A stretch of 64,000 bases of DNA from an uncultured Psychroserpens sp. (GTDB taxonomy: Bacteria > Bacteroidota > Bacteroidia > Flavobacteriales > Flavobacteriaceae), in the NCBI RefSeq assembly GCF_947492715.1, contig NZ_CANLNS010000002.1, positions 248,001 through 312,000 on the forward strand, written 5' to 3'. The notes beneath the pieces were generated by a model. The model searched no databases. It worked only from the letters and a program-made list of their open reading frames with translations, and was not told the DNA's origin. Below, piece by piece: positions 1-64,000 of the stretch. Each line of letters begins with the position of its first letter. The stretch's first letter is position 1. Both the position numbers and the translations under genes were made by a program.

Positions 1-575
1 AGCATCGTTATGAGGCGCTCACTATTTACGTTACCTTCTGCAACACCTGTGTAAAAACTATCACGTTTTAAATAATCGGCACGATCCATATCAAACTGAC
101 TAGAAATGAGCTCGCATAAAAATGGGCGTTCATACTTTCCTTCAAAAATTTGGATCGCTAGCGTTAAACTTCCGTTAAATTCTTCGTTGAGTTTTTCCAT
201 GAAACGTTTAGAAATGTCCTCATGAGAAATGCCATTTACGATACTATGTTCCATGGCATGGGAAAACGGACCATGACCAATATCATGCAATAATATAGCT
301 ACATAAAGTGCTTTTTCTTCTTCTTTGGAAATGCCAACCCCTTTAAAACGAAGGACATTAACCGCTTTTTGCATTAAATACATACATCCCATAGCATGAT
401 GAAAACGAGTATGATGAGCTCCTGGATAAACAAGATAAGATAAACCCATTTGAGAAATTCGTCTTAGTCTTTGGAAGTATCGATGTTCGATTAAATCAAA
501 AATTAGCGAGTTAGGAATCGTAATAAATCCGTAAATTGGGTCGTTAAAGATTTTAAGTTTGTTGTTTGTCTTCAA
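1..575 (-). CDS. HD-domain phosphohydrolase (C-terminus off the window)
   Basis: Reading leftwards from a TTG at 575, about 191 codons are visible before the window edge. The protein has a metal-binding histidine-rich start (HHTRFHHAMG near residue 50) and the HD signature LLHDIGHGPFSHAMEHS near residues 95-110, typical of dGTPase-like HD hydrolases that cleave nucleotides. An in-frame stop lies 18 bases upstream of the TTG and no ATG intervenes, so the TTG is the only sensible start. A minus-strand -7 box sits 27 bases upstream. It is divergent from porX with a 35-bp gap. The substrate cannot be told; dNTP hydrolysis is only the family's usual activity. The C-terminal part is missing. Confidence 0.85.
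   Translation of the reverse strand, partial: MKTNNKLKIFNDPIYGFITIPNSLIFDLIEHRYFQRLRRISQMGLSYLVYPGAHHTRFHHAMGCMYLMQKAVNVLRFKGVGISKEEEKALYVAILLHDIGHGPFSHAMEHSIVNGISHEDISKRFMEKLNEEFNGSLTLAIQIFEGKYERPFLCELISSQFDMDRADYLKRDSFYTGVAEGNVNSERLITM
554..561 (+). promoter_or_regulatory. Candidate porX promoter, -7 box
   Basis: TAAGTTTG matches the Bacteroidota -7 consensus TAnnTTTG. A TTG lies at 536-538 with a 15-base spacer, slightly shorter than usual. It lies inside the start of the divergent HD gene, about 50 bases before the porX ATG. Confidence 0.4.
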
Positions 576-601
576 ACTATGACTTTTACATTAATATTAA
601 A

Positions 602-609
602 CAAATATA
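602..609 (-). promoter_or_regulatory. Candidate promoter of the HD-domain gene, -7 box
   Basis: On the minus strand this reads TATATTTG, an exact fit to TAnnTTTG, 27 bases ahead of the TTG start at 575. It supports that unusual start codon. I see no clear -33 TTG. Confidence 0.45.
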
Positions 610-610
610 C

Positions 611-2164
611 ATGAACACTATAAATATTCTTTGGGTAGATGATGAAATCGACCTTTTAAAACCTCATATCATTTTTTTAGAACAAAAACAATATAAGGTT
701 ACTACTTGTCAGAGCGGCACTGAAGCTATCGAAATTATTGACGATACAAACTTTGATATTGTATTTCTTGATGAGAACATGCCTGGCCTAACAGGTCTTG
801 AAACCCTTCATGAAATTAAGGAAAGACGCGCTAATCTTCCTGTAGTCATGATCACTAAAAGTGAGGAAGAATATATCATGGAAGAAGCTATTGGAAATAA
901 AATAGCCGATTATTTAATTAAACCTGTTAATCCGAATCAGATTTTACTCAGTTTAAAAAAGAACTTAGATCATTCTAGGCTCATTTCAGAAAAGACAACC
1001 TCCAATTACCAACAAGAGTTTAGAAAGATTGCTATGGATCTATCTATGGTAAACACTTTCGAAGAATGGAGTGACCTATATCAGAAACTAATTTATTGGG
1101 AATTACAACTTGAAGATATAGAAGACATTGGCATGACCGAAATATTAGAGTCTCAAAAAAACGAGGCCAATGTACAATTTGGAAAATTTATTGATAAAAA
1201 TTATCCGTCTTGGTTTGACCACAATGCTGATGCGCCTACACTTTCTCATGATTTATTTAAAGAGAAGGTCGTACCAGAGTTAAGTAAAAATCAGCCAACA
1301 CTTTTAATTGTGATTGACAATTTGCGTTATGACCAATGGAAAGCATTTGAACCTATTGTAAATAATTATTACAAAAAAGATTCTGAGACTCCTTTTTATA
1401 GTATTCTACCTACTGCAACTCAATATGCAAGAAACGCTATCTTTTCGGGTTTAATGCCAGCCGATATGGAAAAGTTACATCCAAAACTTTGGAAGAATGA
1501 TATTGATGAAGGTGGAAAGAATATGCATGAAGCCGAATTTTTAGAAGGACAATTAAAGCGATTAGGCTTACAACATCTAAAAACAGAATATCATAAAATC
1601 ACGAATTTGAGATCAGGTAAAAAGCTGGTAGAGAATTTTAAAACTTTAAAGGATAACGACTTATCAGTTATCGTTTATAATTTTGTAGATATGTTATCAC
1701 ATTCAAAAACGGAAATGGATGTGGTAAAAGAACTGGCCTCAAACGACAAAGCCTATCGTTCATTGACTGTGAGTTGGTTTAAAAACTCACCACTATTAGA
1801 AATGATTCAGCAGGCGCAAAACTTAGGCTTCAAGCTCATTTTAACAACAGATCACGGAACGATTAATGTAAAAAACCCATCAAAAGTTATTGGAGATCGT
1901 GATACGAGTTTAAACTTGCGCTATAAAACAGGGCGCAGTCTCACTTATGAAGAACGTGAAGTTTTAGTGGCAAAAGACCCAAAGTCTATTCACTTACCGG
2001 CAATAACAATGAGTAGCTCCTTTATTTTTGCTAAGGGCGACTACTTTTTGGCCTACCCAAATAACTACAATCATTACGTAAGTTATTATAGAAATACGTA
2101 TCAACATGGAGGTGTGTCATTAGAAGAAATGATTATTCCGTTTGTGGTGATGAATCCGAAATAG
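611..2164 (+). CDS. porX: PorX-type response regulator with PglZ phosphatase domain
   Basis: A 517-residue protein: N-terminal CheY-like receiver (acidic D10/D11, phospho-acceptor D54 in VFLDENMPG, late Lys in YLIKPV) followed by a PglZ alkaline-phosphatase-fold domain with IVIDNLRYDQW, the nucleophile-type PTATQYARNAIFSG and TTDHGT metal motifs. This architecture is that of PorX, which with the kinase PorY controls type IX secretion in Porphyromonas and relatives and whose PglZ domain hydrolyses nucleotide-type phosphodiesters. I chose ATG 611 because it begins right before the receiver strand; an in-frame upstream ATG at 566 would add 15 unrelated residues and overlap the divergent gene. 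No porY lies next to it, as is usual for this orphan regulator. The T9SS-sorted protein at 7-11.8 kb shows the system is relevant here. Confidence 0.92.
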   Translation: MNTINILWVDDEIDLLKPHIIFLEQKQYKVTTCQSGTEAIEIIDDTNFDIVFLDENMPGLTGLETLHEIKERRANLPVVMITKSEEEYIMEEAIGNKIADYLIKPVNPNQILLSLKKNLDHSRLISEKTTSNYQQEFRKIAMDLSMVNTFEEWSDLYQKLIYWELQLEDIEDIGMTEILESQKNEANVQFGKFIDKNYPSWFDHNADAPTLSHDLFKEKVVPELSKNQPTLLIVIDNLRYDQWKAFEPIVNNYYKKDSETPFYSILPTATQYARNAIFSGLMPADMEKLHPKLWKNDIDEGGKNMHEAEFLEGQLKRLGLQHLKTEYHKITNLRSGKKLVENFKTLKDNDLSVIVYNFVDMLSHSKTEMDVVKELASNDKAYRSLTVSWFKNSPLLEMIQQAQNLGFKLILTTDHGTINVKNPSKVIGDRDTSLNLRYKTGRSLTYEEREVLVAKDPKSIHLPAITMSSSFIFAKGDYFLAYPNNYNHYVSYYRNTYQHGGVSLEEMIIPFVVMNPK

Positions 2165-2280
2165 CAATCTATGTAATGCAAATAAATCCGATGAAATACA
2201 CTTTTTCCTAGTTTTTCTCATAAATATTCCTTATTATTGCTCCTCAAATTAGGCTATAAACTTTTTTGACACCCTAAATC

Positions 2281-2718
2281 ATGTCAAAGTTATTGGAAAT
2301 AACATATCAAATTGAAGACATTTCGTCGGTAGCAAAGCAAATCTTAGACTATGCAAGCTCTAGGACTCTACTTTTCTATGGAGACATGGGCGTTGGTAAA
2401 ACTACGCTTATTAAAGCGCTTGTAAATGCTTTGGGTAGTCTTGATGAAGTTAGCAGCCCTACATTTTCTATAGTAAATGAATATGTAACAGATGAGACTT
2501 CTATTTATCATTTTGATTTGTATCGAATAGCCAATGAAGAAGAAGCTTTAAATTTTGGTTTTGAGGACTATTTATACACTTCCAATTGGGTGTTAATTGA
2601 GTGGCCTGAAAATGCTAAAAATTTGCTGCCAGAAGATGTAAATAGTATTAAAATCACACATAAAGATAATACCTCAAGATCCCTCAAATTGAGCCAAAAC
2701 CTAATATTAACCCAGTAA
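2281..2718 (+). CDS. tsaE: tRNA threonylcarbamoyladenosine biosynthesis ATPase TsaE
   Basis: A 145-residue protein, normal for the family. The Walker A motif GDMGVGKT spans residues 34-41, followed by the family's SSPTFSIVNEY and YHFDLYR segments and the WPE motif (LIEWPENAK). TsaE is the ATPase that works with TsaB and TsaD to make t6A at position 37 of ANN-decoding tRNAs, in the cytoplasm. Same strand and 116 bases after porX, a neighbourhood common in Flavobacteriia. Confidence 0.93.
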   Translation: MSKLLEITYQIEDISSVAKQILDYASSRTLLFYGDMGVGKTTLIKALVNALGSLDEVSSPTFSIVNEYVTDETSIYHFDLYRIANEEEALNFGFEDYLYTSNWVLIEWPENAKNLLPEDVNSIKITHKDNTSRSLKLSQNLILTQ

Positions 2719-2785
2719 AAAGCTATGGAGCACGTCAAAATTTAGAAAATAAATTTACAACCTAACACCGCGTCTTTATTGATAA

Positions 2786-2802
2786 TTACGGAAAAACCGT
2801 AA
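2786..2802. other. Short stem-loop TTACGG/CCGTAA
   Basis: A perfect 6-bp stem with an AAAAA loop between tsaE and the next small gene. There is no T-run after it on the plus strand, so it is not a typical intrinsic terminator for tsaE. Its role is unknown. Confidence 0.35.
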
Positions 2803-2816
2803 GCAAAAAGGAGATT

Positions 2817-2848
2817 AACAGCTGTTTTTAACAGTGGTTTTAACTGTT
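2817..2848. promoter_or_regulatory. Pair of AACAG/CTGTT palindromes, possible operator
   Basis: A perfect 10-bp palindrome AACAGCTGTT (2817-2826) is followed by the inverted repeat AACAGT-N7-ACTGTT (2830-2848). Both share the half-site AACAG and sit just upstream of a -7 promoter box at 2867. The arrangement looks like two binding sites for one dimeric regulator; this is inference. Confidence 0.35.
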
Positions 2849-2866
2849 TAAAGTATAAGCGCAACT

Positions 2867-2874
2867 TATATTTG
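2867..2874 (+). promoter_or_regulatory. Candidate promoter, -7 box TATATTTG
   Basis: Exact TAnnTTTG match 29 bases before the ATG at 2904. No TTG at the expected -33 distance; instead the CTGTT half-sites lie there. Confidence 0.45.
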
Positions 2875-2903
2875 AACAATTAATTAATTTAATCCCTTAT
2901 ATT

Positions 2904-3047
2904 ATGAAGACTAAAAAGTACGTACTAGCAATCGCGATTTTCGGTGGTATGTTGTTCACAGCTCAAGCAACTGATTTAATCAACTTAGATGGACAAGTTA
3001 AAACTGAAATTGAAAAAGGAAAGCGAAAGCTCATCAAAAACGTTTAA
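2904..3047 (+). CDS. Small exported peptide (47 aa), possibly truncated
   Basis: The ATG opens a 47-codon frame with a textbook signal peptide: MKTKK, a hydrophobic stretch VLAIAIFGGMLFTAQA, and a plausible signal peptidase I site after AQA, leaving about 25 charged residues (DLINLDGQVKTEIEKGKRK and a short end). It has its own -7 box. Its last 59 bases overlap, in another frame, the first codons of the membrane-protein gene at 2989. Similar short signal-peptide genes occur in Flavobacteriaceae, but I do not recognise a function. The overlap suggests either translational coupling or a deletion that fused the 5' part of one gene to the start of the next. Confidence 0.6.
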   Translation: MKTKKYVLAIAIFGGMLFTAQATDLINLDGQVKTEIEKGKRKLIKNV

Positions 3048-3546
3048 AAAAAACAAGGTAGGTAGTCGTGCTGTAGTTGGAAGTATACTAGGTACAATTA
3101 TAGCTTCTACTCCTTTATTATTTTCCTTACATGAAGGTGTTCCTGCTGAAAAAGTATGGAACACTTTTTTATTTACCTATGACAGTCTTCTTTGGGAGGA
3201 TGCTCAATACGCAATGTGGGTTTTAACTGGTAAGTTTATTCCGTTAATACTATTGCTTATTTGGTTTTTCACTAATAGAAACTGGTGGTACCATGCGCTT
3301 CTCGTGCCAATTGTAATGTATATTTTCCAAATTATAGGTACCATTAATGGAGATACAACTCATGTTGATGAATTTCAATTAATTTATATGCTACCAATTA
3401 TGGCAATTGTTGTTCCTTCTATCTATTTAATAAGAGCAAAAATGTTTAATAGACTAAACGAAGTTGATAAGACAACGCAAGAATTGGAAGACGAGTTTAT
3501 GATGAAACCTAAAGGGCTTTGGGGAAAAGTTAAGCAATATTTCTAA
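2989..3546 (+). CDS. Integral membrane protein, unknown function (185 aa)
   Basis: Highly basic N-terminus (MDKLKLKLKKE), then about four hydrophobic segments (near residues 30-45, 75-95, 100-118 and 130-148) and a soluble acidic tail. It carries the motif LLLIWFFTNRNWW, and TYDSLLWEDAQYAMW shortly before it. The same IWFxT...WW core occurs in the two minus-strand genes at 4071 and 4675, so the three are paralogues. The ATG at 2989 lies inside the preceding peptide gene, and a later start would remove only the basic tail. No function recognised. A hairpin terminator follows. Confidence 0.75.
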   Translation: MDKLKLKLKKESESSSKTFKKNKVGSRAVVGSILGTIIASTPLLFSLHEGVPAEKVWNTFLFTYDSLLWEDAQYAMWVLTGKFIPLILLLIWFFTNRNWWYHALLVPIVMYIFQIIGTINGDTTHVDEFQLIYMLPIMAIVVPSIYLIRAKMFNRLNEVDKTTQELEDEFMMKPKGLWGKVKQYF

Positions 3547-3560
3547 AAATATTATACTTT

Positions 3561-3598
3561 AACAAAAGGTTCAGTTAATTTAAATAGCTGAGTTTTTT
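3561..3598 (+). terminator. Intrinsic terminator after the 185-aa membrane protein
   Basis: Stem TTCAGTT (3570-3576) pairs with AGCTGAG (3586-3592, two G-U pairs), 9-base loop, then six T residues. Confidence 0.6.
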
Positions 3599-3637
3599 GT
3601 TTACAACTTAGTATAGAAAAAAATCTACCCCTGTATA

Positions 3638-3664
3638 TTGTTTATGCAAAAACAACTACATTTG
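3638..3664 (+). promoter_or_regulatory. Candidate promoter of the HTH regulator
   Basis: TTG at 3638-3640 and the -7 box TACATTTG at 3657-3664 with a 16-base spacer, about 40 bases before the ATG at 3705. Confidence 0.5.
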
Positions 3665-3704
3665 TTATAAATGAAAACTATATACTCTTAATCCCTTTTA
3701 AATC

Positions 3705-4064
3705 ATGAGTAAGACTATACACCGTATTATGAAAGTTGTCTCGACTTTAAACATGAGTGCCCGACAATTTGATCTTTCCATAGGCACTGGCAATGGCTAT
3801 ATACTGCGTATGCAAAAAAATAACGCCTCGGTAGGTAGTGATGTGATTGAACGCATTGTGAAAGAATACCCTCAAGTGAATCTCGTCTGGTTAATTACTG
3901 GTAAAGGTGATATGTTCATTGAACAGCAGTCAAAACCCAAAGTAAGAAGCAAACAAGAGATTGAAAATTACATTGATTCAAAACTAAAAGCACAGTGGTC
4001 TGATGAAAAAAAGGCACTTTTAGACGAAATTTTATTGGAAATAGAGAAAGTTAAAGGGCAGTAA
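3705..4064 (+). CDS. Phage-repressor-type helix-turn-helix regulator (119 aa)
   Basis: The first 70 residues resemble the CI/Cro-like HTH family common in Bacteroidota: MSARQFDLSIGTGNGYI forms the helix-turn-helix, followed by VIERIVKEYPQVNLVWLITGKGDMF, the family's hallmark linker. The remaining 50 residues are charged and probably coiled-coil (KQEIENYIDSKLKAQWSDE), suggesting dimerisation. No phage genes are nearby, so it is more likely a chromosomal regulator than part of a prophage. Its targets are unknown; the flanking paralogous membrane-protein genes are candidates by position only. Confidence 0.75.
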   Translation: MSKTIHRIMKVVSTLNMSARQFDLSIGTGNGYILRMQKNNASVGSDVIERIVKEYPQVNLVWLITGKGDMFIEQQSKPKVRSKQEIENYIDSKLKAQWSDEKKALLDEILLEIEKVKGQ

Positions 4065-4070
4065 TAATTT

Positions 4071-4670
4071 TCAGATTGATAACTGATCTCTTAGTAGGAT
4101 TAACTCAGTAAGATATTTCTTTTTTTCTAGTTTATCTTTTCGTTTTTCTAGTGCCAATAAATTCGTTTTTACCAATTTATATTTTTTGGCATCAAATTTT
4201 GACAGCTTAATTAGCTCTTCATTGATATCTCTATTTACATTAAGAGTATTATAACGTCGATAAAATTTTAACTTTCTTGATAAAAACATTAACATACATA
4301 TAAAAAATAGTGAATAGATAAGACTTTTTAAATAAATAGGTGAATAAGTATTCCCAAATTCAACTCCTGTAAATGTGTTATTAATTTTATGCACTTCCAC
4401 AGACAGAGGAATAAACAGAATTACTCGCCACCAATACTTACAAGTTAGAAACCAAATTGATAGAATTAAAAGTGTTAAAAATTTAACTGCTAAAAGCCAA
4501 ACATAGTAATCAACTTCTTCATACATACCTGAATCTATTTCAAACCACCATATTTTCCATATTTTCGTATCTCTTGGAGCTAGATTATATAAATAAAAAA
4601 GAAAAGGTAAAAGAATAATTATTAGCATTATAACTATATCTTTTTTTAGATATTTTTTTGGTTTTAACAT
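4071..4670 (-). CDS. Integral membrane protein, paralogue of the 185-aa protein
   Basis: About 199 residues with four hydrophobic segments and the core SIWFLTCKYWW, homologous in layout to LIWFFTNRNWW of the gene at 2989. The C-terminal third is a lysine-rich, likely coiled-coil tail. I prefer the ATG at 4670 because AGGAG stands eight bases upstream (rare for this phylum) and it clears the preceding stop; an in-frame ATG at 4691 would add seven residues and overlap the upstream gene by 17 bases. Very A/T-rich, with more Lys/Ile codons than its neighbours. Function unknown. Confidence 0.65.
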   Translation of the reverse strand: MLKPKKYLKKDIVIMLIIILLPFLFYLYNLAPRDTKIWKIWWFEIDSGMYEEVDYYVWLLAVKFLTLLILSIWFLTCKYWWRVILFIPLSVEVHKINNTFTGVEFGNTYSPIYLKSLIYSLFFICMLMFLSRKLKFYRRYNTLNVNRDINEELIKLSKFDAKKYKLVKTNLLALEKRKDKLEKKKYLTELILLRDQLSI

Positions 4671-4674
4671 ATAA

Positions 4675-5262
4675 TCACTCCTTATTTTCATAAAATTTAT
4701 CTCTGATTAATATTAATTCCTTAATATAATCGATTTTATTACTTTTAGACGAGTTTGTTTTGAACTTGTTATACTCTTTGTTTAAGTCATTCAATTCTTT
4801 ATTTTTATCTTGGTAAAGTTCAAAAAACACTTCATCAATGTTCTTATCAATTCGATTTCGTACTTTTTTGGCTAAATTAAATTCATTCACTTTATATGAC
4901 AAATAAAGTAACAGTAAGATTACAGGAATTGTAATAGGTAGACTTGTATAAAATTCTATTTCATCAATATATTTTTGATTTGGATTGAAAACACTAATCA
5001 GTTTCAATAATTCGATAGAAAGAATAATCAATATTGAAGATTTCCACCAATGCTTAGATGTAAAAAACCAAATCAAGCAAAAAATTATAATTAAAACTTT
5101 CATTTTTGAATAATAAACCAAAACTAGAATGTCATAAAAAGGTGTCTCTTCCAAATTCACTTTAAAAAAAATACGATCAATATAATACCCAAACGTTGCG
5201 CTCAATATAAACACAATAATTAAGACATCTTTGATTTTAATATTTATAAATTTGAATTTCAT
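4675..5262 (-). CDS. Integral membrane protein, second paralogue
   Basis: A 195-residue protein with about four membrane segments and the core CLIWFFTSKHWW, followed by IDEIEFYTSLPI that lines up with VDEFQLIYMLPI of the 185-aa protein. It ends in a charged, coiled-coil-like tail. It is the first gene of a two-gene minus-strand unit with 4071-4670. Start ATG at 5262 gives a short basic N-terminus before the first membrane helix. Function unknown; the three-copy cluster implies local duplication. Confidence 0.65.
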   Translation of the reverse strand: MKFKFINIKIKDVLIIVFILSATFGYYIDRIFFKVNLEETPFYDILVLVYYSKMKVLIIIFCLIWFFTSKHWWKSSILIILSIELLKLISVFNPNQKYIDEIEFYTSLPITIPVILLLLYLSYKVNEFNLAKKVRNRIDKNIDEVFFELYQDKNKELNDLNKEYNKFKTNSSKSNKIDYIKELILIRDKFYENKE

Positions 5263-5349
5263 ATAGAAAATTATCTACAACGAATATAAAACTTATTTTG
5301 TAAAAAACGGATTTTTATTTGTAATTTGAATCACCAATTAATTAACTCG

Positions 5350-6549
5350 ATGAGCAAATCATTATCTCCTTTTACCAAAGCCCAATTGTTACCCCAAGAA
5401 GAAACGCTTGAAGTCTATAAAAAGAAAGGCGACCTGTTTATTGGAATCCCAAAAGAAACTCACTTTCAAGAAAAACGCGTATGTTTAACTCCAGATGCCG
5501 TTTCCGCGCTTGTTTCTAATGGACATCGCGTAATGATAGAATCCGGAGCTGGTGAAGGAGCCAATTTTAAAGACAAAACCTATAGCGATGCAGGAGCTGA
5601 AGTTACTAACGATACCGCAAAGGTATTCTCCTGCCCTATTTTACTTAAAGTTGAACCACCTTCTTTGGATGAAATAAAACTTATAAATCCGCAAACAATT
5701 CTAATTTCAGCCCTGCAATTAAAAACGCAAAGCAAGAAATATTTCGAGGCTCTAGCCGCCAAACGTATTACGGCTTTGGCTTTCGAATTTATAAAAGATG
5801 ATGATGGTGCGTATCCTGCCGTACGTTCACTTAGTGAAATTGCTGGAACTGCTTCTATTCTTATCGCTTCTGAACTTTTATCAAATGTAAATGGTGGTAA
5901 CGGACTCATGTTTGGAAACATCAGCGGAGTGCCTCCTACAGAGGTCGTTATTATTGGTGCTGGAACAGTTGGAGAATTTGCTGCGCGCTCTGCAATTGGA
6001 CTCGGAGCGAACGTTAAAATATTCGATAATTCCATTACAAAATTACGTTGCGTACAGTCCAATTTAGGACGTACACTATATACCTCAACAATACAACCAA
6101 AAAACCTGGTTAAAGCACTTAAACGATGTGATATTGCAATTGGTGCTGTAAGAGGAAAGAACAGATCTCCAATCGTCGTAACTGAGGCCATGGTGAATAC
6201 GATGAAAACAGGTTCTGTCGTTATTGATGTTAGTATCGATATGGGAGGATGCTTCGAAACAAGCGAAGTCACTAATCATGATAAACCAACCTTTGAGCAT
6301 AATGGTGTTATTCATTATTGTGTGCCAAATATTCCTGCTCGATATTCTCGTTCTGCCTCAGTATCAATTAGTAACATCTTTACGCCTTATCTTTTGAAAA
6401 TTGCTGAAGATGGTGGTATCGAAAATGCCATCCGTTTTGATCGTGGATTGAAAAATGGGTTGTATTTTTACCACGGAATTTTAACAAACAAATCTGTTGC
6501 CGATTGGTTTGACCTAGATTGCAGCGATGTTAACTTGTTAATTTTCTAG
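5350..6549 (+). CDS. Alanine dehydrogenase/PNT-alpha family protein
   Basis: A 399-residue protein with the two family domains: N-terminal substrate half (IGIPKET, KRVCLTPDAV) and the NAD(H)-binding Rossmann half (VVIIGAGTVGEFAARS near residue 200), then the conserved IDMGGCFETS and GVIHYCVPNIP. Alanine dehydrogenase interconverts alanine and pyruvate with NAD. The Asp of the xIDxGGC motif is present, but the catalytic His of the TYLHLA motif of true Ald is Gln here (SALQLK), and KVKEP reads KVEPP, so the activity is uncertain. ATG 5350 is preferred over an in-frame TTG at 5326. The DUF4258 gene follows after 18 bases. Confidence 0.8.
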   Translation: MSKSLSPFTKAQLLPQEETLEVYKKKGDLFIGIPKETHFQEKRVCLTPDAVSALVSNGHRVMIESGAGEGANFKDKTYSDAGAEVTNDTAKVFSCPILLKVEPPSLDEIKLINPQTILISALQLKTQSKKYFEALAAKRITALAFEFIKDDDGAYPAVRSLSEIAGTASILIASELLSNVNGGNGLMFGNISGVPPTEVVIIGAGTVGEFAARSAIGLGANVKIFDNSITKLRCVQSNLGRTLYTSTIQPKNLVKALKRCDIAIGAVRGKNRSPIVVTEAMVNTMKTGSVVIDVSIDMGGCFETSEVTNHDKPTFEHNGVIHYCVPNIPARYSRSASVSISNIFTPYLLKIAEDGGIENAIRFDRGLKNGLYFYHGILTNKSVADWFDLDCSDVNLLIF

Positions 6550-6567
6550 AAACACAATACACTAATT

Positions 6568-6942
6568 ATGAAATTAATTCATCGAATAGGTTACTATTTG
6601 GGAGGCTTCTCAATAGGCCTTATTTTATTAGCATTCTTTTTAAGCGGAAAAAAAACATCCTGTGCTTACGGACCAAATGCACGAACTATAAAAAGTATCA
6701 GTACAAAAAAACAACGCTTCTATTCTGATGCCGTTGAAAGCGCCATGAAAACTCATAATTTAGATACACTTGCTATTACAAATCTCATAAAAACAGGTGA
6801 TGTAAATTTTTCTGAAAGCGATACAAAATCTGAAGGCTGCAAAACGTATCTTATAGAAAACGAACTTAATGATAAAGCGGTTGAATTAACAGTGAAAAAT
6901 TGTGATTCTACGGCCACAATCCAATCACTGATCATCAAATAA
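6568..6942 (+). CDS. DUF4258-type membrane-anchored protein (124 aa)
   Basis: One N-terminal membrane helix (residues 9-26, YYLGGFSIGLILLAFFLSG) followed by a soluble domain with Cys-Ala-Tyr-Gly, and two further cysteines (SEGCKTY, VKNCDS). The GYYLGGFSIGL start and the C-x-YGP segment are typical of small DUF4258 proteins that sit next to this dehydrogenase in Flavobacteriia. It probably shares a transcript with the preceding gene. Biochemical function unknown. Confidence 0.75.
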   Translation: MKLIHRIGYYLGGFSIGLILLAFFLSGKKTSCAYGPNARTIKSISTKKQRFYSDAVESAMKTHNLDTLAITNLIKTGDVNFSESDTKSEGCKTYLIENELNDKAVELTVKNCDSTATIQSLIIK

Positions 6943-6975
6943 AAGCCACTACCAGTATAAACTAGTAATGGCTTT
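6942..6975. terminator. Hairpin between convergent genes
   Basis: Long imperfect stem: AAAGCCA (6942-6948) pairs with TGGCTTT (6969-6975), extended inwards by TAC/GTA and AGT/ACT with matched mismatches. It separates the plus-strand DUF4258 gene from the minus-strand giant gene. T-runs are short, so efficiency is uncertain. Confidence 0.5.
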
Positions 6976-7007
6976 GCAATAACTATATTCAAAACTAATC
7001 CATTGAT

Positions 7008-10000
7008 TTATCGTATGGGTACTTTCTTTGTTAAGCTCGTATCATTATAAATCAACTTTACTATATATATACCTCTTGCATATGCGGAGGTATTAATTCC
7101 TCGAGTCATTTGAGATTGATTCTCTAATTCTGTTTGGTTAAATGTTTCTGTATACAATACTTTTCCAGATAAATCATACAACATAATTCCTGATGCACTA
7201 ACCGAATTTAAGCCGTTTATTTTAACCTTTAAAATGTCACTTATTGGGTCTTGATACACTATAAATTCAAAGGCATCAGATTCTTCTGGAATCTCAATAG
7301 TAGTATTGCAATTTTCAACAAAAACTATTACTGTTGCTTCATCACTATCTAACGCATTATATACTAATACAGAGTACTCAGTGTCTTCATCTGGAGATAC
7401 TTCAATACTTTGAGTTGTTTCACCAGTGTTCCACAGGTATTCGTCGCCACCACTAGCCGTTAATGTTACCGTTTCTTCTGAACAAATTGTTAGGTCTTCA
7501 CCTGCAAATGCTTCAACAGTTTCTACCACATTAACAACCACAGCTTTAGTATCTTCACAGTTATTTATAAAACCTGTTACTTCATAAGTTGTTGTTATCG
7601 ATGGACTTACAGCAATATTAGGTTGTGTTGCTCCATTATTCCATAAATATGTATTGGCTCCCGAAGCAGAAAGTGTTATAAATTCACCTTCTAAGATTGT
7701 AACATCACCTCCATTGGAAATAATAACATTCGGATTTGGGTTTACCGATACCATAACATCAGCATCATCTGAATAATTTCCTATAAATACGGTAACTGTA
7801 TAGGTTTGTGTGTTAGCAGGATTAACCGTAATACTTTGTGTTGTTTCTCCAGTACTCCATAAGTAGCTATCACCTTCCGACGCGGTTAATGTTGTTTCAT
7901 AACCCTGACAAATAGATTGGTCTGCACCTGCACTAGCAATAAACTCAAATGGTTCTACTGTTACTACAACTTCATCTGTAAATTCACATCCATTCGAAAA
8001 TCCAGTTACTGAATATGTCGTTGTCGTTATTGGTGATACAGAAATAGAAGACGTTGTTTCTCCAGTGTTCCATAAATATGTATCTGCTCCTGTTGCTGTC
8101 AAACTTGTAGATTCTCCTTCTACAATCACAACATCATTTCCTGCATTAGTGTTAGGTAATTCGTTTACTATAACTTCAACACTATCGCTATCTGAAGCAG
8201 TTTGTGCCGAATTAAATGCAGTTACCGTATACGTGGTTGTTAAACTTGGAGAGACATTTATACTAGATGTCGTTTCTCCTGTATTCCACAAATAGCTTGT
8301 TCCGCCAGATGCTGTCAACGTTATTGTGTTTCCGTTGCAAATCTCCACATCGTCTCCAGCATCTGCAGTAACATTTTCAATATTTACAGTCACTGTAACA
8401 TCACTTGTGGTTTCGCAACCATTAGAGAAACCAGTTACAGTGTACGTTGTTGTACTATTAGGGCTTACATTAATGCTTGATGTCGTCTCTCCTGTGCTCC
8501 ACAAATAACTATCTGCCCCAGAGACTGATAAAATCGTTGACTCTCCTTCATTTATTGTCACATCATTTCCTGCATTTGTATTAGGCAAGTCGTTTACTAT
8601 AACTTCAACACTATCATTATCTGAAGCTGTTTGAGCATCGTTGAAAGCGGTTACAGTATATGTTGTTGTTACATTTGGCGAAACACTAATACTAGCTGTT
8701 GTCTCTCCTGTATTCCATAGATAAGTTACACCACCAGATGCTGTAAGTGTAACAGATGTTCCGTTACATATTTCAACATCATCACCTGCATTAGCTACAA
8801 CTGTTTCAGATTGTACATACACCGTAACGTTATCAGATGATTCACATCCATTAGAATAACCGGTTACCGTATAAATTGTAGTTACACTTGGGCTAACATT
8901 AATACTTGCTGTTGTAGCTCCTGTTTCCCATAAATAGGCATCTGCACCAGTTGCTGTTAAGGTTGTCGATTCGCCTTCTGTAATCGTTACATTACTTCCC
9001 GCCTCTACGTTAGGTAATTCATTTACTGTGACCGTAACACTATCATCATCTGAGCTAGTTCCTAAATCATTGTATGCTGTTACAGTATAAGTTGTAGTTG
9101 TATTTGGTGTTACTGCGATACTTGCTGTTGTCTCTCCAGTACTCCAAAGATAAGTTGCTCCTCCAGATGCAGTTAAGGTAGTTGTTTCTCCATTACAAAT
9201 TGTAATATCATCTCCTGCATTTGCAGTGATGGTTTCCGATTGCACATACACTGTGACATTATCAGATGATTCACATCCATTAGAGTAACCAGTTACAGTA
9301 TAAATTGTTGTTACATTTGGGGTAACATTAATACTAGCCGTTGTAGCACCTGTTTCCCATAAATAGGTATCTGCTCCTGTTGCTGTTAGTGTCGTTGTTT
9401 CTCCTACGGAAATTGTAATATTATCTCCTGCGTCTACGTTAGGTGAAGAATTAACAGTGACAGTTACATTATCTGAGCTTGAGCAATTATTTTCAAAAAC
9501 TTCAACAGTGTAAGTTGTTGTTACATTTGGAGTTACTGAAATACTTTGAGATGTTTCTCCTGTACTCCATAAATATGACGTTCCTCCTGTAGCAGTCAAA
9601 GTGGTGACATTTCCTGAGCAAATTTCGGTGTCGTTTCCAGCCGATGCGACTGGTATCTCGTTAACCGTAACAACTACACTGTCTTCACTGCTGTTATTTC
9701 CTGAAACACTAAAAGCAGTTACAGTATAGGTAGTTGTTGTATTTGGAGACACTTCAATACTAGCAGTTGTTGCTCCCGTATTCCATAAATAAGTAGTTCC
9801 TCCAGATGCTGTAAGTGTAACAGATGCTCCGTTACAAATCTCGGTGTCGTTTCCAGCATTAGCATCGACACTGTCATCTTGCAAAAAAACAGTAACAGTA
9901 TCTGTATTTTCGCAATTATTAGTCGTTCCTGTTACAGAATATGATGTGTCTAATGAAGGCGTCACAGTTATGGATTGTGTGGTTTCTCCTGTACTCCATA

Positions 10001-11822
10001 AATAAGAATCTGCACCAGTTGCTGTTAAGGTCACACTTTCTCCAGAAAAGATCGTTTGATCAGCACCTGCATCAACATCAGGAGTTTCATTCACTGTAAC
10101 AACAACACTATCTGTACTAGTACAACCGTTTTGTGTCACTTCAACTGAATATGTCGTTGTAACATTTGGATTTACAGTTATTGAAGCATTTGTGGCTCCT
10201 GTATTCCATAAATATGATGTTCCCCCTGAAGCGGTTAAAGTTACTGCAGTGCCTTGACACGTGTCTATATCGTTGCCAGCATTTGCTGTAGGTATATCGT
10301 TTACTGTTATCGTTATTTCATCTTGGGTTGTACTTCCGTTTGTATGCGTCCCAGTTACGGTATATGTTGTAGTTTGGGTTGGTGTAACAGTAATACTCGA
10401 AGATGTTTCATTAGTTACATCCCATGTATATGAATCTGCTCCTGAAGCCGTTAAAATAACATCTGTTCCTTCACAAATTGTTTCGTTATCAGCACTTAAG
10501 GTCACTTGATTTCCTAAAACATCCAGAACCATTCCGTTAAGATAATATTCAAGGTTTGTATAACCATCTGCCTGAACAATGTTTCGATCTGAAGCATCAT
10601 TAGGGTTTAATCCGTTTTGATTTTCCCAAACATTTGGCATGCCATCATTATCACTATCTTCAGGCGCTGTTCCTCCTAATATTGTTGGATATGTACCTGA
10701 TGTTGCAAGACCTCCATTACCATTAATGTATTGATTAATTAACCTAGTATCTACACCATCTCTAACAGGAAAACTTGCTCCAACATTGTCTAACAGTTCT
10801 GCTTCTAACTGATCAGCGGCTACAGCCTGAATGCCAGACGTTGCATATGGCGTAGACTGAAGATATGAGGATAAAGCTGAATTATTTTGAGACGTTCCTT
10901 GAGCTAAGATATTACCACTAATATAAGCATAGGTTTGTGACGTTTGACCGGCACCACCAGTAGTTCCTTCTACAGCAGATCCACCAAAAATTGTGGTCTG
11001 ACTTGATTTTTTATACTTATTATTTAATACGGTAAATTTTGCGCCCATACTTGGTACAGTTGCGTATCTAAACCCATAAATAAGATTATTGATTAATTCG
11101 AAATCGAATGTATTAGGAAGCGGAAATCCTTTTCTTGTATTACGCTCACTATTATGAGCATATAAATTTCTATAATACGTTAAATTGGTTGTTCTTTCGG
11201 CTGCCAGTGAACCATAACCACATTCGGCCATGATAGAATTTTGAATGGTCACATCTCGTACACTTCCATTTGGCAAGGCTCTAATATCAAAATTTTCATC
11301 TGAAGCCCAACTTAAAGAACAATGGTCTATAATAATATCGCTATGATGTTGACCACTCCAAGCCGTAATGTTTAAAGCATCTGCTCCAGAAGGCGCTGAT
11401 GGTCCTGGTCTAAATCGGATATATCTTATGATAACATTAGACGCTTCAACCTCTACCATTCCTCCTCTAATTAAAATTCCGTCGCCAGGTGCTGTTTGTC
11501 CTGCTAATGTAAAGTTCCCATTAGTAACGTAGATATTACTAGTAAGATTAATGGTTCCTCCAACTTCAAAAACAATAGTTCGTGTTCCAGATGCAAGTAA
11601 TGCGTTTCTTAAACTTCCTGGTCCAGTATTATTTAAATTAGTAACTTTAATTACTACACCTCCACGACCACCAGTAGCATGTTTCCCAAAACCTTCTGCT
11701 GTTGGAAATGCTAACTGAGAATAACTATTAAAAGAAAAACTAAAAAATAGTAATGTAAGGAGGGTATAAAAATAGGCTTTAGAGATTCCATAGGAATCCC
11801 ATTTAAGATTTGGGGATATCAT
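7008..11822 (-). CDS. Giant secreted pectate-lyase-like protein with 15 Ig-like repeats and T9SS sorting domain
   Basis: 1604 residues. A signal peptide (hydrophobic YFYTLLTLLFFSFSFNSYSQ near residues 16-36) precedes a right-handed beta-helix lyase-like domain (AFPTAEGFGKHATGGRGG, residues 37 to about 390), which in polysaccharide lyase family 1 cleaves pectate. Then comes a calcium-binding-like DSDNDGMPNVWE segment (near 395), 15 tandem Ig/PKD-like domains of about 70 residues (440-1505) and a type A C-terminal sorting domain ending KKVPIR (last 80 residues). The protein should be exported by Sec, cross the outer membrane by T9SS and be anchored on or released from the surface. The substrate is inferred only from the fold; pectate binding residues were not checked. 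It ends at a hairpin shared with the convergent neighbour. Confidence 0.85.
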   Translation of the reverse strand: MISPNLKWDSYGISKAYFYTLLTLLFFSFSFNSYSQLAFPTAEGFGKHATGGRGGVVIKVTNLNNTGPGSLRNALLASGTRTIVFEVGGTINLTSNIYVTNGNFTLAGQTAPGDGILIRGGMVEVEASNVIIRYIRFRPGPSAPSGADALNITAWSGQHHSDIIIDHCSLSWASDENFDIRALPNGSVRDVTIQNSIMAECGYGSLAAERTTNLTYYRNLYAHNSERNTRKGFPLPNTFDFELINNLIYGFRYATVPSMGAKFTVLNNKYKKSSQTTIFGGSAVEGTTGGAGQTSQTYAYISGNILAQGTSQNNSALSSYLQSTPYATSGIQAVAADQLEAELLDNVGASFPVRDGVDTRLINQYINGNGGLATSGTYPTILGGTAPEDSDNDGMPNVWENQNGLNPNDASDRNIVQADGYTNLEYYLNGMVLDVLGNQVTLSADNETICEGTDVILTASGADSYTWDVTNETSSSITVTPTQTTTYTVTGTHTNGSTTQDEITITVNDIPTANAGNDIDTCQGTAVTLTASGGTSYLWNTGATNASITVNPNVTTTYSVEVTQNGCTSTDSVVVTVNETPDVDAGADQTIFSGESVTLTATGADSYLWSTGETTQSITVTPSLDTSYSVTGTTNNCENTDTVTVFLQDDSVDANAGNDTEICNGASVTLTASGGTTYLWNTGATTASIEVSPNTTTTYTVTAFSVSGNNSSEDSVVVTVNEIPVASAGNDTEICSGNVTTLTATGGTSYLWSTGETSQSISVTPNVTTTYTVEVFENNCSSSDNVTVTVNSSPNVDAGDNITISVGETTTLTATGADTYLWETGATTASINVTPNVTTIYTVTGYSNGCESSDNVTVYVQSETITANAGDDITICNGETTTLTASGGATYLWSTGETTASIAVTPNTTTTYTVTAYNDLGTSSDDDSVTVTVNELPNVEAGSNVTITEGESTTLTATGADAYLWETGATTASINVSPSVTTIYTVTGYSNGCESSDNVTVYVQSETVVANAGDDVEICNGTSVTLTASGGVTYLWNTGETTASISVSPNVTTTYTVTAFNDAQTASDNDSVEVIVNDLPNTNAGNDVTINEGESTILSVSGADSYLWSTGETTSSINVSPNSTTTYTVTGFSNGCETTSDVTVTVNIENVTADAGDDVEICNGNTITLTASGGTSYLWNTGETTSSINVSPSLTTTYTVTAFNSAQTASDSDSVEVIVNELPNTNAGNDVVIVEGESTSLTATGADTYLWNTGETTSSISVSPITTTTYSVTGFSNGCEFTDEVVVTVEPFEFIASAGADQSICQGYETTLTASEGDSYLWSTGETTQSITVNPANTQTYTVTVFIGNYSDDADVMVSVNPNPNVIISNGGDVTILEGEFITLSASGANTYLWNNGATQPNIAVSPSITTTYEVTGFINNCEDTKAVVVNVVETVEAFAGEDLTICSEETVTLTASGGDEYLWNTGETTQSIEVSPDEDTEYSVLVYNALDSDEATVIVFVENCNTTIEIPEESDAFEFIVYQDPISDILKVKINGLNSVSASGIMLYDLSGKVLYTETFNQTELENQSQMTRGINTSAYARGIYIVKLIYNDTSLTKKVPIR
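7305..10510 (-). repeat. 15 tandem ~210-bp units encoding Ig/PKD-like domains
   Basis: Each unit encodes about 70 residues with the consensus AG-D--IC-G---TLTASGG--YLW (kept short here), then TGETT-SI-VSP-TTTYTVT. Two unit types alternate, one starting with I-C-x-G (ends in ASGG), the other with I-x-E-G-E-S (ends in ATGAD) and carrying SNGCE, so the effective period is about 143 residues (430 bp). The middle units (about 8000-9500) are the most alike, indicating recent duplication or gene conversion. Confidence 0.85.
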
Positions 11823-11917
11823 TTGCTATTAATTTTGGGGCTTAATTGCTAGGGCAATCTAAAATATTTTTCCAGTAAAACCGTTTAAAGTATTAATTAT
11901 TCGCTAAAAAGCATTTA

Positions 11918-11935
11918 TAAGTAAATATTTACTTA
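11918..11935. promoter_or_regulatory. 18-bp perfect palindrome, possible operator
   Basis: TAAGTAAATATTTACTTA is perfectly self-complementary. It lies in the divergent region between the giant secreted protein gene and the polysaccharide locus. No regulator is known to me for it. Confidence 0.4.
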
Positions 11936-12090
11936 CAATTAATGGAAAATTCCTATAATCTGTCGAATTATTTAGATGAAATGCTAATTTTAATTTTATC
12001 TACGTACTTACTCAAAAAAAAGACGTTTTCAAACGAAACTTTAACGTTTGTAGGAACTTACCTCCTACATTCTGTTATATTTACTTACAA
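11925..12090. repeat. 14-bp direct repeat ATATTTACTTACAA, two copies
   Basis: Identical copies at 11925-11938 and 12077-12090, 152 bp apart. The first overlaps the right half of the 18-bp palindrome, so TTTACTTA may be the recognised half-site. Confidence 0.45.
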
Positions 12091-12204
12091 ATCAATAGTC
12101 ATGTTATCTAAAAAAAAAGCATAACATCGTTTCATTAATTTCTTTCTTGAATTTATTTGTACTATTGCCCATACCAAATCATACTATATCATAAATTATA
12201 TCCT

Positions 12205-13542
12205 TTGCAATCAAAATTTAACTTAAAGCAAAAACTAGGTAAACTATTAGGCAATGCCACTATCGTCAATGTCATTGTTGCTGGTTTCTTCACATTCCTT
12301 GTCTCTGGTATGGGATTCTTCAAGGAAATGGTTATAGCTGATGTTTATGGACTTTCTGAACTAATCGACACATTTTTAATCGCAGTATTGGTTCCTAGTT
12401 TCATTAGCGGTGTTTTCTTAGGGTCTTTTCACAGCGTATTTATACCAAATTATGTTAGTGAACTAAAAACAGGAAAACGGGTTGGAGCTTTTCAGAGTAC
12501 AAGTTTTATGGTAACTATTGGAGTGGCCCTAGTCTTTTTGCTTATTGCCTTTCTTTTTACAGATGTCTATCTAGAAACACTCTATAAAGGTCATACAGCA
12601 CAGTACTACTCCTTAGTAAAAACACAGTTCTATTTTGTAGCGCCATGTATTCTTTTTTGGGGATTTACTTCTGTTATAAATGGACTTCTAACTATTGACA
12701 ATGAGTTTAGATACTCCTCAATGAGTGCAATATTTACACCTATTTCAATTATAGTTTGCGTTATATTCTTTAGAGACGAACTCGATACCTTGGTCTTGGC
12801 TATTGGTACTCTAATAGGCAGTATTCTTGGGTTCCTGTTTGTTTTAACTGTTGCTTTAAAAAGAGGTTTAATCTTTTTAAATCGTCCTGATTTTAAATCA
12901 GACAATATCAAAACATTGTTTGGACAATTACCAGCAAAACTTTCAGCGAGCTTGTTAAGTGGTGTAAATCCGTTGATTGATCAATATTTTTCGGCACAAC
13001 TCATTGTAGGTTCTATCGCTGCACTAAATTATGGTATCAAAATTCCAGCTTTTACCATTAGCATTGTTGGTATCGCAATAGGTAATGTGCTTCTTCCTTA
13101 TTTTTCAAAAAATGCAGTTGACAATAAGATAGAAACATTTAAAAAATTAAAAAAGATCTTAAAGTTTGTTATCATAGGGAGTGGTATCGTCATGATTGTG
13201 GTTATTCTTATTTCAAAACCTATAATAACCCTCATATTCGAAGGAAATGCTTTCGAAAGTGATGATACTGTCATTGTAGCTAGAATACAGCAAATGTATT
13301 TACTACAAATACCATCATACATTGCTGGTCTTATAATGGTTAAATTCTTAACTTCCATTAATAAGAACAATTTTATGGTACTAACATCTATCATTAATTT
13401 AATCTTTAACATTACCCTTAACTATATTTTAATTAAGAGTATGGGAGTTTATGGTTTAGCACTTGCCACTTCTATAGTGGCTACGATCAATGGAATCATT
13501 TTATATGCCTATATTAATCACCTAGACAAGAAGAATGTTTAA
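12205..13542 (+). CDS. MurJ/MviN-type lipid-linked oligosaccharide flippase
   Basis: About 445 residues with 12-14 membrane helices and the MVF/MurJ pattern (GFFKEMVIADVYGLSELIDTF at the first helices, broken by charges; NPLIDQYFS in the middle). As first gene of a polysaccharide locus it most likely flips the undecaprenyl-linked repeat unit across the inner membrane, the Wzx role; the chromosomal peptidoglycan MurJ is the alternative. No ATG is available: TTG at 12205 gives a start close to that of relatives, while TTG at 12157 adds 16 residues overlapping promoter-like sequence. The end overlaps the next gene by 8 bases. Confidence 0.8.
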   Translation: MQSKFNLKQKLGKLLGNATIVNVIVAGFFTFLVSGMGFFKEMVIADVYGLSELIDTFLIAVLVPSFISGVFLGSFHSVFIPNYVSELKTGKRVGAFQSTSFMVTIGVALVFLLIAFLFTDVYLETLYKGHTAQYYSLVKTQFYFVAPCILFWGFTSVINGLLTIDNEFRYSSMSAIFTPISIIVCVIFFRDELDTLVLAIGTLIGSILGFLFVLTVALKRGLIFLNRPDFKSDNIKTLFGQLPAKLSASLLSGVNPLIDQYFSAQLIVGSIAALNYGIKIPAFTISIVGIAIGNVLLPYFSKNAVDNKIETFKKLKKILKFVIIGSGIVMIVVILISKPIITLIFEGNAFESDDTVIVARIQQMYLLQIPSYIAGLIMVKFLTSINKNNFMVLTSIINLIFNITLNYILIKSMGVYGLALATSIVATINGIILYAYINHLDKKNV

Positions 13543-14416
13543 CATCATTACGCCTACATATAATCGTGAGCATACGCTTGAGCGCGTCTACGAGTCTTTG
13601 AAAAATCAAGACTTTAAGGCATTCTCTTGGATAATTATAGATGATTGCAGTACAGACAACACCTTTAATTTGGTTGATAGCTGGATTAAAACTGGAATCA
13701 TTGCCATATCCTATTACAAACTTGATAAAAACCAAGGTAAATCTGCAGCTGTAAATTATGGCTTAGATTTGTGTGACCAACCTTATACCATAATTGCCGA
13801 TAGTGACGATTCTTTTAGCTCTAACACCCTCTCAGATCTAAAAGAATTATGGAAAACTGTATCTGACAGTAAACCTCAAGTTGCCTCAATATGGACGTTG
13901 ACAAAAAATGAGAAAGGTGATATTGTTGGTGATACATTTCCTGAAGAACGCTGGCAAGTTGGTTTTGATGAGCGCGTTTTAAACTATCATGTTGATGGTG
14001 AAAAATGGGCATGCTGGAGAACCTCAATATTGGCCGATCAAAAAATGTATACTAGTCATAAGTGCCATATTCAGGAAAGTCATACCTGGAATGCCATTAA
14101 TAAGAAATTTGATTTTTTATGCGTAAATATAGCACACAGGTGTTATTTTAGCTCTGAAGATGGCTTAATCGCATCAAAGAAATCTCGAAAAGATCTAGCT
14201 ATGGTATATTATTATGGTGGATATTATGGCCTATTGGATGTTTCTATATCTGAAATTTTCAAGCACAAATACTATCGCAACTTAGCTTTTGACTACTTTA
14301 AATCGAGATTGTTATTTTCAGACAAAAAATTAAAACTTGGTAGCTTTAAGTTCCTTGTTTCTGGATTAATTTTTATTGTACGTTTCCCAAAACGCTTAAT
14401 TAAAAAGGTGATATGA
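13535..14416 (+). CDS. Glycosyltransferase family 2
   Basis: A 293-residue GT-A fold enzyme: FNIITPTYNREHTLERVY at the start, WIIIDDCSTDNT (nucleotide-binding DD), NQGKSAAVNYGL and the metal-binding Asp motif IIADSDDSF. It transfers a sugar from a nucleotide donor at the cytoplasmic face. It overlaps the flippase gene by 8 bases and the polymerase gene by 4 (ATGA), so all three are co-translated. Donor and acceptor are unknown. Confidence 0.88.
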   Translation: MFNIITPTYNREHTLERVYESLKNQDFKAFSWIIIDDCSTDNTFNLVDSWIKTGIIAISYYKLDKNQGKSAAVNYGLDLCDQPYTIIADSDDSFSSNTLSDLKELWKTVSDSKPQVASIWTLTKNEKGDIVGDTFPEERWQVGFDERVLNYHVDGEKWACWRTSILADQKMYTSHKCHIQESHTWNAINKKFDFLCVNIAHRCYFSSEDGLIASKKSRKDLAMVYYYGGYYGLLDVSISEIFKHKYYRNLAFDYFKSRLLFSDKKLKLGSFKFLVSGLIFIVRFPKRLIKKVI

Positions 14417-15543
14417 AAGTATTGAGGTACATAATATTGATGCTTTTACTTTGGGAAATTTCGAGTTTCTCATTAGAGGTTTTTAGTGAGACCGCTGGAA
14501 GTTATACCAGTCATCTTACTAATATTTTGCTTATTGCCTATTACTTTCTTAGCAAAAAACGAAAGCTACTGTTTCCATTCCTTGTCCTGGGACTCTTTTA
14601 TTTTATGATCTCCGGATTAGTCGATGTACCTGATGCCAAAGCCTTTATTAATGAATTTATTAAATACATTATTTTAATTGTTGGTGGCTCTGAAGTAGCT
14701 CGTGATACTGGACTAAAAGATTTATGTTTTATTTTACTCATTGGAGCCTTAAGTATTTTAGTACATGCGTTGTTTTTTGCTGATGCATATGGACGTTATA
14801 GTGGATTTTACTTAGATCCAAATGCAGGAGCTTTTGTTAGTTTAATAGGTTACTGCCTTACCTACAAACTAGAAAATCGACAGCTTAAACTCATTTTATT
14901 GTTCGCCTTTACCTTTACTGGTGTCATCACATTCTCAAGATTTTTCTTAATCATGTGGTTATTTATAAGCATCCTTGCGGTGTTTTCAAATCGGAAAAAC
15001 GCTCAAGGTCTTTTCATTGGTTTTGGAGCATTAATACTTCTTATAAGTGTTGCTACAATTCTTCAAGTGAATACCGCTAGGTTTTCTATTATAGAAGGTT
15101 TATTTGAAAGTAAGATTGAAACTACGGCTTTTACCGAAGGTTCAAGAACAGAACAATGGACTTCATATCTCGATGACATATATGAAAATCCAGTTATTGG
15201 AAATGGTTATAAAAGTTTTATGGGTTCGAGTAATAGACAAGGTGTACATAACACCTATTTAATGGTTATTGGTGAATCGGGGATTATTCCGTTTTTAATG
15301 CTGATCATTATTTATTTGTCAATGTTTTTTAAAAGTTTACCCTTTTTTAAATCTGAAATACATCTCACCTTAATTGCCATTTCATTAATAGGAATCCTCA
15401 TGGTAATTCATAATTATTTTGCGAATGATTTTTTAATCTTTATTTCTATTTGGCTTCTCGTGAAGTTAGGTGACACCTCGCAATCTATTGAAAATGAAAG
15501 TCATGATCATAGCAACGATTTACCATTGTTAAGACCACTGTAA
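14413..15543 (+). CDS. O-antigen ligase/polymerase-like membrane protein (Wzy or WaaL type)
   Basis: 376 residues, about ten hydrophobic helices and a large outer loop bearing FTEGSRTEQW and NPVIGNGYKSF, then GVHNTYLMVIGESGI, the pattern of the Wzy_C/O-antigen ligase family. Within a polysaccharide locus with Wzx-, Wza- and Wzc-like genes it is best read as the polymerase joining repeat units in the periplasm; ligase is the alternative. Starts in an ATGA overlap with the previous gene. Confidence 0.78.
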   Translation: MKVLRYIILMLLLWEISSFSLEVFSETAGSYTSHLTNILLIAYYFLSKKRKLLFPFLVLGLFYFMISGLVDVPDAKAFINEFIKYIILIVGGSEVARDTGLKDLCFILLIGALSILVHALFFADAYGRYSGFYLDPNAGAFVSLIGYCLTYKLENRQLKLILLFAFTFTGVITFSRFFLIMWLFISILAVFSNRKNAQGLFIGFGALILLISVATILQVNTARFSIIEGLFESKIETTAFTEGSRTEQWTSYLDDIYENPVIGNGYKSFMGSSNRQGVHNTYLMVIGESGIIPFLMLIIIYLSMFFKSLPFFKSEIHLTLIAISLIGILMVIHNYFANDFLIFISIWLLVKLGDTSQSIENESHDHSNDLPLLRPL

Positions 15544-15544
15544 T

Positions 15545-16954
15545 ATGCTTTTCAACTCTATTGAATTTTTATTATTTTTCCCAGTAGTCTTCGCTATCTA
15601 TTGGATGCTCAGGAATAGTGTGTCCAAACAAAATATATTGTTATTAATCTCGAGCTACATCTTTTATGGTTGGTGGGATTGGCGTTTCCTATCTCTTATT
15701 GTATATAGTTCATTTATCGATTATATTACTGGATTAAAAATTGAAAGCTCTCCATCTAAAAAACATAAAAAAAGATGGCTGTTACTCAGTCTTGTTTCAA
15801 ACTTAGGTTTATTAGCAATATTTAAATATTATAACTTCTTTGCAGATTCTTTTGCTCAAGCCATGTCTACAGTAGGCTGGCAAGTCAACGATTTAACCCT
15901 AAATATCATACTACCAGTAGGAATTAGTTTTTACACATTTCAAACACTTAGTTATACCATTGATGTTTATAGGGAACAATTAAAACCTACAAAGGACATC
16001 GTAGCATTTTTTACTTATGTTAGTTTGTTTCCTCAACTTGTGGCTGGCCCTATAGAACGTGCTTCTAACTTAATCCCACAAATAAAGAACAAACGCATAT
16101 TTAAATCCTCGCAATTCAATGCCGGAATTTTCCAGATTATTGTAGGCTTATTTAGGAAGATTGTAATTGCAGATAATCTAGCCATTTATGTTGATACCGT
16201 TTACGCAAACCCAGAACTACATAATGGTTCAACACTTTTACTGGCAACAATTTTTTATGCATTCCAAATATATTATGACTTTTCTGGATATTCAGATATT
16301 GCTATAGGTAGCGCAAAACTCTTAGGTTTCAATTTTAATCAAAATTTCAACTTTCCATATTTTTCAAAATCCATAACCGAATTTTGGAGGCGCTGGCATA
16401 TATCATTATCATCATGGCTCAAAGATTACCTTTATATTTCTTTAGGCGGAAATAGAAAAGGCATTAAAATTACATATCGCAATTTATTAATTACGATGTT
16501 ACTTGGTGGTTTATGGCATGGTAGCTCTTGGAACTTTGTAATTTGGGGCGCCATTCATGGTACAGCCTTAGCCATTGAGAAATTTACATTTTCAAAACTC
16601 AACATTAAAAATTTTAATGTTTTGGGCAGCCTCTGGACTTTGGCCATCGTTCTTTTATCTTGGGTGTTTTTTAGAGCACAAGACTTATCTTCTTCCCTGC
16701 TCATACTCAAACGTATTTTGAGCTTAGATTACACATCACCTTTCATCGGAAATATTAATACTGTCATTATTGCTTTATTGATGCTCACATTGGGCTTATG
16801 TTTTGATATTTTTATTTTCCGTAAAAAAGTAACATTAGAAAATTATGGAAGTACGATTAAGCCAAGAAATCTAGCAATTTTCACATCAGTAGTTATTATG
16901 ATTATAGCATTATTTTATTCAACCTCTAATAATTTTATTTATTTTCAATTTTAA
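15545..16954 (+). CDS. MBOAT-family O-acyltransferase (AlgI-like)
   Basis: 469 residues, about ten membrane helices, with the hallmark WRRWHISLSSWLKDYLYISLGG broken across two segments and the catalytic-His region GGLWHGSSWNFVIWGAIHG near residues 319-337. MBOAT proteins of this type move acetyl groups across the membrane to modify polysaccharides, as AlgI does for alginate. The next gene encodes an SGNH-like protein, the usual partner, so O-acetylation of the exported polymer is likely. It starts 1 base after the polymerase stop. Confidence 0.9.
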   Translation: MLFNSIEFLLFFPVVFAIYWMLRNSVSKQNILLLISSYIFYGWWDWRFLSLIVYSSFIDYITGLKIESSPSKKHKKRWLLLSLVSNLGLLAIFKYYNFFADSFAQAMSTVGWQVNDLTLNIILPVGISFYTFQTLSYTIDVYREQLKPTKDIVAFFTYVSLFPQLVAGPIERASNLIPQIKNKRIFKSSQFNAGIFQIIVGLFRKIVIADNLAIYVDTVYANPELHNGSTLLLATIFYAFQIYYDFSGYSDIAIGSAKLLGFNFNQNFNFPYFSKSITEFWRRWHISLSSWLKDYLYISLGGNRKGIKITYRNLLITMLLGGLWHGSSWNFVIWGAIHGTALAIEKFTFSKLNIKNFNVLGSLWTLAIVLLSWVFFRAQDLSSSLLILKRILSLDYTSPFIGNINTVIIALLMLTLGLCFDIFIFRKKVTLENYGSTIKPRNLAIFTSVVIMIIALFYSTSNNFIYFQF

Positions 16955-16969
16955 TAGAAGCATATATCA

Positions 16970-17899
16970 ATGAAATCGGCACTTAAACTTATTCTAATTA
17001 TACTACTCCTTACTTACGGCATGGACAAGCTAATGTATATGGGTTTAAATAAGATAAGTGATAAGGTAATGTCTGGACAATCAATTGGAAAGCTAAACCA
17101 ATTTATGATTCTAAAAGATTCATTAGATGTAATTGCTTTTGGAACATCTAGATCCAATCATCATATTGATGTAAAAAAAATAAAACCATCTAGTTACAAT
17201 GTTGGTATGGATGGTAGTGCAATCGCTTATTCAGCCACTTTAATTCAGTTATTACCTAAAGATAAAGATCAGTTAATCATTTTTAATATTGATCCAAACA
17301 AGGTATTCGTAGATGACTATGATGCCTCTGATGTTAAAGGTTTAATCACGAAATACAATCGAAATCCGATTATAAAAAAGGCTGTTTCTGAGGCAAATCA
17401 AGATAACGTGCTTCAACATTTTTTATGGTCTCTAGATTATAACGGGAAAGCCATTGGAATTGTAAAAAATTATGTGTCGCCAAAATATGATCATAAAATG
17501 TACTATGGTTTTGATCCGCTAGATATTACAGAAGCCCAAACTGAAACATTCAAAAAATCATTATCTATAAAATCAAATTACGATTGCGATGACACAAAAA
17601 AAATAAACCCAGATGTATGGAAATACATCAATCAAATAAATGATTTTTGTAAAGCCAATAATAAAACCTTAGTAATGCTTACAACGCCAACTTATGACCC
17701 CGAATGTAAAGTTCAATATGACACATTAAAGAAAGCGTTACAATCTATAGGCGTGTCTTACGAAGATTACTCAGGATTCTTTTTAGAGCATAACGATTTA
17801 AGCTATTGGAAAGACAAAACCCATATGTCTTCTAAAGGCGCAGAGGTTTTTACTACGTTTCTAAAGACAGAATTACAAAAAAAGCAAATTATTAATTAG
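16970..17899 (+). CDS. SGNH-hydrolase-like protein, probable partner of the MBOAT acyltransferase
   Basis: 309 residues: one N-terminal membrane anchor (residues 4-20), a block-I-like FGTSRSNHHID near residue 60 and a C-terminal KDKTHMSSKGA in which D and H fit the SGNH block-V DxxH pattern. The Ser of GTSR would be the nucleophile. Position right behind the MBOAT gene matches AlgI-AlgJ/X and PatA-PatB pairs, where the periplasmic SGNH protein completes acetyl transfer. The overall sequence is divergent, so the assignment rests on motifs and context. Confidence 0.65.
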   Translation: MKSALKLILIILLLTYGMDKLMYMGLNKISDKVMSGQSIGKLNQFMILKDSLDVIAFGTSRSNHHIDVKKIKPSSYNVGMDGSAIAYSATLIQLLPKDKDQLIIFNIDPNKVFVDDYDASDVKGLITKYNRNPIIKKAVSEANQDNVLQHFLWSLDYNGKAIGIVKNYVSPKYDHKMYYGFDPLDITEAQTETFKKSLSIKSNYDCDDTKKINPDVWKYINQINDFCKANNKTLVMLTTPTYDPECKVQYDTLKKALQSIGVSYEDYSGFFLEHNDLSYWKDKTHMSSKGAEVFTTFLKTELQKKQIIN

Positions 17900-17915
17900 A
17901 GTAAGACAATATCTA

Positions 17916-18983
17916 GTGACTATAATACACATATCAAGTAGTTTAGGAGGCGGAGGTGCAGAACAAATGGTATTGCAGTTAGCAAAGTGCTCTACATCAG
18001 TTATTAAAACCATTGTGATTTCAATTTCAGATGATAATACACTCGAACCTAAATTTAAAGAACATCAAATAGAGTATCATTTTTTGAATGTGACATCTTT
18101 TAAAAACTCTAGTTTAAAAAGAGGGCTTCAAAAGCTACACAGCATCATTAAAGACCAAGACAAACCCATATTTCATTGTCATCAATACCACAGTGCTATT
18201 TTAGGTACGCTCTACAGACTTTTTTACAAGAAAATACCAATTGTATTTACGCTTCATTCTAGCACTATTGAAATTTATAATAGAAAGCTAATGCTCTTCG
18301 CAACAAAAAGCTTTAGAAAAAAGGATATTGTTTTTAGTGAGAATGCAAAGCAATGGTATCTCAAAAACAATGTTGTTATTCCCAATGGTGTAGATTTTAA
18401 TGAGTTATCTATTACTTCATCACGACAAAGTGAAATTGACCATCCTTTTAGGTTTTTATATTTAGGTCGATTGAGCGATGAAAAGAACCCGCTTTATATG
18501 GTTACTGCTGCCAAAAAGTTAATTGAAGTCGGACTTAAAGATTTTGTCTTTGATGTTGTTGGTGAAGGCAAATTAAAAGCACAACTCTTAAAGTTAATAG
18601 AGATAGAAACTGCTGATCATAAAGATTTCGAAAGGCATTTCAACCTTTTAGGCTTTCGAAGTGACATTAAGCCCTATTTGCAAACGGCCAATACACTAAT
18701 ACTTCCATCGAAATGGGAAGGTATGCCAATGGTTATAATTGAAGCTGCTGCTGCAAAACTGCCCATCATTTCAACTCCTGTTGGTAGTATTCCTGATTTT
18801 CTCAATAATGACAATGCTTATGTATCTGATCTATCCATGTTTCACCAATCTATGATTGATTGTATTCAAAACTACGACAAGGCACTCCAAAAAACACAGC
18901 AATTGTATGACGAATTAAAATCGAGTTATAATATTGATGTCGTTTATCAAGCGCATTTAAACCTTTATAAATCAGCATTATAA
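17916..18983 (+). CDS. Glycosyltransferase family 4 (GT-B)
   Basis: 355 residues. N-terminal glycine-rich loop SSLGGGGAEQMVLQLAK, and in the C-terminal half FLYLGRLSDEKNP and LPSKWEGMPMVIIEAAAA, the GT4 donor-binding motif with its two Glu residues. The start is GTG at 17916, 16 bases after the previous stop. It adds a sugar to the lipid-linked intermediate at the cytoplasmic face; specificity unknown. A hairpin terminator lies after it. Confidence 0.88.
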   Translation: MTIIHISSSLGGGGAEQMVLQLAKCSTSVIKTIVISISDDNTLEPKFKEHQIEYHFLNVTSFKNSSLKRGLQKLHSIIKDQDKPIFHCHQYHSAILGTLYRLFYKKIPIVFTLHSSTIEIYNRKLMLFATKSFRKKDIVFSENAKQWYLKNNVVIPNGVDFNELSITSSRQSEIDHPFRFLYLGRLSDEKNPLYMVTAAKKLIEVGLKDFVFDVVGEGKLKAQLLKLIEIETADHKDFERHFNLLGFRSDIKPYLQTANTLILPSKWEGMPMVIIEAAAAKLPIISTPVGSIPDFLNNDNAYVSDLSMFHQSMIDCIQNYDKALQKTQQLYDELKSSYNIDVVYQAHLNLYKSAL

Positions 18984-19008
18984 AAAGTAGCCTTTCATTT
19001 CGTAGTCT

Positions 19009-19033
19009 AAAACGACTTTTAATAGTCTTTTTT
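19009..19033 (+). terminator. Weak intrinsic terminator inside the polysaccharide locus
   Basis: AAAACGACT pairs with AGTCTTTT around a short loop, followed by a T-run and ending before a new -7 box. It may separate the first part of the locus from the asnB-like gene onward. Confidence 0.4.
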
Positions 19034-19055
19034 AAGTAAAAGTGGATTTAATATC

Positions 19056-19063
19056 TATTTTTG
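19056..19063 (+). promoter_or_regulatory. Candidate internal promoter before the asparagine-synthetase-like gene
   Basis: TATTTTTG fits TAnnTTTG, 35 bases before the ATG at 19098 and just after the hairpin at 19009-19033. Confidence 0.45.
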
Positions 19064-19097
19064 TTCAGAACACAAAACACCCAAATAGTATAAATTT

Positions 19098-20948
19098 ATG
19101 TGCGGAATATACGGAACAACCTTAAAGTATACCGAATCACAAGTTAAAGACAAACTAAAGCGTACTGCCTTTAGAGGTCCAGACAAAATGGGTTGGCAAT
19201 TCTATAATCATAATGACCATAACATTTCCTTTGGTCATAACCGATTATCTATTATAGATTTAGACCCACGATCTGATCAACCATTTACCTATAATGAAGA
19301 CATTCATATTGTGTTTAATGGTGAAGTCTATAATTTTCAATTGATAAAAGAAACACTCACAAAAAAAGGATATACCTTTAGAACTACTAGTGATACTGAA
19401 GTATTATGTGCTGCATATTTAGAATATGGCGAAGCTTGCGTTAACCACTTTAATGGTATGTTCGCTTTTGTTATATATGATGTAAAAAAACAATTGTTTT
19501 TTGGTGCAAGAGATCGGTTGGGCCAAAAGCCATTTTATTACTACCACAATGGTAAAGATTTTGAATTTTCAAGTCAGATATCCTCCATACAGCTGCATAT
19601 GGATAATTTATCTATTTCAGAAAAAGCCATTTCTTATTACTTGGCTTGGGGAAACATTCCAGATCCGCAATCAATTTTTAATGAAATCAAAAAACTAAAG
19701 GCTGGACATTCATTTACATTCGACTTAAATTCTGGAGCATTTAATACACAAGCTTATTGGGACATTGACTATAAAAACGAAAGACCATTTACGGGTTCAT
19801 ACGAAGACGCTAAACAAGAACTCAATCATATTCTAAAAGATGCTGTTTCTTCACGACTTTTCGCAGATGTTCCTGTTGGTGTATTTTTATCTGGAGGAAT
19901 AGATTCTTCATTAATTGCAGCAAAAGCTACAGAAACATCTTCGACTAAAATCAAAACTTTTTCTGTAAAATTCAACGAAAAAGGATTTGATGAAAGTAAA
20001 TATGCGCAGCAAGTTGCAGATCATTTACAAACCGATCATCATGTTATAGAATGTAATTACGATGAAGGTATAGATCTTATAAAAAACTTCAATGAGTTCT
20101 ATGATGAACCATTTTCAGATTCCTCTGCAATTCCATCTATGTTATTGGCTAAATACACAAGAAAGCATGTTACAGTTGCACTTTCTGGTGATGCTGGTGA
20201 CGAAAGTTTCATTGGATATCACAGATATAATTGGACTAGAAAAGGAAGTAAAATCTATAAGTTACCACAGTCCGTAAGGAAGTTATCTGCATTTGGTTTA
20301 AACCTTATGCCACATTATAAATTAAAGGTCATTGCTAAGGCGATTCAGTTTAAAGATTCAAATGAAGCCTATTTGAGTGCCATGACTGGTGTTGATCAAT
20401 CTTACATTAATACTAACTATAACAATCGCGAGGTTGATGAACTTAAGTATTTAATGCACGATCATAAAAACCTTATGGAACGTATTTCAGATTTTGATAC
20501 CAAAACTTATCTCAACTTCGATATCAACACTAAAGTTGATAGAGCCACAATGGCTTTTTCACTTGAAGCACGTGCCCCATTATTAGATCATCGTATTGTT
20601 GATTTTGCTAACTCACTACCCACCGAGTTTAAATTTCATAAAGGCAATACAAAACGTATTCTTAAAGATGTTTTATATCAATCGGTTCCAGAACATATTT
20701 TTGACAGACCTAAGGCTGGATTCACAATGCCATTTTCGCGCTGGTTTAAAGAAGATTTAAAAGATTTTGTATTGAGCGAACTTGACGACACTGCCTTAAA
20801 ATCAATACCTTGCATTGATGTAGAAAAGGTGCAATTTATGATTAAGCAACATATGGATGGTAGCTGGAATAGGTATCCATTAATTTGGAAACTATTAGTA
20901 TTAAAACAATGGCTTAACGACAACGGAAAAGGACTTTCTATTGTATAA
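19098..20948 (+). CDS. asnB: Asparagine synthetase-like glutamine amidotransferase
   Basis: 616 residues: class II glutamine amidotransferase domain with the nucleophile Cys2 (MCGIYG) and RGPD motif, then the ATP-pyrophosphatase domain with PP-loop VFLSGGIDSSL near residue 265. The family makes asparagine, but homologues placed inside polysaccharide loci (WbpS type) are thought to amidate uronic acids. Given the flanking glycosyltransferases, a role in converting a sugar carboxylate to an amide is likely; housekeeping Asn synthesis cannot be excluded. It has its own candidate promoter. Confidence 0.85.
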   Translation: MCGIYGTTLKYTESQVKDKLKRTAFRGPDKMGWQFYNHNDHNISFGHNRLSIIDLDPRSDQPFTYNEDIHIVFNGEVYNFQLIKETLTKKGYTFRTTSDTEVLCAAYLEYGEACVNHFNGMFAFVIYDVKKQLFFGARDRLGQKPFYYYHNGKDFEFSSQISSIQLHMDNLSISEKAISYYLAWGNIPDPQSIFNEIKKLKAGHSFTFDLNSGAFNTQAYWDIDYKNERPFTGSYEDAKQELNHILKDAVSSRLFADVPVGVFLSGGIDSSLIAAKATETSSTKIKTFSVKFNEKGFDESKYAQQVADHLQTDHHVIECNYDEGIDLIKNFNEFYDEPFSDSSAIPSMLLAKYTRKHVTVALSGDAGDESFIGYHRYNWTRKGSKIYKLPQSVRKLSAFGLNLMPHYKLKVIAKAIQFKDSNEAYLSAMTGVDQSYINTNYNNREVDELKYLMHDHKNLMERISDFDTKTYLNFDINTKVDRATMAFSLEARAPLLDHRIVDFANSLPTEFKFHKGNTKRILKDVLYQSVPEHIFDRPKAGFTMPFSRWFKEDLKDFVLSELDDTALKSIPCIDVEKVQFMIKQHMDGSWNRYPLIWKLLVLKQWLNDNGKGLSIV

Positions 20949-20952
20949 CTCT

Positions 20953-22032
20953 ATGATGGATAAAACAATCAAAATCTTATTTATTTTACCGTCATTAAAA
21001 GCTGGAGGTGCAGAACGCGTCGTTTCGTTTATTGCCCAAAATCTCGACAAAAGCAAGTTCACTCCTATTCTATTGATTGTCGGGTTTGAAAAAGATGCAG
21101 CTTTTTCCGTAGAACATATTGAAACACATTTTTTAAATAAAAATCGTGTTTTAGACGGAATCACTGGTATATTTTCAAAATTGAAACAGCTCAAACCACA
21201 AATTGTAATGACCTCTATTGCGCATCTTACAGCAGTAACAGCGGTACAGTCTCTTTTTTATAGAAAGATCAAATTTGTAGCCAGGGAAGCCAACATTAAG
21301 AAAATAACCAAACAGTATCACAACACCAACTTACTACCTTTTGGAAAAACCTTAAATAGCCTCAGCTATAAATTATTAGATGCTATAATTTGCCAATCTA
21401 AAGACATGGCCGATGAGCTTATTGAACTTCGTCCAAAGACGGCAAAAAAGATTACCATTATAAATAATCCGATAACAAAAGAATATTCTTCTGAAATTGA
21501 AATACAGTACAACTCCAAAACACAGTACATTACTGTTGGTCGTTTACATAATGAAAAGGGACATTGTCGAATTTTAGAAGCCTTGAGCTCGCTAGATCTG
21601 GCATTCAACTATACCATTATAGGAAGTGGGCCACACGAACAATTGATAAAAAATAAAGTCAATGAATTAGGCCTTAACGATAAAGTGACATGGATTGATT
21701 TTACCAACGATGTAGAACGTTATTTAAAAAACAGTAATGTCTTTATTCAGGGATCCTATGCAGAAGGTTTTCCAAATGCACTTTTAGAAAGCTGCGCTGT
21801 GGGCACACCTGTTGTAGCTTATAATTGTCTAGGTGGTACTTCGGAAATTGTAACGCATGGTGTTAACGGATTTTTGGTGGACTCTGAAATCGAATTAAAA
21901 GAAGCGCTTATTAAACTTCATTCTGTTCCATTAGAAAGAAAACAGGTGATTGCTTCCGTAGCGAAGAAATTTAGTAAAACTCGAATAATTGAACAATATC
22001 AAGACGTATTCACTAATCTTATGAATCACTAA
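20953..22032 (+). CDS. Glycosyltransferase family 4
   Basis: About 359 residues with ILFILPSLKAGGAERVVSF at the N-terminus and YITVGRLHNEKGH, then GSYAEGFPNALLESCA in the C-terminal Rossmann domain. ATG at 20953 (or 20956) is preferred over a TTG at 20941 that overlaps the asnB-like gene. It shares its last base with the next gene's start codon. Sugar specificity unknown. Confidence 0.88.
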   Translation: MMDKTIKILFILPSLKAGGAERVVSFIAQNLDKSKFTPILLIVGFEKDAAFSVEHIETHFLNKNRVLDGITGIFSKLKQLKPQIVMTSIAHLTAVTAVQSLFYRKIKFVAREANIKKITKQYHNTNLLPFGKTLNSLSYKLLDAIICQSKDMADELIELRPKTAKKITIINNPITKEYSSEIEIQYNSKTQYITVGRLHNEKGHCRILEALSSLDLAFNYTIIGSGPHEQLIKNKVNELGLNDKVTWIDFTNDVERYLKNSNVFIQGSYAEGFPNALLESCAVGTPVVAYNCLGGTSEIVTHGVNGFLVDSEIELKEALIKLHSVPLERKQVIASVAKKFSKTRIIEQYQDVFTNLMNH

Positions 22033-23141
22033 TGCAAAAAAAAGGAACCATAGATTGGCTTTTTGTTCTACCAGATGATTTAATTGGTGGAGGTGCTCAG
22101 CAGGTATTGTTTACCATCATCAACTATTTTATTGATCAAGGTAAACAATGTACAGTCGTATTTCTTGTTAACAAAAAACATCGTGGATGGGAGTCTTTGG
22201 AAGATAAGTGCACTATTGTATATTTAAACAACTCCTCTGTTTATAAAGGTTTTTTTGGTGCCGCTAAATACATAAGGACGCTCAACAAATTAAATGACAT
22301 AAAACATACTATAAGTTCTCAAGCACTCATAAATGGTCTATTGGGTTTTTTAAAATACACCAGAGTATTAAAGCATACGAAGCTCATACTAAGAGAATCT
22401 ACTTCCATCTTTTTAAGGTTTAAAGGATTTAAACTCCTACTCTACAAAACAGCCTATATTATGGGATATAAGAAAGCCGATGTCATTATATGCCAAACAG
22501 ATTTAATGAAAAGCCAGCTTTTACAAGCATTACCATGGTTAAAGAAAAAAGAAAGTGTTATTGTCATACCAAACCCTGTTAATTTAGACGAAATTTCTAA
22601 AAAAGCCCAACAGCAAGTAACTTTCAATATTGATAATTTTATAGTTGCAGCTGGTCGTTTCATACCAGAAAAAGGCTTCGATATTCTTATAGATGCGTTT
22701 CAGTTGTTAAAAGATAAAACCTTGAAATTGGTTATTTTGGGTGTTGGCACTAAAGAAGAAGAACAAAAACTAGTACAACAAATTAAAACACTAGACTTAC
22801 AAAAACGTGTGATTTTATATGGTTATGTTAGCAATGTATATCCAATATTTAAAAAAGCTCGACTTTGTGTGGTATCATCTAGAATAGAAGGGTTTCCAAA
22901 TGTTTTGCTTCAAATGATGTCGCAAAATGATCATGTTGTAAGTACGACATGTGCTGGGGAAATTTCGAACATCAAAGGTATTATAACTTGTGAAACTGAG
23001 AATGTAGATGCCTTAAGAGAGGCTATGGATAAAGGTCTTGTTGATACTACTAGCCATAGAGAGATCTATTTTAAAGATTATATTGAATCTAGAGCTATTG
23101 ATAATTTTGTAAGAACAATGCTTAATCAAATGAACAATTAG
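22032..23141 (+). CDS. Glycosyltransferase family 4
   Basis: 369 residues. GGGAQQVLFTIINYF is the N-terminal loop, FIVAAGRFIPEKGFDILI and VVSSRIEGFPNVLLQMM mark the donor-binding domain. It resembles its two neighbours, suggesting the three arose by duplication and now add successive sugars. The ATG overlaps the preceding TAA by one base and the next gene begins one base after its stop, so translation is coupled. Confidence 0.88.
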   Translation: MQKKGTIDWLFVLPDDLIGGGAQQVLFTIINYFIDQGKQCTVVFLVNKKHRGWESLEDKCTIVYLNNSSVYKGFFGAAKYIRTLNKLNDIKHTISSQALINGLLGFLKYTRVLKHTKLILRESTSIFLRFKGFKLLLYKTAYIMGYKKADVIICQTDLMKSQLLQALPWLKKKESVIVIPNPVNLDEISKKAQQQVTFNIDNFIVAAGRFIPEKGFDILIDAFQLLKDKTLKLVILGVGTKEEEQKLVQQIKTLDLQKRVILYGYVSNVYPIFKKARLCVVSSRIEGFPNVLLQMMSQNDHVVSTTCAGEISNIKGIITCETENVDALREAMDKGLVDTTSHREIYFKDYIESRAIDNFVRTMLNQMNN

Positions 23142-23142
23142 T

Positions 23143-24288
23143 ATGCAAAAAATTATTCGTATCACAACGGTTCCATCCTCCTTAAGAACGCTTTTGAGAG
23201 GACAATCTCGTTTTATGAGTAAGCATTATGAAGTTATTGGAATCTCTGGAGATGGAGATGCCTTGGCAGAAGTAAGACAAAATGAAGGCATCAAAACACA
23301 TGTGGTGGAGATGACAAGAACCATAACACCAATAAGAGATTTAAAGGCAACTTTCAAACTCTACAAATTGTTTAAATCTGAAAAACCCTTTATTGTTCAT
23401 ACGCATACACCAAAAGCTGGTACTTTAGGTATGCTTGCCGCAAAATTGGCTCGTGTTCCGCATAGATTGCATACCATAGCAGGATTACCTCTATTAGAAA
23501 CAAAAGGAAGTAAAAGGAAATTGCTAGACGCTGTTGAAAAATTCACCTATAGCTGTGCAACCAAAATATTACCCAATTCATTTGGTCTAGAACAGATTAT
23601 TATCGAAAACAACTATACCAAACCTGAAAAACTAATGGTTATTGGAAATGGAAGTTCAAATGGTATAGATACTAGCCATTATGATACAGCTCATGTTTCA
23701 GAAGAAAAAAAACTAGAACTAAAGCAAGAACTTGGCATTGTAAATAATGACATTGTTTTTATATTTATTGGAAGAATTGTTAGAGATAAAGGTATTAATG
23801 AGTTAGTAAGTGCATTTAATAGGTTATCCAAAAAAGAACTGCACTGCAAGTTAATTTTAGTTGGGCCAAGAGAGAATCACTTAGACCCATTGTTACCAGA
23901 AACAGAGGCTCTTATTAAGGAAAATAATCAAATTTTGGCTGTAGGTTTACAAAAAGATATTAGACCATATGTTGCCATTTCAAACGTACTCACCTTCCCT
24001 AGTTATAGAGAAGGATTTCCTAATGTTGTATTACAGTGCAGTTGTATGAACTTACCATGTATTGTTTCTGACATTAATGGTTGCAACGAAGTTATTGAAG
24101 ATGGCGTTAACGGACTTATTATACCTGTTAAAAATGAGCAAGCACTAGAGCAAGCTATGCAATTTATGATAGATCATCCTGAAAAAAGGAAAGATATGGT
24201 AAATTACACCAGATCAAGAATTATAGAACGCTACGAGCAAGGTTTTGTGTGGAACGAAATTTTAAACTATTATAAAAGTTTGAAGTAA
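23143..24288 (+). CDS. Glycosyltransferase family 4, probably adds the second sugar
   Basis: 381 residues. The N-terminus has FIVHTHTPKAGTLGMLAA and RLHTIAGLPLLETKG, the C-terminal half FIFIGRIVRDKGINEL and FPSYREGFPNVVLQ. This subtype, related to PglA/TuaC-like enzymes, typically sits directly before a PglC-like initiating transferase in Bacteroidota, and acts on the primed lipid. Its last base overlaps the next start codon. Confidence 0.88.
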   Translation: MQKIIRITTVPSSLRTLLRGQSRFMSKHYEVIGISGDGDALAEVRQNEGIKTHVVEMTRTITPIRDLKATFKLYKLFKSEKPFIVHTHTPKAGTLGMLAAKLARVPHRLHTIAGLPLLETKGSKRKLLDAVEKFTYSCATKILPNSFGLEQIIIENNYTKPEKLMVIGNGSSNGIDTSHYDTAHVSEEKKLELKQELGIVNNDIVFIFIGRIVRDKGINELVSAFNRLSKKELHCKLILVGPRENHLDPLLPETEALIKENNQILAVGLQKDIRPYVAISNVLTFPSYREGFPNVVLQCSCMNLPCIVSDINGCNEVIEDGVNGLIIPVKNEQALEQAMQFMIDHPEKRKDMVNYTRSRIIERYEQGFVWNEILNYYKSLK

Positions 24289-24926
24289 TGGGATTGTACA
24301 AACATATTATCAAACCGTTTTTTGACATCCTCTCTGCAAGTATTGGATTCATCTTACTGTTTCCTATATTTTTAGTTACTTGGTGTGTTCTCATGTTTAA
24401 GAATAATGGTAAAGCATTTTTTTATCAAGAACGACCAGGCAAAAATGAACGTATTTTTAAGATAATTAAGTTTAAAACGATGAATGATAAAACAGATGAG
24501 AATGGCGAATTACTCCCACCATCTGAGCGTTTAACAGCTGCTGGCATTTTTGTTAGAAAGTACTCCTTAGATGAAATCCCACAATTATTAAATGTAATTA
24601 AAGGCGATATGAGTATTGTTGGCCCCAGACCTTTGCTTGTTAGATATTTATCAAGATATAATGATCATCAAAAGCAACGTCACAATATCAAACCTGGCAT
24701 AACAGGTTGGGCTCAAGTGAACGGTAGAAATGCAATTAGTTGGGAAGAAAAATTTAATTACGACGTGTGGTACGTTAAACATATGTCGTTTATATTAGAC
24801 ATTAAAATTTTATTTTTGACAGTATATAAAGTCTTTAAAAAAGATGGTATATATAGTGTGGAAAATGATATCGTTCCTGATTTCATGGGAACAGAAACTA
24901 ACCAAAATTCAACGCATGGCAATTAA
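24288..24926 (+). CDS. Initiating phosphoglycosyl transferase (PglC-like bacterial sugar transferase)
   Basis: 212 residues, the minimal monotopic type: one N-terminal hydrophobic hairpin (residues 9-33), then FYQERPGKNERIFKIIKF, the catalytic Asp-Glu in YSLDEIPQLLNVI, and MSIVGPRPLL, ending with PGITGWAQVNGRN. It transfers a sugar-1-phosphate from a UDP-sugar to undecaprenyl phosphate and so starts the repeat unit. The PglF-like dehydratase and PglE-like aminotransferase downstream suggest an amino-deoxy sugar substrate. It overlaps the ATP-grasp gene by 11 bases. Confidence 0.92.
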   Translation: MGLYKHIIKPFFDILSASIGFILLFPIFLVTWCVLMFKNNGKAFFYQERPGKNERIFKIIKFKTMNDKTDENGELLPPSERLTAAGIFVRKYSLDEIPQLLNVIKGDMSIVGPRPLLVRYLSRYNDHQKQRHNIKPGITGWAQVNGRNAISWEEKFNYDVWYVKHMSFILDIKILFLTVYKVFKKDGIYSVENDIVPDFMGTETNQNSTHGN

Positions 24927-25941
24927 TATATTATTTACTTGTGCAGGTAGACGTAATTATCTCATTAATTATTTTAAAGAGGCCATTAATGGTGAAGGGC
25001 TTATCCTTGCAGCCGACATGAGCGTATCTGCTCCTGCTATGGTAGATGCAGATATTGCCATTTTAGTCCCAAACATCTATGATGACACTTATATAGAAGC
25101 GCTTAAAAACATTATTATTGAACATCAAATCACGGCTGTTATTTCGCTCAATGATTTAGAATTACCAATCCTTTCAAAGCATAAAGCCGAATTAGAAGCT
25201 ACAGGCACAAAAGTTATTGTGTCTAATGAAAATGTGATTGATATTGCTTTTGATAAAGTTGAAACGTTTAACTTTCTAAAATCGATAGGACTAAAAACAC
25301 CAAAGACCTATACAACCTTAAAAGATGCGTTGCACGCTATCAAAAATGGAACTTTATACTATCCTTTGGTTGTTAAGCCTCGTTGGGGAAGTGCCTCTAT
25401 AGGTATTGATTTTCCAGAATCTGAAGAAGAATTAGCATTAGCTTTTAAACTTCAGCACATTAAACTGAAAAAATCTATTTTAAATACAGCTAGTTCTCAC
25501 GATTTAGATCATGCGATCCTAATACAAGAGAAATTAGACGGAAGAGAGTTTGGGATGGACATTGTTAACGATTTTGAAAGCCAATATTACGGAACATTTG
25601 TAAGAGAAAAACTCAACATGCGCTCGGGAGAAACAGACAAAGCTATCTCTGTAATTGATCAAAAGTTTGATAAAATTGGACAAATAATTTCAGAAAAACT
25701 AAAACACATTGGCAGTCTGGATTGTGATGTTTTTATTGCAGAAAATCAACTTTACGTACTTGAGCTAAATCCAAGATTTGGAGGAGGTTATCCGTTTTCA
25801 CATGAAGCAGGAATTAACACAGCAGCTATCTATATAGAATGGCTAAAAGGTCATAAAAACGTTGCTCAATTTAACAACTATAGCGCTGGGAGAATGTTTT
25901 CAAAATGTGACCGCATGTTAGAAATAAAAACGTCTAACTGA
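24916..25941 (+). CDS. ATP-grasp enzyme of the carbamoyl-phosphate-synthase-like type
   Basis: 341 residues. An N-terminal Rossmann-like pre-ATP-grasp domain (NILFTCAGRRNYLINYF) is followed by an ATP-grasp fold with YPLVVKPRWGSASIG near residues 153-167, ILIQEKLDGREFG and the metal-binding LYVLELNPRFGGGYP near 275-290. ATP-grasp enzymes join a carboxylate to an amine through an acyl phosphate. Next to sugar transferase genes they are common but poorly defined; acylation of an amino-sugar is a reasonable guess. ATG 24916 is preferred because a longer frame would overlap the sugar transferase by 83 bases. Confidence 0.8.
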   Translation: MAINILFTCAGRRNYLINYFKEAINGEGLILAADMSVSAPAMVDADIAILVPNIYDDTYIEALKNIIIEHQITAVISLNDLELPILSKHKAELEATGTKVIVSNENVIDIAFDKVETFNFLKSIGLKTPKTYTTLKDALHAIKNGTLYYPLVVKPRWGSASIGIDFPESEEELALAFKLQHIKLKKSILNTASSHDLDHAILIQEKLDGREFGMDIVNDFESQYYGTFVREKLNMRSGETDKAISVIDQKFDKIGQIISEKLKHIGSLDCDVFIAENQLYVLELNPRFGGGYPFSHEAGINTAAIYIEWLKGHKNVAQFNNYSAGRMFSKCDRMLEIKTSN

Positions 25942-27181
25942 ATATAATTTTTTGCGCCTTCTTTGATCCAGAGATTACGAATTCCAACGCATCTATACGC
26001 TTATAAACTTTGACATTTTCTAATGGCTCTGGGTTAGCAAACATGAATGTATAGACAAACTGGGTTAAAAAACGAAATGACTCAGATTTAAAATCGATGA
26101 GTTCATGATTATCAGATGGTTCAAAACTGTTTAATTTTTCAAATGTATAGTTATTATACGCCCTATCTTCCTTTTCTTTTCCGCCTCCTTTTAAATAAAA
26201 TCTATACTTTCGATAAAGCTCATTAATTTTTTTTCGTCTTAAATATAATTTCAATTTATAATAAGCAATGGCATACTGAGCTCTTAATACAGACAATATC
26301 GATTTAGAATCGTATAAAATATGGTATTCAAAATCATAAGCCAAATTACTCCATTTATGTTTATAATCGAAGTCTCCTTTAGAGAAGTCAGAAATTCTAA
26401 AGTTATGCTCAAAACACCATTCTAGCAGTTTAATTATGGACGTTTTACCAATACTAAATTTATAATAATCAGGATCAAAAACTGTGATCGCTTCAAAGAG
26501 TATATCTTCAGAATGAAAATTAAGTGTAATTCCTATAGGAGTCTTAGCATTGCTAATCACTAAAAGTGACGCTTGCTTCTTTTTCAACATATTATAAACC
26601 AACTCTTTATAATAATTCCATTTTTTAGAGCTTAAGTGGTGATAGTTGGTTTGTTTATCGGCAAAACGTCTACTTAACAACGCATAAAACTGTTCAAAAA
26701 GAACATTAAATTCTTCTTTCGGCATGGCCTCATGAATAAAAGCGTAGTCTATATCAAAACACGTTTCTAAGCGTCTTTGATTTGAACGGAACTCTCTTCT
26801 GTTTTTAGAACTAAATTGAGAGTTTATATATTCATCTTGATTATTAAAAGATGTGATGTCCATCAAAAAACCTTGGTATTGAAATACTCTTTTAATTCGC
26901 AGAGAAGAATGCGAAGGCGCATTAAAATCTTCGACATCAAAGTACGATGGCACATCGTAGATTAAAAAGGTTTTTCCCTTGTAATCTTGTTTATCATAAT
27001 TTAGACTATAATATAAGCCTTTGGTAAGATTTCTACCTGCATTAACATAAATACCGTTTGGTTTATCTTTAATAAACCTTACCCCTTCTAAAAAATCAAA
27101 AGACATTAACGTCTTATCTTCATTGAAGTGTTTGGACCAAGAGGTCTCAAAAACTGAAGATGTGAATGGGTTGGTTTTCAT
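25934..27181 (-). CDS. FemA/BioF2-like GNAT acyltransferase
   Basis: 415 residues on the opposite strand inside the polysaccharide locus. The central part fits the duplicated GNAT fold of FemABX/BioF2-like enzymes: FSSKNRREFRSNQRRLE, then ASLLVISNAKTPIGITLNF and the C-terminal ISDFSKGDFDYKHKWSN, a segment typical of this family. Such enzymes transfer acyl or aminoacyl groups. Its 3' end overlaps that of the ATP-grasp gene by 8 bases and it has a good promoter of its own, so it is regulated apart from the main operon. Substrate unknown. Confidence 0.75.
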   Translation of the reverse strand: MKTNPFTSSVFETSWSKHFNEDKTLMSFDFLEGVRFIKDKPNGIYVNAGRNLTKGLYYSLNYDKQDYKGKTFLIYDVPSYFDVEDFNAPSHSSLRIKRVFQYQGFLMDITSFNNQDEYINSQFSSKNRREFRSNQRRLETCFDIDYAFIHEAMPKEEFNVLFEQFYALLSRRFADKQTNYHHLSSKKWNYYKELVYNMLKKKQASLLVISNAKTPIGITLNFHSEDILFEAITVFDPDYYKFSIGKTSIIKLLEWCFEHNFRISDFSKGDFDYKHKWSNLAYDFEYHILYDSKSILSVLRAQYAIAYYKLKLYLRRKKINELYRKYRFYLKGGGKEKEDRAYNNYTFEKLNSFEPSDNHELIDFKSESFRFLTQFVYTFMFANPEPLENVKVYKRIDALEFVISGSKKAQKIIFS

Positions 27182-27201
27182 TGTATTACAGATACGAGAT
27201 G

Positions 27202-27233
27202 CAAAAGTAACATTTTTGCCATGTTATTATCAA
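27202..27233 (-). promoter_or_regulatory. Promoter of the FemA-like gene
   Basis: On the minus strand TTG (27231-27233), a 21-base spacer and TACTTTTG (27202-27209) fit both boxes of the Bacteroidota consensus, 20 bases before the start at 27181. Confidence 0.55.
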
Positions 27234-27266
27234 TTAAGAGAATTAAAAATTACTGTTAATTTTATT

Positions 27267-27274
27267 TACATTTG
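27267..27274 (+). promoter_or_regulatory. Promoter -7 box of the deacetylase gene
   Basis: TACATTTG, 20 bases before the ATG at 27295, divergent from the FemA-like promoter. The two promoters occupy a 113-bp gap. Confidence 0.5.
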
Positions 27275-27294
27275 AAACCAATATAAATTAAACT

Positions 27295-28299
27295 ATGAGC
27301 GGTCATTTTGTTATTTCATTAGATTACGAAATTCATTGGGGAGTTTTTGATAAAAAATCTGTAGACGACTATAGAACAAACTTAACCAATGTTGGAAAAG
27401 TTTTAGATAGGCTTTTAGAAATGAGTGACAAATATGACATTAAACTCACATTTGCTACTGTTGGTTTCTTATTTGCAAAAGACAAGGAAGAGCTCCTCAA
27501 GTATGCCCCTAAGCATAAACCGTCGTATTCAAAAGAAAAGTTTTCGCCATACCCTTTAATAGCGTCAATTGGAAACAGTGAGCAAGACGACCCCTTTCAT
27601 TATGGTCTTTCTGGCATAAAGCAAATTCAAAACAATGGCAATCACGAAATTGGAACACATACATTTTGTCATTATTACTGTCACATTCCTGGTCAAAATG
27701 TTGAACAATTTGATAATGACCTTAGTTCGGCAATACAAATCGCAAAGCCACTAGGTATAGATATAAACAGTCTGGTCTTTCCCAGAAACATGGTCGACCC
27801 ACTTAAACCGTTTGACAAGCCTTATTTAGAAGTGCTTAAAAAGCACGGCATCACTTCTTTTAGAGGAAAAGAAAAAGCATACATATATAACATTCATACT
27901 ACAAAATTTTATAAAGAGTGGTATATTTTTAAGTTGCTAAAGTTTCTCGATGCTTATGTGAGTGTTACTGGACCAAATACGTACAAGTTAGAGGACATGA
28001 CCAAAGAAAAAGATCTTTTCAATTTTCCATCGAGCAGATTATTTAGAGCTTATAGTAAGAAATTGAAGTTTTTAGAACCCTTAAAAATTAAGCGCATAAA
28101 GCGAGCAATGACGCATGCAGCTAAAAAGAATGAGCTTTTTCATTTATGGTGGCACCCTCATAATTTCGGAGCTCAAATGGATGAAAACTTCAAAAACCTA
28201 GAAGAGATTTTCAAAACCTACAAAAAGCTCAATGAAACTTATAATTTCAAAAGCGAAACCATGACAAGTTTGGCTAACAAAATTAAGTCTTCTTCTTAA
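27295..28299 (+). CDS. Polysaccharide deacetylase (NodB-fold, CE4-like)
   Basis: 334 residues. FVISLDYEIHWG provides the first Asp motif, and NGNHEIGTHTFCHYYCH the H-x-x-x-H-like metal motif, followed by LVFPRNMVDP and a late HLWWHPHNFG. CE4 enzymes remove N- or O-acetyl groups from polysaccharides. There is no clear signal peptide, so it may act in the cytoplasm on the lipid-linked precursor or be a divergent member. It has its own candidate promoter; a 217-bp gap with nothing recognisable follows. Confidence 0.85.
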   Translation: MSGHFVISLDYEIHWGVFDKKSVDDYRTNLTNVGKVLDRLLEMSDKYDIKLTFATVGFLFAKDKEELLKYAPKHKPSYSKEKFSPYPLIASIGNSEQDDPFHYGLSGIKQIQNNGNHEIGTHTFCHYYCHIPGQNVEQFDNDLSSAIQIAKPLGIDINSLVFPRNMVDPLKPFDKPYLEVLKKHGITSFRGKEKAYIYNIHTTKFYKEWYIFKLLKFLDAYVSVTGPNTYKLEDMTKEKDLFNFPSSRLFRAYSKKLKFLEPLKIKRIKRAMTHAAKKNELFHLWWHPHNFGAQMDENFKNLEEIFKTYKKLNETYNFKSETMTSLANKIKSSS

Positions 28300-28516
28300 T
28301 TATTATGCTTTTCTAATAAATCGAAGGCTTAAAGGTCAACGTGAAAAATTGTTTTTTATCGTGTTTATTTGGTTGGTTTTATGGTATTAATGCATATTTA
28401 ACAAGAAATTTATTCAGGTTACTAGCATTAAACATGTATTAACCATCCAAAATTTCACCCAAATCCCTCACTAAACGCTTAGCTGTATAGTAATAAACTT
28501 ACTTAACAAGTTGATT

Positions 28517-29641
28517 ATGGAATCAAAAATTTGGTTGTCATCTCCGCATATGAGTGGAAAAGAACAATCTTATATTAATAATGCTTTCGAAACCAATTGG
28601 ATTGCTCCTTTAGGGCCTAACGTCAATGGTTTTGAGGCTGATATTCAGGATTATCTTAAAGAAGATAGTCATGTGGCTGCGTTAAGTTCAGGAACGGCTG
28701 CTATTCATTTAGGTCTTATTTTATTAGATGTTGGTCATGGAGATGAAGTTATTTGTCAGTCTAAGACGTTTTCGGCATCTGCAAATCCAATCGTGTATCA
28801 AGGTGCTACTCCAATTTTTGTTGATAGTGAGCGTGACACATGGAACATTTGTCCAGAACAATTAGAGATTGCAATAAAAGATCGTATTCAAAAAGGAAAG
28901 AAACCAAAAGCCATTGTTGCTGTACATCTGTATGGCATGCCTTATAAAGTTAGTGAAATTCATAAGGTAGCAAAACGCTACGATATTCCTGTTTTAGAAG
29001 ACAGTGCTGAGGCTTTAGGTAGTACCTATAACAACATTAAATGCGGCACATTTGGAGATATCTCTGTATTGTCCTTTAATGGAAACAAAATCATAACAAC
29101 TTCTGGTGGTGGTGCGATTGTAACCAAAAATATTAAGCTAAAAGAAAAAGCTGTTTTTCTTGCCACTCAGGCCAGAGATAAGGCGGTAGAATATTTGCAT
29201 TCTTCTATTGGCTTTAATTACAGGTTATCTAACGTACTTGCTGGTATTGGCAGAGGCCAAATGGAAGTTCTCGATGACCGAGTTGCAGCTCGAAGACAAA
29301 ACTATCAGCATTATAAAGATAGTTTTCAAGGTATTGAAGAACTTCAATTTGTTGATGAACCTCATGGTTCTTTTTCAAACCGTTGGCTGTCGTGCTTGTT
29401 AACGCCATCTAAAGCAATTAGAGAAGAACTAAGGTTAGAACTTAATACATATAACATTGAAACTAGACCACTTTGGAAACCTATGCACCAACAACCTATT
29501 TTCAAAGATGCACCTCGTTACCTCAATGGTGTTTCTGATGATTTGTTTGAAAAAGGCTTATGTTTACCTAGCGGATCTAACTTAACTGAAAATGAAATAA
29601 ATAGAGTAACATCAGCAATAAAAACGTATTTTAGAGCATGA
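28517..29641 (+). CDS. DegT/DnrJ/EryC1/StrS-type sugar aminotransferase (PglE-like)
   Basis: 374 residues. PLP-dependent fold type I with VAALSSGTAAIHLGL, VLEDSAEALGS, and the Lys Schiff-base motif SFNGNKIITTSGGG, then the NYRLSNVLAGIG motif. It would place a 4-amino group on the 4-keto-6-deoxy sugar made by the dehydratase encoded next, as PglE does in UDP-bacillosamine synthesis. ATG at 28517 is chosen over a TTG at 28511. It overlaps the dehydratase gene by ATGA. Confidence 0.9.
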   Translation: MESKIWLSSPHMSGKEQSYINNAFETNWIAPLGPNVNGFEADIQDYLKEDSHVAALSSGTAAIHLGLILLDVGHGDEVICQSKTFSASANPIVYQGATPIFVDSERDTWNICPEQLEIAIKDRIQKGKKPKAIVAVHLYGMPYKVSEIHKVAKRYDIPVLEDSAEALGSTYNNIKCGTFGDISVLSFNGNKIITTSGGGAIVTKNIKLKEKAVFLATQARDKAVEYLHSSIGFNYRLSNVLAGIGRGQMEVLDDRVAARRQNYQHYKDSFQGIEELQFVDEPHGSFSNRWLSCLLTPSKAIREELRLELNTYNIETRPLWKPMHQQPIFKDAPRYLNGVSDDLFEKGLCLPSGSNLTENEINRVTSAIKTYFRA

Positions 29642-31530
29642 TTAAACAATTACTTCAAAATATATCACATAAATATGCCTCCAAATGGTTGGTTATGTTA
29701 TTCGATTTAACGATCGTCGCATTTACCTTTGTTGCTGCATATATTATAAGATTCAATTTCCATCTTGATTTTGATTTTGTAGTTATGTTTAAGCAAATTC
29801 CATTTGTCTTTTTAGCGGCTTTGATTAGCTTTTTATTTGTTGGATCTTATAAAGGTGTTGTTAGATTTACTGGGTTTAAAGATGTGATTAATATTATTAT
29901 AGGAGTCAACATTTTGGCTACTATATTGATTGTTTCAACCTTTTTTAGTAGACGTTTTAATTACGAAAGCATTTTCAATATTTCTGGATCTATTATTTAT
30001 ATCCATTTACTTTTAAATATTCTATTCCTTGTTGGTTTCAAACTTTTTATAAAGTCTATGTACAACAAACTAATGCAAGATTTTAAAACGCAAAAACGCA
30101 TTTTAATTTTTGGTGCAGGTAACTCTGGAATGATTACTTATGATGCTATCACTAACGACCCTAAGAACAGTCACCAAATTATTGGCTTTATTGATGATAA
30201 CGAAAGTAAGATTGGAAAAAAGATAAATACGTTGTCGGTTTATAGTTTGGACAAAATAACACCAAAGTTTATTGAAAAGTATGCTGTTGAAGAAGTTATT
30301 ATTTCAATTCAAAATATCGAATCGTCTAGGCTACTTCAAATTTCGGGCTTACTATTTGAATTAGGCTTAAAAGTAAAAATTGTACCTCCTGTTCAAAACT
30401 GGATTGATGGAGATTTAAGTGTAGGACAAATTAAAGAGGTAAATATTGAAGATTTATTAGGACGTGATCCTATATCTATTACCAATCCTGCTCTTTTAGA
30501 TGAATATGAAAATCAAATCATTTTAATTACTGGAGCTGCAGGTTCAATTGGAAGTGAAATTGCAAGAAAGGCTTCTAATTATAATTATAAAAAATTAATT
30601 CTTCTCGATACGGCAGAATCTCCATTATATGAATTACAACAAGAATTTGTACAAAAAGGAATTAAAAACTTTACAGCTATAGTTGCGGACGTGAGAGATT
30701 TTAGACGTATGGAGCAACTATTCCAAATACACAAACCTAAAATTGTCTTTCATGCAGCGGCATATAAACATGTTCCGTTAATGGAAAATAATCCTTACGA
30801 AGCTGTGAGTGTCAATATTGGAGGAACCAGACATATTGCGAGTTTATCTGTAAAACATGGTGTAAATAAGTTTGTACTTATTTCTACAGACAAGGCTGTA
30901 AACCCAACTAATGTTATGGGCGCAACTAAACGTATTGCAGAACTCTATGTTAATTGTTTACAAGGAAAAGGGAAGACCAAATTTATTACCACACGATTTG
31001 GTAATGTCCTTGGCTCCAATGGCTCGGTTATTCCTTTATTTAAAAAACAAATTGAAAATGGCGGTCCATTAACTGTAACGCATAAAGAAATTACACGTTA
31101 TTTTATGACCATTTCCGAAGCGTGTCAGTTAGTATTAGAGGCAGCTACAATGGGTAATGGAGGCGAAATATTTGTGTTCGACATGGGAGAATCTGTAAAG
31201 ATTTATGATTTAGCCAAAAATATGATCATTCTATCTGGTTTAAGACATCCAGAAGATATTGAAATAAAAATTACAGGCTTGCGTCCAGGTGAAAAGATCT
31301 ATGAAGAGCTACTCGCAGACGGGGAAAATACCAGGCAAACTTATCATGAAAAAATCATGATTGCCAAAACAAAATCTATAGATACATTAACTATAAGTGA
31401 TAAAATTGCCAATTTGTGCACGATTAACTCTAAATCACAAAATCTAGAAATTGTATCATTAATTAAAGATATTATTCCAGAATACATTTCCAACAATTCT
31501 AAATACGAAGTATTAGACTCAAAAAAATAA
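29638..31530 (+). CDS. UDP-sugar 4,6-dehydratase, membrane-bound (PglF/WbpM/CapD-like)
   Basis: 630 residues: four N-terminal membrane helices (residues 15-135), a Rossmann-like domain (ILIFGAGNSG near 155) and an SDR domain with ITGAAGSIGSE near 298, STDKAVNPTNVMGATKR with Met in place of the usual SDR catalytic Tyr, as in this family. It converts UDP-GlcNAc to the 4-keto-6-deoxy sugar, first step to bacillosamine/FucNAc-type residues. The aminotransferase gene lies directly upstream, the export genes directly downstream. Confidence 0.92.
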   Translation: MIKQLLQNISHKYASKWLVMLFDLTIVAFTFVAAYIIRFNFHLDFDFVVMFKQIPFVFLAALISFLFVGSYKGVVRFTGFKDVINIIIGVNILATILIVSTFFSRRFNYESIFNISGSIIYIHLLLNILFLVGFKLFIKSMYNKLMQDFKTQKRILIFGAGNSGMITYDAITNDPKNSHQIIGFIDDNESKIGKKINTLSVYSLDKITPKFIEKYAVEEVIISIQNIESSRLLQISGLLFELGLKVKIVPPVQNWIDGDLSVGQIKEVNIEDLLGRDPISITNPALLDEYENQIILITGAAGSIGSEIARKASNYNYKKLILLDTAESPLYELQQEFVQKGIKNFTAIVADVRDFRRMEQLFQIHKPKIVFHAAAYKHVPLMENNPYEAVSVNIGGTRHIASLSVKHGVNKFVLISTDKAVNPTNVMGATKRIAELYVNCLQGKGKTKFITTRFGNVLGSNGSVIPLFKKQIENGGPLTVTHKEITRYFMTISEACQLVLEAATMGNGGEIFVFDMGESVKIYDLAKNMIILSGLRHPEDIEIKITGLRPGEKIYEELLADGENTRQTYHEKIMIAKTKSIDTLTISDKIANLCTINSKSQNLEIVSLIKDIIPEYISNNSKYEVLDSKK

Positions 31531-31550
31531 CATAACCAAATCAAAATATT

Positions 31551-32348
31551 ATGCGTCAACATTCTAGCAACATATTCAGATTATTTCTACTATTTTCATT
31601 TGTAGCACTATCATCTTGTGGCTCGAGAAAAGATCTTGTCTATTTTCAAGATGAACCAATAACAGATGTAAGTTTAAGCGAGCTAGACAATAATTTTCAA
31701 ATCACATATAAGCCAAATGATATATTAACAATTGATGTTTCTGCTGAAGTTTCAGAATCTGTTGCTGCCTTTAATTTACCAGCAGTAGCCTATAATACCT
31801 CTGGTGGTGCGGCAAACCAACCAACTGTTTTAAGACAAACCTATTTATTAGATCCAGAAGGTAATATAGAATTTCCTGTTTTAGGTACGGTAAAAATGGG
31901 AGGCCTTACAAGAGTTGAAGCTACAAAAATGTTAAAAGAACGTATTGGTGAATACGTGAAAGAGTTTATAGTAAACATTAGACTTATTAACTTTACTGTA
32001 ACGGTTTTAGGTGAAGTAAACAGACCTGGTGCATACACTGTTGAAGGAGAACGTATTTCCCTCACACAAGCCTTAGGTTTAGCCGGAGACCTTACTATTT
32101 ATGGAAAACGAAACAACGTATTTTTAATTCGTGAAGTGGATGGAAAGAAAAAATATGCAAAATATGATTTAACATCTATAAACGTTGTAAATTCTCCTGT
32201 GTATTATTTAACTCAAAATGATGTCATCTATGTAGAGCCAAATAATGCTAAAGTCAAGACATCTTCATATAACCCAAATACTGGCGTTCTAATTTCTGCA
32301 GTGTCTACACTAGCTACAATTGCAGCAATTTTTATTTTCAGAAACTAA
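31551..32348 (+). CDS. Polysaccharide export outer-membrane lipoprotein (Wza-like)
   Basis: 265 residues: lipoprotein signal with lipobox LSSCGS (Cys near residue 24), a polysaccharide export domain (ITYKPNDILTIDVSAEV) and an SLBB domain (VTVLGEVNRPGAYTVEGER), then a C-terminal hydrophobic helix ending at FIFRN, which by analogy to Wza would span the outer membrane. It forms the export channel together with the kinase encoded 18 bases downstream. Confidence 0.92.
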   Translation: MRQHSSNIFRLFLLFSFVALSSCGSRKDLVYFQDEPITDVSLSELDNNFQITYKPNDILTIDVSAEVSESVAAFNLPAVAYNTSGGAANQPTVLRQTYLLDPEGNIEFPVLGTVKMGGLTRVEATKMLKERIGEYVKEFIVNIRLINFTVTVLGEVNRPGAYTVEGERISLTQALGLAGDLTIYGKRNNVFLIREVDGKKKYAKYDLTSINVVNSPVYYLTQNDVIYVEPNNAKVKTSSYNPNTGVLISAVSTLATIAAIFIFRN

Positions 32349-32365
32349 TATAGATTTATAGTATT

Positions 32366-34708
32366 ATGTCTCAAAATTCCCTAACAAACAAAGACACAAT
32401 AGTAAAACTCGTTGAGCTATATTTATCAAAATGGAAGCTCATCATTATTTTTCTATTAATTGCTCTTGCCGCAGCATTCGTTAAAATTAGATATAGCACA
32501 TTTTTATATCAGGCTAATGCTACAATAAAGTTAAAAGAAGATGAAAACTCAAGGAGTTTAGCTGAAATATCTTCACTTCAAAATGGTGGACTAAATTCAA
32601 CTTTACCAAATGTCGTAGATGAGATAGAAGTAATTAAATCGCGATCTATACTTACGCAAGTGGTTAAAGATCTTAAGTTAAATATTAGTTATTACGTTAG
32701 CGGAAAATTAAAAAAAGAGGAGATTTATTCTAATCCTCCTGTGGACATTAGTTTTTTTGTAAGCGACTCGATTCTTGCTGATGTAAATAAATCATTATAT
32801 ATAAAAATACTATCTGCTCAACAATATGAGCTTTCTAAAGTTAATACCAATAAACTATTAGAATTTGATGATGGAGAAACAACAACTCACAGTTTTGGAG
32901 ATCGCGTAAAAGGTTCGTTTGGTGACTTTGTTATCACTCCAAATATTGGTACCTATGGTTCTGAACCAGGTGATTATGTTGAGATTCATGTGAGACCAAT
33001 ACATAGTGTTGTTGAGTCATACCTTTCTAAGGTAAAAATCGCTACCACAGACAAATCGAATGTTATTAAACTGTCGTTAAATGAAAGCATTAAAGAAAAG
33101 GCGCGTTTAATACTAGATGAAGTTATTTTAAAGTATAATGCCGACGTTATTAATGACAAAGAACTTATTGTTAAAACAACTTCAGATTTTATTACAAATC
33201 GTTTAAACGTAGTGTCTAACGAACTAGAACAGGTAGATTTTACTGCCGAAAAACTTCAGAAAGACAACAGGTTAACAGCATTATCTTCACAGTCTAATAT
33301 CTTTTTAGAAAGTGAACGACAAACCGAAGCAAAGATTAACCAAACCAGTAATCAATTGCAGTTGGTAGAATTCATGAGTGATCGTTTAAATAATAATGAT
33401 TCTGGTACAGATTTATTACCTGCAGATATAGGTATTGCAGATAGTAATGTAGCACAGATTACAAAAAGTCATAATGATTTAGTATTACAACGTGATCGTA
33501 TTCTAAAGAACTCAAGCAATAAAAACCCAACAGTAATAAAATTAAACGATCAAATTAATGCACTTAAAAACAACTTGAACCAAAGTTTAAGTAATATTAA
33601 AGATGCCAATCAAATTACGCTTAATAACCTAAATAGAGAAGATTCTAGAATTCGAGGACAAATATATTCTGCTCCAGGAAAAGAACGACAGTTTAGAGAT
33701 ATTAAGCGTCAGCAAGATATTAAAGAGTCACTTTACCTCTATCTTTTAGAAAAACGTGAAGAAACAGCTATTACGCTAGGTATGTCTACTGCAAATGCCA
33801 AAGTTATTGATTATGCTTATACCAATGATGATCCAGTTTCACCAAAGAAAAAAATCATCTATCTAACAGCAATGCTTATTGGTTTAATTATTCCTGTGTC
33901 TTTAATTTATGTAAAAGACCTCATGGACACAAAGGTGCATACTAAAGAAGATGTATTACGTTTGGTTAAAGCACCTTTCATTGGTGATATCCCAAAGGCA
34001 GACACAAAATCAAAAGTTGTAAGTAAGGTAGATTATTCTCCAAAAGCAGAAGCCTTTAGAATTATTAGAACGAACATCGATTTTATGCTGCAGAAAGTAG
34101 ATAAAAAATGTAAAACCATTTTTGTAACCTCTACTACTGCTCAGGAAGGAAAATCACATACTACTACAAACTTAGCTAGTTCATTCTCTTTTTCAGATAA
34201 AAAGACACTTCTTATTGAAACAGATATTAGAGTCCCTAGAGTTAATGATTATTTAAAAATTAAAAGCGACAAAGGACTTACCGATTTCATTTCAGATAAA
34301 TCATTAAGCATTGAAGATGTTACTGTAAAAGTAAAAGACAATGAATTTTTAGATGTGATTCCGTCTGGAACTATTCCGCCAAATCCCGCAGAGTTACTAA
34401 TGAGTGATCGCGTAAAATATTTATTCGAAAAAGTCAAAGAACAATACGATTATGTTATCGTAGATACGGCTGCTGTTGGATTGGTTACAGACACCTTATT
34501 GATAAGCAATCATGCCGATATTTTTATTTATGTCGTAAGTGCAAATAATATTGACAAGCGTCAATTGCATATTGCCCAAACCATGTACGAAGAAAAACGT
34601 TTACCACATATGGTTACACTTCTTAATGGAACGATTAAAAAGAAAGGATACGGCTATGGTTATGGTAATAATCCGCAACGAAAGAAAAAATGGTATAAAC
34701 CCTTCTAA
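32366..34708 (+). CDS. Polysaccharide co-polymerase / BY-kinase (Wzc-like)
   Basis: 780 residues. Wzz domain between membrane helices (about residues 25-42 and 495-515), long periplasmic coiled coil, then a cytoplasmic ATPase: Walker A STTAQEGKSHTTT near 589, Walker A' LLIETDIRVPR and Walker B YVIVDTAAVG. The tail has tyrosines in KKGYGYGYGNN, the autophosphorylation cluster of bacterial tyrosine kinases. It sets chain length and gates export with the Wza-like partner. Odd points: the first Asp of Walker A' is Glu and Walker B lacks the PP pair (DTAA). Last gene of the locus. Confidence 0.92.
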   Translation: MSQNSLTNKDTIVKLVELYLSKWKLIIIFLLIALAAAFVKIRYSTFLYQANATIKLKEDENSRSLAEISSLQNGGLNSTLPNVVDEIEVIKSRSILTQVVKDLKLNISYYVSGKLKKEEIYSNPPVDISFFVSDSILADVNKSLYIKILSAQQYELSKVNTNKLLEFDDGETTTHSFGDRVKGSFGDFVITPNIGTYGSEPGDYVEIHVRPIHSVVESYLSKVKIATTDKSNVIKLSLNESIKEKARLILDEVILKYNADVINDKELIVKTTSDFITNRLNVVSNELEQVDFTAEKLQKDNRLTALSSQSNIFLESERQTEAKINQTSNQLQLVEFMSDRLNNNDSGTDLLPADIGIADSNVAQITKSHNDLVLQRDRILKNSSNKNPTVIKLNDQINALKNNLNQSLSNIKDANQITLNNLNREDSRIRGQIYSAPGKERQFRDIKRQQDIKESLYLYLLEKREETAITLGMSTANAKVIDYAYTNDDPVSPKKKIIYLTAMLIGLIIPVSLIYVKDLMDTKVHTKEDVLRLVKAPFIGDIPKADTKSKVVSKVDYSPKAEAFRIIRTNIDFMLQKVDKKCKTIFVTSTTAQEGKSHTTTNLASSFSFSDKKTLLIETDIRVPRVNDYLKIKSDKGLTDFISDKSLSIEDVTVKVKDNEFLDVIPSGTIPPNPAELLMSDRVKYLFEKVKEQYDYVIVDTAAVGLVTDTLLISNHADIFIYVVSANNIDKRQLHIAQTMYEEKRLPHMVTLLNGTIKKKGYGYGYGNNPQRKKKWYKPF

Positions 34709-34724
34709 TTTAATAACACCCTAA

Positions 34725-34759
34725 CTAAAAAATCCGTATTGAATTACGGGTTTTTTTTT
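34725..34759. terminator. Bidirectional intrinsic terminator closing the polysaccharide locus
   Basis: CCGTA (34734-34738) pairs with TACGG (34745-34749) with A/T flanks that extend the stem; A-run before, ten T's after, so it works for both strands. It lies between the kinase gene and the convergent proline dehydrogenase gene. Confidence 0.8.
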
Positions 34760-34761
34760 GT

Positions 34762-35934
34762 CTATAATCGACGACGTTTTTTCTCTTGTTTAAGTAAATT
34801 AAGTTCTCTACTTGTTTGACCTGCTACAGAGGTGTTTTCTTCAGCACGTCTAATTAAATAAGGCATAACGTCCTTTACTGGTCCAAATGGCACATATTTA
34901 GCAACATTATAACCATGAGCCGCCAAATTAAAGCTAATATGGTCACTCATCCCATAGAGTTGACCAAACCAAACATCATTATCCTTTTTATCAATACCTA
35001 GTTCTTGCATTAATTTCATAGCAATGTAACAACTGTGCTCATTGTGTGTTCCTATAAATAAAGAAATATCTTTTAGGTTGTTCAAAATGTAGGTCATGCA
35101 TGTATTGAAATTATCATCTGTAGCTTGTTTGGTTTCACAAATTGGAGAAGCGTAACCCTTCTCTTCAGCTCGCTTTCGCTCCTTTTCCATATAAGCACCT
35201 CTAACGATTTTAAACCCAACTTTAAAACCACCTTCAACGGCACGTCTATGTGTTGCTTTCAAGTAGTCTAACCTGTCCCATCTATAGGTTTGCAGCGTGT
35301 TGTAAACTATAGGTTTTTCTACGTTGTACTTACGCATCATATCTTCACAGAGATCATCTGCGGCTTCTTGCATCCAACTTTCTTCTCCGTCAATTAAAAC
35401 TTCCACATCTTTAGCTTTCGCTAGGCGACAAACGGCATCAAATCGTTCTACTATTCTATTCCATTCTTCTTGTTCCGCTTGAGTGAACTCTACTCCTTCT
35501 CCCTTCTTTTGATATAAATAGAAACGCCCAAAACCAGTAGGTTTAAAAACAACAATAGGCATCGATTCTTTTTCATCTGCAAATTTGATAATCTTTAAAA
35601 TCTTATCTCGGGCTTCATCAAAGGTAGATTCTTTTTCCTTTCCTTCTACAGAGTAATCTAGAACCGAACTCACACCTTTAACAAACATCTTATCTATTAC
35701 AGGTAGGCAATCTTCCTCATTTACACCACCACAAAAGTGGTCAAATACCGTAGAACGTATTAAACCTTCTACAGGCAATTTAGCCTTTAATGCAAAGTTA
35801 GTGGCAGCAGTACCAATCCTTACCAAAGGTTCATGAGAAATCATTTTAAATAAAAAGTAAGCGCGTTCTAATTCTGAATCATTTTTGAGAGCAAAAGCAA
35901 CTTCAGTATTATCGAAAAGTGTATTTGAATCCAT
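34762..35934 (-). CDS. Proline dehydrogenase (FAD-dependent)
   Basis: 390 residues forming the ProDH TIM barrel: GVSSVLDYSVEGKE, then KPTGFGRFYLYQ, EVLIDGEESWMQ, FKIVRGAYMEKERKRA near residue 240 and the late RRAEENTSVAGQTSREL near 360, the substrate-binding tail. It oxidises proline to pyrroline-5-carboxylate and feeds electrons to quinone. Stand-alone form without the P5C dehydrogenase domain, as in many Bacteroidota. No partner gene nearby. Confidence 0.93.
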   Translation of the reverse strand: MDSNTLFDNTEVAFALKNDSELERAYFLFKMISHEPLVRIGTAATNFALKAKLPVEGLIRSTVFDHFCGGVNEEDCLPVIDKMFVKGVSSVLDYSVEGKEKESTFDEARDKILKIIKFADEKESMPIVVFKPTGFGRFYLYQKKGEGVEFTQAEQEEWNRIVERFDAVCRLAKAKDVEVLIDGEESWMQEAADDLCEDMMRKYNVEKPIVYNTLQTYRWDRLDYLKATHRRAVEGGFKVGFKIVRGAYMEKERKRAEEKGYASPICETKQATDDNFNTCMTYILNNLKDISLFIGTHNEHSCYIAMKLMQELGIDKKDNDVWFGQLYGMSDHISFNLAAHGYNVAKYVPFGPVKDVMPYLIRRAEENTSVAGQTSRELNLLKQEKKRRRL

Positions 35935-35951
35935 TTGTGAAAAATATATAA

Positions 35952-35959
35952 CAAAAATA
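35952..35959 (-). promoter_or_regulatory. Candidate promoter of proline dehydrogenase, -7 box
   Basis: Minus-strand TATTTTTG fits TAnnTTTG, 17 bases before the start codon at 35934. No -33 TTG at good spacing. Confidence 0.4.
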
Positions 35960-36018
35960 ATTATTCAATAGTTATTATGTTACTAAAAGTCGCTAATTTT
36001 CCACTTTTATAAATCTAT

Positions 36019-37089
36019 ATGAATTCTATAATTACAAAAACATATTCTGTTCATTTTAATTCAACCGCATATCAAGAACTCAATAATTACATTGATTCAA
36101 AAGGATTTTCTAAACTATTTATTCTCGTAGACTCGAATACACATAAGCATTGTTTACCAGCGTTTATGGCACATCTTGAAACGTCTATTGCAATTGAAAT
36201 TATAGAAATTGAAGCTGGAGAACAGTACAAAACAATAGACACTTGTGTTGGGGTTTGGAATGCTCTGTCTGAACTTGGAGCAGATCGTAAAAGTCTTCTT
36301 CTAAACCTTGGAGGTGGCGTGGTGACAGATTTAGGCGGTTTCGTAGCTTGTACATTTAAGCGTGGTATCAAATATATTAATGTCCCAACATCTCTGTTGG
36401 CAATGGTAGACGCTTCGGTTGGTGGAAAAACAGGTGTTGATCTTGGTGCATTAAAAAATCAGGTTGGAGTTATCAGTTCTGGCGATATGGTCATTATTGA
36501 CACTTCATATTTAAATAGTTTGCCGCAAAATCAGATGAAATCTGGCTTAGCAGAAATGCTTAAACACGGACTGATAAAAGACAAAAGCTATTTTGATAAA
36601 CTAACAGATTTATCAAAACTTACACTAAACGACCTTGATGATTTAATTCATGAATCTGTACTTATCAAAAAGAATATAGTCACTAACGACCCTTTAGAAC
36701 AAGGTGAACGTAAACATCTTAATTTTGGGCACACACTAGGCCATGCCATCGAATCTTATTTTCTAAGTCATCCTGAAAAAGAAGAACTTTTACATGGAGA
36801 GGCCATTGCTATTGGAATGATCTTGGAATGTTATATTTCTTCAGAATTATTAAATTTCTCAAAACAAGATTTAAATTACATCACGCAAGCTATCAATAAT
36901 ATTTACGCTCCGGTTAATATAGAACCTTCAGATTATAATGCTATAATCGATTTATTAAAATATGATAAAAAGAATGAGCATGGTAATATTAATTTCGTTT
37001 TACTCACGGAAATTGGACAACCAAAAATAGATTGTCTTGTTGATAATGCTATCATTCTAAACAGTTTTGAATATTATAAATCCAGCTAA
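36019..37089 (+). CDS. aroB: 3-dehydroquinate synthase
   Basis: 356 residues with the NAD-binding GGGVVTDLGGFVA (near 98), PTSLLAMVDASVGGKTG (near 124) and zinc-ligand HLNFGHTLGHAIE (near 233). Second step of the shikimate pathway: converts DAHP to 3-dehydroquinate in the cytoplasm. Divergent from proline dehydrogenase; a small membrane-protein gene follows after 20 bases. Confidence 0.95.
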   Translation: MNSIITKTYSVHFNSTAYQELNNYIDSKGFSKLFILVDSNTHKHCLPAFMAHLETSIAIEIIEIEAGEQYKTIDTCVGVWNALSELGADRKSLLLNLGGGVVTDLGGFVACTFKRGIKYINVPTSLLAMVDASVGGKTGVDLGALKNQVGVISSGDMVIIDTSYLNSLPQNQMKSGLAEMLKHGLIKDKSYFDKLTDLSKLTLNDLDDLIHESVLIKKNIVTNDPLEQGERKHLNFGHTLGHAIESYFLSHPEKEELLHGEAIAIGMILECYISSELLNFSKQDLNYITQAINNIYAPVNIEPSDYNAIIDLLKYDKKNEHGNINFVLLTEIGQPKIDCLVDNAIILNSFEYYKSS

Positions 37090-37109
37090 ACCAGCAAAGT
37101 GTTTTAGTT

Positions 37110-37295
37110 ATGAGTTCAACAAAAAATAAATTAAGTGCTGCAAAAACAAATGTCATCTTAGCTATCGTTATTATGAGTATGGGTACACTTTTTTTAATAA
37201 TTGGCTTCACTTTTATGGGTATTCTAGGTCTCATTGTTGGCGCCCGCTTTTTTATACAAGCAAAAAAATATAAAAAAGAGTTAGAGGATAACTAA
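37110..37295 (+). CDS. Small two-helix membrane protein (61 aa)
   Basis: Basic N-terminus, then two hydrophobic helices (about residues 15-32 and 36-50) separated by a Gly-rich turn, and a charged end KKYKKELEDN. It lies 20 bases after aroB and 16 before the Crp/Fnr gene on the same strand, which supports it being real. No function recognised. Confidence 0.55.
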   Translation: MSSTKNKLSAAKTNVILAIVIMSMGTLFLIIGFTFMGILGLIVGARFFIQAKKYKKELEDN

Positions 37296-37311
37296 AAACC
37301 ATAAATAACTA

Positions 37312-37875
37312 ATGACACATCCTCTTAGACAACATATAGAAGAAATAGTTAAACTCTCAGACGAAGAGTTCGAATTCGTATTAGGTCATTTTGAGCAGAT
37401 CAATAGACGTAAACATCAATATATAGTTCAAGAAGGAGATATCGTAAATAAAGAATTTTGGATTTTAAAAGGTTGTATAAAAAGCTATTTTATAGACGAT
37501 AGTGGAAAAGAGCATATTCTTCAATTTGGTATGGAGAATTGGTGGATTACAGACTATGAATCCTTTGTTAAACAAACCAAGGCAAAAACCTTTATTGATT
37601 GTATAGAAGATTGTGAACTCTTATATATCACCTATGAAAATCGCGAAAAATTAACTGCGGAAATGCACAAAATGGAACGTTTTTGGGCTAAAAAAAGTAA
37701 ATTAGGTAGAATTGCTCTTCAAAATAGAATACTGTCTCTATTGAAAAATTCAGCAAAGGAACGTTATAATTTACTTCTTGAACAATATCCTAAACTCTTT
37801 CAGCGTGTGCCTAAAAAAATGATTGCGGCCTATTTAGGTGTTTCCAGAGAAACCCTAAGCAGATTAAATTCTTAA
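37312..37875 (+). CDS. Crp/Fnr-family transcription regulator
   Basis: 187 residues: cyclic-nucleotide-binding-type beta barrel (residues 20-115), dimer helix and a C-terminal HTH ending in YLGVSRETLSRLNS. The recognition helix keeps the R-E-x-x-x-R pattern that in E. coli CRP contacts TGTGA. The cNMP-binding Arg-Ser signature is not evident, so the effector is unknown. A TGTGA-N6-TCACT palindrome lies 25 bases after the gene, ahead of the tautomerase/SDR operon, suggesting that operon is its target. Confidence 0.85.
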   Translation: MTHPLRQHIEEIVKLSDEEFEFVLGHFEQINRRKHQYIVQEGDIVNKEFWILKGCIKSYFIDDSGKEHILQFGMENWWITDYESFVKQTKAKTFIDCIEDCELLYITYENREKLTAEMHKMERFWAKKSKLGRIALQNRILSLLKNSAKERYNLLLEQYPKLFQRVPKKMIAAYLGVSRETLSRLNS

Positions 37876-37900
37876 GACATTCCACATTTTTATTCCGCAA

Positions 37901-37916
37901 TGTGACTTACATCACT
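37901..37916. promoter_or_regulatory. CRP/FNR-like operator TGTGA-N6-TCACT
   Basis: TGTGACTTACATCACT matches the E. coli CRP consensus at nine of its ten fixed positions. A second related element ATGTGACAT is at 37923-37931. The site is about 60-70 bases ahead of the -7-like CATCTTTG (37961-37968) of the downstream operon, an activator-type distance. Confidence 0.55.
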
Positions 37917-37995
37917 CCAAACATGTGACATACCTCCTTAGTCAGATTGTAATTCCACAACATCTTTGCATAACTAATAATTTAATAACAAAGTT

Positions 37996-38205
37996 ATGCC
38001 ATACATTAATATTAAAGTTACTGACGAACAAGTAACAATGAAACAGAAACAACAGTTAATTGAAGGAACAACACAACTCTTAGTTGATATCCTTAACAAA
38101 GACCCTCAAACAACACATGTTGTTATTGAAGAAATAGCTCTTGGTAATTGGGGTCACAACGGAAAACAATACTTAGGAACTAAAACCAATCGCAATGAAA
38201 AATAA
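37996..38205 (+). CDS. 4-oxalocrotonate tautomerase family protein
   Basis: 69 residues, the family's normal size. Pro2 after the initiator Met (MPYINIKV) is the catalytic base of tautomerases. The tail VVIEEIALGNWGHNGK carries the family's late Trp/Gly region. It would isomerise a keto/enol acid; substrate unknown. First gene of a three-gene unit behind the CRP-like site; overlaps the next gene by 11 bases. Confidence 0.88.
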   Translation: MPYINIKVTDEQVTMKQKQQLIEGTTQLLVDILNKDPQTTHVVIEEIALGNWGHNGKQYLGTKTNRNEK

Positions 38206-38938
38206 AACAATAATTATTACAGGCGCATCAACAGGAATTGGTAAAGAAATAGCAAAATACTTTATAAACAAAGAAAGTAATGTTGTTATGAATTCTTCAA
38301 ATGAAGATAATCTTAAAAGCGCATACCAAGAATTGGGCGCACCTTCAAATGCCATTTATTTAAGTGGTGATATAAGCAAACAAGAAACAGGTCAAAAACT
38401 TGTTAAACTGGCTTTAGAAACATTTAATTCTGTTGATGTTTTAATCAATAATGCAGGTCTATTCTCTCCAAAACCATTTTTAGATGTTGAAGAAAAAGAT
38501 TTAGACCTGTATTGGAATGTTAACTTAAAAGGTACATATTTCACTTCGCAAGCTGTTATTCCAGAAATGATAAAACAACAAAGCGGATCTATAATTAATA
38601 TAGGTACAGTCTTAGTTGAACATGCTATAGATGGTTTTCCAGCAACAGCCCCATTAACAAGTAAAGGAGCCATTCATTCATTAACACGGCAATTAGCCGC
38701 AGAGTTTGGAAAAAGCAATATAAAGGTAAACACTATAGCACCAGGAATAATAAGAAGTCCTTTACAAAGTAAAATTGGAATTGAAGATGCTGATAGTTTA
38801 GCAGGATTACATTTGTTGAATAGAATTGGTGAAACAATCGAAATCGCTGAAGCGGCTTATTATCTCGCTACTTCAAACTTTATAACAGGAGAAACCATTA
38901 ATGTCGCTGGAGGTCATACAATTGGACACAGCATATAA
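38195..38938 (+). CDS. Short-chain dehydrogenase/reductase
   Basis: 247 residues, classical SDR: TGASTGIGKEIA cofactor loop (residues 10-21), NNAG near 85, and a late INVAGGHT. The usual Ser-Tyr-Lys triad appears modified: where YxxxK is expected the sequence reads PLTSKGAIHS, with Lys but no Tyr at the normal place (Thr instead). It therefore may have low or altered activity. Overlaps the tautomerase gene, and the NTF2-like gene follows after 12 bases. Confidence 0.85.
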   Translation: MKNKTIIITGASTGIGKEIAKYFINKESNVVMNSSNEDNLKSAYQELGAPSNAIYLSGDISKQETGQKLVKLALETFNSVDVLINNAGLFSPKPFLDVEEKDLDLYWNVNLKGTYFTSQAVIPEMIKQQSGSIINIGTVLVEHAIDGFPATAPLTSKGAIHSLTRQLAAEFGKSNIKVNTIAPGIIRSPLQSKIGIEDADSLAGLHLLNRIGETIEIAEAAYYLATSNFITGETINVAGGHTIGHSI

Positions 38939-38950
38939 AAAGAACTATAA

Positions 38951-39319
38951 ATGTATAATAAGAACATAAAAGAAATAGAAACGCAGGTTGCAAATTATTT
39001 TGAAGGCATTTTCTACGGAAACATTTCAAAACTAAACACTTGCTTTCATGAAGATGCCTATCTCTATGGAGATATAAAAGGAGTAGATTATTTAAAAAGT
39101 TTTAAAGCATACTCTCAAGGTGTAAAAGACAGACAAAGTCCGAATGATTTAGAAGAAACTTTTAAAATGAGTATTATAGGAATAGACATCATAGGAAAAA
39201 TTGCGATGGTAAAATTGCATGTTCCTATGCTTGGTTATAATTACTATGATTATCTATCTTTTTCTAAAATTAATAATGAGTGGAAAATCGTTAATAAAAT
39301 ATTTACTCACGTTGATTAA
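38951..39319 (+). CDS. NTF2/SnoaL-like protein (putative lumazine-binding fold)
   Basis: 122 residues of the cone-shaped NTF2-like fold: VANYFEGIFYGNISKLNTCF at the start, FHEDAYLYG, then AMVKLHVPM and DYLSFSKINNEWKIVNKIF at the end. These proteins bind or isomerise small molecules or stabilise enzymes. It ends the tautomerase-SDR unit, suggesting a shared substrate. Confidence 0.78.
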   Translation: MYNKNIKEIETQVANYFEGIFYGNISKLNTCFHEDAYLYGDIKGVDYLKSFKAYSQGVKDRQSPNDLEETFKMSIIGIDIIGKIAMVKLHVPMLGYNYYDYLSFSKINNEWKIVNKIFTHVD

Positions 39320-39456
39320 AACATCATAATTTTATTTTAAATGCCATAGTGATTTAGGTTTTACCAAGTCGCTATGGTTATATTTAAAAGAACCTTGCTA
39401 ATAACAGGTTATAGCTATTTCATTTTTATTACCTTTAGTTATTGAGTAAAAATGAT

Positions 39457-40368
39457 ATGAGATCACAAAGAACTAATAATATATATAATAAACTTGTTTT
39501 AATAGTATTCCTAGTGAATTGCCTATTATCCTGTCAGACCAATACTTCTAAAAACCAATCAAATGATCTTGGTTCATTAAAACATCAAACTGTTCAAGAT
39601 TCTGTAAATTCTCAAGCACTTAAAATTGCATATACAGGTAATATGGGCGTTTGTATGGAATTAGATGATAAAACGGTTATAATAGATGGTTTACATCAGT
39701 ATTACAACAAACCCTACGTTTATCCTCCAGAGGATATGGTAAATCAATTAATTACAGGAAACTTTAAAGATTTTTCTCCTATCGAATTTTGTTTATATAC
39801 GCATTTGCATGGTGATCATTTCAGCGGAAAATACGCGAAGAGGTTTTTAGAACACAATAGTAATGGGGTTGTCATGGGGTCTTCTCAATTAAAAAAGGAT
39901 GTCGTTACGTTTCACTCCAATGCAGATAGTATTACTAGCCGGTTTTATAGTGTTCCTTATGACAAAAAGCCACATACAACAGAGACATCTGGAATCGAAA
40001 TTACAGCCATAAGATGTGACCATACAAACCCACAGCGACACAATCAAACCGAAAACATCGCATATCTTGTAAATCTAGGAAACTATAGTGTTCTTCATGT
40101 TGGTGATACCGATTGGAAATTAACTCACGAACCTTTTAAAACCTTAGATATTAAAAACAAAAACATTGATATTGCTGTACTTCCCTATTGGTTACTTCTA
40201 GATGATAATGACATATCACAAGTAAACGAACTTATTGCTCCAAAACACATTATTGCCTCTCACCTTCCTCCAGATTTTAGCAAGAGTGATCAAGAAGAAT
40301 TACGCAAGCGATTTTCGAATATTACCTTATTAATGGAGCTTGGAAAAGTACATTATTTTACAGAATAA
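39457..40368 (+). CDS. MBL-fold metallo-hydrolase lipoprotein
   Basis: 303 residues from ATG 39457 (a TTG at 39442 would add five residues). A lipoprotein signal ends at NCLLSCQT. The metal motif YTHLHGDHFSG is the H-x-H-x-D-H signature, followed by DHTN and HVGDTDWK, and a last IIASHLPPD. UlaG/RomA-like members hydrolyse phosphoesters or lactones; substrate unknown. Located in the periplasm or on the outer membrane. Confidence 0.85.
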   Translation: MRSQRTNNIYNKLVLIVFLVNCLLSCQTNTSKNQSNDLGSLKHQTVQDSVNSQALKIAYTGNMGVCMELDDKTVIIDGLHQYYNKPYVYPPEDMVNQLITGNFKDFSPIEFCLYTHLHGDHFSGKYAKRFLEHNSNGVVMGSSQLKKDVVTFHSNADSITSRFYSVPYDKKPHTTETSGIEITAIRCDHTNPQRHNQTENIAYLVNLGNYSVLHVGDTDWKLTHEPFKTLDIKNKNIDIAVLPYWLLLDDNDISQVNELIAPKHIIASHLPPDFSKSDQEELRKRFSNITLLMELGKVHYFTE

Positions 40369-40519
40369 ATTATAGGAGCTAACGTTGATCGTGACTACTT
40401 TAATAAATAGAACCTAACCCTTCTAAAAACAGTTAATAACTCTCTACAAATCTCTTTCAAAAAACAACAACAATTTCCTATTTTGCAGTTCTGTTTACAT
40501 CCTAAAACTAAAATTATAA

Positions 40520-42832
40520 ATGAAGGTCTGTATTGCCGAAAAACCTAGTGTTGCTCGAGAAATTGCACAAGTTCTTGGTGCCAATACCAAGCGCGATGGC
40601 TTTTATGAAGGTAATGGCTATGCAGTAACCTATACGTTTGGGCATTTATGTACACTCATGGAGCCAAACGACTATAAACCTTATTGGAAAAGTTGGGATC
40701 TAAACAACCTACCAATGCTACCTGAAAAATTTAAAACCAAAGTAGTAAGCAATTCTGGCATTGAAAAACAATTCAATATTGTAAAATCGTTGTTCGATAA
40801 GGCCGATGTTGTAATCAATTGTGGTGATGCTGGTCAAGAAGGAGAACTTATTCAACGCTGGGTTTTAGACCAAGCCAATTATAAAGGTAAGGTTCAACGT
40901 CTTTGGATTTCTTCGTTAACTATAGAAGCAATTAGGGAAGGTTTTGAAAATCTCAAAGATTCTGAAACCTATGATAATCTCTATTATGCAGGCTTTTCTC
41001 GTGCTATTGGTGATTGGCTTTTAGGAATGAACGCAACCCGTCTGTATACTGTAAAACATGGTGGATACAAACAAGTGCTATCTGTTGGTCGTGTACAAAC
41101 TCCAACCTTAGCAATGGTTGTGAACCGATTTAAAGACATAGAAAATTTCAACCCAAAGCCGTATTGGGAGTTACATACGCTCTATCGTGACACTCTATTT
41201 GTTTATGAGGAAGGACGATTTCATAAAATGGAAGAAGGTGAAATTTTAGCCAATAAGGTAAAAGAGCATGATTTTGAGGTTGTATCTATAACCAAAAAGA
41301 AAGGAAAAGAATACGCACCTAAACTCTTTGATCTTACAGGATTGCAGGTTTACTGTAATACAAAGTTTGGGTTTTCAGCAGACGAAACTCTAAAAATTGT
41401 TCAAAAACTATACGAGCAAAAAGTAGTAACCTACCCAAGAGTAGATACCACTTTTTTACCCACAGACATCTACCCAAAAGTGCCAGGCATACTTCAGAAA
41501 TTAACCAACTATTCTGAACTAACCCAATCACTTTTAGGAAAAAAAATAAAAAAATCGGCTAAGGTCTTCAATGATAAAAAAGTAACCGATCACCACGCTA
41601 TTATTCCAACCGGAATTCAAATTAATCTGCAATACAACCAACAGCAAGTCTATGATATCATAGTAAAACGTTTTATTGCAGTATTTTATCCAGATTGCGA
41701 GGTATCAAATACTACAGTTATTGGGAAAGCAGATGATGTAAACTTTAAAACGACAGGAAAAGAAATCCTTAAAGACGGATGGAAAACCGTATTTAAATTC
41801 GGAAAAAAGAGCAGTTCAAACACCTCAGAAAAAGATACGCTTCCCACATTTTCAAAAGGTGAAAAAGGACCTCATGAGCCATCATTCCTAGAAAAGCAAA
41901 CCAAACCACCAAATCAATTTACTGAAGCGTCTCTCCTACGTGCTATGGAAACTGCAGGTAAACAAGTAGACGATGACGAACTACGCGATTTAATGAAAGA
42001 AAACGGTATTGGAAGACCATCAACACGGGCCAATATCATCGAGACTTTATTTAAACGCCAATATATTAAGCGCAACAAAAAGCAAATTTTACCAACTATA
42101 ACTGGTGTTGCCCTTATTGACACCATTCAAAATGAACTTTTAAAGTCTGCCGAACTTACCGGACTGTGGGAAAAACAGCTCAAAGACATCGAAAAGGGTG
42201 AATACAGTGCTAGCAGATTTATCAAAAACATGAAAAAGATGGTAGATGATTTGGTCTATGAAGTACGTAGCGAAACCTCTCGTGCCAATATATCACAAGC
42301 CACAGTGATTGAACAACGTCAGGTAAAAGCAAAGCAATCTGAAGCTGCTGGTTTATCTTCGGAAATGTGCCCGCAATGTAAACAAGGGCAGTTACTTAAA
42401 GGAAAAACAGCCTATGGATGTAGTCGTTTTAAAACAGGCTGCAACTTTATATTGCCGTTTAAAGTTTACGGAAAGAAGATTTCTGAAAAGCAACTCATCA
42501 GATTATTGCAAAAAGGGTCTACTGTTAATCTCAAAGGGTTTTCATCAGATGATGGAACAACTGAAGGGTTGTTACGTTTCAACGAAAACTTTAAGTTGGT
42601 TTTAGAAGCAAAAAAGGACAAAACTAAAATTTCCGAAGTAAAGAAAAGTAAAGCTGTTAATTGCCCTAAATGCCAAAACGGTACTATAATTAAGGGGAAA
42701 ACTGCTTACGGTTGCAGTGCTTATAAGTCGGGCTGCAATTTCAGAATGTCATTTGAGACAATTCGTGCAAAGGCGCAAGGACAAACACTTACAAAAGATT
42801 TAGTTTATTCTATTCTAAAAACGAATGTTTAA
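40520..42832 (+). CDS. topB: DNA topoisomerase III (type IA)
   Basis: 770 residues. Toprim domain with CIAEKPSVAREIAQVLG and GDAGQEGEL, the LSVGRVQTPTLAMVV motif and the catalytic Tyr in VVTYPRVDTT near residue 304, then ENGIGRPSTRANIIETL. The C-terminus has two similar zinc-ribbon-like modules (CPQCKQG...GCSRFKTGCNF and CPKCQNG...GCSAYKSGCNF). It relaxes and decatenates DNA by single-strand passage. Its 3' end overlaps an ATG of the pseudouridine synthase gene. Confidence 0.93.
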   Translation: MKVCIAEKPSVAREIAQVLGANTKRDGFYEGNGYAVTYTFGHLCTLMEPNDYKPYWKSWDLNNLPMLPEKFKTKVVSNSGIEKQFNIVKSLFDKADVVINCGDAGQEGELIQRWVLDQANYKGKVQRLWISSLTIEAIREGFENLKDSETYDNLYYAGFSRAIGDWLLGMNATRLYTVKHGGYKQVLSVGRVQTPTLAMVVNRFKDIENFNPKPYWELHTLYRDTLFVYEEGRFHKMEEGEILANKVKEHDFEVVSITKKKGKEYAPKLFDLTGLQVYCNTKFGFSADETLKIVQKLYEQKVVTYPRVDTTFLPTDIYPKVPGILQKLTNYSELTQSLLGKKIKKSAKVFNDKKVTDHHAIIPTGIQINLQYNQQQVYDIIVKRFIAVFYPDCEVSNTTVIGKADDVNFKTTGKEILKDGWKTVFKFGKKSSSNTSEKDTLPTFSKGEKGPHEPSFLEKQTKPPNQFTEASLLRAMETAGKQVDDDELRDLMKENGIGRPSTRANIIETLFKRQYIKRNKKQILPTITGVALIDTIQNELLKSAELTGLWEKQLKDIEKGEYSASRFIKNMKKMVDDLVYEVRSETSRANISQATVIEQRQVKAKQSEAAGLSSEMCPQCKQGQLLKGKTAYGCSRFKTGCNFILPFKVYGKKISEKQLIRLLQKGSTVNLKGFSSDDGTTEGLLRFNENFKLVLEAKKDKTKISEVKKSKAVNCPKCQNGTIIKGKTAYGCSAYKSGCNFRMSFETIRAKAQGQTLTKDLVYSILKTNV

Positions 42833-42833
42833 C

Positions 42834-43406
42834 ATGGAACATCGCCATTTTAAACTGTTTAAGCCTTATGGATATTTAAGTCAGTTTCAAACCAATGCCA
42901 AGCATGAAAAAAACAAGAAGTTCTTAGGAGAACTCTATGATTTCCCAAATGGCACTATGGCTATTGGGCGTTTGGATAAAGATTCTGAGGGTTTACTTCT
43001 TTTAACCACAGACGGAAAAGTAAGTTTCGATGTTACCAGTTCAAAAACAGATAAAGAGTATTATGTTCAGGTGGATGGGGAAATTACTAGTGAAGTCATT
43101 GAGCAATTGCAACATGGTGTGTCTATAAGTCACAAAAGTGAATCCTATATAACCAAACCATGTAAGGTTATAAAATTAAATCAAGCTCCAAATTTCCCAG
43201 AGCGAGGAAAGAAAATTCGTGATGAACGCCATGGTAAAACCTCCTGGATTTCCATAACGATTAACGAAGGTAAGTTCAGGCAAGTACGAAAAATGACAGC
43301 TACTGTTGGATTTCCTACACTAAGACTAGTAAGAGTTAGAGTTGGACACCAAAGATTAGATGATTTAAAAATGGGAGAAGTCATTGAAATTGATTCTATC
43401 TTCTAG
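42834..43406 (+). CDS. 23S rRNA-type pseudouridine synthase (RluE/RsuA family)
   Basis: 190 residues, no S4 domain. HFKLFKPYGYLSQF at the start, the catalytic Asp in MAIGRLDKDSEGLLLLT, and INEGKFRQVRKMTATVGFPT near the end. RluE modifies U2457 of 23S rRNA in E. coli. ATG 42834 starts just after the topB stop; ATG 42825 inside topB is possible. Its stop shares the CTAG bases with the stop of the convergent gene. Confidence 0.88.
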   Translation: MEHRHFKLFKPYGYLSQFQTNAKHEKNKKFLGELYDFPNGTMAIGRLDKDSEGLLLLTTDGKVSFDVTSSKTDKEYYVQVDGEITSEVIEQLQHGVSISHKSESYITKPCKVIKLNQAPNFPERGKKIRDERHGKTSWISITINEGKFRQVRKMTATVGFPTLRLVRVRVGHQRLDDLKMGEVIEIDSIF

Positions 43407-43825
43407 TACCAGAACTTTAGCATATAGCCAAGAAGGGCGATACATAGGCATAAAGGAGCATATAATCTCGTATCATATCTGGCAAACGCAGTAGATTTTA
43501 CTGTTTTAAAAAACCCAAGATATTTAAATTCACCGATGGCTCTTAATAAAAAAACGGATGGTATGATCCATCCAAAATATGTAAAAATCCAAGAACTAAG
43601 CGTTATATCTATAAGGTTAGCTTTCAAAAAATAAAACACAGAAAAAAACAACAATCCCAAACCAACTATAGCACTATCAATAGGCTTAGGATTTAACATC
43701 CGTTGTCCTTCTTCATTAGTTGGTAAGGAAGCATCAAAACCAAAAGTTCCTCCAAACACCCAGTTTATATGGATTAAGGAGAGTATTAAAAAAATTATAC
43801 TCAGTAGTAGTGCTAAAATTAGCAT
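43403..43825 (-). CDS. DUF3995 membrane protein (140 aa)
   Basis: Four hydrophobic helices. The pattern IHINWVFGGTFGFDASLPT after the first helix, a second-helix G-L-G-L-L and a late FKTVKSTAFARYDTRLYAPLC are typical of DUF3995. Function unknown. It runs towards and overlaps the end of the pseudouridine synthase gene by 4 bases, and starts 8 bases after the cold-shock gene stop, so both minus genes are probably one unit. Confidence 0.8.
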   Translation of the reverse strand: MLILALLLSIIFLILSLIHINWVFGGTFGFDASLPTNEEGQRMLNPKPIDSAIVGLGLLFFSVFYFLKANLIDITLSSWIFTYFGWIIPSVFLLRAIGEFKYLGFFKTVKSTAFARYDTRLYAPLCLCIALLGYMLKFWY

Positions 43826-43833
43826 GACTAAAT

Positions 43834-44295
43834 TTATATCAGCTTCACTCGAACCGCATTCATACCACGATTCCCTTTTTCTAATTCAAATTGAACTTTA
43901 TCGTTTTCTTGAATTTCATCAATAAGGCCACTTACATGGCAGAAGTATTTTTCTTGATCTTCAGTATCAATTATAAAACCAAATCCTTTAGAATTATCAA
44001 AGAAAGACACTTTACCTTTTCTAATAGGATCGTACTCTTCTTCTTCAACATCTTCTTTTTTGGGTATGCCTAAAACTATACTTTTGGCTTTTACTTTTAT
44101 TTTATCAGCCGGATCTGGAGGTGTATCTGTTAAATTACCAAACTGATCTACGTAAGCAAAAGGGATGCTATCTACCCCTCCTTTTTCTTCTTTTTCGAGC
44201 TTACGCGCTTCCATTTTTTTACGCTTTTCTTCACGCTTTTTTAAACGCTTTTTTTCTTTTTCGCTTTTGTTAAATGTCTGTTGCGACTTTGCCAT
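43834..44295 (-). CDS. Cold-shock-domain protein with long basic N-terminus
   Basis: 153 residues: a Lys/Arg/Glu-rich first 40 residues, a linker with DQFGNLTDTPPDPADKIK and a C-terminal cold-shock domain (residues 90-153) with RNP1-like SKGFGFI and RNP2-like KYFCHVSGL. It should bind single-stranded RNA or DNA; the basic tail may add affinity or ribosome contact. A 213-bp gap upstream holds nothing clear. Confidence 0.88.
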   Translation of the reverse strand: MAKSQQTFNKSEKEKKRLKKREEKRKKMEARKLEKEEKGGVDSIPFAYVDQFGNLTDTPPDPADKIKVKAKSIVLGIPKKEDVEEEEYDPIRKGKVSFFDNSKGFGFIIDTEDQEKYFCHVSGLIDEIQENDKVQFELEKGNRGMNAVRVKLI

Positions 44296-44508
44296 TCTTT
44301 ACTCTGTAATCTTTTATTAATTAAGTACACATTGCACCTATAACGTAAAGATAAGTGTAAAATTTGGATTAATACAGGAATATTAAAATTAGTTAATCAA
44401 AAGTTAAACATCATCAAAATAAGTACTAGAACATTAGAGAATTAGAATCATTTGGAAACCCATAACTCAACCATTTAACAGTAATCCAGAGATTTACAAA
44501 ATCTCTAA

Positions 44509-45237
44509 CTAGTTATTGCTTTTTATTTCAGGTTCCTCTTCCTTTTCTGGATCTTGTTTTATCACATTAACTGTAGCTTTAACTCCAGTAAGAAGGTTCC
44601 ATTTTTTGGACGAAACAAGATTCCCTTTGTCGTCGTAAACAATAAACTCTGCCGTGTTTGGCCCAGAGTCTCCTTGATTTAAAGCTAAGAATACAATTTT
44701 ATTAACTCCTGGAGCTAATTGAACATCGAAACCTCTGTAGCCTGAAGTTAATAACAGTGAAGGAACTAGCATGAGATCATTTACAAATACACGCACCAAA
44801 TCGCCATCTGGATATTCGTGATCGCGGCAAACAATTTTCACAAAGCCACCTTTTGTTTTAATATCACCAAGAAAAACATCTGCCATAGTTTCTGTAGACA
44901 AACCTTGTTCTACAGCAACTTTTTTAAAACGCTTTTCAAAAAGCTCACCTGGATTACGTAAACCATTATTGTCTATCATAGAAAACTCTTTTTTAGGCTT
45001 TTTGATAGAAATTTTGCTTTCTGTAGGTACAGCAATTCCAGAAATGTTTTTTTTGGTTTTAGTAATCCCAATCTTGGAATTAGGTTTGATGTCAAGTTTT
45101 GTTGGTGTAGAATCTTTTTTCTTTGACTCGATTGCTGGAATTTTAATAGACTTCTTCTCACTCTGATCTGGCGGTTGACTAAACGCAGACATAGAGCACA
45201 GCACAAAAAGTAAAAAAATAAGATAATTCTTCATCAC
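44509..45237 (-). CDS. Secreted protein of unknown function (242 aa)
   Basis: Signal peptide at the start (NYLIFLLFVLCSMSAFSQ), then a Lys/Ser/Pro-rich disordered stretch (residues 22-90) and a compact domain (100-225) with CRDHEYPDGDLVRVFVND and an NTAEFIVYDDKGN strand, reminiscent of a beta-sandwich. No enzymatic motif. It is seen as conserved in flavobacteria in memory only, not checked. It has inverted repeat TATAG/CTATA upstream (around 45255-45279). Confidence 0.65.
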   Translation of the reverse strand: MMKNYLIFLLFVLCSMSAFSQPPDQSEKKSIKIPAIESKKKDSTPTKLDIKPNSKIGITKTKKNISGIAVPTESKISIKKPKKEFSMIDNNGLRNPGELFEKRFKKVAVEQGLSTETMADVFLGDIKTKGGFVKIVCRDHEYPDGDLVRVFVNDLMLVPSLLLTSGYRGFDVQLAPGVNKIVFLALNQGDSGPNTAEFIVYDDKGNLVSSKKWNLLTGVKATVNVIKQDPEKEEEPEIKSNN

Positions 45238-45319
45238 AATTTATTTAGTATAGTCGTTTCAAAAACTATACCTAACATTAAAAGTAACGACTTTAAACCG
45301 TAAACATTTTAATTTTACG

Positions 45320-46831
45320 TTAAAACTTTCCGTTGAAACTTAAACGTAGCTTACGCGTATATTCTTCTAAAAGCCAATCTTTGTAGTTTTTAGTACTATT
45401 CATAATGCAATAACAATATTGCTTTATGCGATAACAAATATCATCATGCAACAGCTTAGCCAATTCCCTTGCTTCAAAAACATCTTCGCTATTTGCTATC
45501 ACCAATGCAGAATGTTGTGCTATACTATTCTCTATAGCTTTCATTGATTTTTGCCCTTCACGAGTTACTTTTTTATACTCCGCCTTGATATCAAAATCAT
45601 CGCTAGGATTTTTCTTGAATCGTTTTCTTAAGGATTCTGGCATCTTATAGACAAACTCACGTTCAATATCTTCATCATTTCGAAGATTTTCAAGATAAAA
45701 ATCTGGATTTTTAAAGATATGTTGCCAATCTACAGGTTGGCTCCAAGGACCAAATCGAACTGCATTATTTCCTAAATCAATAACTGTAAACTTACTTTTA
45801 TCACCATGAATTCTCGACCCTCTACCAATCATTTGAAAATATAAGGTCAAAGAACGTGTGGCTCTATTAAGTATAATGGATTCTACAGAGGGCTCATCAA
45901 AACCAGTAGTTAGGATACTCACTGAGGTTAGAATTCCGTTTGGTGTGTTTTTAAACCACTTCAAAATTTCTTTACGCTCCTGCTTGCTAGATGTATTGTC
46001 TAAATGTCGAACATCATAACCTGCTCTCTTAAACGTATAATAAACCTCTTTTGAGGTATTAATACCGTTATTGAAGATAAGGGTTTTCTTTCCTTTAGAA
46101 AGCTCTTCATAAGCAAACAATAACTTTCCTTGCATTGCTGCATTGGTATATAATGCTTCTGAAGATTTAACTGTATAATCGCCATTAATACCTATCTTAA
46201 GGGTATTTAGCGATACATCATAATTATAAATTTCTGCCGAAGCTAAAAATCCATTTTTAATTAGGGTAGAAATATTATCACCAACAATCAACTCTTTATA
46301 GTTGTCTTTCATTGGTAATTTGATATTACTACTTAAGGGTGTCGCTGTAACACCAAGAATAAAACAGTTGTCAAAAAACTTAAATAGTTTTCTAAATGAA
46401 TTATAATGGGCTTCATCAATAATGACAAGTCCAATATCCTCTAGATTAAGTTTTCCATCATTTAACCTGTTATTTAAGGTTTCTACCATGGCCACGAAAC
46501 ATTGATACTGATCTTGGTCTGGTAACTCTTTAACCTTACTGTTTATTATTTTGTTGTTTACACCAAAACCATGCAACACTTTCGACGTTTGTTTGCATAG
46601 CTCAATTCGATGTGTTAAAATAACAACCTTCTTTTGGTGCTTCTTTATATATTGTCTAACAATTTCAGAAAAAATAACCGTTTTACCTCCTCCTGTAGGT
46701 AACTGGTATAATAAATTATAATTATCAGGAGCAGCTTCAAAAACATCAAATATGCGATTAAGATCTGCTATTTGATAGTCATATAGGCGTTTTTTGGTTT
46801 CTTTCTTTGTTATTTCAAGGGTTTCGGACAT
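45320..46831 (-). CDS. SF2 DEAH-box helicase (RadD/ComFA-like)
   Basis: 503 residues with motif I QLPTGGGKTVIFSEI (near 45), motif II LVIIDEAHYN (near 136), motif III GVTATP, and motif VI IGRGSRIHGDKSKFTVIDLG (near 340). The C-terminal 130 residues have no recognisable domain and no zinc site as RadD has. It is probably a DNA-repair or nucleic-acid helicase; exact role unknown. A minus -7 box stands 31 bases upstream. Confidence 0.85.
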   Translation of the reverse strand: MSETLEITKKETKKRLYDYQIADLNRIFDVFEAAPDNYNLLYQLPTGGGKTVIFSEIVRQYIKKHQKKVVILTHRIELCKQTSKVLHGFGVNNKIINSKVKELPDQDQYQCFVAMVETLNNRLNDGKLNLEDIGLVIIDEAHYNSFRKLFKFFDNCFILGVTATPLSSNIKLPMKDNYKELIVGDNISTLIKNGFLASAEIYNYDVSLNTLKIGINGDYTVKSSEALYTNAAMQGKLLFAYEELSKGKKTLIFNNGINTSKEVYYTFKRAGYDVRHLDNTSSKQERKEILKWFKNTPNGILTSVSILTTGFDEPSVESIILNRATRSLTLYFQMIGRGSRIHGDKSKFTVIDLGNNAVRFGPWSQPVDWQHIFKNPDFYLENLRNDEDIEREFVYKMPESLRKRFKKNPSDDFDIKAEYKKVTREGQKSMKAIENSIAQHSALVIANSEDVFEARELAKLLHDDICYRIKQYCYCIMNSTKNYKDWLLEEYTRKLRLSFNGKF

Positions 46832-46861
46832 AAATTAATAGCTTCAGAAAAACAATTCTTG

Positions 46862-46869
46862 CAAAATTA
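46862..46869 (-). promoter_or_regulatory. Candidate promoter of the helicase gene, -7 box
   Basis: Minus-strand TAATTTTG fits TAnnTTTG, 31 bases before the helicase start. Further upstream are ATTGTT/AACAAT (46895-46909) and a double ATGTTAAA (46933, 46943). Confidence 0.35.
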
Positions 46870-47036
46870 AGGTTTTATAAGAGTTATTAAGCATATTGTT
46901 AAAAACAATTGAAAAGTAATTCCTACTCTTCTATGTTAAAAAATGTTAAATAACTACTATGTAATGCAAAGTACTGTAACATTTTTTTAATTCTGTCGTC
47001 TTTCTAGTATAACATTAATCATTAAAATCAATTATT

Positions 47037-47126
47037 ATGAGAACTTTAAACAACAATCAATTATCAAATACATCTACAGAAACGAGATTGTATACGTGGA
47101 ATCAAAAAAGAAGATATAGATCATAA
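47037..47126 (+). CDS. MicroORF A, 29-aa basic peptide of a tandem pair
   Basis: Encodes MRTLNNNQLS, then NTSTETRL, YTWNQKRRYRS. It is 24/28 identical to microORF B just downstream. In the last ten shared codons (YTWNQKRRYR) five codons differ between the copies and all five changes are synonymous, which is strong evidence that the frame is translated and under purifying selection. Net positive, with Tyr/Trp and a KRRYR end, no membrane segment. No family recognised. The next ATG is 39 bases downstream; no Shine-Dalgarno sequence, as expected. Confidence 0.7.
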   Translation: MRTLNNNQLSNTSTETRLYTWNQKRRYRS

Positions 47127-47164
47127 CATCTATTTTAAATCATCAATCAAAAAAATCAAATATC

Positions 47165-47251
47165 ATGAGAACTTTAAACAACAATCAATTATCTAGTACA
47201 TCTATTGAAACGAAAATGTACACATGGAACCAGAAAAGACGATATAGATAA
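47165..47251 (+). CDS. MicroORF B, 28-aa paralogue of A
   Basis: Encodes MRTLNNNQLS, then STSIETKM, YTWNQKRRYR. Same design as A: Asn/Ser/Thr-rich front, cationic aromatic end. The upstream block between A and B contains CATCAATCAAAA, also present twice further down, so A and B arose by tandem duplication of a unit of about 128 bp. Function unknown; candidates are an RNA- or membrane-binding peptide, a secreted peptide signal, or a leader peptide for the following gene. Confidence 0.7.
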   Translation: MRTLNNNQLSSTSIETKMYTWNQKRRYR

Positions 47252-47291
47252 TCAAACTATATCACATCATCAATCAAAACATCAATCTATC

Positions 47292-47360
47292 ATGAAAGCT
47301 TTAATTAAAATTATCAACACATCACATACAACAAATGACGACTTAGAGACGTTACGTTAA
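47292..47360 (+). CDS. MicroORF C, 22-aa peptide
   Basis: Encodes MKALIKIINTSHTTNDDLETLR. It begins after the second CATCAATCAAAA copy at the same relative place as B follows the first (12-13 bases), but the peptide shares no clear similarity with A and B apart from the basic start. It may be a highly diverged third unit. Weaker support as coding than A and B. Confidence 0.4.
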   Translation: MKALIKIINTSHTTNDDLETLR

Positions 47361-47427
47361 TAGTGATCAGAAAAACATTTATTCATCAATCAAAATTGAT
47401 ATTGAACTAAGTATCAATATTATATCC

Positions 47428-47467
47428 GGAAAAACCAGTAGACTATTTAAGTATACTGGTTTTTTTG
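47428..47467 (+). terminator. Strong intrinsic terminator after the microORF array
   Basis: AAAAACCAGTA (47430-47440) pairs with TACTGGTTTTT (from 47454), 13-base loop, then a T-run. It ends the microORF transcript before the exbD-like gene, or could act as an attenuator for it. Confidence 0.8.
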
Positions 47468-47531
47468 TGTTCTGAAATTGGTATCGTTTTTGAGACGTAT
47501 CTAGAATACAATAATCTTAAAAACTATTATT

Positions 47532-48098
47532 ATGAGAACATCAAGACGACAATCTCCACAGGTTAATGCCGGCTCAATGGCAGACATTGCATTTTTATTA
47601 CTAATCTTCTTCTTAGTTACAGCTGTGATTCCACAAGATGTTGGAATTAAAAGAAAACTTCCTGCACCTTGCCCTCCTAATGAAAATTGTGATGGCATAA
47701 TAAAACAAAGAAACATTCTTGAAGTAAAAATAAATGCTAAAAACGAATTATTCGTTGAAAATAAAGTTATTGACATCAATGAACTCAAAGATGTTACAAA
47801 AGATTTTCTTGATAATAATGGAGATGAATCTTGTGCATATTGTAACGGGTTAAAAGATGAAACATCCTCAGAAAATCCACAAAGTGCAGTAGTCTCTCTT
47901 ACTAATGACAAACTCACCTCTTACAATTTCTATATTAAGGTTCAGGATGAATTAACTAAAGCCTATTTCGAATTGAGACGTGATTATACTGAAAATATTT
48001 TAAAGAAGTCAACAAATGAGCTTACTAAGGAAGAACTACTTCAAGTACGAAAAGCATATCCTTTTAAATTATCTGAAGCAGATGTTAAGAATCAATAA
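47532..48098 (+). CDS. exbD: ExbD/TolR-like protein, orphan, with cysteine-bearing extension
   Basis: 188 residues. One membrane helix with the functional Asp (GSMADIAFLLLIFFLVTAV, Asp18) and a periplasmic domain, as in ExbD, which with ExbB powers TonB. Oddities: no exbB/tonB nearby, and four extra cysteines (APCPPNENC and ESCAYC), which may form disulfides. The C-terminal 80 residues are longer than usual and helical (DELTKAYFELRRDY). Sits 65 bases after a strong terminator. Confidence 0.88.
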   Translation: MRTSRRQSPQVNAGSMADIAFLLLIFFLVTAVIPQDVGIKRKLPAPCPPNENCDGIIKQRNILEVKINAKNELFVENKVIDINELKDVTKDFLDNNGDESCAYCNGLKDETSSENPQSAVVSLTNDKLTSYNFYIKVQDELTKAYFELRRDYTENILKKSTNELTKEELLQVRKAYPFKLSEADVKNQ

Positions 48099-48100
48099 AC

Positions 48101-48535
48101 CTAGTTAGACTCTAAGGAGTCTGGCTCTATTTTAACTCTATAACTGATGTTAACGCTGCGCCTGCCCCATTCTTTTGCTGCCTTGACATCAGTTCCCATA
48201 TAAATATCAATACGCTGCCTCCAACGTCTATTCATTTTATCTTTAACTAAATACGTCCCCTCCAGTCCTTCTATTTTTACAAGTGTATTGTGAGTTAATC
48301 CCTTTTTAAGTAAATCTCTAGACACAGCAATATAGCGTAAGCCTGGTTTTAAACTATCTCCAAATGCCGTAATATGCGGATTAGAACTTGTTTGGTACGC
48401 TAAAGAATTGTAGGCTGTTGCGGTGACTTCAATAGACTCCCATTGGTAAGGATTTGGAACTTCTTTTTTGCATGACAAGATTAGTATAAATGTCAAAAAC
48501 AGTGCAACGAATGAATATGATGTAGAGGAATTCAT
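48101..48535 (-). CDS. 3D-domain lipoprotein (RlpA/MltA-like fold)
   Basis: About 144 residues from ATG 48535. Lipobox ILSCKK at residues 18-23 (Cys near 20), then a 3D domain: VTATAYNS, HITAFGDSLKPG and VKDKMNRRWRQRIDIYMG with the three Asp residues that name the fold. Such domains occur in peptidoglycan-active lytic proteins; here no catalytic partner domain is present. An upstream ATG at 48562 would put nine residues before the signal. Converges on exbD. Confidence 0.8.
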   Translation of the reverse strand: MNSSTSYSFVALFLTFILILSCKKEVPNPYQWESIEVTATAYNSLAYQTSSNPHITAFGDSLKPGLRYIAVSRDLLKKGLTHNTLVKIEGLEGTYLVKDKMNRRWRQRIDIYMGTDVKAAKEWGRRSVNISYRVKIEPDSLESN

Positions 48536-48586
48536 ATTTAAATATAAGATTTGTAACTTCACAATTGAAACGAAATCTAATTTTTT

Positions 48587-49894
48587 ATGAAATCACTCTA
48601 CCTTCCTTTATGCATTTTAATTATGGTCTCTTCTTGTAAAAATGACACTAAATCTAGCAACACAGCTACAAGCAATAATGATTCAATTACCCTTATAGAA
48701 CGTGCAAAAGCCATTCATGAACGCGTAATTACATTAGATACGCATTGTGACATCAATATTAAAAATTTCACAGACTCTATCAACTACACTCATAATCTAG
48801 AGTCTCAAGTTAATTTGCCTAAAATGAAAGCAGGAGGATTAGATGTGGCCTGGTTCATTGTATATACTGGACAGGATACCCTTAGTACAGAGGGCTATCA
48901 AAAAGCATATGATAATGCCATGTCAAAATTTAATGCCATTCATAAACTTGTTGATGATATCGCTCCAAATCAAATTGAACTCGCCTTAAACTCTAATGAC
49001 GTTCGTCGTATCTCGAAATCTGGAAAAAAAGTAGCTATGATTGGTATTGAAAATGGCTACCCTGTGGGTACAGAGATTTCTAATGTAGAAAAGTTTTACA
49101 ATTTAGGTGCGCGTTATATGTCATTATCACATAATGGTCATAGTCAATTATGCGATAGTAATACTGGTGAAGAAGATGGTGTGTGGTTGCACAATGGCTT
49201 AAGTGATCTTGGAAAAGAAGTCGTTAAGGAGATGAATCGCTTAGGAATGATGATTGATGTATCTCACCCATCAAAAGAATCAATGCGTCAAATGATCGAA
49301 CTCAGCAAAGCTCCAATAATAGCATCTCATTCTTCAGCTAGAGCACTTTGTGATCATAGCAGAAATTTGGATGATGAACAATTAGAATGGATGAAGCAAA
49401 ATGGAGGGGTTATTCAAACTGTAGCATTTCAAGCCTATACCAATACTGAAAAAAACGACGCTAGAAATAAAGCTATAAAGGACATACGAAAAGAAATAGC
49501 TACATCTTTAGGAACTACGTGGTATGATTGGAATGATATGAAAGGGCTTTCAGATGACGAAAAAAATGCCTTCTTCGAACTAAGGGCAAAAATTATAAAA
49601 TTGGCTGATAAAAAAGCTGAAAACATGAGCAACTTCCCTCCTAAAGTAAACGTATCAGATTTCGTAGATCATATTGATTATATGGTTAAAAAAATAGGTT
49701 TAGAACACGTAGGTATAAGTAGTGACTTTGATGGTGGCGGTGGTATTGAAGGCTGGAGTGACGCTTCAGAAACATTTAACGTAACACTAGAATTGGTAAA
49801 ACGTGGATATACCGAAAAAGAAATAGAAATGCTCTGGAGTGGAAACCTTTTAAGAGTCTTAGACGAGGTTCAAGCCGTTGCCCAAAAGAGTTAA
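48587..49894 (+). CDS. Membrane dipeptidase, peptidase family M19
   Basis: 435 residues: lipoprotein signal (ILIMVSSCKN) then the renal-dipeptidase TIM barrel, with zinc ligands in LDTHCDIN, GIENGYP, IDVSHPS and IIASHSSARAL, and GISSDFDGGGGIEGW near residue 380. It hydrolyses dipeptides, probably periplasmic, helping peptide uptake. Divergent from the 3D-domain gene with a 51-bp gap. Single gene. Confidence 0.92.
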   Translation: MKSLYLPLCILIMVSSCKNDTKSSNTATSNNDSITLIERAKAIHERVITLDTHCDINIKNFTDSINYTHNLESQVNLPKMKAGGLDVAWFIVYTGQDTLSTEGYQKAYDNAMSKFNAIHKLVDDIAPNQIELALNSNDVRRISKSGKKVAMIGIENGYPVGTEISNVEKFYNLGARYMSLSHNGHSQLCDSNTGEEDGVWLHNGLSDLGKEVVKEMNRLGMMIDVSHPSKESMRQMIELSKAPIIASHSSARALCDHSRNLDDEQLEWMKQNGGVIQTVAFQAYTNTEKNDARNKAIKDIRKEIATSLGTTWYDWNDMKGLSDDEKNAFFELRAKIIKLADKKAENMSNFPPKVNVSDFVDHIDYMVKKIGLEHVGISSDFDGGGGIEGWSDASETFNVTLELVKRGYTEKEIEMLWSGNLLRVLDEVQAVAQKS

Positions 49895-49914
49895 GACGTC
49901 TAGGTTATTGGAGC

Positions 49915-50229
49915 TTAAAACGAACTGTTAAAATCTATAAACCTCACAATCACAGTAACTACAAACAAAATAAAAAGTATAGAATTAGCAACTATTCCAA
50001 AAATCTTCTTAATCGAGTTTGGCTCTTTAAGACCTTTCATGCTAAATACAAAACCAATAATTGAAGACACGAAAACAAGAATCATCAAAAAGCCACTGGC
50101 ATACCTATAAAAATCGAGTGATATTTTTTCATTAGCCGCCAATATTTGCAATAATAAAAATAAGAGAAAGGTCACAATAGTAATCATTGCGAACTGAAAT
50201 CCTTTTTTTGAGTTTGATGGTGTATTCAT
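49915..50229 (-). CDS. Small membrane protein (104 aa), unknown
   Basis: Three hydrophobic helices (about residues 12-30, 42-63, 77-97), polar N-terminus MNTPSNSKKG. No motif recognised. It converges on the dipeptidase gene with a 20-base gap; upstream gap to the E1 gene is 104 bases. Confidence 0.55.
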   Translation of the reverse strand: MNTPSNSKKGFQFAMITIVTFLLFLLLQILAANEKISLDFYRYASGFLMILVFVSSIIGFVFSMKGLKEPNSIKKIFGIVANSILFILFVVTVIVRFIDFNSSF

Positions 50230-50333
50230 TATTTAATTAATCTTTTTAAGATAACTATTTTAAAAATTAAAATTATCTAAAATATTATAACAACATAACC
50301 TTAATAAATAGTTTAGAAAATTAAAATTAACTA

Positions 50334-52334
50334 TCAATAAGCTAACAATTCCTTTAAAGCGACCTCAAAACGCCCTTTAGCCATATATTGTTCTTCCAAT
50401 TGGTTAATAAACGGAATTGGCGTATCCATACTTGCTACACGTTTCACAGGTGCATCCAGTTGTTCAAAGCAGTTTTCCATAATTAAAGATGAAATATCAC
50501 TAGCAATACCACCAAAAAGGGAATCTTCTTGCAAAACAATGGCTTTTCCTGTTTTCTTTACAGACGCAAAAATAGCATCGGTATCTAAGGGTTGTAGACT
50601 GCGTAAGTCAATCAAATCGGCATTGATATCACTATTGCTATCCAAAATTTCTAATGCCCAATGTACACCCGCGCCATAAGTAATGACCGTCACATCTTTA
50701 CCTTCTTTAAGGACAGATGCTTTTCCAAAAGGCAAAGTGTAATAATCTACTGGTACGTCTTGTCGTACGCTTCTATATAATGCCTTATGTTCAAAAAACA
50801 GTACTGGATTAGGGTCTTCTATCGCAGTGGCTAACAAGCCCTTCGCATCAAAAGGAAACGCCGGATATATCACTTTCAACCCAGGAGTTTTTGTAAACCA
50901 AGCCTCATTGGTTTGAGAATGAAATGGCCCAGCTGCTACACCTCCACCACATGGCATTCTAACCACGACATCGGCTTGCTGATTCCAACGGTAATGCGAT
51001 TTTGCCAAGTAATTTACAATCGGATTAAAACCAGAAGTAGCAAAATCTGCAAACTGCATCTCCATAACCGCTTTCATTCCAGCAATAGATAAGCCCATAG
51101 CCGTTTCAACAATTGCAGATTCACAAATAGGCGTATTACGTACACGTGCTTTTCCAAACTGTTTTACAAAACCTTCAGTAATTTTAAACACACCTCCATA
51201 TTCAGCGATATCTTGTCCCATGATAACTAAATCATCATGCTTCTCCATAGATTGCTTTAATCCTAAAGAAATGGCATCAATCAACCTTAATTCTTCTGTT
51301 TTAGAAGAAGGTTTGGTTTCTTTATAATCAAATGTTTTATAGATATCGTCAAGTTCAGTTTCTATATTTGGAACAATAGGCTCTTCATCAAAGGCCTTTT
51401 TTAAATGCTCGTTAATTTCCGAAGTAATCGTTTCTTTTAGTGTTTCGTCTTGCTTTTCTGTAAGAATACGCTGTGCTAATAAATACGTTCTAAAATTATC
51501 AACAGGATCCTTTTTTGCCCATTCATCCATGAGATTTTTAGGCACATACTTTGTACCACTTGCCTCCTCATGTCCTCGCATTCTAAACGTTTTGAATTCA
51601 ACCAAAATAGGTCTCGGGCGTTTTCTTATACTTGCCGCTAATTTTTCCATTTTAGTATAGACTTCAATAATATTATTTCCATCTAAAACGAACGATTCCA
51701 TTCCATACCCTTTGCCTCTATCGGCAATATCTTTACATCGATATTGTTCATTAGTAGGTGTTGAAAGGCCATAGCCGTTGTTTTCAACACAAAACAAAAC
51801 GGGCAATTGCCAAACAGAAGCAACATTTAAGGCTTCATGGAAATCACCTTCACTAGTACCACCTTCGCCTGTAAACACGGCAGTAACGCAGTCCTTATTT
51901 TTCAATAAACTCGCCAAGGCTATCCCATCTGCAACACCTAGTTGAGGACCTAAATGAGAAATCATCCCAACGATATTAAATTCTTGAGTTCCAAAATGAA
52001 ACGAACGATCTCGTCCTTTCGTAAAACCGTTTGCTTTTCCTTGCCACTGACTAAATAAGCGATATAAAGGGATGTTACGTGTTGTAAACACACCTAAATT
52101 ACGATGCATGGGCAACATATATTCTTCAGTTTTCATCGCCATTGTTACACCAACTGAAATAGCTTCTTGTCCAATTCCGGAAAACCATTTTGATATTTTA
52201 CCTTGACGCAATAGAATGAGCATTTTCTCTTCTATCATGCGAGGTTTGAGCATATTTTTATATAGACTTAAAAGGGTCTTGTCGTCTAAGTTTTTCTTAT
52301 CGTAGGTTATTAAACTCTTGGTTGAGGTCAACAT
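50334..52334 (-). CDS. Fused 2-oxoacid dehydrogenase E1 alpha/beta (branched-chain type)
   Basis: 666 residues: E1 alpha domain (residues 15-330) with the ThDP motif GEGGTSEGDFHEALN and ENNGYGLST, then the E1 beta domain (345-666) with EYGGVFKITEGF, PICESAIVETAMG and the C-terminal transketolase-type VLQEDSLFGGIAS. It decarboxylates a 2-oxoacid and passes the acyl group to lipoyl-E2. The fused form is usual in Bacteroidota; E2 and E3 are not in the window. Substrate (branched-chain or pyruvate) is inferred from the family only. Confidence 0.92.
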   Translation of the reverse strand: MLTSTKSLITYDKKNLDDKTLLSLYKNMLKPRMIEEKMLILLRQGKISKWFSGIGQEAISVGVTMAMKTEEYMLPMHRNLGVFTTRNIPLYRLFSQWQGKANGFTKGRDRSFHFGTQEFNIVGMISHLGPQLGVADGIALASLLKNKDCVTAVFTGEGGTSEGDFHEALNVASVWQLPVLFCVENNGYGLSTPTNEQYRCKDIADRGKGYGMESFVLDGNNIIEVYTKMEKLAASIRKRPRPILVEFKTFRMRGHEEASGTKYVPKNLMDEWAKKDPVDNFRTYLLAQRILTEKQDETLKETITSEINEHLKKAFDEEPIVPNIETELDDIYKTFDYKETKPSSKTEELRLIDAISLGLKQSMEKHDDLVIMGQDIAEYGGVFKITEGFVKQFGKARVRNTPICESAIVETAMGLSIAGMKAVMEMQFADFATSGFNPIVNYLAKSHYRWNQQADVVVRMPCGGGVAAGPFHSQTNEAWFTKTPGLKVIYPAFPFDAKGLLATAIEDPNPVLFFEHKALYRSVRQDVPVDYYTLPFGKASVLKEGKDVTVITYGAGVHWALEILDSNSDINADLIDLRSLQPLDTDAIFASVKKTGKAIVLQEDSLFGGIASDISSLIMENCFEQLDAPVKRVASMDTPIPFINQLEEQYMAKGRFEVALKELLAY

Positions 52335-52359
52335 TATATATGAAATTGCGTTTGTAAAT

Positions 52360-52367
52360 CAAATGTA
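52360..52367 (-). promoter_or_regulatory. Candidate promoter of the E1 gene, -7 box
   Basis: Minus-strand TACATTTG fits TAnnTTTG, 25 bases before the start codon at 52334. Confidence 0.45.
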
Positions 52368-52448
52368 AATAAAAATTGACGTTTTTAATGGTTAAGACCA
52401 TTTATTTTTAACCACTATTTAAAAGTATGATTTTAGGACTATTTTCGT

Positions 52449-52456
52449 TATTTTTG
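52449..52456 (+). promoter_or_regulatory. Candidate promoter of the oxygenase gene, -7 box
   Basis: TATTTTTG fits TAnnTTTG, 30 bases before the ATG at 52487. Divergent from the E1 promoter. Confidence 0.45.
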
Positions 52457-52486
52457 TTAGTTGAACTGCATTAAATACATTTTATA

Positions 52487-53434
52487 ATGAATAAAATACC
52501 AAGTGTAAATCTTCAAGATTTTATATCTGGAGACGAGAGTAGAAAGCAAAAGTTTATAAACGAAATAGGAAAAGCCTACCAAGATATTGGATTCGTGGCA
52601 CTTAAAGGACATTTTTTAGACGATCAACTTGTTGATAATTTATATAAAGAAGTAAAGAATTTTTTTAGTTTACCAGTAGAAACCAAAAGAAGTTATGAAA
52701 TTGAAGGCATTGGTGGCCAACGTGGTTATGTTTCCTTTGGGAAAGAAAGTGCTAAGGGTAAAAAAGAAGGTGATTTAAAAGAGTTTTGGCATTTTGGACA
52801 ATATGTTGAAGATGATCCCGAACGCGCAAAGGAATACCCAACTAACGTAGAGGTAAAAGAAGTTCCTGAGTTCAATTCGGTTGGTAAAGAGACTTACCAA
52901 ATGTTAGAAAAAACGGCCAAATATGTATTACGTGCATTGGCTTTATATTTAGATTTAGAAGAAACTTATTTTGATAATTATATCCACAACGGTAATTCAA
53001 TATTGAGGCCTATCCACTATCCTCCTATTCTTGAAGAACCTGAAAATGCGGTTAGAGCTGCAGCTCATGGTGATATTAATCTTATCACTTTGTTAATGGG
53101 TGCCCAAGGAAGAGGTTTACAAGTACAAAATCATAAAGGCGAATGGATAGACGCTATTGCTGAGCCCGATGAACTCATGATAAATGTTGGTGACATGCTA
53201 TCTAGACATACCAACAATAAATTAAAGTCTACTATTCATCGCGTAGTAAATCCGCCTAGAGAACTATGGGGAACCTCACGTTATTCTATACCGTTTTTTA
53301 TGCATCCTATTAGTGAAATGAAATTAAACGTTTTAGATAGCTGCATTGATGAGAATAACCCTAAACAATTTGATGATATTACGGCTGGAGAGTTTTTAAA
53401 TGAACGATTAATAGAACTCGGACTTAAAAAATAA
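52487..53434 (+). CDS. Isopenicillin-N-synthase-like 2-oxoglutarate/Fe(II) oxygenase
   Basis: 315 residues, DIOX_N domain (PSVNLQDFISGD) then the double-stranded beta helix with iron ligands H-x-D in AAHGDINLIT and His in STIHRVVNPP, and the 2OG-binding RYSIPFF. It oxidises a small substrate with O2 and 2-oxoglutarate; substrate unknown. The SUI1 gene follows after 78 bases. Confidence 0.9.
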   Translation: MNKIPSVNLQDFISGDESRKQKFINEIGKAYQDIGFVALKGHFLDDQLVDNLYKEVKNFFSLPVETKRSYEIEGIGGQRGYVSFGKESAKGKKEGDLKEFWHFGQYVEDDPERAKEYPTNVEVKEVPEFNSVGKETYQMLEKTAKYVLRALALYLDLEETYFDNYIHNGNSILRPIHYPPILEEPENAVRAAAHGDINLITLLMGAQGRGLQVQNHKGEWIDAIAEPDELMINVGDMLSRHTNNKLKSTIHRVVNPPRELWGTSRYSIPFFMHPISEMKLNVLDSCIDENNPKQFDDITAGEFLNERLIELGLKK

Positions 53435-53512
53435 TTCTTAATTCCTTTTCTAGATATCTATGCTTATCATTCTAGGTATTACTGAAAATTAAGAATCGAA
53501 TATGTCACGCTT

Positions 53513-53848
53513 ATGGACTTACAAGACCAGTTAAAAAATCTCTTTCCAGATCATTTACAAAAGGACGACGTTTCCGAAGAAAAAGAAACTAAAGACGATG
53601 GTATATGGTTACAAGACAATCCAATCATTTGTAAATATGAAAAACGCAAAGGAAAGCCCATAACTATTTTGGAAGGGTATACCGGAGCCGATGAAGACTT
53701 TAAGAAATTAGCGAAAGAATTAAAGCAAAAACTAAGCGTTGGTGGTAGTTTTAAAAATGATACAATTATAATTCAAGGCGATTATAGAGATAAAATCATG
53801 CAGATTTTAAAAGACAAGGGTTTTAATGTAAAGCGTGTTGGTGGTTAA
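53513..53848 (+). CDS. SUI1/YciH-like translation initiation factor
   Basis: 111 residues. After an acidic front the SUI1 fold is recognisable: KRKGKPITILEGYTGADEDF, LKQKLSVGGSFKND and the end IMQILKDKGFNVKRVGG. YciH helps discriminate proper initiation codons in bacteria. The DUF1835 gene starts directly after its stop, so they are co-translated. Confidence 0.9.
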   Translation: MDLQDQLKNLFPDHLQKDDVSEEKETKDDGIWLQDNPIICKYEKRKGKPITILEGYTGADEDFKKLAKELKQKLSVGGSFKNDTIIIQGDYRDKIMQILKDKGFNVKRVGG

Positions 53849-54796
53849 ATGAGTACACAAACCCTACATATCACTAATGGTACGAGTCTGACCAATTATT
53901 TGTATCAATTAGATATTGCAACAAAAAGTAATACAGTAACTTGGCAAGAAACCCTATGTGTTGGTCCAACTGTTGAAGATATTTCATCTAAAGCATTTTT
54001 TGAAGCTAGAAAAGCATTTTTTGAGTCCTTTTACAACATTAGTTTAAGTCGGAAAGAAATGACTAGCGAACTTAAAAAGCTAGATGACATCTCTGGTTTT
54101 ACTGAAATTGTATTGTGGTTTGAATACGATTTGTTCTGCCATATTAATATGGTTGCAGTCATTAGCTTATTAGAGCAAAAGGGCATTTACCTTCCTATTT
54201 ATCTTGTATGTAGTGGTCGTATTGAAGGAGAAAAAGGCTTAAAGGGTTTATCTGAATTAAAACCTGACCAGCTAAAATCCCATTTTGAGAATAAGGTTAA
54301 ACTTTCTGTTGACGACATTGCTCTAGCAAAAGGCATATGGCGAATTTATTGTGGAAAAGATCATAACCTTCTGCTCCCACTCATATTAAGAACATCTTCT
54401 TTTAAATATATGAGTAACTGCTTAAAAGCGCATATTAAACGCTTTCCAGATCTTAGAAGTGGAATAAGTACTTTAGAATATAATATTTTAAAACTTGTTA
54501 AAGAGAATCAGATTACCTCGAAACATCATTTAGTTGGATATACCCTTCACTATCAAGGATATTATGGCTATGGTGATTTACAATTAGAACGTGTTATTGA
54601 TTTATTATCAATATTTTTTACTGAAGAAAAGGGGTCATTAAAGCTCAACAGAAAGGGACACTTGGCTCTAGAACATCAACATAATTATCAGAAAGAGCTA
54701 AATAACACCATATACTTTGGAGGTGTTAGTAGCTTAAATTACACGTTCGACAAACAACAAAACAAACTCATTAAAACCGTAGTTCATGCCAATTAA
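53849..54796 (+). CDS. DUF1835 protein (315 aa)
   Basis: N-terminal DUF1835 domain: TLHITNGTSLTNYL, a WQETLCVGPT strand and LWFEYDLFCHIN near residues 90-101. The rest is helical with basic residues. DUF1835 proteins are unassigned; a nucleotide- or nucleic-acid-related function has been suggested by fold only. It begins right at the end of the SUI1 gene and overlaps the phosphorylase gene by 11 bases. Confidence 0.78.
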   Translation: MSTQTLHITNGTSLTNYLYQLDIATKSNTVTWQETLCVGPTVEDISSKAFFEARKAFFESFYNISLSRKEMTSELKKLDDISGFTEIVLWFEYDLFCHINMVAVISLLEQKGIYLPIYLVCSGRIEGEKGLKGLSELKPDQLKSHFENKVKLSVDDIALAKGIWRIYCGKDHNLLLPLILRTSSFKYMSNCLKAHIKRFPDLRSGISTLEYNILKLVKENQITSKHHLVGYTLHYQGYYGYGDLQLERVIDLLSIFFTEEKGSLKLNRKGHLALEHQHNYQKELNNTIYFGGVSSLNYTFDKQQNKLIKTVVHAN

Positions 54797-55661
54797 AGCA
54801 TCTGAATTAATATTAAACCCAGACGGGAGTGTATATCATTTAAATCTTCGACCTGAAAATATTGCCAACACGATAATCACAGTTGGCGATCCAGATCGTG
54901 TTGCAAGTGTCACAAAACATTTTGACCATATAAGTTTCTCTACGCATAAAAGAGAGTTTCATACGCAGACAGGTGAATATAAAGGAAAACCAATCACTGT
55001 GATTTCAACAGGAATAGGAACAGACAATATAGATATTGTATTTAATGAACTGGATGCTCTAGTAAATATTAACCTTGAAAAAAGAGAGGTTAAATCAGAA
55101 CTGACATCTTTAGATATTATTAGAATAGGAACCTCAGGATCCATCCAAGAACATATTCCTATTAACTCATTTTTGGTGAGTGAATATGCCGCTGGTTTTG
55201 ACAGCCTGTTGCATTTCTATGATAGTGAACATGTTCAGTTTTTTGAAATTTCTAATGCATTAAAACGACAAACAAACTGGTTTGAGAAAAAATCAGATCC
55301 CTATGTCGTTAGAAGTAGTAAGCGCTTATTTGATCACATTGTCAGCGAACAGACAGTATCAGGCTTCACAGCTACTAACGTTGGGTTTTATGGTCCACAA
55401 GGTAGAATTTTAAGACTCGCTATTCAAGACAATGATTTGAATGATAAACTTGCCAGTTTCAATTTCGATGGTCTAACTATTACTAATCTAGAAATGGAAA
55501 CTGCAGGGATTTATGGAATATCAAACTTACTAGGGCATAATGCATTATCTATGAACGCTATTATTGCAAACAGGGCGACTGGAGAATTTAGTGAAAACCC
55601 AAAACAAATTGTAGATGATCTTATTGTGTATACATTACATAAGATTTTAGATTTAGATTAA
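54786..55661 (+). CDS. Nucleoside phosphorylase (uridine-phosphorylase-like)
   Basis: 291 residues, NP-I fold: TIITVGDPDRVASV with the phosphate-binding Gly/Arg, ISTGIGTDNIDIVF, IRIGTSGSIQ and the substrate motif TNLEMETAGIYGIS near residue 235. It splits a nucleoside with phosphate into base and ribose-1-phosphate. Overlap with DUF1835 gene suggests a linked role in nucleoside salvage. Confidence 0.9.
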   Translation: MPIKASELILNPDGSVYHLNLRPENIANTIITVGDPDRVASVTKHFDHISFSTHKREFHTQTGEYKGKPITVISTGIGTDNIDIVFNELDALVNINLEKREVKSELTSLDIIRIGTSGSIQEHIPINSFLVSEYAAGFDSLLHFYDSEHVQFFEISNALKRQTNWFEKKSDPYVVRSSKRLFDHIVSEQTVSGFTATNVGFYGPQGRILRLAIQDNDLNDKLASFNFDGLTITNLEMETAGIYGISNLLGHNALSMNAIIANRATGEFSENPKQIVDDLIVYTLHKILDLD

Positions 55662-55680
55662 TAAAGACAAAGACAGTATA

Positions 55681-56538
55681 TTGAAAACTATAAAAATTGG
55701 AGGTGTTCCAGAACATTTTAACCTTGCTTGGTACTTAACTTTAAAAAATGGTGAGTATAAACAAGAAGGAATTAATTTACGTTGGAAAGATTACTTTGGT
55801 GGTACTGGAGCTATGAATAAAGCTCTACGAGAGAGTGAGATTGATATTGCTGTGATTCTAACAGAAGGCATTATTAAAGACATTATTGATGGAAATCCAT
55901 CTAAAATTGTGCAAACTTTTGTAAAATCTCCATTAATTTGGGGTATTCATGTAGCTCAAAATTCTGATTACAATACAATTGAAGATATAAGAGGAACAAA
56001 AGCAGCTATTAGCAGATATGGTTCAGGTTCTCACCTCATGGCTTATATCAACGCCGAAAACAACGATTGGAACCTCGAAAAAGATTTAAATTTTGAAGTT
56101 ATTAAAAATCTAGATGGCGCAGTTAAAGGGTTAACCGATGGCGATGCAGACTATTTCATGTGGGAAAAATTTACTACGAAACCCATTGTAGATAATGGTG
56201 TGTTTAGACGCATAGGAAACTGTCCAACACCTTGGCCCTGTTTTGTTATTGCCATAAGAGAAGAGTTTTTAGACACCAACTTAGATGACGTCAAAATTAT
56301 ACTTGATATCATTAATAACACTACTAAAGAATTCAAACAAATTCCAAGTATCGATAAAACCATTGCCAATAGATACGATCAAAAATTAGACGACGTTAGA
56401 GAATGGTTATCATTGACCGAGTGGTCTCAAGAACTAATAGATAAAAAAACGATCCAAACAATTCAAGACAAGTTATATCACCTGGACATCATTCCTAAAA
56501 AAGTTGATTATAAGTCGCTTGTTTATGAAATTAAGTGA
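55681..56538 (+). CDS. NMT1/THI5-like solute-binding-fold protein, without signal peptide
   Basis: 285 residues from a TTG start. KIGGVPEHFNLAWYLTLKNG, VILTEGIIKDIIDG and TPWPCFVIAIREEFL fit the periplasmic-binding fold of thiamine-precursor or sulfonate binding proteins. There is no signal peptide or lipobox, and no ABC transporter gene nearby, so it is probably cytoplasmic. It may bind or transform a metabolite made by the phosphorylase upstream (20-base gap). Confidence 0.78.
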   Translation: MKTIKIGGVPEHFNLAWYLTLKNGEYKQEGINLRWKDYFGGTGAMNKALRESEIDIAVILTEGIIKDIIDGNPSKIVQTFVKSPLIWGIHVAQNSDYNTIEDIRGTKAAISRYGSGSHLMAYINAENNDWNLEKDLNFEVIKNLDGAVKGLTDGDADYFMWEKFTTKPIVDNGVFRRIGNCPTPWPCFVIAIREEFLDTNLDDVKIILDIINNTTKEFKQIPSIDKTIANRYDQKLDDVREWLSLTEWSQELIDKKTIQTIQDKLYHLDIIPKKVDYKSLVYEIK

Positions 56539-56717
56539 TTTTAGCAGTAGGAAAAAGTAAAGTTCAGTTGTTATAATAATGATTAATAGCCGTACCTAAA
56601 AGGAGCAAAAAATTAACATAATTTTGGCTTTTTATTTAGTTAACTTTCTATTTATCAAAATTTTAATTACATTTACCCCAACCAAATCTTTATGCTACTT
56701 GACTAAAACTATATAAT

Positions 56718-56900
56718 ATGATAATAACAATTACTCTAATACTTTCTTTTTTAGTTGCATTAAATTTTTTGTTATTGATTTTTAGCTGTAACAAAACCAC
56801 CAAGAAAGTAACCACTGAACGCCAAATATTTAAACCTAAAAAAGTTGTAAAACCTACACAGCAACTTGCTTCTGCACAACTCGCTCCTACAGGAAGTTAA
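56718..56900 (+). CDS. Small membrane-anchored protein (60 aa)
   Basis: One membrane helix (residues 2-22), then a cytoplasmic or periplasmic tail with basic KPKKVVKP and a Gln/Ala-rich end QLAPTGS. A -7-like TACATTTA precedes it at 56668. No function recognised. Its end is 3 bases from the stop of the convergent ung gene. Confidence 0.55.
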   Translation: MIITITLILSFLVALNFLLLIFSCNKTTKKVTTERQIFKPKKVVKPTQQLASAQLAPTGS

Positions 56901-56903
56901 AGC

Positions 56904-57569
56904 TTACCAGTTTATTTCTTTTATATGTTTTGATTTCAATTGATAGTTAGCTTTACTGAAATGTTGATTTCCAAACCAATACCCTCTATTAGCACTTAAT
57001 GGAGAAGGATGACCCGAACTTAAAATCGTATGCTTACGTTCATCAATAAGTTTTGCCTTCTTTTTTGCAAATCCGCCCCAAAGTAAAAATACCACATTCT
57101 CTTTCTCTTCACTTACAGTCTTTATAACTGTATCTGTAAACGTTTCCCATCCTTTTTTTTGATGACTTCCCGCTTGATGCGCTCTAACCGTTAAGGTAGC
57201 ATTTAGTAGTAAAACACCTTGTTTTGCCCAACGCTCTAAATTACCAGAACTTGGATACGCTACATTTAAATCAGAGGCGATCTCCTTAAATATATTAATT
57301 AAAGATGGTGGATGTGCTATACCATCATTAACAGAAAAGCATAAACCATTGGCCTGACCTATTCCATGATAGGGATCCTGACCGATAATAACCACCTTAA
57401 CATCATCAAAAGGGCAGCTATTAAATGCCGAAAAAATTTCAGAACCTGGAGGAAAACACTTAGTCGTTGTATATTCACTTTTAACGAAATCTACCAAACT
57501 TTTAAAATACGGCTTGTCAAACTCGTCAACCAGTTTATCTTTCCAGCTATCTTGTATATCTACTTTCAT
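56904..57569 (-). CDS. ung: Uracil-DNA glycosylase, family 1
   Basis: 221 residues: catalytic motif GQDPYHGIGQANGLCFSV with Asp65, and the late HPSPLSANRGYWFGN with the active-site His. Removes uracil from DNA to start base excision repair. A minus -7 box stands 60 bases upstream. Divergent from the JmjC-cupin gene. Confidence 0.96.
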   Translation of the reverse strand: MKVDIQDSWKDKLVDEFDKPYFKSLVDFVKSEYTTTKCFPPGSEIFSAFNSCPFDDVKVVIIGQDPYHGIGQANGLCFSVNDGIAHPPSLINIFKEIASDLNVAYPSSGNLERWAKQGVLLLNATLTVRAHQAGSHQKKGWETFTDTVIKTVSEEKENVVFLLWGGFAKKKAKLIDERKHTILSSGHPSPLSANRGYWFGNQHFSKANYQLKSKHIKEINW

Positions 57570-57628
57570 TTTATCTAAAAAAAAATCTTATTATCTAAAA
57601 TATGAAATATGTCATGAATTTGTAGTTT

Positions 57629-57636
57629 CAAATATA
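57629..57636 (-). promoter_or_regulatory. Candidate ung promoter, -7 box
   Basis: Minus-strand TATATTTG with TTG at 57652-57654 (15-base spacer). About 60 bases before the ung start. Confidence 0.45.
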
Positions 57637-57666
57637 GTATATTAGCTAGTACAATAGTTAGCTATT

Positions 57667-58542
57667 ATGGAAAATGAGATTTTAGAACGAGTACAAGGCA
57701 TTCTAAATAAAGACCTTAAAGAAATTAACAGCATTGAAAATATTTCTCATGATGCTTTCTTTAAGGAGCATATAAAAAAGAATGTTCCTGTTAAAGTAAC
57801 CAACATGATGTCCCATTGGAAGGCCATGGAGTTATGGTCTCTGGATTATTTTGAAAAAATTGGAAAGGATAAAGAAACGTATTCATATAAAGGTAATATT
57901 AGGCAAAATGATACCAATTGGCAATTTGGTGCTTTTCAGGATTATTTAAATGAAATTAGAAATACAAAAACAGAAACTTACCTAGGCAATATGCCCATAG
58001 CGGAAATGTTTCCTGAATTATTAGAACATGTAGATTTTTCGTTAGTATCAAAAAATACTGTAAGGAATTCAACATCATTATGGATAGGACCATCAGGCAC
58101 ACTCACTGGTTGGCATACAGATCGATTAGCCAATAACATATTAGCGCTTATTGAAGGTCGAAAGCTCGTGTTTTTAGTCAACCCTAAAGAAACTAAAACA
58201 TCTATGTATCCAAGCAATAAATACGAACCAGGTTCTCGTTTGAGTGATGTTAATATGGAAAAATTTGATGACACAAAGCATGCAAATTTTAAAAATGCCA
58301 ATGTACAATACACTATAATTCACCCTGGAGAGATGTTATTCATTCCTCAAACTTGGTGGCACTGTGTATATGGCTTAGATGTATCAATAAGTTCAAATAA
58401 CTTTGCATTTACACCTCTAGATAATTTTAAAATGAAAACATCTGAGTTAATTAAGCGCAAACTTCACAATGCAGGATTGTACAGTCCGAATAACTGTGTG
58501 TGTCATTATAAAGACGAAAATGGAAAGCGCGTTAAAAGATAA
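57667..58542 (+). CDS. Cupin/JmjC-like Fe(II)/2OG oxygenase
   Basis: 291 residues, JmjC (cupin_8) fold. Iron ligands H-x-D in GWHTDRLANN and distal His in FIPQTWWHCVYG. Members hydroxylate proteins or RNA (KDM8/FIH type). N-terminus DLKEINSIENISHDAF is typical of bacterial cupin_8 proteins. Substrate unknown. Cys-rich tail NNCVCHY. Confidence 0.85.
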   Translation: MENEILERVQGILNKDLKEINSIENISHDAFFKEHIKKNVPVKVTNMMSHWKAMELWSLDYFEKIGKDKETYSYKGNIRQNDTNWQFGAFQDYLNEIRNTKTETYLGNMPIAEMFPELLEHVDFSLVSKNTVRNSTSLWIGPSGTLTGWHTDRLANNILALIEGRKLVFLVNPKETKTSMYPSNKYEPGSRLSDVNMEKFDDTKHANFKNANVQYTIIHPGEMLFIPQTWWHCVYGLDVSISSNNFAFTPLDNFKMKTSELIKRKLHNAGLYSPNNCVCHYKDENGKRVKR

Positions 58543-58585
58543 TCTTTAATAGTTTTTAAACATTTTATTTCTTTGTTTTAATAAT

Positions 58586-58593
58586 TACCTTTG
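58586..58593 (+). promoter_or_regulatory. Candidate mutS2 promoter, -7 box
   Basis: TACCTTTG fits TAnnTTTG, 28 bases before the ATG at 58622. Nearest TTTG upstream is too close to be the -33. Confidence 0.45.
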
Positions 58594-58621
58594 GCACTTT
58601 TAGCTAAAGACGTAACACCTA

Positions 58622-60787
58622 ATGATTAATATTCACGAAAAGACATTACAAGATATCGAGTTCTACTCAGTTTTGCAACACGTAGCAGAACTCTGTATTA
58701 CAGATTTAGGTCGCGTACAGGCTTTAAAAATAAAACCTTTTACAACGCGTGAACTCGTCTTACAATCTCTTGAATTCACAAATGAGTATGTTTCTTCCTT
58801 TGCTAATGACAATAGAATTCCAAATCATGGATTCGAACCCATAACAAAAGAGATCAAACTTCTACATATTGAAAATTCTTATCTAGACACTAAAAGTTTT
58901 AAAAAAATCGCTTCAATTAACTTGACTGTAAGTGATATTGTAAAATTTTTAAAGAAGTTTGACGACTACTATCCGTCGCTATTTAAACTATCGTCAAATC
59001 TAGAATTGGTTAAACATATAGTCACCGAAATTGACGCGACTATTGACCGTTTTGGAGATGTAAAAGATAATGCATCAGACACGTTGTATCAGTTAAGACA
59101 ACAAATTAATTCTGTAAGAGGAAAAATAAATCAGAGTTTCACATCTGCGCTTAACACCTATCACAACCTCGATTACTTAGATGATATTCGAGAATCTGTT
59201 GTAGAAAACAAACGCGTATTGGCTGTAAAGGCCATGTACAGACGTAAGGTAAAAGGGAGTATAATGGGCAGCAGCAAAACGGGAAGCATTGTTTACGTTC
59301 AGCCTGAGCAAACATTTCAATACGCCAGAGAACTCAATAACTTGGAGTTTGAAGAAAGTGAAGAGGTTGACAAAATCCTTAGAAATCTTACAGAATTCGT
59401 TAGACCATATACACTGCTATTTCAACAATACCAAGAGTTTTTGATGCATTTAGATGTGGTTTATGCTAAGGCTAAATATGCACAATCTATAAACGCTATT
59501 CGCCCAGAAATTAATACTAACAAAACCTACGAGGCGAAAGACGCTTACCATCCTCTACTCTATTTATCAAATAAATTAGAAGGTAAAAAAACGTTTCCGC
59601 AGTCGATCATTTTAAATCCTAAGAATCGAATTATTGTCATTTCGGGACCAAATGCCGGAGGAAAAAGTATTACCCTAAAAACCATTGGACTACTACAGGT
59701 TATGATTCAAAGTGGCTTGTTGATTCCTGTACATGAAAAAAGCAACATCTGTTTGTTTGATCGCATCATTAGCGATATTGGAGATAATCAATCTATAGAA
59801 AATCACTTAAGTACCTATAGCTATCGATTAAAACAAATGAATTTTTTCCTTCGGAAATGTAACAAGAATACACTCTTTCTTATTGACGAATTTGGAACTG
59901 GTAGTGATCCAGAACTTGGTGGTGCTCTTGCAGAAACATTCTTAGAAGAGTTTTATCATCGTGAAGCTTATGGCATCATAACAACACACTATTCCAACTT
60001 AAAAGTATTAGCAAATGAACTTCCTTTCATGCAAAATGCTAATATGATGTTTGATGAGAAAAGTTTAGAACCTATGTTTAATCTTATTTTAGGTCAAGCA
60101 GGAAGCTCATTTACCTTCGAGGTGGCTCAAAAAAACGGTATTCCTTATAGTTTAATTAATCGCGCTAAGAAAAAGATTGAGCGAGGCAAAGTACGTTTTG
60201 ACGCCACTATCGCAAAACTTCAGAAAGAACGCAGCAAACTTGAAAAGACAGAGCGCTCTCTTAAAGAAAACGAAAAGAAAAAACAATCTGAAGCAGATAA
60301 ACTAGAAGAAGTTAATGCAAAGGTTCAAAAGAAACTTGAGAACTTTCAAGAGCTATATGATTCTAATCAACGGCTAATTTATCTCGGACAGAAATTCAAC
60401 GATATTTCAGAAAAATACTTTGACAATAAGAAGAAACAGGAGCTTATGGCAGAATTATTTAAGCTCGTTCAAATAGAAAACTCTAAGCGAAAGAAAGTTT
60501 CGGCTAAACAAAAACGAGCCGAAAAAGCCAAAGAAGCACAAGTTAAAAAAGAAGCTGAAAAGAAGGTTGCAGTGATAAGGCAAAAGAAAAAATCGGCAAA
60601 ACAAAAAGAGGCCAAAGTAGAAAAACCGAAGCCTATCCTTAAAGTTGGAGATCGAGTACGTATGCATGACGGTAGAGCTATTGGCAGTATAGATAGTATA
60701 GAAAAAGGAAAGGCCATAGTAAACTATGGCATTTTCACAACTAACGTTAATACAGATTTGTTAGAACTCGTTGAAGCTAAAAAATAG
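58622..60787 (+). CDS. mutS2: MutS2-like ATPase lacking the Smr domain
   Basis: 721 residues. MutS-type core and clamp helices, ABC-like ATPase with Walker A VISGPNAGGKSITLK (residues 340-354) and FLIDEFGTGSDPE. Then a long Lys/Glu coiled coil and a small KOW-like end (ILKVGDRVRMHDGRAIGS). The Smr nuclease domain that normally ends MutS2 (about 780 residues) is absent. MutS2 acts on branched DNA and collided ribosomes; the missing Smr domain means no nuclease in this chain. Confidence 0.9.
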   Translation: MINIHEKTLQDIEFYSVLQHVAELCITDLGRVQALKIKPFTTRELVLQSLEFTNEYVSSFANDNRIPNHGFEPITKEIKLLHIENSYLDTKSFKKIASINLTVSDIVKFLKKFDDYYPSLFKLSSNLELVKHIVTEIDATIDRFGDVKDNASDTLYQLRQQINSVRGKINQSFTSALNTYHNLDYLDDIRESVVENKRVLAVKAMYRRKVKGSIMGSSKTGSIVYVQPEQTFQYARELNNLEFEESEEVDKILRNLTEFVRPYTLLFQQYQEFLMHLDVVYAKAKYAQSINAIRPEINTNKTYEAKDAYHPLLYLSNKLEGKKTFPQSIILNPKNRIIVISGPNAGGKSITLKTIGLLQVMIQSGLLIPVHEKSNICLFDRIISDIGDNQSIENHLSTYSYRLKQMNFFLRKCNKNTLFLIDEFGTGSDPELGGALAETFLEEFYHREAYGIITTHYSNLKVLANELPFMQNANMMFDEKSLEPMFNLILGQAGSSFTFEVAQKNGIPYSLINRAKKKIERGKVRFDATIAKLQKERSKLEKTERSLKENEKKKQSEADKLEEVNAKVQKKLENFQELYDSNQRLIYLGQKFNDISEKYFDNKKKQELMAELFKLVQIENSKRKKVSAKQKRAEKAKEAQVKKEAEKKVAVIRQKKKSAKQKEAKVEKPKPILKVGDRVRMHDGRAIGSIDSIEKGKAIVNYGIFTTNVNTDLLELVEAKK

Positions 60788-60968
60788 CTATATTAGAAAC
60801 GCCCCGTTAAGAAAAGATCTTATAAACGTGTGATTGAATACGTTAACTTAACCTCAAGACCATCTCTGTCATTCCATTACAACTCATAGGTTCGTCTTAA
60901 AAAGAAACTGGATTTAGACAAAGTTGACGATTTAACTCAATTTTTAAATACCTTGTAATTGGTTGTCG

Positions 60969-60976
60969 TATCTTTG
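60969..60976 (+). promoter_or_regulatory. Candidate promoter of the DCC gene, -7 box
   Basis: TATCTTTG fits TAnnTTTG and ends only 4 bases before the GTG at 60981, so the transcript may be leaderless or nearly so. Confidence 0.4.
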
Positions 60977-60980
60977 TTAT

Positions 60981-61400
60981 GTGATAGAAAGTCTACCAAA
61001 ACATAAACAACTGATCTTATTTGATGGCGTTTGCAACCTTTGTAATTCGTCTGTACAATATGTTATCAAATATGATAGAACCAATACCTTTATGTTTGCT
61101 CCTTTACAAAGTCATGTAGGAAAACAAATTATTGATCACTATAAAATTGATACTTCTAAAACAGATTCAATACTACTATACTCTAATGAAAATGGACTTT
61201 CGATCAAATCTACAGCGGCTTTAAAAATTGCCAAACAATTAGGGTTCCCTAGATCTTTTATGGCGATATTCTTTATTGTCCCTCCAGTGATGCGTAATTG
61301 GGTATACGATTACATTGCAAAAAATCGTTATAAATGGTATGGTAAAAAAGAAGCCTGCATGATTCCAACACCCGATTTAAAAGAAAAGTTCTTAAATTAA
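60981..61400 (+). CDS. DCC-family thiol-disulfide oxidoreductase-like protein
   Basis: About 139 residues from GTG 60981. LILFDGVCNLCNSSVQYVIK is the family's D-G-x-C-x-x-C site, then FMFAPLQS and SIKSTAALKIAKQLG. Family role is poorly known (thioredoxin-like redox). Start choice: the only other option is a TTG at 60963 that precedes the -7 box. Confidence 0.82.
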   Translation: MIESLPKHKQLILFDGVCNLCNSSVQYVIKYDRTNTFMFAPLQSHVGKQIIDHYKIDTSKTDSILLYSNENGLSIKSTAALKIAKQLGFPRSFMAIFFIVPPVMRNWVYDYIAKNRYKWYGKKEACMIPTPDLKEKFLN

Positions 61401-61427
61401 AAAAGCCCTTTCGGGAAAAAGGACTTT
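61401..61427 (+). terminator. Weak hairpin after the DCC gene
   Basis: AAAGCCC pairs with GGACTTT with one mismatch, around a loop that includes CCC/GGG. No long T-run, so efficiency uncertain. Confidence 0.4.
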
Positions 61428-61766
61428 AATAATTAACAACTAATTAAAACTTAATTTAACTCTTAAATAATTTTTAATCAAAGAGGGATTATCTAGTCTA
61501 AGATGTTTTTGATTAATAGCACATTATTTATAGTATAAATCTACATCATAACCCAAGTTTTGAGCAAAAACATCGTTATAAACGTCAAAAAAATTGTTCA
61601 AAAAACCAGACATGCAAAAATCATCTATGAGATGCATGGTATTACTATTTTTAATCTAACCTCATTCAAAATACGTCTTTGCTCATTCAACAAACACCTT
61701 TGCTCAAGTTTGGTTTTAGCAACCAAAAATGTAAGCTAGTTTTACCATAAACAAAACCAGCACACC
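61428..61766. other. 339-bp AT-rich gap without a gene
   Basis: No open frame of interest, no RNA gene recognised. It contains a direct repeat of CTTTGCTCA around 61677 and 61701. It probably carries the promoter of the DUF4139 gene, but I see no TAnnTTTG at a convincing place. Confidence 0.4.
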
Positions 61767-63905
61767 ATGAAAAAGTTAACATTATTATTAGTTTTAATTA
61801 CAGCAATTAGCTTTGGAAATACTGAAAAAGGCACAGCTTCAATATTAAAGGAAGTCACAGTATATCTAAGCGGAGCACAAATTGAGCGTACGGCGAAAAT
61901 TAAACTTCCAAAGGGCACAACGACATTTACCTTTGATAGACTTTCACCAAACATTCAAGAAAGTAGTATCCAAATATCTGGTCTTAATAACGCTACCGTC
62001 TTATCGATTAACTACGGCATAAACTATTTATCTAAACAAGACCGTTCTGAGGAAGTTGAAACCATTCAAGATCAAATTAAAGCTTTATATGATCAAATTC
62101 AGGTAGAAGAACATGCCATTACTGGATATAATGAAGAATTATATTTAATTACCGAAAACAGAAGGCTAGGTAATTCGACAGAGGTAGTAAACCTTGAAAA
62201 ACTTCAAAAATTCGCCACATACTTCCGTACGCGAACTACAGAAATCAAATCAAACATTTATAAGTCTAATAAAGTAAAAAAGGACTTAAATGCTCAAATT
62301 TCAGATTTAAAGAAACAACTTAACGAGCTAAATGTAAATGACAAAGTACAAACAGGAGAGATTACTGTTAAACTTAATTCTACTAACGCCTCAGAATTAA
62401 ATTTAATAATCAAGTATAATGTTAGCAAAGCTGGATGGTTTCCTATCTATGATATCAAAGCAGAAAAAATTAATGAACCTATTCAACTAGTATACAAGGC
62501 ACATGTGTATCAAAGCACTGGTAACGACTGGAAAAATGTAAAACTTACATTATCTACAAGCGATCCAAACACAAACAATGTAAAGCCCGATGTAAACCCC
62601 AAATATTTAAACTTTATAAGTGCCAATAGTAACTATCAAAGTCAGAGAGCCACCAAAAGTTACAACTATAAGTTTAATCCTTTAGTAAAAACAGTGTCTG
62701 GTGTGGTTACCTCAACAAATGACGGCTTACCACTTCCGGGAGCTACCGTTATAGAAAAGGGAACAACTAACGGCACACAAACCGATTTTGATGGCAACTA
62801 TTCTTTACAAACTGCTGGCGGACAAGAATTAGTTTTTTCTTATGTAGGTATGAAAACCGAAACCTTACCAATTCATTCTAGTATTATGAACGTGTCTTTA
62901 GACACAGATGCAAGTATAGATGAAGTTGTTATTGCAGCTTACGGTGCTAAAGCAAAAAGGAAGAATCTCAATTCGAGCGCCGTACAACATCTAGAGGGTC
63001 AAGTTGCTGGATTAAATATTTCTAGCGGAAGTGGCCAGCCTGGAGCCAATGCTTTTATAACGCTAAGAGGTGCTGGGACAATTAATGGCAATGTAGAGCC
63101 ATTATATATTGTAGATGGTGTTCCTGTTGATGCGTATAGTTTTAGAGCATTAAACCCAAACGATATCAAATCTTTTCAGGTGTTAAAAGATGCAGCAGAA
63201 GGCACTGCTATTTATGGTAATAGAGGCAGTAACGGTGCTATTGTTATCACAACGAAAAAAGGAAAACACACGTCTAAAGGTGATATTATTGAAGAAGGCA
63301 TCACCAATACACGCTTTGAAATTGCTAAAGCATACACAATACCAACAGATGGCGATGTGACCGTTATAGAAATTGAAGATTATAAAGTGCCTGCATCTTA
63401 CGCCTATTTTGCTGCTCCAGTATTAAATGAAAACGTTTTTTTAACAGCCAAAATTGATAACTGGGAACAGTATAACCTATTGCCTGCAGAAGCCAATGTG
63501 TATTTTGAAGGAAGCTATTCCGGAAAGACTAATATCAATCCTCAAAGCACTACAGAAAAATTAACCATCTCATTGGGTGTAGATCCAAATGTAGTTGTAA
63601 AGCGGACACAACCAACAGATTTCAAAAAGAAGGCTTTTATAGGAAGCAATAAAATTATATCTAAGCATTATGAGATTGAAGTAAAGAACAACAAATCGGC
63701 TGCCATAGATTTAGTACTGTATGATAGGATTCCTATTAGCCAGAACAAAGAAATAAAAATAGATGACATAGAAACGGGCAGCTCAGAGTATAACGATAAA
63801 AAAGGAATTTTAAAGTGGAATGTTAACATTCCTGCAAATAAAAAAGAAACGTACACATTCTCGTATATCGTAAAATATCCAAAATATAAACGTGTTAATT
63901 TATAA
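61767..63905 (+). CDS. DUF4139/DUF4140 protein with inserted CarboxypepD-like and TonB-plug domains
   Basis: 712 residues. Signal peptide (LTLLLVLITAISFG), DUF4140 domain (residues 25-120) with EVTVYLSGAQIERTA, coiled coil (80-195), and the start of DUF4139 (200-300, KAGWFPIYDIKAE). Then a CarboxypepD-like domain (310-385, VSGVVTSTNDGLPLPGATV) and a TonB-plug-like domain (390-505, GQVAGLNISSGSGQPGANAF; PLYIVDGVPVD; GAIVITTKKG), then the rest of DUF4139 (510-712). The plug module lacks any beta-barrel. Probable envelope protein; role unknown. Related to MuiA-like mucoidy-inhibitor proteins. Confidence 0.85.
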   Translation: MKKLTLLLVLITAISFGNTEKGTASILKEVTVYLSGAQIERTAKIKLPKGTTTFTFDRLSPNIQESSIQISGLNNATVLSINYGINYLSKQDRSEEVETIQDQIKALYDQIQVEEHAITGYNEELYLITENRRLGNSTEVVNLEKLQKFATYFRTRTTEIKSNIYKSNKVKKDLNAQISDLKKQLNELNVNDKVQTGEITVKLNSTNASELNLIIKYNVSKAGWFPIYDIKAEKINEPIQLVYKAHVYQSTGNDWKNVKLTLSTSDPNTNNVKPDVNPKYLNFISANSNYQSQRATKSYNYKFNPLVKTVSGVVTSTNDGLPLPGATVIEKGTTNGTQTDFDGNYSLQTAGGQELVFSYVGMKTETLPIHSSIMNVSLDTDASIDEVVIAAYGAKAKRKNLNSSAVQHLEGQVAGLNISSGSGQPGANAFITLRGAGTINGNVEPLYIVDGVPVDAYSFRALNPNDIKSFQVLKDAAEGTAIYGNRGSNGAIVITTKKGKHTSKGDIIEEGITNTRFEIAKAYTIPTDGDVTVIEIEDYKVPASYAYFAAPVLNENVFLTAKIDNWEQYNLLPAEANVYFEGSYSGKTNINPQSTTEKLTISLGVDPNVVVKRTQPTDFKKKAFIGSNKIISKHYEIEVKNNKSAAIDLVLYDRIPISQNKEIKIDDIETGSSEYNDKKGILKWNVNIPANKKETYTFSYIVKYPKYKRVNL

Positions 63906-63919
63906 AAAGAAGCAACAAA

Positions 63920-64000
63920 ATGGGTAACATATCACGATATCATGGAACCATTAGTTTTAACGAAACAATAACATTGTTAAAACATTTTTTAAGAATTATT
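63920..64000 (+). CDS. Possible start of a next gene, cut by the window
   Basis: An ATG frame of 27 codons (MGNISRYHGTISFNET and on) runs open to the window edge. It begins 14 bases after the previous stop. No feature can be recognised; it may be intergenic. Confidence 0.2.
   Translation, partial: MGNISRYHGTISFNETITLLKHFLRII

What the first reader, a model, noticed from the sequence alone, without database searches (positions are those of the whole stretch)
47037..47467. Tandem microprotein array: two near-identical 28/29-aa basic peptides plus a third microORF
MicroORFs A (29 aa) and B (28 aa) share 24 of 28 residues. Their last ten common codons (YTWNQKRRYR) differ in five codons, and every difference is synonymous, so the peptide and not the DNA is conserved. 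The array has three units marked by a 12-bp CATCAATCAAAA element, and ends at a strong terminator. I recognise no known family. The cationic aromatic end suggests binding to RNA, ribosome or membrane.
Basis: partly seen in the sequence, partly recalled or inferred. Interest (0 to 1): 0.82.

Follow-up and report, generated by a model that had tools for sequence, protein, structure and literature searches.

The report
Stress-promoter tandem microprotein operon
A tiny bacterial gene cluster encodes two near-identical 28-29-residue positively charged proteins and a 22-residue companion behind one elaborate stress-type promoter; related clusters recur across one bacterial family, and the proteins match no known family in the libraries searched.

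Summary
A and B are conserved genes: relatives at E<=1e-5 in 135 of 396 Flavobacteriaceae genomes; outside that family only weak partial matches. Codon statistics show selection on the protein. The third microORF is a second conserved peptide family (C), following A/B units at 79 of 81 loci by pattern, one doubtful. The array has its own rigid promoter: GTTAA-N5-GTTAA, a 19-bp palindrome, one base, TGTAAC-N16-CGTCT, which reads as an ECF sigma-factor promoter. Searching 198 family genomes with part of this promoter gave 94 sites in 83 genomes, against 1 site for the reversed pattern. At 89 of 94 sites microprotein genes follow: 61 A/B, 20 a second tandem type, 8 others. No Pfam, NCBIfam, PADLOC or PDB relative was found, and only insignificant PHROG matches. 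Best reading: a stress-regulated operon whose tandem genes raise the dose of a small basic peptide effector. Coding, conservation and promoter geometry are shown; the regulators, the stress and the target are inferred. Structured-RNA, leader-peptide and toxin readings fit worse.

The parts
46935..46949 (+). GTTAA-N5-GTTAA direct repeat (possible OmpR-family regulator site)
   Evidence: Present in the window; GTTAA-N4-7-GTTAA in 70 of 80 loci against 0.26 in shuffles.
46955..46973 (+). 19-bp palindrome TACTATGTAATGCAAAGTA (possible regulator site)
   Evidence: within two mismatches in 69 of 80 loci, shuffles never below three.
46975..46980 (+). TGTAAC, -35-like element of an ECF-type promoter
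   Evidence: TGTAAC-N16-CGTCT in 75 of 80 loci, always 16 nt spacer, 0 in shuffles.
46997..47001 (+). CGTCT, -10-like element of the same promoter
   Evidence: As above.
47037..47126 (+). microprotein A, 29 aa
47165..47251 (+). microprotein B, 28 aa
47292..47360 (+). microprotein C, 22 aa, a different conserved family
   Evidence: dN<dS in 1183 of 1186 short-C pairs.
47141..47152 (+). CATCAATCAAAA spacer element before B
47268..47279 (+). CATCAATCAAAA spacer element before C
47384..47395 (+). CATCAATCAAAA spacer element after C
47430..47467 (+). hairpin and T run, probable terminator
   Evidence: (inverted repeat I4); not called by the scan.

Best explanation
The array is a short self-contained operon whose conserved products are microproteins. 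Shown: A, B and C are under protein-level purifying selection; they follow a rigid composite promoter; part of that promoter recurs in 83 of 198 family genomes and at 89 of 94 sites precedes microprotein genes; the A/B unit is present in one to four tandem copies. Inferred: an ECF sigma factor reads TGTAAC-N16-CGTCT; a winged-helix regulator (perhaps HTH_34 type) binds the palindrome abutting it; an OmpR-family response regulator (perhaps RprY-like) binds the GTTAA repeat; the operon therefore answers to several envelope or nutrient signals. Tandem copies raise the dose of a small, basic peptide without a membrane segment, hence probably cytosolic. The mechanistic bet: its conserved end, about W-x3-[RK]-[RN]-[YF], docks on an acidic partner (RNA, ribosome or another part of the gene-expression or envelope machinery) and changes its activity in trans, with C as an accessory peptide. 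I put about 0.85 on a stress-regulated operon whose product is the peptides, and about 0.3 on that docking mechanism; the score below is for the two together loosely read (operon plus peptide effector of some kind).
For: Relatives in 135 of 396 family genomes. Median dN 0.08 against dS 0.43 in 43 tandem pairs. C conserved. Promoter element in 75 of 80 loci with a fixed 16-nt spacer; palindrome within two mismatches in 69 of 80. Promoter-first search: 94 sites in 83 of 198 genomes, reversed control 1; 89 of 94 lead to microproteins. ECF link: TGTAACC-N17-CGTC directly upstream of a SigW-like ECF gene in 22 of 24 genomes; the ECF motif SM6 of Flavobacterium psychrophilum has a CGT box and precedes an ECF/anti-sigma pair, a rhodanese-related gene and an ABC ATPase (PMC9723704, passages). 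RR link: GTTAA repeat upstream of an RprX-like kinase in 19 of 19 loci, 0.08 of 19 in shuffles.
Against: No expression data. The sigma gene's own promoter has spacer 17, the array 16; the array repeat is N5, the kinase repeat mostly N6; so the exact regulators are open. In the own genome the palindrome at up to two mismatches is no commoner than its reversed control (22 rows against 20), and the pattern that found the sigma gene had 1 match against 4 in its control. 5 of 80 loci lack the ECF element, as do 7 of 18 secondary loci with units, one of which is cut by the contig end. 5 of 94 promoter sites do not lead to microproteins. Codons 2-6 are conserved beyond the protein, which leaves room for an RNA role there. 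The target is unknown.
Confidence: 0.6

Rival explanations
1. Feedback peptides: the microproteins tune the signalling circuit that makes them (RprXY-like pair or ECF/anti-sigma pair), as MgrB and SafA do for PhoQ in enterobacteria (recalled, from no call).
For: In 2 of 19 kinase loci a unit lies directly upstream of the kinase (own genome and G085), and in G148 one lies upstream with a gene between. The repeat is shared by array and kinase promoters.
Against: 17 of the 19 kinase loci have no unit recognised upstream. 101 of 119 genomes, including G045 of the same genus, which has the array, lack a close match to the kinase sensor part at E<=1e-20. Known examples are membrane peptides (recalled); these have no such segment.
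Confidence: 0.18
2. The transcript is a regulatory or dual-function RNA, like the sigma-E small RNAs of enterobacteria (recalled), and the peptides matter little.
For: Compact transcript with terminator and stress-type promoter. Codons 2-6 conserved beyond the protein, codon 5 AAC in 103 of 108 against 27% in neighbouring genes.
Against: dN well below dS in A/B and C. Whole-array fold z = -0.78, 23 of 100 shuffles as stable. No Rfam match at gathering score.
Confidence: 0.09
3. Leader peptides: translation of the microORFs controls read-through into the gene downstream (ExbD, kinase or other).
For: A terminator lies between array and ExbD in the window, and a hairpin-like stretch lies between the third copy and the kinase (seen by eye).
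Against: The downstream gene changes with the genus while the array stays. Tandem copies are not needed for this. ExbD was in the fetched stretch at 21 of 91 promoter-first sites, all on the same strand (stretches are short).
Confidence: 0.06
4. A toxin, antimicrobial or toxin-antitoxin module, with basic A/B and C as partner.
For: Tandem tiny ORFs resemble type I toxin repeats (recalled). A/B charge +4 to +7, short C -2 to +2.
Against: No hydrophobic segment. Long C is itself basic, +2 to +8. Several secondary loci lack C. No PADLOC match, PHROG matches at E>=0.25 only, none in plasmids or phages, none confirmed in viral contigs. Largely conserved neighbourhood.
Confidence: 0.06

Closest known systems
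ECF-sigma SM6 regulon of Flavobacterium psychrophilum (PMC9723704; outline, abstract and passages seen)
   Same: [quoted passage not shown] an ECF/anti-sigma pair, a rhodanese-related gene and an ABC ATPase among its promoters, as at TGTAAC..CGTC sites in the own genome.
   Different: The passages seen name no tandem microproteins. The palindrome and GTTAA repeat are additional. The paper's logo of SM6 was not seen, so the -35 could not be compared.
Sigma-E-dependent small RNAs of enterobacteria (recalled)
   Same: Short, terminator-ended stress transcripts made from an ECF promoter.
   Different: Here the peptide is under selection and no RNA structure stands out.
Small-protein regulators of two-component systems, MgrB and SafA (recalled)
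   Same: Tiny proteins tied to a two-component circuit.
   Different: Those are membrane proteins; these are hydrophilic, basic and tandem.
Type I toxin arrays such as Ldr or Ibs (recalled)
   Same: Tandem near-identical tiny ORFs.
   Different: No hydrophobic toxin, no antisense RNA shown, elaborate upstream promoter.

Membership tests
ECF sigma-factor regulon | AAC-type -35 and CGT-type -10 at fixed spacing | tested here: met
   TGTAAC-N16-CGTCT in 75 of 80 loci, 0 in shuffles. The consensus for ECF factors is partly recalled; the CGT box is in PMC9723704.
ECF sigma-factor regulon | same spacing as the autoregulated promoter of the candidate sigma gene | tested here: inconclusive
   Sigma gene N17 in 22 of 24, array N16.
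ECF sigma-factor regulon | expression lost when the sigma factor is removed | not testable with these tools
   Needs a deletion strain.
RprY-like response-regulator regulon | shared repeat with the regulator's own promoter | tested here: inconclusive
   GTTAA repeat in 19 of 19 kinase loci, N6 in 18 and N5 in one; array N5. The regulator's best NCBIfam model is RprY, 239.8 bits, below its cut-off of 370.
HTH_34 regulator target | same palindrome at the regulator's own operon | tested here: inconclusive
   Zero-mismatch site beside a PF13601 gene in one genome only; no excess over control at two mismatches.
Structured or regulatory RNA | significant folding or an Rfam match | tested here: not met
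   z = -0.78; no Rfam match at gathering score. Covariation was not tested.
Leader peptide or attenuator | conserved downstream gene | tested here: not met
   Array sits on either side of the ExbD and 3D-like genes in different genera, and elsewhere in a few loci.
Type I toxin | hydrophobic membrane-spanning peptide | tested here: not met
   Sequences are hydrophilic; charge +4 to +7.
Ribosomal small protein | sequence relative among solved chains | tested here: not met
   No PDB chain at E<=1 with the A1 profile.

The most novel reading that the evidence does not exclude
A previously undescribed stress-response output of the Flavobacteriaceae: a multi-input promoter used almost entirely for tandem microproteins, a peptide-based counterpart of the sigma-E small-RNA arm of enterobacteria, in which gene copy number sets the dose and a C-terminal W-x3-[RK]-[RN]-[YF] motif acts on one conserved cellular target.
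Probability: 0.4. Interest if true: 0.9.

Novelty: categorically new. Interest (0 to 1): 0.8.

Why it matters
The promoter part searched for occurs in 83 of 198 sampled Flavobacteriaceae genomes, and nearly every copy precedes genes of a length that annotation pipelines tend to drop (general knowledge, not tested here). If the peptides are made, they are a common and uncharacterised stress output in a large group of marine and other bacteria. The fixed promoter geometry gives a ready handle for finding and switching them, and makes a multi-input ECF circuit in Bacteroidota directly testable.

Tried and rejected
Searches that gave nothing useful: Pfam, NCBIfam, PADLOC and PDB for A/B; PHROGs (two families, one of 32 members each, E 0.25 and 0.32); Pfam and NCBIfam for seven peptides of the C, second-type and related kinds (one Pfam match at E 0.073, below cut-off); viral contigs (30 pattern matches, none confirmed); plasmids and phages; Rfam (four matches below gathering score, the best on the terminator hairpin).

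Ideas dropped: C as a decayed third copy; structured RNA; leader peptide for ExbD; type I toxin; an ordinary Bacteroidota sigma-A promoter at the array (TA..TTTG in 3 of 80, shuffles 10.7).

Homology of A/B, C and the second type was tested by profile comparison and not shown, although A/B, long C and the second type align on one C-terminal register. The first palindrome count (1 of 80) came from a faulty pattern of mine and was redone. One notebook entry says 70 of 80 for the palindrome; the call shows 69. The RprY paper PMC3646045 was searched for binding-site terms without a hit.

Literature: string searches found no paper; a search on TGTAAC/CGTC with ECF found none; searches showed nothing on this system in the titles and abstracts listed; led to PMC9723704. 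Only open-licence papers are held, and no supplements were read. Structure prediction never ran, and no conserved-structure (covariation) analysis was made.

Full report
Observation. The sequence is as described. A and B match at 24 of 28 residues, with five synonymous differences in the last ten codons. The third ORF is 47292-47360. The CATCAATCAAAA elements lie before B, before C and after C, so they are duplicated spacer rather than unit starts. A hairpin and T run end the array, though the consensus scan called none.

Source. The window lies in an unnamed Flavobacteriaceae genome, G000, contig C2 248001-312000. G045, listed as the same genus, has a contig of the same length (593,562) and the same match position as the one behind L051, Psychroserpens algicola. 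The window is therefore probably Psychroserpens (inference).

Family A/B. The own genome has a third, 45% identical copy at C1:978144. One query sequence matched at E<=1 in 82 of 199 family genomes, the weakest of these at chance level. A profile matched at E<=1e-5 in 135 of 396 family genomes, 73 of 187 genera. In the class sample 2 of 296 genomes matched at E<=1e-4, both in the family. In the phylum sample 11 of 296 matched at E<=0.01: the full-length strong matches are in four genomes of the family, two more family genomes and five outside it show partial weak ones. Among GTDB species contigs 314 stretches were confirmed and the best 80 kept. Those 80 loci plus the window hold 124 units with distinct DNA: 43 loci with one unit, 34 with two, 3 with three, 1 with four. 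The consensus is MRTLNNNQLSxTxxxTKSxxWNSKRRYR. W21 and N22 are invariant in the 124, and 109 of 124 are exactly 28 residues long.

Selection. In 43 tandem pairs median dN is 0.08 and median dS 0.43, leaving out one undefined dS. Codons 2-6 are conserved beyond the protein: codon 5 is AAC in 103 of 108, against 27% in neighbouring genes. I read that as a constraint on translation start; an RNA-level signal there is not excluded.

Family C. By pattern a second kind of ORF follows the last A/B unit at 79 of 81 loci: 56 short, 23 long of which L093 is doubtful; L090 and L105 have none. Short C has consensus MKALSKIINTSHxLxDDLETxK. Long C is 43-45 residues and often ends like W-K-G-x-K-R-Y-A-H. In 1183 of 1186 short-C pairs dN<dS; these pairs are not independent. 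Short and long C resemble each other at most in their first residues. Several secondary loci lack C.

Own transcription unit. ORF clusters that include the window's helicase, ExbD and 3D-like gene (the last below the Pfam cut-off) occur in 66, 64 and 55 of 81 loci. The array lies before ExbD in many Psychroserpens loci and after the 3D-like gene in many Winogradskyella loci, and a few arrays lie elsewhere. So it behaves as a unit of its own.

Promoter. Upstream sequences form one block. TGTAAC, 16 nt, CGTCT is present in 75 of 80 loci and in no shuffle; L090, L096, L105, L109 and L119 lack it. The palindrome TACTWTGTNWTNCAWAGTA is within two mismatches in 69 of 80 loci, one of which (L119) lacks the ECF element; shuffles never came closer than three. 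GTTAA-N4-7-GTTAA is present in 70 of 80, against 0.26 in shuffles. Where scored by the script, the palindrome ends one base before TGTAAC in 52 of 53 loci and the GTTAA spacer and gap are 5 and 5 in 48 of 51. Of 18 secondary loci with units, 11 have the ECF element and 7 do not, one of the 7 being cut by the contig end.

Which regulators. In the own genome TGTAACN{16,18}TCGTCT has one site, directly before an ECF sigma gene, with 4 matches of the reversed control. A second pattern has 10 sites against 2 in the control; these include the array, an ankyrin-repeat gene (Pfam), a rhodanese-like gene and an ABC-transporter-like gene (both named by eye), and several inside genes. The sigma protein has Pfam sigma-70 domains and its best NCBIfam model is SigW, below cut-off. 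Its close relatives, found in 24 of 60 genomes at E<=1e-50, have TGTAACC-N17-CGTC directly upstream in 22 of 24, shuffles 0. The SM6 ECF motif of Flavobacterium psychrophilum has a CGT box and precedes an ECF/anti-sigma pair, an ABC ATPase and a rhodanese-related gene, with strong induction at low nutrients (PMC9723704, passages). The one-base spacing difference leaves the exact sigma factor open.

The palindrome also occurs without mismatch beside an operon with an HTH_34 winged-helix gene, but at up to two mismatches the genome has no excess over the reversed control (22 rows against 20). I keep this as a lead only. The third A/B copy lies upstream of a kinase and a response regulator whose best NCBIfam model is RprY, below cut-off. 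The kinase's sensor part has close relatives in 18 of 119 genomes. All 19 of those loci have a GTTAA repeat upstream, N6 in 18 and N5 in one, against 0.08 of 19 in shuffles. A unit lies directly upstream in 2 of the 19. G045, which has the array, has no close match to this kinase, so if a response regulator reads the array repeat it need not be this one.

Promoter-first test. CANAGTACTGTAAC-N16-CGTCT with at most one mismatch gave 94 sites in 83 of 198 family genomes; the reversed pattern gave 1. The sites were read, and one search covers all 94. At 61, A/B units follow (26 single, 29 double, 6 triple). At 20, a second type follows, mostly 36-38 residues (4 single, 5 double, 9 triple, 2 quadruple), roughly MK..TPTESKxxxxFSxFxNSKRVxWxxxRNYxR. 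At 8, other microORFs with W in a basic C-terminal stretch follow, two of them (L235, L236) assigned by eye. At 5 they do not: L226 (two sites), L269 and L262 precede exported-looking acidic repeat proteins of 134-188 residues, and L263 a longer protein starting 298 nt away. The classes rest on motif patterns of mine, and no control was run for how often such patterns arise in random downstream DNA. A/B, long C and the second type share about W-x3-[RK]-[RN]-[YF] near the end; profile comparison aligns them in that register without significance.

Mechanism. Shown: an operon of selected microproteins behind a rigid composite promoter. Inferred: that the signal is envelope or nutrient stress (from ECF control and the SM6 parallel); that tandem copies serve dose (from their recurrence with few residue changes); that the C-terminal motif binds an acidic partner (from conservation and charge). 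Rivals and their refuters are listed in their field.

Novelty. No Pfam, NCBIfam, PADLOC or PDB relative and only insignificant PHROG matches were found, and full-text searches with peptide strings found no paper, within an open-licence library. I call it categorically new at the level of peptide families and promoter-array architecture; the broader idea of stress-induced small proteins is known.

Several counts were mended against the calls (palindrome 69 of 80; secondary loci 11 of 18), control results against the reading were added, and the interest score was lowered slightly from 0.82 to 0.80 because the palindrome link to HTH_34 is weaker than first written.

Noticed in passing
L226, L269, L262 (promoter sites in G082, G066, G048): The composite promoter here precedes exported-looking acidic repeat proteins of 134-188 residues with GFDTSKYLP-like repeats instead of microproteins, which may hint at an envelope function of the regulon.
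   Followed up: partly
L105, L138, L139: A/B units without the ECF element lie in a similar gene order in three genomes, near TetR-like, AhpD-like and hydrolase-like genes (names by eye, no family search).
   Followed up: partly
L148 (G133 C2): A divergent unit with an ECF-type promoter lies upstream of what looks like a MacA/MacB-type efflux operon (named by eye).
   Followed up: no
G000:C3:339672-341524 (L122, L163): An operon with an HTH_34 gene carries three copies of a palindrome like the one at the array, with 0, 1 and 2 mismatches.
   Followed up: partly
L244, L246, L248, L252, L257, L261; also L227: A further microORF type with an FGW or WGW motif is the first ORF of several second-type arrays (second position in L227).
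   Followed up: no
window 47037-47060 and the other A/B units: Codons 5 and 6 are AAC in 103 of 108 and 81 of 86 units with Asn there, against 27% in neighbouring genes, so the start of the gene is constrained beyond the protein.
   Followed up: partly
G000:C3 about 63054 (L128): An ankyrin-repeat gene has a TGTAAC-N16-CGTCT site and an A-rich leader much like the array's.
   Followed up: no
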